Source: a virus. From it: a DNA stretch of 24,318 nt. This document shows positions 1 to 24,318 of the stretch, piece after piece. A model generated the notes under the pieces. That model was given only the letters and a program-made list of their open reading frames with translations, was not told the origin of the DNA and made no database searches. The stretch is from positions 1 to 24,318 of IMG/VR virus record IMGVR_UViG_3300008261_000155, one strand, 5' to 3'. Numbering within the stretch: position 1 is the stretch's first letter; every line of letters begins with the position of its first letter. The position numbers and the translations under genes are program-made.

Positions 1-16
1 GCACAGAAGAAAAAAG

Positions 17-1006
17 ATGATGAAAATAAAAAAGATGAACAATAATATGGAAAATAAAGTAGAACCAATTTTAGAAACAAATCCTGATAGATTTGTAGTA
101 TTCCCAATCCAATACCACGATATTTGGGAATTTTACGCACAACACAAAGCAGCGTTTTGGACGGCTGAAGAATTTGATTTAAGTGATGATATCAGAGATT
201 GGAGTAATTTATCAGATAATGAAAAATATTTCATTAAAAATATTTTAGCATTTTTTGCGGCATCTGATGGTATTGTTAATGAAAACATTGCTGAGAACTT
301 CGCAAGAGAGGTTCAGTTTCCTGAAGCTAAGTTTTTCTATGGATTTCAAGTTGCTATGGAGAATGAACATTCTTTAACTTATTCTTTATTAATTGATACT
401 TATATCACAGACTCAAAAGAAAAGGACGATTGTTTCCACGCGATTGACAGACTACCGGCAGTTCAGAAAAAAGCTAAATGGGCTTTAGATTGGATTGAAA
501 ACGCATCGTTTCAAGAACGATTGATAGCGTTTGTCGCTGTTGAAGGAATCTTTTTTTCAGGTTCGTTCTGTTCAATATTTTGGTTAAAATCAAGAGGGAT
601 TATGCAAGGATTATGTGATGCTAACTCATTAATTTTTAAAGATGAGAATCTTCATTGTGATTTCGCAATTCACTTGTTAAATAACCATATTGTCAACAAA
701 CCAAGTGAGAAAAGAATTAAAGAAATATTACTTTCAGCGTTAGAGATTGAAAAGGAGTTTATAACTGAATCACTACCTGTATCATTAATTGGGATGAATT
801 CTAATTTAATGAAACAATATTTAGAGTTCGTTGTTGATGGTTTATTATATAAGTTAGGTTGTAGTAAAGAATTTAATGTCGAACAACCTTTCAAATTTAT
901 GGAACAGATTGCGGTTGAAACTAAAGGTAATTTCTTTGAAAATAGAACACTTGAATATCAAAAGGCGAAATTGAATGAAACAATTTCTTTTACTGATGAG
1001 TTTTAA
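17..1006 (+). CDS. nrdB: Class Ia ribonucleotide reductase small (beta, R2) subunit
   Basis: This is the radical-bearing subunit that works with the NrdA product to reduce ribonucleoside diphosphates to deoxyribonucleotides in the cytoplasm. The di-iron ligands can all be placed at D84, E115, H118, E176, E210 and H213, and the radical tyrosine at Y122 (ENEHSLTY). The protein resembles the eukaryotic-like R2 group, with blocks such as [12 protein letters not shown] and [11 protein letters not shown]. At 329 aa it has the normal family length, and it ends in an acidic-aromatic tail (SFTDEF) of the kind that docks on R1. The start is uncertain: ATG codons at 17, 20, 35 and 47 are all in frame, no ribosome binding site decides between them, and conserved sequence only begins near residue 23. 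The gene lies 18 bases before nrdA, so B precedes A, the reverse of the common bacterial and T4 order. It is very likely functional. Confidence 0.96.
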
Positions 1007-1024
1007 TAAAATATTATAATCATT

Positions 1025-3439
1025 ATGATGTCATTAAAAATTAAAAAAAGAAACGGGGAGAAACAATCATTTAATCCTCAAAAAATTTACAACAGAGTTA
1101 AAAAGGCCGCCAAAGGTCTTAATGTTAACTTTGATGAGATTTTTATTAAAGTGACAACTTCTCTACCAACTGAGGGTTATATCACAACAAAAGAATTGGA
1201 TAAATTGGTGTATGAGATTGCGTCATCATACACCGGTAGTCATCACGACTATTCACGATTAGCGTCATCAGTTGCTATCTCATCGTATCACAAAGATACG
1301 GTTGATAGTTTTAGTGAAACTATGCACACATTACATAGTGAAGGTGTTGTTCACGATAATTTAATGAGTGTTATCGAGAAATACGGACCAAGTAATATTG
1401 ATTCAATTATTAATCACGAGAATGATTATAACTTTGACTTTTTTGCTTGGAAAGCGTTACAAGAAATGTATTTGTTGAAGTTACCGAATGGTAAGGTTGT
1501 TGAACGACCACAACATATGTATATGAGGATTGCGTTGTGGGTGACTGATAGTTACGAAGAGGCGGTTGATTATTACAAATCATTGTCAGAACAAAGAATT
1601 TCTAAAGCGACACCAATTATGATTAACTCAGGAACGTTAATCCCTCAGTTAGCATCTTGTGTGTTACATTACAACAATTCGGATTCAAGACAAGGTTTGT
1701 TAGGTACTTTAAATGATATCTCAACATACTCATCTGACGCTGCAGGTATTGGATTATGTATGTCAAACCAAAGAAGTAAAGAAAGTCGTATAACTACTTC
1801 AGGTGGTTTTGCGGGTGGATTATTAAAGTATCTTAAAATTGTTAATGAATCATTAAGATTCTTTAATCAACAAGGTAGAAGACCTGGTAGTGCGGCTATC
1901 TACATCGAACCTTGGCATAAAGATATCTTTGATTTATTGGATATCAAAAAGAATACAGGTAAAGATGAGTTGAGAGCAAGAGATTTATTTACTGCATTGT
2001 GGATTCCTGATAACTTTATGAAGGCGGTTAGAAATAATTCTGATTGGTATTTGTTCTGTCCTAATGATATTAAGAAGGCAGGATTGAAACCATTACAAGA
2101 GTCTTACGGTTCTGAGTATGAAGAAACTTATGAGAAAGCGGTTGAGTTAGGTCTTGGTAAAAAAGTAAGTGCAACTGAAATTTGGACTAAGATTATTGAG
2201 TCTCAAATTGAAACAGGTGTTCCTTATTTATGTTCTAAAGATAACGCAAATAGAAAAACTAACCACCAAAATATTGGGGTTATTCACCAATCTAACTTAT
2301 GTGCTGAAATTTTCCAATACACAGATGAAGAAACTACAGCAATCTGTACGTTATCATCAATGGTGTTGAAAAACTTTATTGTTGAAGGTAAATTTGATTT
2401 CAAATTATTGTTTGATGAGGTAAGAAAGGTTACAAGAACTTTAAATAAAGTAATTAATATTAATAGTTACTCAACTGAGAAAGGAAGAAAAGGTGGTTTA
2501 GAACAAAGAGCAATTGCTATCGGGGTTCAAGGATTAGCTGACGTATTTTATTTATTAGATTACGTATTCACATCTGAGGAGGCGAGAAATTTAAACAAAC
2601 AAATTTTCGAAACTATCTACTTTGCAGCAATCACTGAAAGTAACCAATTATGTATTGAAGAAAAATATGCACCTTATGAATACTTCAAAGGTTCACCTAT
2701 GTCAAAAGGGGAATTCCAATTTGATATGTGGGGGATGACTGAGGATGATTTATCAGGAATGTGGGATTGGACTTCATTAAAAGAAAGTGTAATGAAATAC
2801 GGTGTATGTAATTCATTATTCACGGCTCAAATGCCTGTTGCGTCTTCAGCAAAAATTACAGGTTCATTTGAAATGACAGAACCCGCTCATTCGGCATTGT
2901 TTAACAGACGAGTTGTAGGTGGTGAGATTTTGATAGTAAATAAGTACTTAATACAAGATTTTGAAAAATTAGGAATTTGGTCTGAAGATTTGAAAAATGA
3001 TATCATACTAAATGAGGGTTCAATTCAGAACGTTAATTTTAATCATTATCTTGATGTTGAGGACAAAAATTACAACAAGAAAGTTAAACGAATAGAACAC
3101 TTAATGTCTAAGTATAAAACGATTTGGGAGATTTCACAAAGAGAATTGATTGATATGGCGGCTGACAGAGCTCCATATATTGACCAATCACAATCAATGA
3201 ACATCTATATGAGTAACCCAACATTGTCAAAAATTACCTCATCTCACTTTCACGGTTGGGAGAGAGGGTTAAAGACTTTAAGTTATTATATCCGAACTAA
3301 AGCGATTTCGACGGGGGCTAAACACTTAGCGGTGGATATCTCAAAAAGAGAAAAACCTGTGAAAGAAAAACCAACAGTTGATGTGATACCACAAAAACCT
3401 CAAGATTCAGAATTTGAATGTTTTGGGTGTTCATCTTAA
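1025..3439 (+). CDS. nrdA: Class Ia ribonucleotide reductase large (alpha, R1) subunit
   Basis: This is the catalytic and allosteric subunit of ribonucleoside-diphosphate reductase. An N-terminal ATP-cone is visible at residues 4-95 (IKKRNGEKQ). The active-site cysteines are C212 (PQLASCVL) and C441 (ICTLSS), with N424, C426 (thiyl radical) and E428 in SNLCAEI. The radical-transfer tyrosines are Y754/Y755 (LSYYIRT). The substrate-site loop MPVASSAKITG is at 603-613, and the C-terminal redox pair is C799/C802 (CFGC), which passes electrons in from thioredoxin or glutaredoxin. The length of 804 aa is normal for the eukaryotic-like NrdA group. It is presumably co-transcribed with nrdB and is followed by a strong intrinsic terminator. 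ATG codons at 1025 and 1028 are equally possible starts. No intein, intron or frameshift is seen, and every residue needed for activity is present. Confidence 0.97.
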   Translation: MMSLKIKKRNGEKQSFNPQKIYNRVKKAAKGLNVNFDEIFIKVTTSLPTEGYITTKELDKLVYEIASSYTGSHHDYSRLASSVAISSYHKDTVDSFSETMHTLHSEGVVHDNLMSVIEKYGPSNIDSIINHENDYNFDFFAWKALQEMYLLKLPNGKVVERPQHMYMRIALWVTDSYEEAVDYYKSLSEQRISKATPIMINSGTLIPQLASCVLHYNNSDSRQGLLGTLNDISTYSSDAAGIGLCMSNQRSKESRITTSGGFAGGLLKYLKIVNESLRFFNQQGRRPGSAAIYIEPWHKDIFDLLDIKKNTGKDELRARDLFTALWIPDNFMKAVRNNSDWYLFCPNDIKKAGLKPLQESYGSEYEETYEKAVELGLGKKVSATEIWTKIIESQIETGVPYLCSKDNANRKTNHQNIGVIHQSNLCAEIFQYTDEETTAICTLSSMVLKNFIVEGKFDFKLLFDEVRKVTRTLNKVININSYSTEKGRKGGLEQRAIAIGVQGLADVFYLLDYVFTSEEARNLNKQIFETIYFAAITESNQLCIEEKYAPYEYFKGSPMSKGEFQFDMWGMTEDDLSGMWDWTSLKESVMKYGVCNSLFTAQMPVASSAKITGSFEMTEPAHSALFNRRVVGGEILIVNKYLIQDFEKLGIWSEDLKNDIILNEGSIQNVNFNHYLDVEDKNYNKKVKRIEHLMSKYKTIWEISQRELIDMAADRAPYIDQSQSMNIYMSNPTLSKITSSHFHGWERGLKTLSYYIRTKAISTGAKHLAVDISKREKPVKEKPTVDVIPQKPQDSEFECFGCSS

Positions 3440-3456
3440 AAAAACCGTAAATTATG

Positions 3457-3490
3457 AAAACTCTCGGCAATGTCGAGAGTTTTTTATTTT
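3457..3490 (+). terminator. Rho-independent terminator after nrdBA
   Basis: A perfect inverted repeat pairs AAAACTCTCG (3457-3466) with CGAGAGTTTT (3474-3483) around the 7-base loop GCAATGT. It is followed by a T-rich run (3480-3490, six Ts, A, four Ts). The stem holds the only GC-rich patch in the neighbourhood. It separates the nucleotide-metabolism pair from the baseplate genes. The A-rich/T-rich flanks make it partly symmetrical, so it could work in both directions, although no opposing gene is seen. Confidence 0.9.
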
Positions 3491-3535
3491 ATAACGTTAT
3501 ACAAAAAATTTATAACGACATTATATTTATGTTAT
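3484..3535 (+). promoter_or_regulatory. Putative promoter/operator region before the baseplate genes
   Basis: This short AT-rich gap follows the terminator and precedes a run of about 20 kb of same-strand structural genes, so a promoter is expected here. It contains the perfect 10-bp palindrome ATAACGTTAT (3491-3500). It also has a 9-nt direct repeat TTTATAACG at 3488-3496 and 3509-3517, spaced 21 bp start to start, which is about two helical turns. No Bacteroidota sigma-A type TAnnTTTG box and no exact T4-type TATAAATA box is found. Its role as a promoter is inferred from position and structure only. Confidence 0.45.
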
Positions 3536-3994
3536 ATGGCAGAAGGATTAACATATGGTATTAATTTTCCCTTTAGGGATTCGTATGATGGTAAATATCT
3601 TGATTTATCAAACACGAATAGGGAAGAGATACGTTCAAATCTAATTCATTTATTACTAACAAGAAAAGGTACTCGATATTATTTACCTGATTTTGGTACA
3701 AGATTGTATGAGTATTTATTTGAACCATTAGATGGACCAACTTTTTCACAAATAGAATCTGAAATTAGGGATTCTGTTAAAGAATATATTCCCGGTATTA
3801 CAATTACTAAATTAGAGGTAACACCAGCGTCAGAGGGTGAGGAAGATAAAGGAACGTTTGTTAATGGTAATGATGAACGAGTTTTTAGAGTACCTGGTAT
3901 TGGAACAAAAGAACACACTGCAAAAATTAAAATTGATTACTTGTTAAACGATGACGCGTTCAACTCAAGTGATTTTGTTATTATAAATTTATAA
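3536..3994 (+). CDS. Baseplate wedge protein, gp25/GPW family
   Basis: This 152-aa protein is a gp25-type wedge component (T4 gp25, P2 W, Afp9), which links the baseplate to the sheath and seeds sheath assembly. The family signature sits at residues 41-64: a basic RKGTRYYLPDFGTRLYEYLF block in which the R-x(4)-P-x-FG core is typical. The start is set at ATG 3536 (MAEGLTYG). An in-frame ATG at 3470 would begin inside the terminator loop and add 22 residues that look like translated non-coding DNA. An acidic insertion (GEEDKG...NGNDE, about residues 100-116) sits in the C-terminal half, making the protein slightly longer than T4 gp25 (about 132 aa). The next gene starts one base after the stop codon. 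The family call is firm. Confidence 0.9.
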   Translation: MAEGLTYGINFPFRDSYDGKYLDLSNTNREEIRSNLIHLLLTRKGTRYYLPDFGTRLYEYLFEPLDGPTFSQIESEIRDSVKEYIPGITITKLEVTPASEGEEDKGTFVNGNDERVFRVPGIGTKEHTAKIKIDYLLNDDAFNSSDFVIINL

Positions 3995-3995
3995 T

Positions 3996-5834
3996 ATGGC
4001 TAATAAAAAGATTTCGTATACTACAAGAGATTTTCAGTCAATAAGAACTGAGTTAATTAATTTTACAAGAACGTATTACCCCGATTTAATTGAGAACGTA
4101 AATGATGCTGCGATTTTCTCGGTGTTTTTAGATTTGAATGCCGCGGTTACGGATAATCTACATTTCAACATTGATAGAAGTATTCAGGAAACGGTATTAC
4201 AATATGCTCAACAAAGGTCTTCAATATATAATATAGCAAGAACCTATGGTTTAAAAATACCGGGTCAAAGACCTTCAGTTGCCTTAGTTGATTTGTCAAT
4301 AACAGTTCCTGCTTACGGAGATAAGGAAGATTTAAGATACTGTGGTATATTAAGACGAGGTTCTCAGGTAAATGGTGCTGGACAAGCTTTTGAGACTGTA
4401 TATGATATTGATTTTGCATCACCGATTAGTGGGGATGGTTTTCCTAATCGTTTAAAAATCCCTAATTTTGACTCGAACAATAAGTTAATTAATTATACTA
4501 TAGTTAAAAGAGAAACCGTAGTTAATGGTGTTACAAAGGTTTTTAAAAAGGTAATAACACCTAACGATGTTAAACCTTTCTATGAAGTGTTTTTACCTGA
4601 CAAAAATGTTTTAGGTGTGACAAGTGTATTATTAAAAGATGGTACACAATACGGTAATGTTCCTTCAAACCAAGAGTTCTTAGGTTTAGATAATAGATGG
4701 TATGAAGTTAAAGCGTTAGCTGAAGATAGAGTATTTGTTGAAGACCCAACTAAAGTTTCGGATAGTCCTGGTATTAAAGTTGGTAAATATCTGTCGGTAA
4801 CTAATAAATTTATTAGTGAATTCACACCTGAAGGTTATTTTAAAATGACATTTGGTGGTGGTAGTCAATCCGCTGACGAACAATTAAGAGAGTTTGCTAG
4901 AAACGGGTATAATCTAAATTTATACAAATATTCAAATAACTTCGCATTAGGTAGTACATTAAAATCAAATACAACACTATTCGTTCAGTATAGAGTTGGT
5001 GGAGGTCAAGTTAGTAACTTGGGTGTTAATGTTATAACACAAATTGGTACAGTATCGTTTTTTGTTAACGGACCATCTGAGTCAGTAAACACGAATGTTG
5101 TTAACTCATTGTCTTGTAATAACGTAACTGCCGCGATTGGTGGGGCTGATTACCCAACAATAGAAGAAGTTAGAAACTTAGTTGGGTTTAACTTCTCGGC
5201 TCAAAACAGAGCTGTTACGGTTAACGATTATGACTCTTTAATTAGAACAATGCCATCACAATTCGGTGCTCCTGCTAAAGTCGCAATTACTGAAGAAAAC
5301 AACAAAATTATTATTAAAATGTTATCATACGATGAGAATGGTAAGTTAACTGAAATTGTTTCAGATACGTTAAAAAACAATGTTGCTAATTATCTATCTA
5401 ACTATCGAATGATGAATGACTACATATCGGTTCAGGTTGCGAATGTTATAGATTTATCTTTCACTATTGATGTTGTTTTGGAAAGTAGTCAAAACCAAGG
5501 TTCATTAATTAGTCAAGTAATTAATATTGTATCTGATTATTTCGAACCGGGTAATAGACAAATGGGTGAGAATGTTAATGTGTCTGAAATTAGAAGATTA
5601 ATACAAGCAACTAATGGTGTTGTAAGTGTTGCGGGTATATCCGTATTTAATAAAGTTGGGGGTCAATATTCGTCATCTCAAACGTCTCAAAGATATCTTG
5701 ATAAAGATACAAGAGAGATTGAATTAATTGATGAAACTATATTTGCAGAACCAAGTCAAACATACCAAATTAGATATCCTGGTAATGACATTAACATCCG
5801 AGTTAAGAATCTATCAGCAACTAATTTTAGTTGA
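3996..5834 (+). CDS. Baseplate wedge protein, T4 gp6 / Baseplate_J-like
   Basis: This 612-aa protein matches the T4 gp6 group, which forms the ring of wedge dimers around the baseplate hub and belongs to the wider P2 J / Afp11 family. The N-terminus carries the typical pattern of a YTTRDFQSIRTEL segment, a TRTYYPDLIENVNDAAIF segment and a DLNAAVTDNLHFNIDR segment (residues 8-63). The family's Baseplate_J-like core follows, with GGADYPTIEEVRNLVGFNF and a YDSLIRTMPSQFG segment in the second half (roughly residues 380-425). The length is close to T4 gp6 (660 aa). It directly follows the gp25-like gene, as J follows W in P2. It is probably assembled in the host cytoplasm with the gp25-like protein. 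No defects are seen. Confidence 0.88.
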   Translation: MANKKISYTTRDFQSIRTELINFTRTYYPDLIENVNDAAIFSVFLDLNAAVTDNLHFNIDRSIQETVLQYAQQRSSIYNIARTYGLKIPGQRPSVALVDLSITVPAYGDKEDLRYCGILRRGSQVNGAGQAFETVYDIDFASPISGDGFPNRLKIPNFDSNNKLINYTIVKRETVVNGVTKVFKKVITPNDVKPFYEVFLPDKNVLGVTSVLLKDGTQYGNVPSNQEFLGLDNRWYEVKALAEDRVFVEDPTKVSDSPGIKVGKYLSVTNKFISEFTPEGYFKMTFGGGSQSADEQLREFARNGYNLNLYKYSNNFALGSTLKSNTTLFVQYRVGGGQVSNLGVNVITQIGTVSFFVNGPSESVNTNVVNSLSCNNVTAAIGGADYPTIEEVRNLVGFNFSAQNRAVTVNDYDSLIRTMPSQFGAPAKVAITEENNKIIIKMLSYDENGKLTEIVSDTLKNNVANYLSNYRMMNDYISVQVANVIDLSFTIDVVLESSQNQGSLISQVINIVSDYFEPGNRQMGENVNVSEIRRLIQATNGVVSVAGISVFNKVGGQYSSSQTSQRYLDKDTREIELIDETIFAEPSQTYQIRYPGNDINIRVKNLSATNFS

Positions 5835-5905
5835 TGATTTATTTTGAAAATTTATGGACTATCTTTTAAAAATAGTATATAAACTATTTATTTTAAAAGA
5901 AAATA
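5835..5905 (+). promoter_or_regulatory. Intergenic leader with AT hairpin and conserved AAAAGA motif
   Basis: This 71-base gap is unusually long for the region. It contains an AT-only hairpin, AAATAGT (5870-5876) pairing with ACTATTT (5883-5889) around ATATAA. An upstream ACTAT (5859-5863) can instead pair with ATAGT (5872-5876), so two structures compete. The hairpin is followed by TATTTATTTTAAAAGA (5885-5900), five bases before the next ATG. Nearly the same string occurs before the gene at 15527. The region could be a late promoter, a leader controlling translation, or both. The T-run after the hairpin is too weak for a confident terminator. Confidence 0.4.
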
Positions 5906-8900
5906 ATGTCAAATTCATACAGAATAAGAACAACGGTAGGTGTTGATAAATCAATTAGAGTTAAGTTAGACCAAGATTTTGAATCACTTGAAGTGTTATC
6001 AATCAAAGTACTTCAAAGTGATGTTTATAACAGAAGATGTTCTGATTATGGTGTCATCATTGGTAGGGTGAGTGTTAATAATGGTTTTGGAATACCAAAT
6101 GCGAAAATTTCGGTATTTGTACCATTATCAGATGCTGATGTAATTAATAATCCAATAATTGCTGATTTATATCCTTATAAAAACTTAACACAGTTAAATG
6201 GTGACGGATTCCTTTACAACTTATTACCGTCAGAACAATCGTACAGTAATCACGTACCAACAGGTTCATTCTTTACCCGTAACGAGGTTTTAACTAATTC
6301 AACTAAAGTTGAAATTTACGACAAATATTATAAGTATAATTCAGTTACAAACGAAAGTGGTGATTATATGATATTAGGAGTTCCTCTTGGGTCTCAAACT
6401 GTTGTTGTTAATATTGATTTATCGGATATAGGCGAGTTTTCATTATCACCTCAAGATATGATACGAATGGGTATAGCAACACCACAACAAGTGGATGGTA
6501 CTAAATTCAAATCATCTAGTAATTTAAATGAATTACCTCAAATTATAACCATTAATAGAAATATAACGGTTGAACCGTTTTGGGGTGATGAGAATGTTTG
6601 TGAGGTTGGTATTACAAGAACGGATTTTGATTTATCCGCTGAGAAAAATATTAATATTCAGCCGACCTCAATTTTTATGGGGTCAATAATATCATCAAAT
6701 GAAGACCACGCTTTAAAACTTAAATGTAAACCCGCATTAAAATCAGGTAGTTTATGTTCTTTGGTTACAGGTCCGGGTCAAATCCAAGCGATAAGACAGA
6801 CAATTAAAACCGATATCAATGGACGACCGGCATTAGAAGTTGCGTCATTTGAGGAAGGTGGTCAAGTTATAGATGATAATGGTGCGTGGATGTTTGATGT
6901 TCCTATGAATTTAGATTACGTTGTTACCAATGAATTTGGTGAACAAGTATTATCAAATGACCCTAAAAAAGGTATACCAACTAAAGGTAGGTATAGATTT
7001 AAGGTGATGTGGAATCAACCAACAGATTTGGGTGCTAGAATAAAAAGGGCTAATTTTTTAGTTCCAAATATCAAAGAATATGGGTGGACATCACCTAGTG
7101 GTAATGACCCATTAACAGGAAGACCTGCGGGTAGTACGGGTAAGTTTGGTAATCTTGATAACCCTTGTGATTATACTAGTACATTACCTTTAACTGATAA
7201 TGCGAGAGCTGCTAAAGCGTCGTATGCTTTTAGTCTTGATTGGGATGATTATGGTCAAACTGATAATTTAGGGAATATAACACCTTTAGGTCAATCAATG
7301 ATATTAGAGGCTATAAATTGTCAAGATAGGTTCTTTGAGATGCAATATAATAAAGTGTATACAGTGTCTCAATTAATTAGTGAGTTTCGTAGAGGAGATT
7401 CGAATAATAGAATTATTGCTATTAAAAATATATTAGATGATACTTGTGAATCAACAAACAATAAGTTCCCATCTAATGACGGTATGTATAGGATTGATAT
7501 CATATTCATATTATTTCAAGTATTGATGATAATAGCGTATGTAATTTTATTTATTGTTATTTTTGTCTTTCACTTATATATGTGGGTATTATGTAAAATA
7601 ATACTACCTATTATGAGATTTTTAAGGGATTTTTGGTGTTGGTTAGCAACAGTTGGGTTTGATAACAGTTTCTTTAGTTGGCATCCATTTGATACTTGGG
7701 CTAATCCAAAATGTAATGATTTAAAAGAAAAAGTTAAAAATTTGGAAGATAAGTGTGCTAACACTACATTACCATTACCTAATATGACTTATCCTGATTG
7801 TGAATTATGTTCTTGTGACCCTGAAGAACCTAAAAAAACACCACCGGACCCAAATGATATTTCAAATCAATCAAGTAATTCAGTATATGCTGATGTTACA
7901 CTTGGTGCGATGTATGGACCTAGACCTTATAATAGTACTGATAGTAGTCCTGGTTCATTTACTCCGTGGAAATCTGACGATTATTTATTTATTAGTGGTG
8001 TTTATTCTAAAGGTACGACTAATGATAAAGGAAATCCTGGGTCAATGGCTACTTATGATTATGGTAATAATAAAATTATTCTAAACTCAACTGATTTACC
8101 TTGGCACGAAAGATTTAACTTGTTTAATGTTAAAGCTAAATATTTTGATTCATCGTCTGATAATCCGGGTGGTGGTGTGAATAGAATTGGTGTTAGATTT
8201 AATACCGCAATGAATGGTGGTGATTTAGGTACATCATCAACATTACCAAACACTAATTGTCATATGGATAATGTTATTGCGGTTGTTATGGATGCTAGTG
8301 AGGCGTCAACTTTCCCTGTTGGAGGTATGTTTACAACTGTTGACCCTACAAAATCTCAAGATACGAATTTGAGTAACGTGATACCCTCAAATGATTTAGG
8401 GACTAATAGTATTACTGGTAAAACTATTGGAGTACCATATAATGGTAACCTTAAAATAAATGTGGAAACAATTACAATTAATTATGCTGACCCTAATCAA
8501 GGGTTTGCGAATACAGGTCAGGGTTCAAATTTATCTACAACGTATAAAGTAACAGGTAGTTCTGAATCAACCTATCACAAGTTCAATATTGACTTAGAAT
8601 ACCTTCAAGTCATTCATAATGAATCATTATCTAAATACGTTGTTGATGTATTAGCGTTATCTCCTAATTTAGGAAATTCATTTTATACTAGGGTGATTAA
8701 TGGGGGTTATTATATCGCGGCAACTCAAGATGTTACCGTTAATTACGGTAACTTTAATGCTTTTAGTTACGATTTACAGGCGTGGTATGGTGCTTATTAT
8801 AGTAATCTGACCTCAACACCTCATTATCCAATACGTAAGTATTTTAAAGATTCGGATAATTTAAGAGTTGTGTTTTTTGTTAGGGGTGTTGACCCTAATT

Positions 8901-11710
8901 CACCGAAAACAAGAATATCATACGATTTAAGTAAGTTATATGGTCAGTCAACTTGGGGTAAAAAAGTGGTTTCTTTGGATAATATGAGGATGAACATTCC
9001 AATTCAAGGAGGTGTTAGATGTGTTAAACATAATACACAACCGAGTAATGTTAAAGATTCCTATAGTAATGTATCATTATTTCACGATACAATAATGTGG
9101 AAACCGGCCGCGAATAGTCCGGCGTTTGGTCCTGCTGATGACCCTGAAAGTTTTTTTGATTCGAATGGTGACCCAAATCCTAACGGACCTTCACCATATA
9201 ATCCTGCTGATAAGGACCCATTTTATAGACCTGCGGGTTATTGTGATTTTAAATCATTTACAACAACCGCTTGTACTTATTATTCATTTATTGATGAAGA
9301 TTATGGTGCTGATTTATTTAATAGTTCGCCAGGTTATTTTAACGGAACTTACGATAAAAATAGTTCTATTGGTAAGGGTCTTAGAATTTATGGTAACGCT
9401 TCGGCTAGTAATGCGGGAAATGGTGCTAATGCACTTGCAACAACTGTTACACGACAAAGTGATTATAATTTTCCTGATACTGATATTGATTCTAGAAAAC
9501 TTTTTACAAAAGGTTTAGAGGTGTTTAATAATGACCCGTTTGCGGATTTAGGTACTGACACTCAACCTATATACTCTAAATTTAATAGGGGTTATTTTGA
9601 TAAAGAAATAATTGAGGGGGGTAATTATGCGTCGGCTAATTTACTATCAAATAGTGGTAATAGACTTGGTGGTGGACGTTATTTTAATGCGTCAGTACAA
9701 GGTGATTGTATTAAGGCTTGTACCACATTTGGAGTTCCAAGTTGTTGTAGCTCAAGCATTCACGGTGTTGCTACAACATATTATTATTACGTTGAATCAC
9801 GTTTACAAGCAGGTTATGGTTATATACCTGGTGGTAATTGTATTTATCGTTCATTCACTTACAAGAGTGTAGGTGCAATTAATCCAATAACGGTAAATTC
9901 GGGAACTAGTGGGAGACAAATAGTGATGAGGTCAGATAGATTACCTTCATCATCATCTGAAGAAATTAATAAAAATATAAAAAATGTTAGTTACACTTTA
10001 ATGGCAAATAATAATTTTACTTATTTCCAAATAGGTGATGATGGTAGTGCGATTCAAACAGGTGGTGGTTCTTCAGTATCTGGTGTTGGTAACTCAGGTG
10101 ATAGTGCGGCAGCGAATGCTGAATCAACTTGTGCTGATATACTTAGTACATTTACGTGTGAGGGATTAATACCTTTAGATTGTTATTTCATTCATAATAA
10201 TAATTTCACATTTGTTCCTAGAGATTTTCAAAACCCAATCCCAGATAATAAACTTAAACAAACAATATCTAACGCTCCTGTTGATTGTTGGGGTAACAGA
10301 TTACCTGTAGGTTCTAATACTGAATATGGTGTACAACCTGAACCAATATTTACTTCGGGATGTTATCAACTAGTAACGGTTCCTTTTGAAACATTAAAGT
10401 TAGACTATAAATTATTAACCGAATGGAGGGCTAGAATGGTTATAACATTTGCGGCTTGTAGAAACGTTTTTTCACACTATTTCACAAATAATTGGATAAA
10501 CGGAACACTATACGCATTTTCATTTAAAAATTCAAGACGATTTACAAGTCCAACTGAGGATAACCCTAAAAATAGAAATAAACCTTATAATTGTTATTGT
10601 AAAAACAACGTTTATTTTAATCAAGATAGTAATAATTTCTACTATAGAAGTAGTCCTTATAATCCTTCTGATAATAGTTTTGTTGGTCGAAAAAACCCTA
10701 AGAATTGGTTTACACGTAAAGAATTTGGTGGGAACGTAAATAACTTAATGTTCCCAACAACGGTTTTAGATATGGGTCCTAGAGATTCGTACACTCAAGA
10801 AATAGTTTTCTCTAATGATTATGACGGATACGTTATGAAAAACTTAGATACTACGACATTCAAGGATGTGTCAGATTTATTAAATACGTTTATTATTTCA
10901 AGACTTATAAATAAAAGTATGTTAGATAAAATATTGGCGGTTGCAGGTGTAGGACAGGTTTTAACATATTTTAGTAGAAAAAATTTAAAGATTGATGGTG
11001 ATTATGCTCAGATGGTGAGTATCAATTCGGAACTTGGAACTGTTGGTTTTAGTGATGAAAACTATGATAGTTGTACTGATGTGTTTTATAATGGGGCTGA
11101 TTCAAGTAATTGTGTGATTGGGATATATTACTCGTCTAATACACAAATTAGAGATTATGTAACACCAAAGAGAACGATAATTACGGATGAGAGTACTATT
11201 GATAAACAAGATTGTGCGTTTGAATACTTTAAAGTTAGAACACAATCGGTTCCTTATTACCAATGGTTTATAAAACCAAACTATAAAGAAGATAAAGATT
11301 TTGATTCGGGTAAACCATTATATCCTGCTAATTTTCCAGCTGACAGTATTTTTGGTAGTCAATATAATGATTGGTCGACAGAACCTTATTCGGCGACTAC
11401 GTTTTTTAGTTACGGTTATCAAAATTTGGATAGATTGTTAAAATCATCAAGATATTTCAGAACAAAAGGTAGTTTGATTACAAAATATTATAGAGGTAAT
11501 ATTTATTCAGTAGGTAACTCGACACCACCAGGTCAAAGTGGGGATACTCAATTTTGGGATGTTAATACACCTGGAGCTAACGTACCACAGTCTGAACGAG
11601 TTGTGAATACAGGGGCACCGTTTTACTTTTATTTTGGATTAAATCAAGGTAAATCGGCTTTTGATAGATTTACTAGAAAATGGATAGATACGGATGTGTT
11701 AACAGATTAA
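5906..11710 (+). CDS. Very large baseplate/tail structural protein with a hydrophobic segment
   Basis: This is the largest gene here (1934 aa) and I do not recognise its family; a structural role is inferred from its place after gp6. The N-terminus has a carboxypeptidase-regulatory-like beta-sandwich split by an insertion: GRVSVNNGFGIPNAKISVFV (53-72) resumes near SGDYMILGVPLGSQTVVV (151-168). A second beta-rich segment lies near residues 300-380. Residues 532-563 form an uninterrupted hydrophobic stretch (from IIFILFQVLMIIAYVILF), followed by an aromatic, basic amphipathic stretch to about 583. A short Cys-flanked coiled-coil (CNDLKEKVKNLEDKC) and a C-x2-C-x-C cluster (CELCSC) come next. The remaining 1300 residues are Asn/Ser/Tyr/Gly-rich, with scattered cysteines including SCCSSS. 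It could be a wedge protein, a tail-tip device or an elaborate adhesin. No frameshift is seen, so it appears to be one intact reading frame. Confidence 0.7.
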   Translation: MSNSYRIRTTVGVDKSIRVKLDQDFESLEVLSIKVLQSDVYNRRCSDYGVIIGRVSVNNGFGIPNAKISVFVPLSDADVINNPIIADLYPYKNLTQLNGDGFLYNLLPSEQSYSNHVPTGSFFTRNEVLTNSTKVEIYDKYYKYNSVTNESGDYMILGVPLGSQTVVVNIDLSDIGEFSLSPQDMIRMGIATPQQVDGTKFKSSSNLNELPQIITINRNITVEPFWGDENVCEVGITRTDFDLSAEKNINIQPTSIFMGSIISSNEDHALKLKCKPALKSGSLCSLVTGPGQIQAIRQTIKTDINGRPALEVASFEEGGQVIDDNGAWMFDVPMNLDYVVTNEFGEQVLSNDPKKGIPTKGRYRFKVMWNQPTDLGARIKRANFLVPNIKEYGWTSPSGNDPLTGRPAGSTGKFGNLDNPCDYTSTLPLTDNARAAKASYAFSLDWDDYGQTDNLGNITPLGQSMILEAINCQDRFFEMQYNKVYTVSQLISEFRRGDSNNRIIAIKNILDDTCESTNNKFPSNDGMYRIDIIFILFQVLMIIAYVILFIVIFVFHLYMWVLCKIILPIMRFLRDFWCWLATVGFDNSFFSWHPFDTWANPKCNDLKEKVKNLEDKCANTTLPLPNMTYPDCELCSCDPEEPKKTPPDPNDISNQSSNSVYADVTLGAMYGPRPYNSTDSSPGSFTPWKSDDYLFISGVYSKGTTNDKGNPGSMATYDYGNNKIILNSTDLPWHERFNLFNVKAKYFDSSSDNPGGGVNRIGVRFNTAMNGGDLGTSSTLPNTNCHMDNVIAVVMDASEASTFPVGGMFTTVDPTKSQDTNLSNVIPSNDLGTNSITGKTIGVPYNGNLKINVETITINYADPNQGFANTGQGSNLSTTYKVTGSSESTYHKFNIDLEYLQVIHNESLSKYVVDVLALSPNLGNSFYTRVINGGYYIAATQDVTVNYGNFNAFSYDLQAWYGAYYSNLTSTPHYPIRKYFKDSDNLRVVFFVRGVDPNSPKTRISYDLSKLYGQSTWGKKVVSLDNMRMNIPIQGGVRCVKHNTQPSNVKDSYSNVSLFHDTIMWKPAANSPAFGPADDPESFFDSNGDPNPNGPSPYNPADKDPFYRPAGYCDFKSFTTTACTYYSFIDEDYGADLFNSSPGYFNGTYDKNSSIGKGLRIYGNASASNAGNGANALATTVTRQSDYNFPDTDIDSRKLFTKGLEVFNNDPFADLGTDTQPIYSKFNRGYFDKEIIEGGNYASANLLSNSGNRLGGGRYFNASVQGDCIKACTTFGVPSCCSSSIHGVATTYYYYVESRLQAGYGYIPGGNCIYRSFTYKSVGAINPITVNSGTSGRQIVMRSDRLPSSSSEEINKNIKNVSYTLMANNNFTYFQIGDDGSAIQTGGGSSVSGVGNSGDSAAANAESTCADILSTFTCEGLIPLDCYFIHNNNFTFVPRDFQNPIPDNKLKQTISNAPVDCWGNRLPVGSNTEYGVQPEPIFTSGCYQLVTVPFETLKLDYKLLTEWRARMVITFAACRNVFSHYFTNNWINGTLYAFSFKNSRRFTSPTEDNPKNRNKPYNCYCKNNVYFNQDSNNFYYRSSPYNPSDNSFVGRKNPKNWFTRKEFGGNVNNLMFPTTVLDMGPRDSYTQEIVFSNDYDGYVMKNLDTTTFKDVSDLLNTFIISRLINKSMLDKILAVAGVGQVLTYFSRKNLKIDGDYAQMVSINSELGTVGFSDENYDSCTDVFYNGADSSNCVIGIYYSSNTQIRDYVTPKRTIITDESTIDKQDCAFEYFKVRTQSVPYYQWFIKPNYKEDKDFDSGKPLYPANFPADSIFGSQYNDWSTEPYSATTFFSYGYQNLDRLLKSSRYFRTKGSLITKYYRGNIYSVGNSTPPGQSGDTQFWDVNTPGANVPQSERVVNTGAPFYFYFGLNQGKSAFDRFTRKWIDTDVLTD
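7499..7654 (+). other. Membrane-like hydrophobic segment inside the 1934-aa protein
   Basis: Residues 532-583 of the large protein comprise 32 almost wholly hydrophobic residues (532-563), enough for one long or two short membrane spans. They are followed by a Trp/Phe/Arg-rich stretch with the look of an interfacial helix. The flanks are hydrophilic, and a Cys-bracketed coiled-coil follows. This contrasts sharply with the polar composition of the rest of the protein. Translation in this frame is continuous on both sides, so it is not a frameshift product. Confidence 0.75.
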
Positions 11711-11713
11711 GAA

Positions 11714-13477
11714 ATGGGTAATAATAAAGATATAAGAATTGTTTTAAGTACTTTAAGGTATAAGTCGGCTCCTGAGTTATCATCAGCTTTACAAATACCT
11801 TTAGTACAAAGTGTAAAAGAAATTACTGAATATGATAGAACTGCGAATGTTAGTTTAGAACAAGTTTTTGATAACGAAAGACAGAAATCGACAACGTTTA
11901 GACCAACAGGAAAGTTTTCTATTTTATTTAAAAATGCTTACACAGGTAAAACTAATTATGAACCATTTGAAAATAATTTGTACTATGTGGATGTTAAAGA
12001 ATTAGCGAAACAACAATGTTTAAGTGACCCACAATCAATATGGTGGAAAGGTTTCCCCCAATATAATGAGTTTGATTTTATTAGAAATGACTATAATATT
12101 TCAGGATACACAATACCACCAAATAATCATTTAGATTTTGTAACTAAAAGTGCTAGTACATATAATTGGAATCATTTTTTAACGTATCCGTTTAATAATA
12201 ATTACAGTAAAAATTTATTGTGTAATAATTCTAATGGTCCGTTTACTTGGGTGTCGGGTGATGGTATTCCGTTTATTGTTACCAATATTATTGATAGTGG
12301 TAATAGTTTGGTTAGTTTTAAATGTTTTGTTAAACACGGATTGAATGAGGGTGAGTATGTTAAACTTAGTTTTAGTTACTTAGGTAATGATTATTTTGAG
12401 GTGTATTCGTTTGGAGACGGGTCTTCCGGAAGTGATGAGTACGTGTTCAACATTTTCAATTATGGGTTTACGGGTAATGTGTTTTTTAACGGACAGAAAG
12501 GTACTTTTAAGAGAGTTATTGACATAAATAATCCTGTTGATACAACCTCAAGCTATTACGTTAAAGAATTAAAAATTTTATCAAATCCAAACGATGCGGT
12601 TTTAGTTAAATCAGGTTTCGAACAAAATGTTTTTGGTAAAACAAAAAAATTTGAAAGTAGTGGTTTCACACCAAATAAAATCGAAAGAGTTTCAATTAAG
12701 GAAGGTGCTCAATCATATACGTTATCATTTAATACTGATTTTGATTTAAAACCATTAAGAGATAATCAAAAAAGACCTATAACTGAATTATTTTTTACTG
12801 TTATTTGGAAAGGTTATTTTGGATGGATGTTTAATCCCGGTTATAAGTTAAAGCAAGGTTATGAATTTAACTTACCCTTAGTTAATGGTAAACCTGACCC
12901 TTGGTGGGATAAAACTAATATTAGTTCGTCAACACCATTTAGTATGGGTACTTATTCTAAAACAGTTAATGTTGGGGGTAATAGTACTACATACTTTTTT
13001 AATTATGTGAATTCTTTAAAAAAGGGGGATGTGATTGATGGTGATTTATGTGAGTGGAATGATTTCGACCAAATGGAAAGAACTATCTCAATGCCATATC
13101 ATAAGTTTGTTTATAATAACAATAATTTTGATATTAGAGAAAATCCTACTCAAAATTATAATAATTTGATGGGTTATTATTATCAACCACATCACAAAAT
13201 GACAATTAGAGTTTATTCTGATTACATTGAAGATGGTGGTCTTAATACAGGGAATTTACCTGATTATTCATACTTTTCAACTTATAGTAATTCTTTTATT
13301 TGGAGAGATATTTACACTTATGGTTTTTTAGACCAAGATGGTAGAGGCGTTGATTATCCATTTTTAAATGGTAAACATTACCCGTATAAAAACTACATAT
13401 TTAGGATAATACCTGAAGGAACTAATTTTGTTAGTGATAATTTAATTGAAGACCCAACAATTGATGCCTGTGAATAG
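11714..13477 (+). CDS. Structural protein in baseplate cluster, function unknown (587 aa)
   Basis: I do not recognise this 587-aa protein with confidence. It begins three bases after the stop of the 1934-aa gene, which implies shared transcription and related use. It is rich in Asn, Tyr, Phe and Gly, with no signal peptide or membrane segment, as expected of a beta-rich virion protein. The best-defined region is the last third: a GDLCEWNDFDQMERTISMPY segment followed by YYYQPHHKMTIRVYSDYIE (about residues 440-510). By position after gp6 and a large wedge protein it could be the counterpart of T4 gp8, but it is much longer than gp8 (334 aa) and I cannot show homology by eye. Its last 14 bases overlap the next gene. 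Confidence 0.75.
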   Translation: MGNNKDIRIVLSTLRYKSAPELSSALQIPLVQSVKEITEYDRTANVSLEQVFDNERQKSTTFRPTGKFSILFKNAYTGKTNYEPFENNLYYVDVKELAKQQCLSDPQSIWWKGFPQYNEFDFIRNDYNISGYTIPPNNHLDFVTKSASTYNWNHFLTYPFNNNYSKNLLCNNSNGPFTWVSGDGIPFIVTNIIDSGNSLVSFKCFVKHGLNEGEYVKLSFSYLGNDYFEVYSFGDGSSGSDEYVFNIFNYGFTGNVFFNGQKGTFKRVIDINNPVDTTSSYYVKELKILSNPNDAVLVKSGFEQNVFGKTKKFESSGFTPNKIERVSIKEGAQSYTLSFNTDFDLKPLRDNQKRPITELFFTVIWKGYFGWMFNPGYKLKQGYEFNLPLVNGKPDPWWDKTNISSSTPFSMGTYSKTVNVGGNSTTYFFNYVNSLKKGDVIDGDLCEWNDFDQMERTISMPYHKFVYNNNNFDIRENPTQNYNNLMGYYYQPHHKMTIRVYSDYIEDGGLNTGNLPDYSYFSTYSNSFIWRDIYTYGFLDQDGRGVDYPFLNGKHYPYKNYIFRIIPEGTNFVSDNLIEDPTIDACE

Positions 13478-14276
13478 TTATAGATTTACCATACCGGAAA
13501 ACGATGAGTACATTAATATACCGTTAGAAATTAAATGGGATTTCCAAGGGAGGGATGAAAGTATTGAATTATATGAGGAAGATGTTATCGAACAGATTAT
13601 TGGTGGTCCAAGAGATTATGAGATTATACGATTTTCACACGATTTTCATACTAATAATACCAAAACTGACCTTAATTATGAATTTAATTTCTTTGATAAT
13701 AATCCAGGAACGGGAAGTGACATTTTAGTTGCAACATCAACCGATTGGTCACCGACTTACCTTAACGAAGGGTTCACATCAAATCAGATTTACTATTATG
13801 AAAAACCATTTACCAAGTCATTTTTTAAATTAGATTTTTATGATACTAATGAAAGTGCTAATCAAACATTATTTTTTACAATAATAATACCTACACAACA
13901 AGGGGGTACTGAATCTGCTAGTATATCACCAATCATTCCTAATGTTAATATAAAAACCCCAATATTTAAACTTGATTTTGTCGGTGATAAAGAAGGTTAT
14001 TTTATTTATTGGATTAGGGATAAGAATACGATAGATATCTCAACTTTTTATATGAGTGCTAAGTTTTTTAATGGTAGACTTGGTGGGTTTATGAGAATGA
14101 TGACAACGCCTCAATCTAATTTACCAAATAAATTTTTATTTGATGAAACTAAATATTTTTATTACAAAGTGGTGTTGGATTATAATAAATACACATATTC
14201 AATATATGACACAACTAGTAATAGAGTAGGGACAACTAGTTCCATAAAATGGTATGAGTACGTTAACCAACCTTAA
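13464..14276 (+). CDS. Structural protein in baseplate cluster, function unknown (270 aa)
   Basis: This is a 270-aa protein of unknown function. The chosen start is ATG 13464 (MPVNSYRF), which overlaps the previous gene by 14 bases. The frame is open further upstream to a TTG at 13446, but an ATG that close to the upstream stop is more plausible and suits translational coupling. The N-terminal part is acidic (about residues 9-45). The middle has beta-strand-like runs, including FFTIIIPTQQGG, and the C-terminal half reads like a lectin or jelly-roll fold (FYMSAKFFNGRLGGFMRMM, then YYKVVLDYNKYTYSIYD). There are no cysteines or membrane segments. It probably assembles with its neighbours into the baseplate or short fibres, which is inferred from position. 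The next gene starts after a two-base gap. Confidence 0.72.
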   Translation: MPVNSYRFTIPENDEYINIPLEIKWDFQGRDESIELYEEDVIEQIIGGPRDYEIIRFSHDFHTNNTKTDLNYEFNFFDNNPGTGSDILVATSTDWSPTYLNEGFTSNQIYYYEKPFTKSFFKLDFYDTNESANQTLFFTIIIPTQQGGTESASISPIIPNVNIKTPIFKLDFVGDKEGYFIYWIRDKNTIDISTFYMSAKFFNGRLGGFMRMMTTPQSNLPNKFLFDETKYFYYKVVLDYNKYTYSIYDTTSNRVGTTSSIKWYEYVNQP

Positions 14277-14278
14277 AA

Positions 14279-15487
14279 ATGGAAGAAAGAATATTTCATT
14301 ATAGAATAACCCCTGAAGTTATTAAGAACGATTTGTTCTTAGTGAATTATACGGGTAACAGTGATACAACAAACGCTGAGTATGTTTATTGTTGTGACAT
14401 TTACACAAGTGCGGTGACTAAATATTTTAGTGGTCAAACGTACGCTTATTCATCAATGACACAAATTTTGTCAGGTGGGTCCTTCAATACGAAAACAAAA
14501 GAGTATAATTCAATTCTAACAGGTCTGACAATACCTATCTTTATTACTGAGAATACAACCGATATTGGTATATATTCAGTTTTTGATGGGATGGTATTGC
14601 AACAAGAAACGATGACTAATTTTTTATTTTCCGCCACAACCACAAATCCAAATACCTATTATTTTTATAATACCTCAGACACTGAATTTAAAAAATATTT
14701 GTCATTTTCGGAATATAAGGTAGATTGGGGTGATGGTTCACCTCCGATGACGGTTAATAGTGTTTTACCGAATAATTACACTCACACGTATACACAACAA
14801 GGTCAATTTACCATTACAATGTCAGGTATGAGTCCTTGGGGTGTAAATTTAATAACGAAAGATGTAACAGTACCATACAGTGCTGTGACAATAACAAATC
14901 CAAAAGGGATTGCTCATTTTATACCAGCTGGTGGTAGTTGGTCGGGAACACCTTTGAGTTATGATTATATATTCAGTGGGGATTCTGTGTGTGATGTTGA
15001 ATTACAAACTAGTGGAAACTTTACAACTATACCATTTAAAATATCAGGTTACACTAATTCAACGATGAATGACTTGGAGGTTTACGGTAGTAAGTTTAAT
15101 CCGTCATTGTTTGATGGACGATTTAAAATGGGAATTCAAATTACTGCGGATACTAACACAATTGGGACATTTCACGGACCATCAGGTGATGGTTTATATA
15201 CTGCGTACACGATTAACGACATTAAATATTTTGATTATTTTGATGGAACAACTGTTTTTATCGTTGAATCTTCAGGTATAACATCAGATATGATAGTTTG
15301 TTCGGGTATAACAAAAAATGAGTTATTACTTAATGTTATTGACGAACCCGTTACACAGTCGGATATATTTATCGAAAGAGGTAAACAATCAGGTCTTGAG
15401 GCTTTAATGAGAATGGGTGAGGTGGATAATGTGGGTGACCTCGAAAAATATGGTTATGGATTTTTTAAAGTTAATGAAATCCAATAA
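14279..15487 (+). CDS. PKD-domain structural/fibre-like protein (402 aa)
   Basis: This 402-aa protein contains a PKD-type Ig-like domain at about residues 112-200. It is recognised from VDWGDGSP (148-155) and the closing YTHTYTQQGQFTITM strand pair (167-181). Such domains are common in secreted Bacteroidota proteins and in phage tails as spacers or carbohydrate-contact modules. The part after it is Gly/Thr/Ser-rich and fibre-like (GTFHGPSGDGLYTAYTIND, about 300-318). The last 35 residues form a charged, probably helical tail (IERGKQSGLEALMRMGEVDN), which looks like an attachment or oligomerisation element. It sits between two other structural genes with a two-base gap upstream. It may be a peripheral baseplate or short-tail-fibre protein. 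The PKD call is firm; the role is inferred. Confidence 0.75.
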   Translation: MEERIFHYRITPEVIKNDLFLVNYTGNSDTTNAEYVYCCDIYTSAVTKYFSGQTYAYSSMTQILSGGSFNTKTKEYNSILTGLTIPIFITENTTDIGIYSVFDGMVLQQETMTNFLFSATTTNPNTYYFYNTSDTEFKKYLSFSEYKVDWGDGSPPMTVNSVLPNNYTHTYTQQGQFTITMSGMSPWGVNLITKDVTVPYSAVTITNPKGIAHFIPAGGSWSGTPLSYDYIFSGDSVCDVELQTSGNFTTIPFKISGYTNSTMNDLEVYGSKFNPSLFDGRFKMGIQITADTNTIGTFHGPSGDGLYTAYTINDIKYFDYFDGTTVFIVESSGITSDMIVCSGITKNELLLNVIDEPVTQSDIFIERGKQSGLEALMRMGEVDNVGDLEKYGYGFFKVNEIQ

Positions 15488-15526
15488 AAAACATAAAATT
15501 GATATTTATTTAAAAGAGATTAAATA
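15488..15526 (+). promoter_or_regulatory. Short leader carrying TATTTATTTAAAAGA motif
   Basis: This 39-base gap holds TATTTATTTAAAAGA (15503-15517), followed by GATTAAATA and the start ATG. The motif matches the one before the gene at 5906 except for one T, and both leaders end in AAATA directly before ATG. The AAAGAGAT part could act as a weak ribosome binding site, and the T/A-rich part as a promoter element. Function is inferred from repetition at three gene starts. Confidence 0.4.
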
Positions 15527-16435
15527 ATGGCAACAGGAACGTATGGAACAATAAGACCGGCTGATGTATCACCTGAAGATGTTGATATAATTTTAAATTA
15601 TACACCATCTAGGGATGAAACGGATAATTTTGTATTAACTAAGTTAGATTCTACTGCGGTATTAAGACCTTATTTTCATAATAATGAAACTGGGGGTAAT
15701 AATAGCGTTGAAATTTTAGGTGGTTTATATAATCTAAGATTACCAGCGGAACAGTTTAATAAGATAGGTATATATACCTTATTTATTAGACCTGCTGAAA
15801 TAAGAACACAAATTTTAGATTGTGGGGTGTTATCGGCATTACCAAATGTTAGGGGTATTATATTTGATTTAAATCAAGTTCCTTCGGCATATCGAAATAA
15901 ATTTGTAACTCAAGGATTGGTTGGGTTTAGAGTTGAATATTTAAATTCTGACGGTACTAAAATACCTAATTTTTTTAGGTTAATTACCTCATCATTTTAT
16001 TGTGAGCCGGTGATTGATAATTTAACCAACACATCACAAAAATCAATACGATATAGATACACCGATACTGTAACTAACATTATGTTCTGTACTCTATCAC
16101 CGTCAACGTCACCTACTAACAGACCAACATCAATACCATATATCGGACAACCGAATCAAAATGTAATTATTTCAAATACGTTTTTCAACCCTGTTACATT
16201 GGATGTTGAAATTGCGGAACACGATTTCTCAACATTGGCTATCGCTCTATTCGGTAATCAAACTAAGTCTATGGATGATGGTATTTACACGATGTACGAC
16301 AATAATAACAACATTTACAGACAATACAACTTATACGAAATTAGAGACCAATTTAATAAATTATTATATGAAGTTAGACAAGATAGAAATGATAATATTG
16401 ATTTCAGTAAAAACTTCACAAATATAACACAATAA
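15527..16435 (+). CDS. Conserved phage structural protein, function unknown (302 aa)
   Basis: This 302-aa protein opens with a distinctive block (MATGTYGTIRPADVSPEDVD) and a further block around residues 70-125 (GGLYNLRLPAEQF, then IGIYTLFIRPAEIRT and CGVLSALPNVRGIIFD). It has a regular beta-rich pattern with few cysteines and no membrane segment or signal peptide. I recall this type of sequence from uncultured aquatic phages but cannot attach a function. The last 60 residues are rich in Tyr, Asn and Asp and probably helical (YNLYEIRDQFNKLLYEVRQD). Its stop codon overlaps the start of the 1024-aa gene (TAATG), so the two are probably translationally coupled and their products may bind each other. 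A baseplate or tail-tip role is inferred from context only. Confidence 0.78.
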   Translation: MATGTYGTIRPADVSPEDVDIILNYTPSRDETDNFVLTKLDSTAVLRPYFHNNETGGNNSVEILGGLYNLRLPAEQFNKIGIYTLFIRPAEIRTQILDCGVLSALPNVRGIIFDLNQVPSAYRNKFVTQGLVGFRVEYLNSDGTKIPNFFRLITSSFYCEPVIDNLTNTSQKSIRYRYTDTVTNIMFCTLSPSTSPTNRPTSIPYIGQPNQNVIISNTFFNPVTLDVEIAEHDFSTLAIALFGNQTKSMDDGIYTMYDNNNNIYRQYNLYEIRDQFNKLLYEVRQDRNDNIDFSKNFTNITQ

Positions 16436-19400
16436 TGGCGATTAAAAAATATACTTGTCCCCCTACACCGGCTTCAGGTGCTGGTACATTCTCTGACGAT
16501 TTAGTTGGATTCCAATTAGTACAGGGTGGTGGATTAACGCAGGGTAATTTTAATTTTGTAACATCAATAACTGAAAAGAATAACCGTAACTTTATTACGG
16601 GAACATTTTCAGAACCAATAAATTTAACTAATTTAGGTATTGCTGATATTGCTCAATCAAAACAAGTATTTGAGAATAACTTTAAAGTTTACCCTAATTT
16701 TGATTTAAGTCAGGTTACGAATTTTACATTGTATGGTTCTTTAACTAAAAGAATTTCCGTGTCAGTTCAAAAAATAATTAGTTATTTCCCTGCGGCGATT
16801 GAGTCAACATTTGTTGGGGTTAATTATGTTACAGGTAAAACTGCTAATAACATACTTTATAATAAGTTAAACGATACAACAACATTTGACTTAGATATTA
16901 CAAGATTACGAAATCAATTTGATATTGATTTTACGAATGACTCAACAAGAAACTTAGAGTTGAGAGAAATACCTGTATCACCATTAAGAAATTTAACTGT
17001 TGAGTATAGTAGGTATGTTATGTATTACCAAAACGAGGTGTATGACATTATCTATATTCAATCAACTAACTCTTTAACCACCGGAACTTTAACGGTGTCA
17101 GTTAGTGGTAAACCATTTGGTGATAATACTGAAGTTTTTCAGAATATAGTTATTAGACCTAATGATTATGAGGTAAGTAAAGTTTTTAATGAGAATTTTG
17201 ATGAGGTTGAGAAATTCTTATTAAATAGACAGAGTAATCCTATATATACAAGTAATTTTACAGTTCCTGTTGAAAATGACGATGGTACTTACATTTCAAC
17301 TAAACAAAAATTGACTTGGCCTTTAAATGGTTCTTGGAATATTGATATTATGACAGGTTCGTTTAATCTATATTTGGAACGATTAAATGAAATAGTAGAA
17401 AACATTGATGGATATAAAACAAATTTAATATCAAGATTTTTAACTACAGGTTCATTTAAAGAGTTTGATACTATAGGGCAAAAAACTGAAAAGACGTTAC
17501 AAATATACGGTAGAAGTTTTGATGAAACTAAGAAATTTATAGACGCTTTGGCGTATATGAATTCGGTAAATTATAATATTGGTAATGACATACCGTCACA
17601 ATTACTTAAAAATTTAGCCCAAACATTAGGCTGGAATACAAATATTTCACCAATAACTAAAGATGATTTCTTAAAGTCGGTATTTGGTGAAAAAAATCAC
17701 GATAAATCTCAATTTTCGGGAACTAAAACTGAGTTAACACCGGATGAACTAAATTATCAATATTTTAGAAATTTAATTTTAAATTCGGCGTATTTGTTTA
17801 AATCAAAAGGTACACGTAAATCGGTTGAAACTTTAATGAGGTTGATTGGTGCTCCTGATGCTTTAGTTGAATTTAATGAATATGTTTACTTAGCTGATAG
17901 ACCAATTAATTTACGCCAATTTAATTCACAATACGCTCAAATTTCAGGGGGTACTTATGTGGAAGAAAAAATTGTTTTGGATGCTAATGACGTGTTTACA
18001 TTTCAGGGTGTGACATATACAGGGTTTACCACGGAGTTTTCAGTTAAGGATGTTTCATTAACAAGAAGTGAATTTCCAATGGATGATTATGGATATCCTA
18101 TGGCTCCTGATGACAGTGAAAGTTATTATTTCCAAATTGGTAGTGGATGGTTCGAACAAACTCCATCACATAGAGCACCCGAAGAGGTTAGTATAACAAG
18201 TAGTACATTTGTTGGTACTAACCCTAATTATCAAACAAGTTTAATACCTTATACTTACGGTCAAGTTTATCTTAATAGATTTAGAAGATTCCCATTTATG
18301 TCATTAGGTTATAATTTAACTAAAACTATTGATAATAATAAAAGTTGGGTGATTAATGAAGTTGGAACTAGAGCTAATTTAGATGGTGGTTATAATTCGA
18401 AATATATTGTTGATGATGAAAAATTAGTATTGAATGTTAAGAATATTGATTTACATATGAATCCTGCTCAAGGTTTGGTTTATGATGTGTGGTATATGTC
18501 AAGAGAGGTGAATTATCCGATACCAAATGAGGGGTTATTCTACGTGGCACCAACACACTGTGACCCAACACCGTATTCGACCAATATTATGAAAATGAGT
18601 AACACTCAGTTTACTGCTTCATTTCCAAACGTACAATATCCAATGAGAGGTGGTGTGGATTGGACTGAAATTGACCCAAAACCAAAGAGACAAACGTTTT
18701 TTGAATTTGCTCAATCATTTTGGAAGAATATGATTAACGTTAGAAATAGACAATATATGTCTAACGGTAAGTCAATGGGTTACCCAACTTTAGAGTCAAT
18801 TTATTGGAAATATCTACTATCTGAACAGGCTATTGGTGTTGAAAACAATAATTTCACATATGATACTATGATACAATATGTGAATGGTTTGGGTGACTAT
18901 TGGATTAGGTTGGTAGAACAAATGATACCGGCATCCACAATTTGGAACACAGGTGTTAAATATGAAAACTCGGTTTTCCATAGACAAAAACACGCTTGGA
19001 GGAGACAGAGAGGGTGTCAAATTGTTCCTGTACCTTGTAAACCTTGTTCTACGGTTAGTAACTTTTTACCAATTGATTGTCCTATCCAAAGTGTTGAATG
19101 TCCTATATATCCGTCAGGAACAAGTGCAACAATTACATCGTTTTCAGGTATTTTAGGTAAAGTAATTACCGATTATTTAACATCAATTGATAAAACTGCG
19201 GACAATTGTAATTTAAATGCACTTCAAACTGAATGGTTTGTTGACTTACGATTAAATGACTCTATTATAGTACAAAATAAGTTTTTTAATGGGTCGGGTT
19301 ATAACGTATCGGCATTCAGTTCACCGACTAATACTCAATGGTATAATGCTTTAGTTATTGCATTAGATGATTTAGGAACTAAAGGTTATGATTATACTTT

Positions 19401-19509
19401 AACCAATGATGGTAAAGTGGTTATTTATAATTCAATATGTTCTGAAGATGGTCAGGGTTTGAGGTTTAGAATTAATGTCGGAATAAATTTAAATTTATGT
19501 TGTAATTAA
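16435..19509 (+). CDS. Large baseplate protein with P2 gpI-like segment (1024 aa)
   Basis: This 1024-aa protein is probably a large wedge component. Around residues 390-485 it has an SQLLKNLAQTLGWNTN segment and YLFKSKGTRKSVETLMRLIG (453-472), resembling the helical KGT element of P2 gpI-type tail proteins. These relate to Afp12 and part of T4 gp7, so it may be the gp7/gpI counterpart. The N-terminal 350 residues are beta-rich. Near residue 850 a basic run (KHAWRRQRGC) leads into a cysteine-proline stretch, with C at the end of that run followed by CKPC, DCP and ECP motifs (about 860-890), a plausible zinc-binding or disulfide-linked knot. A small C-terminal domain ends in LCCN. The gene is coupled by TAATG overlaps at both ends. 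Baseplate identity is moderately supported; the exact counterpart is uncertain. Confidence 0.75.
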   Translation: MAIKKYTCPPTPASGAGTFSDDLVGFQLVQGGGLTQGNFNFVTSITEKNNRNFITGTFSEPINLTNLGIADIAQSKQVFENNFKVYPNFDLSQVTNFTLYGSLTKRISVSVQKIISYFPAAIESTFVGVNYVTGKTANNILYNKLNDTTTFDLDITRLRNQFDIDFTNDSTRNLELREIPVSPLRNLTVEYSRYVMYYQNEVYDIIYIQSTNSLTTGTLTVSVSGKPFGDNTEVFQNIVIRPNDYEVSKVFNENFDEVEKFLLNRQSNPIYTSNFTVPVENDDGTYISTKQKLTWPLNGSWNIDIMTGSFNLYLERLNEIVENIDGYKTNLISRFLTTGSFKEFDTIGQKTEKTLQIYGRSFDETKKFIDALAYMNSVNYNIGNDIPSQLLKNLAQTLGWNTNISPITKDDFLKSVFGEKNHDKSQFSGTKTELTPDELNYQYFRNLILNSAYLFKSKGTRKSVETLMRLIGAPDALVEFNEYVYLADRPINLRQFNSQYAQISGGTYVEEKIVLDANDVFTFQGVTYTGFTTEFSVKDVSLTRSEFPMDDYGYPMAPDDSESYYFQIGSGWFEQTPSHRAPEEVSITSSTFVGTNPNYQTSLIPYTYGQVYLNRFRRFPFMSLGYNLTKTIDNNKSWVINEVGTRANLDGGYNSKYIVDDEKLVLNVKNIDLHMNPAQGLVYDVWYMSREVNYPIPNEGLFYVAPTHCDPTPYSTNIMKMSNTQFTASFPNVQYPMRGGVDWTEIDPKPKRQTFFEFAQSFWKNMINVRNRQYMSNGKSMGYPTLESIYWKYLLSEQAIGVENNNFTYDTMIQYVNGLGDYWIRLVEQMIPASTIWNTGVKYENSVFHRQKHAWRRQRGCQIVPVPCKPCSTVSNFLPIDCPIQSVECPIYPSGTSATITSFSGILGKVITDYLTSIDKTADNCNLNALQTEWFVDLRLNDSIIVQNKFFNGSGYNVSAFSSPTNTQWYNALVIALDDLGTKGYDYTLTNDGKVVIYNSICSEDGQGLRFRINVGINLNLCCN

Positions 19510-21227
19510 TGAGTTGTACTTTAGCATATAGTCTTTCAGGAATAACAGGTGATTGTAGTAATCTTAGTGGGGGTTCATTCACGATAACGATTACGGGTAG
19601 TGCACCTACTTACTCAATTGAGTGGTTATTCCCATTTAGTAATACTGTTTTATTAGGGCCTGGTGTCAGTGCATATACCGAAACGGGTTTAACTGCGGGA
19701 ACGTACAACTTTAATATTGTTGATAGTTGTATTACCCCAAATAATACCAAGGTCTTAGCCTCAATTTATATTTCGAGTGGGTTGTGTTCAACAATTACCG
19801 GTGTAACAAATACCGTCTGTCATTTAGATAATGGTTCATTATCGGCCACTACACAATATGATTATGGTAGTAATTTATACTTATTATATCACTCAACTTT
19901 AGGGTATATCACATCAGGAACCACCAATTTAAATTCAGGTCGTTCATTTGATAATTTGTCCGCGGGAACGTATTATATTAAAGTTATTGATAGTGGAGGA
20001 TGTACCGCAACTACAAATAGTGTAATTATACAAGATTCAACAAATTTAGATTATGAATTATTTGTAGTTAATGACGCGGGTTGTAACGTTAATTCGGGTA
20101 AAATTTTTATTAATAATATTAATGGTACACCGCCTTACACTTATTTATGGTCTAATGGTGAAACAACATCGTCAATAAGTGGGTTAACTTCTGGGTCTTA
20201 TAGTGTAACTGTTAGTGATAATTCAGGATGTGTTGTTAATAAGACTGCTGAAGTATTAAAAGTTCCTTTAGTCGGACAAGCGGGTGTTTTTGTTACTCAA
20301 CCGGCTTGTTTTGGTAGTAATGGTTCAATTGGTATTGTACTTTCAGGTGGGACTCCACCATTTTTTTATTCAGGGTCAAACGGAACAACTTCGGTTACTT
20401 TCGATAGAGATATTAGTTTTTTTGGGTTAGGTGCGGGTACGTTCACTTATTTCATTCAAGATGCTGGTTTATGTTCGTTTACAGGTGATGTTACGTTAAT
20501 AACACCATCATCGTTTAACATAGTGTCAATAACAACGACCAATTCTCAGTGTGGTAATAATCAAGGGTCAATAAATGTTAACGTTTCAAACGGAAGTCAA
20601 CCATATGTTTATTCAATAGTTAACTCAACTGGTGTTGAAAGTTCTATTAGTACGACATTACCAACATACAGTTTTACACAATTAGCATCAGATACTTATA
20701 CGTTTTCAATAACTGACAATAGTGGGTGTGAATATACTAATCAATACACAATTTTAAATGAGGAAGTTTTTACTTTTGATTTTGATGTCACGGGTACTAC
20801 TTGTTCTAAAAATAATGGTATTGTTAAAATTGACGTTGTTGGAGGTACAGGTCCATATATATATGAACTGAATGGTGAAAGTCAACAAACTAATTTAACT
20901 ACGGCGACTTTTGGTTCGTTACCTTCAGGTAGTTATACCGTGAACGTTACTGACACAGGTGAAAATTGTATCCAATCTTCAACTTTGTTTGTTACTACCT
21001 CAGATGGTGTTGATTTTATTTATAATTCAGGTAATCCTACTTTATCTAATGGTGGATTTATTGAATTATTCATAACTACGGGTAAAGCACCTTACACAAT
21101 TGAGTGGAGTGACAACGTTAATGGTCAAACAGGTTTACTTGTCACAGAATTGTCCGCAGGAACTTATACTGTTAAAGTGACTGATAATAATGGTTGTTTT
21201 AAAATTAAAACAATAATACTTGTTGGG
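19509..21227 (+). repeat. Seven tandem SprB-like protein repeats
   Basis: Approximate residue borders of the repeats are 1-90, 91-177, 178-252, 253-333, 334-418, 419-500 and 501-573. Each runs from a Cys-x-x-x-NG/SG turn and a first strand, through a G-x-x-P-Y/F turn, to a G-S/T-Y-x-V/I-x-V/I-x-D close, usually followed by a GC pair. The first repeat is the most diverged, and the seventh lacks the leading cysteine. The DNA copies have diverged strongly, so this is an old duplication rather than a recent expansion. Confidence 0.85.
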
Positions 21228-22526
21228 GTTAGTTGTAGTGTTACTTATAGTTTATATAATTTATGTGATGATGACTTTACTAATAATGGTGAATTATTAG
21301 AAAAAACACCGTTATTAATGTTAAATGAGGGTTATGCTGATTTAATAACCAATGAAGAAAATTGTATTTTAAATGAAGCGATTTTTCAAGCAATCACGAT
21401 TGTTGGTGGTGTTAGTGCAACCTCAATATTTTATACAAGTACATCGTTGACTGATGCGCCAAGTGAAACGTTATTCGCAACTACTGTTAGAAATTTATTA
21501 TTGACTTATGAAGGTATTGGTAATGTTGCGATAAATACTAACACTAATAAAATTACAATAACTTCTGATTGTGGGTCTGAAGTTAGTTTATTAGATTCTG
21601 ATATTTCAGTTAATTTAAAAATTAATTACGATATATCTTGTGCTTGTAGTAAGAGTTGTAATCCGTATGAATTTGTTGGTAGAATTGATTTTATGGATGA
21701 TGAATACAATGTACCAACACATCAAGAACTAACATCATTTGGGTCACCTAATTGTTTGTGTGACTATACAAGTAAGGAAAATGTTCAATTGTCATATACT
21801 AACGCAATTAATGCGGATTCAATTGTATCAATGACTCGTGAAGGTTTATTTACATTTACACAAGAATCGGTGAATTATGCGTTAAATTTATATAGTGGTT
21901 TTTGTGGTGGTGATGTTGGGTTTAATGAACCGACAGTTGATTATATTAAAGGACACTCATTTCCTGGTAACTTTTTCTTTAAAGGTCGACCTTTAAAAAT
22001 TAGAGGTTATAGAAATATTAAAGCGTCTCAAACTGAAGGTTGGTATACTAGTTCTGTTGGGTCAATTTTATCGGCGTATACTGACGATATACGATATATT
22101 AGGGCGGTTAGTGATGTTGGTGATTTACCACTTACAGGACAACCCGGTGACATTATTAATGTTGGAACGGTAACTTCATCAGTTGGTTATGCTTGGAATC
22201 CGGTTACTAGTAGTTGGTCAACATCATTTTTTGATGATATTGATAATTATGTTTTGGTTGAGATTAGACAAAAAAGAGATGCGATGATTGAAGCTAAAAA
22301 TCAAATGGTGTTAGCTATGAAACCATTTACTTGGTCGAATAATTATATGTTATTACATTCTATTAGACGTTGGGTATTTACTAATACACCACTTCAGACA
22401 GGTAATGAAATTATTGAAAATAATGGTGCTGATTTACCTTGTGGTTATTCTCAGAATTTAAATGATTGTGGTAGTCTTGACCCATTCTGTGGACCTAATA
22501 AACAAGACGATAATGATTTATGTTAA
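19509..22526 (+). CDS. SprB-repeat tail/adhesin protein (1005 aa)
   Basis: The first 573 residues are seven tandem SprB-like repeats of about 75-90 residues each, a module known from gliding adhesins of Flavobacterium and other Bacteroidota surface proteins. The clearest is the third (GTPPYTYLWSNGETTSSISG, 206-225), with closing strands such as AGTYTVKVTDNNGC (550-563). There is no signal peptide and no type IX sorting domain, so it is not a secreted host adhesin. Its place right after a baseplate gene (TAATG overlap) makes it a virion protein. Residues 574-1005 are non-repeat and Cys-rich. They include a VGDLP-type phage-tail beta module (869-903) closing on SSW, a coiled, basic helix (EIRQKRDAMIEAKNQM) and a C-terminal cluster of four cysteines. 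It is a likely host-binding fibre or tail spike, which is inferred from domains and position. Confidence 0.82.
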   Translation: MSCTLAYSLSGITGDCSNLSGGSFTITITGSAPTYSIEWLFPFSNTVLLGPGVSAYTETGLTAGTYNFNIVDSCITPNNTKVLASIYISSGLCSTITGVTNTVCHLDNGSLSATTQYDYGSNLYLLYHSTLGYITSGTTNLNSGRSFDNLSAGTYYIKVIDSGGCTATTNSVIIQDSTNLDYELFVVNDAGCNVNSGKIFINNINGTPPYTYLWSNGETTSSISGLTSGSYSVTVSDNSGCVVNKTAEVLKVPLVGQAGVFVTQPACFGSNGSIGIVLSGGTPPFFYSGSNGTTSVTFDRDISFFGLGAGTFTYFIQDAGLCSFTGDVTLITPSSFNIVSITTTNSQCGNNQGSINVNVSNGSQPYVYSIVNSTGVESSISTTLPTYSFTQLASDTYTFSITDNSGCEYTNQYTILNEEVFTFDFDVTGTTCSKNNGIVKIDVVGGTGPYIYELNGESQQTNLTTATFGSLPSGSYTVNVTDTGENCIQSSTLFVTTSDGVDFIYNSGNPTLSNGGFIELFITTGKAPYTIEWSDNVNGQTGLLVTELSAGTYTVKVTDNNGCFKIKTIILVGVSCSVTYSLYNLCDDDFTNNGELLEKTPLLMLNEGYADLITNEENCILNEAIFQAITIVGGVSATSIFYTSTSLTDAPSETLFATTVRNLLLTYEGIGNVAINTNTNKITITSDCGSEVSLLDSDISVNLKINYDISCACSKSCNPYEFVGRIDFMDDEYNVPTHQELTSFGSPNCLCDYTSKENVQLSYTNAINADSIVSMTREGLFTFTQESVNYALNLYSGFCGGDVGFNEPTVDYIKGHSFPGNFFFKGRPLKIRGYRNIKASQTEGWYTSSVGSILSAYTDDIRYIRAVSDVGDLPLTGQPGDIINVGTVTSSVGYAWNPVTSSWSTSFFDDIDNYVLVEIRQKRDAMIEAKNQMVLAMKPFTWSNNYMLLHSIRRWVFTNTPLQTGNEIIENNGADLPCGYSQNLNDCGSLDPFCGPNKQDDNDLC

Positions 22527-22537
22527 TATTTTAAGTT

Positions 22538-23233
22538 ATGTATTTTTTTGATATAATGGATTATTACTTATTTGCGGGTAATTCGTGGCTCGAAACAGGT
22601 AATGCTGGTGGGATAGTTGGTTGTGGTGGAGGACCATTACCTACGGATTGGGCTGATTTTTTCGGAACCGCACTTGCGACTCGTGATGCGTTTTATAAGG
22701 GTACTTATCAATGGTTTATTACTTCAGCCAGTTCAGGTTATACTGAAAATTTGGACCAAGGTTGTTCTCCAGCATATTTGGATTTGTGGGTTAATATGAT
22801 TGAAAAACAAATTGAATATGAAAAGTATTTTTTTATTTTGGTTAAAACTATATATTTGTTTAGATTAAATTATGACTATAGTTTACCAAATCAGTCATCA
22901 TATCCGACATATGAAGATTATTTTGAGTTTGCTTACAATTACAGTCCTTGGAGTCAACAAACAGGTACAACAACAGACACAAGAAATATGGTAATTAATC
23001 CTTTTCCACCTATTCAATTTAGTGCGGTTAGTGTTACTTATGATTTTGGGACATCATTTGAAAATTCGGATTTAGAAACATTAGTTACTAATTATGACAC
23101 GGCAATGAAAGAATATATGTGTTCAATTAAAAATATGTGGTCAGTTATTGATGGTGATACTTTTGACGAATTATGGGTTGATGATGATGGAAACTTTATT
23201 CCGAATTCAGGAACAACTTATTGTTTACTATAA
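22538..23233 (+). CDS. Probable tail/receptor-binding accessory protein, paralog of next gene (231 aa)
   Basis: This 231-aa protein has no recognised catalytic domain. It starts MYFFDIMDYY and closes with a VIDGDTFDEL segment (203-212). Both ends match those of the next gene (MYFFDFYDYC and CVDGDTF), while the middles differ, so the two are paralogs or share assembly ends. The middle has a Gly-rich loop (GIVGCGGGPLPTDW, 25-38), a Trp-rich stretch and helical segments rich in aromatic residues (about 82-112). It lies 11 bases after the SprB-repeat gene, in the place where tail-fibre or fibre-assembly genes usually sit. It may be a tip protein or a chaperone for the repeat protein. The ATG at 22538 is supported by the matching start of the neighbour. 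Confidence 0.7.
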   Translation: MYFFDIMDYYLFAGNSWLETGNAGGIVGCGGGPLPTDWADFFGTALATRDAFYKGTYQWFITSASSGYTENLDQGCSPAYLDLWVNMIEKQIEYEKYFFILVKTIYLFRLNYDYSLPNQSSYPTYEDYFEFAYNYSPWSQQTGTTTDTRNMVINPFPPIQFSAVSVTYDFGTSFENSDLETLVTNYDTAMKEYMCSIKNMWSVIDGDTFDELWVDDDGNFIPNSGTTYCLL

Positions 23234-23253
23234 ATTTTAAAGAGATTTGATTT
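23234..23253 (+). promoter_or_regulatory. Leader with TTTTAAAGAGAT motif
   Basis: The 20-base gap between the paralogous genes contains TTTTAAAGAGATTTGATTT directly before ATG. It closely resembles the leader of the gene at 15527 (TTTAAAAGAGATTAAATA). The AAAGAGAT part sits about 8 bases before the start codon and may act as a weak ribosome binding site. Confidence 0.4.
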
Positions 23254-24288
23254 ATGTATTTTTTTGATTTTTATGATTATTGTTACCAACGAGTTATTGG
23301 GTCTAACTCCGAAAATATATTTATAACTCCGGTTGGTGGTGTTTGGTCGGATATGGAATCAACATATAGGTACAGTGTAGGTGCTTTATTGAAATCAGTC
23401 GGTCAATGGTATGATATGTCTAATGCTGAAACAATTACGTATCAGTATAACCCAAGTGTTAATTTGAGTTGGCCATCAAATACTAATGATTATAATTTGT
23501 ATAGTGGTCCTTGGACATTTACAGGTTCGTATGGTGATGATGGTCACACACTTAACCCAATTGTTTTAGATACTGTATTTGAAATGAATAATGTTCCGTC
23601 GTCAAATCTTTATATTGGTAGTAATGGTTATATTACGTTAGGTAGTGGTGATTCGAGCCGTTTAACAGTACCAAGTGTAGGTCCACCGGCTACAATATGT
23701 GGAAATCCGGGTGACAATTGGTTAAACGCTGGAGCTCAATCTAATAGTGATGGTGATATTCAAAATGCTTGGTATCGAACAGGTGCTGATGGAAGTGGGA
23801 AATATTATGTTAAAATATTGGTTTATAGTGGAACTTACAACGCAATCACAACACCAACTTCTTGGATTGGTAATTTATATAGAGATAGTCAATATCAATG
23901 GTTTGAGTCTAGAGCTAAATCAAACCTAAGAGGTAATGCGGGTCCTTTTAATGCGACTAGTGTTGCTCAACCCTCATCAACAACAAGTAGAGTTTGGAGA
24001 GGTGATTTAAACGGTCAAAATTGGGTTTATATGGGTACGGGTAGTGTTACAACAACAAGAACTTGTCCTGAATGTGAAACTTATTACACCCAATTTACGG
24101 CAACAACATTGAGTATTTCATCATTTTGGGATGATGCTGATAATAATTTTGTGAATACAACTCAGGCGGATTTCACAACCTACGTTCAAAATATGTATCA
24201 CCAACAATGTTTATTAAAACAATTATTAAAATGTGTTGATGGTGACACGTTTCCTACTTTTACTAATTTAACGTTTAATAATTACTAA
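23254..24288 (+). CDS. Probable receptor-binding tail protein with beta-sandwich module (344 aa)
   Basis: This 344-aa protein is framed by the same ends as its upstream neighbour: MYFFDFYDYC at the start and CVDGDTF (327-333) near the end. Between them is a beta-sandwich module with SNLYIGSNGYITLGSG (117-132) and a TGADGSGKYYVKILVYSGTY segment (176-195). This is the GSNxYITFG-type pattern that I associate with phage tail and adhesin domains facing the host surface. A C-x2-C pair (TCPEC, 270-274) precedes the C-terminal helical part. It is most likely a host-recognition component whose middle has been swapped in on a conserved scaffold. The leader TTTTAAAGAGAT lies just before its ATG and resembles that of the gene at 15527. 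The function is inferred. Confidence 0.72.
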   Translation: MYFFDFYDYCYQRVIGSNSENIFITPVGGVWSDMESTYRYSVGALLKSVGQWYDMSNAETITYQYNPSVNLSWPSNTNDYNLYSGPWTFTGSYGDDGHTLNPIVLDTVFEMNNVPSSNLYIGSNGYITLGSGDSSRLTVPSVGPPATICGNPGDNWLNAGAQSNSDGDIQNAWYRTGADGSGKYYVKILVYSGTYNAITTPTSWIGNLYRDSQYQWFESRAKSNLRGNAGPFNATSVAQPSSTTSRVWRGDLNGQNWVYMGTGSVTTTRTCPECETYYTQFTATTLSISSFWDDADNNFVNTTQADFTTYVQNMYHQQCLLKQLLKCVDGDTFPTFTNLTFNNY

Positions 24289-24306
24289 TCATATTTAGTT
24301 ATTAAA
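24274..24306 (+). other. AT-rich hairpin across the last stop codon
   Basis: TTTAATA (24274-24280) pairs with TATTAAA (24300-24306), and ACTAA (24284-24288) pairs with TTAGT (24295-24299) around the loop TCATAT, with a 3-base bulge. It includes the stop codon of the 344-aa gene. It has no GC content in the stem apart from two pairs and no clear T-run after it, so it is a weak terminator candidate at best. The window ends 12 bases later. Confidence 0.25.
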
Positions 24307-24318
24307 AATAATTAATAT

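Follow-up and report, generated by a model that had tools for sequence, protein, structure and literature searches.

How does a protein built on the repeats of gliding adhesins come to be encoded in a phage tail gene cluster, and what would it do there? The question is raised by a gene close to the end of a 24,318-nucleotide stretch of viral DNA (IMG/VR record IMGVR_UViG_3300008261_000155, positions 1 to 24,318; the window), for which an earlier note, made from the letters alone, had claimed seven SprB-like repeats at 19509-21227. The gene and its repeats are located as follows.

19509..22526, + strand: whole gene of the SprB-array protein, stop codon included (1005 aa)
19509..21227, + strand: seven SprB-type beta-sandwich repeats (residues 1-573), from PF13573, a family HMM, the AlphaFold2 (AF2) model and constancy in relatives
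19509-19784, + strand: repeat D1 of the SprB-array protein
19785-20045, + strand: repeat D2 of the same protein
20046-20267, + strand: repeat D3 of the same protein
20268-20510, + strand: repeat D4 of the same protein
20511-20762, + strand: repeat D5 of the same protein
20763-21005, + strand: repeat D6 of the same protein
21006-21227, + strand: repeat D7 of the same protein

The seven repeats are borne out, and occupy exactly residues 1-573. The Pfam family PF13573 (SprB), which the note had named for checking this region, matches the 1005-aa protein significantly (E 2.1e-21, 75.7 bits against a cut-off of 28) in six stretches; a genome search with the same family gave 6 sites, 3 of them above the single-domain cut-off. 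The seventh repeat (residues 93-179) is missed by Pfam and was recovered by an HMM built from the family, which counts seven, and by AlphaFold. The predicted structure of the full protein contains seven beta-sandwiches in residues 1-573, with pLDDT values of about 75-90, followed by a mixed alpha/beta domain and a poorly predicted tail. The 432 residues beyond the repeats divide into a conserved domain (574-711) and a tail (712-1005) that is unlike it and varies. Six of the seven phage repeats contain a pair of cysteines, one near the start of the repeat and one after a VTD motif, which is invariant (57/57); the paired cysteines may form disulfides.

The SprB-type gliding adhesins of Bacteroidota have PF13573 repeats and a cysteine pair per repeat in common with the phage protein, the pair being present in 12/13 and 12/23 of the host repeats examined. 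In other respects the two differ. The host adhesins L105 and L106 (Saprospiraceae) have T9SS CTDs and 12 and 15 Pfam repeats, respectively, whereas in the phage protein the repeats number seven and a T9SS domain is lacking; one sampled host genome encodes a long run of near-identical repeats, whereas the phage repeats are divergent and fixed in position. The absence of a type IX sorting domain, noted earlier, is upheld, and that of a signal peptide, likewise noted, is probable. In the 1005-aa protein, neither CHU_C nor Por_Secre_tail is found above the Pfam cut-off, while the same scan is positive in the controls L105, L106 and LR756502.1. A Por_Secre_tail match of 18.4 bits (cut-off 27) lies within repeat 7 and was rejected as a T9SS CTD. 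No signal peptide is visible by eye at the amino-terminus (MSCTLAYSLSGITGDCSN), and the array begins at residue 1-3. The BACON domain (PF13004) is absent among the Pfam matches with E up to 1.

The surroundings of the gene identify the type of phage. The window contains genes for NrdB, NrdA and gp25-like and gp6-like proteins, and then large genes without family matches.

3470..3994, + strand: gp25-like baseplate wedge protein (phrog_261, E 9.2e-19)
3996..5834, + strand: gp6-like baseplate wedge protein (phrog_219, E 9.7e-21)
22538..23233, + strand: 231-aa virion-cluster gene of the MYFFD family, downstream of the SprB gene
23254..24288, + strand: 344-aa virion-cluster gene of the MYFFD family, downstream of the SprB gene

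The gp25-like gene identifies the cluster as the baseplate operon of a myovirus, and the gp25 and gp6 homologues, together with the conserved gene order, support the virion-gene setting that had been assumed. The cluster recurs in a relative, G003 (173.7 kb), which also encodes a capsid protein of the T4 gp23 type. G003 further contains a 3795-aa ORF (C1:64714-76101), probably a fibre gene, and minus-strand genes of 879, 722 and 743 aa, some starting alike, which are probably further fibre genes. Flavobacterium phage immuto is among those with a relative of the gp6-like protein; for the cluster genes beyond gp6, HMM searches in regions of immuto, Mel-JY01 and LR756508 gave no match. The two genes at 22538-24288 share the MYFFD start and a C-terminal DGDTF motif, and are members of a virion-cluster family of paralogues whose middle part varies. 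A conserved 402-aa virion-cluster protein at 14279-15487 has a weak PKD match (E 0.003, below the cut-off).

The phages nearest in NrdA are those of Cellulophaga and Tenacibaculum (40-41% identity) and a 642-kb uncultured phage (42%), the next group being at 29%. A Shine-Dalgarno motif precedes 2 of the 116 genes of G003, against 5% by chance, and A-rich leaders are present instead. A scarcity of Shine-Dalgarno motifs, with A-rich leaders in their place, is expected for Bacteroidota. The NrdA affinities and the scarcity of Shine-Dalgarno motifs thus point to Bacteroidota as the host phylum. SprB repeats are present in 20 of the 99 Bacteroidota genomes surveyed, so the repeat alone names no host family.

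The gene directly upstream is here called the partner.

16435..19509, + strand: partner gene of the virion/baseplate region (1024 aa), immediately upstream in all of the family; no family match
19090..19506, + strand: homologue of D8 that forms the C-terminal domain of the partner (residues about 886-1024)
21228..21641, + strand: linker and conserved alpha/beta domain D8 of the SprB-array protein (residues 574-711, ending in YDISC), from HHalign and the order of elements in the AF2 model

The SprB gene starts with the final base of the partner ORF (1024 aa, 16435-19509), and this one-base overlap is found in 78 of 82 related loci. The overlap described in the earlier note is borne out; the neighbour, there called a baseplate gene, matches no baseplate family by sequence, and that label comes from context, i.e. 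the gp25 and gp6 homologues at 3470-5834. Searches with the partner found no match in Pfam (E up to 1) or among PDB sequences, nothing meaningful in PHROG and no homologues in the phage isolate collection. The AF2 model of the partner has a mean pLDDT of 50 and is good at the C-terminal domain; Foldseek and VIA searches with this model gave nothing reliable. A KGT motif, presumably a sign of gpI/gp7, raised an initial suspicion about its identity; a gpI/gp7-type baseplate wedge is unsupported by any sequence or fold search. The C-terminal domain shows a weak fold likeness (Z 4.0-4.8) to T4 gp11, the short-tail-fibre interface protein, and to other tail proteins, with Z under the confidence level and unrelated chains scoring similarly. 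In L031, L032, L035 and L061 the partner is longer (1119 aa versus about 1005-1024), and it has a variable stretch at residues ~705-736.

The region 600-711 of D8 aligns with the C-terminus of the partner in HHalign with a probability of 95.9 and a score of 56. Twenty column-shuffled controls reached at most 19.4 and other windows of either protein at most 23; since one comparison alone yields only rough HHalign E-values, these controls weigh more. The match was first seen by eye and had a probability of 0.6 with shallow alignments, becoming clear only with about 56 sequences. In the AF2 model, D8 is composed of a helix (601-612), strands (617-632 and 635-644), a second helix (653-665) and three further strands (670-676, 681-686 and 699-712), and the order of helices and strands is identical in the model of the partner C-terminal domain. 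No other ORF family of the fetched loci has a D8-type domain. The list from a fold search with the whole SprB-protein model was filled by matches to the repeats.

Two IMG/VR searches yielded about 160 loci with the partner and SprB gene pair. Relatives are encoded in 231 stretches found by a profile search of viral contigs, and the 80 best loci were used; a second set of 80 loci was fetched by the partner protein of one member alone, a few contigs being common to both sets. In the latter set, two contigs end too early, and the SprB-array protein is directly downstream in 77 of the 78 readable loci. The remaining locus is truncated by the contig end; its N-terminal module matches, at 95-96% identity, the modules of L167 and L168, where the array follows. 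The SprB gene of L098 (7965-10214) is broken into two ORFs, while it is whole in the close relative L097, which suggests a frameshift or an assembly error.

The array itself hardly varies in layout. Across 58 non-redundant orthologues, residues 1-700 have at most 4% gaps per block, and seven repeats are found in 61 of the 66 complete proteins of the partner-only set, with six detected in the other five. In 139 of 140 cases a repeat is closest to its positional counterpart in another phage; repeats of different phages are 44-58% identical at the same position and 30% at different positions. The same-position likeness and the constant count indicate that the array arose once, with no expansion, contraction or shuffling visible since. 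In sequence, the repeat region evolves faster than the partner, with mean pairwise identities of 50% and 67%, respectively. One or two SprB-type repeats also occur in further downstream proteins in 59 of 82 loci (e.g., L009:12230-12598), making the repeat a general building block of these phages.

Variation of another kind begins where D8 ends.

21642..22523, + strand: variable C-terminal tail module (residues 712-1005), from the drop in conservation; absent in the close relatives L009-L011

Conservation collapses directly past the YDISC motif (residues 707-711). Of 146 proteins reaching this motif, 80 end no more than ten residues later and 59 have tails of more than 60 aa. BLAST sorts the tails into 12 or more unrelated families, and in the non-redundant set about half open with a Pro/Thr-rich linker. 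The modules recognised are DUF285/BspA-like LRR (4/33), Fib_succ_major, a partial beta-propeller and partial PKD matches; some reappear in other cluster genes with up to about 78% identity. Among the closest relatives, whose partners are 93-96% identical, the tail is nevertheless present in L007 and absent in L009, where the 231-aa MYFFD gene is missing along with it. Searching 15 contigs, some of them fragments, for a diversity-generating retroelement behind the variable tails revealed no reverse transcriptase.

In 12 members (L167, L168, L169, L173-L176, L178-L181 and L185) a Pro/Thr-linked module is located at the N-terminus instead, and none of these 12 has a C-terminal tail. The scaffold thus bears one module at a time, at either end. 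These members make a simple model with an anchored N-terminus and a distal C-terminus insufficient, and weaken the idea that the C-terminus is always distal. The suggestion that the array, lacking a preceding anchor, is attached through the non-repeat C-terminal half holds in part. One part of that half fits: residues 600-711 share a domain with the neighbouring protein. The other does not, as residues 712-1005 are variable and missing in many relatives, and are more likely cargo than anchor.

We consider it probable that the protein is a fixed-length arm at the baseplate of T4-like phages of Bacteroidota, with an SprB scaffold, D8 as its dock and swapped binding tips. The gene would encode a conserved tail arm present in the virion, in which the seven repeats form a rigid spacer of constant length; judged from the size of Ig domains, such a rod would measure very roughly 25-30 nm. 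D8 may dock alongside the matching domain of the partner, or both domains may sit on a common partner, as their homology suggests; either way the arm would be held at the baseplate region. The swapped modules, i.e. LRR, Fib_succ_major, beta-propeller-like and further types without family matches, often on flexible Pro/Thr links, would be adhesive or receptor-binding tips. From the domain types and their variability, a receptor role of the tips is probable. The SprB repeats would chiefly serve as scaffold and were probably acquired long ago from the stock of host adhesins. The option of a repeat spacer taken from the host, one of several raised in the earlier note, is supported; the array is constant in number and behaves as a structural part.

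The nearest precedent comes from crAss-like phages and their BACON domains. The tail-gene neighbourhood of these phages encodes such domains in a stable tandem array, with eight in crAssphage; the C-terminus of the proteins is poorly conserved, and a host-binding role has been proposed, with none proved (PMC6949934). These are likewise phages of Bacteroidota, using an Ig-like domain family common to host surface proteins. The system described here differs in having the SprB repeat rather than PF13004, in belonging to T4-like myoviruses rather than crAss-like phages, in the locking of the array to a partner gene that shares D8, and in the swapping of modules at a fixed boundary, at either end. 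It appears to be a second, independent case beside the crAssphage BACON array in which tail parts of Bacteroidota phages come from a host-surface domain family: in ~160 environmental loci, a repeat of gliding adhesins is now a fixed structural component encoded among the phage tail genes. The clear boundary at which probable binding modules are exchanged provides a testable map of host-range determinants in uncultured Bacteroidota phages.

Database entries contain at least one apparent member of the family. UniProt A0A6J5LD72 (uncultured Caudovirales, 714 aa) is 34% identical over the match, with a Foldseek E-value of 7e-64, and looks like a phage SprB-array protein automatically labelled 'SprB repeat'; A0A6J5LDA4 is also an 'SprB repeat' protein of an uncultured Caudovirales phage. 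We found no publication on these two entries or on SprB arrays in phage tails, in the largely non-subscription literature searched. The top PDB fold match of the repeat rod is GhpA, the Aureispira grappling hook (PDB 9flp, 9fly and 9flw; Foldseek E 1e-19, 15-17% identity). It is likewise a multi-domain protein from the Bacteroidota, but a cellular one of thousands of residues. In VIA-align it is level with fibronectin rods (Z about 10) and there is no PDB sequence match, so only the fold type is shared.

An ordinary tail fibre with a host-type repeat shaft, in which D8 links to the following fibre protein as a hinge and is not a baseplate dock, is possible but unlikely. A conserved part with a variable end is typical of fibres, more SprB-type and MYFFD genes lie downstream, and tail modules recur in cluster genes; D8, however, is homologous to the upstream partner and not to the downstream proteins.

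It is distinctly unlikely that the repeats are a host-binding surface, which would recognise the same glycans or partners as gliding adhesins or grip adhesin filaments, so that host contacts are used or competed for. The repeats are true members of the SprB family, six of them with the invariant host-typical cysteine pair, and SprB and RemA may be phage receptors, according to a 2026 paper (PMC13288928). The motif WSxNVNGQTG of D7, invariant in the phage family, is present in two Saprospiraceae SprB adhesins, although this pattern was a search seed, so that selection partly accounts for finding it there; in 98 other sampled Bacteroidota genomes the exact pattern is absent. The somewhat faster evolution of the array compared with the partner would also be compatible with a degree of surface contact by the repeats. 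Against this, the number and order of the repeats are frozen and the variability to be expected of a receptor-binding part lies in modules outside the array, which leaves the earlier proposal that the repeats imitate host adhesin contacts, or compete with them, unsupported. Moreover, the host array belongs to a T9SS-secreted surface adhesin, and the same repeat need not mean the same ligand.

A neck whisker or a capsid-decoration fibre, i.e. a fibritin or Hoc-like Ig protein that is not part of the baseplate, seems quite improbable. Weak matches were obtained to RB43-type fibritin whiskers (E 4e-4), to a neck whisker chain and Ig-like decoration proteins, and to PHROG 26672 ('virion structural protein') and the Hoc-like PHROG 3945. 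They span only one to three repeats, for which a general Ig-like resemblance suffices, and the gene is situated within the gp25/gp6 cluster, locked to the neighbour that shares D8.

We give very little weight to the idea that the arm is a working mimic of SprB, with repeats (notably the D7 motif) engaging the moving adhesin system of the host or the ligands of its adhesins; if so, the particle might be carried along by, or settle on, gliding cells, with the swapped tips setting the strain range. A non-virion protein, made during infection and displayed on the host surface or released into the medium like SprB adhesins, is barely credible: one host-like protein, combining 13 SprB repeats with PKD and a T9SS signal domain (CHU_C), is encoded in the 642-kb uncultured phage, but the protein studied here has neither a CTD nor a visible signal peptide, Pfam finds no T9SS domain in 33 tails at E 0.01, and the gene is embedded in a baseplate operon. 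The host-like SprB adhesin of the 642-kb phage (LR756502.1; L013:12711-17720) is 1670 aa long and has an apparent signal peptide, and looks made for secretion by the host T9SS.
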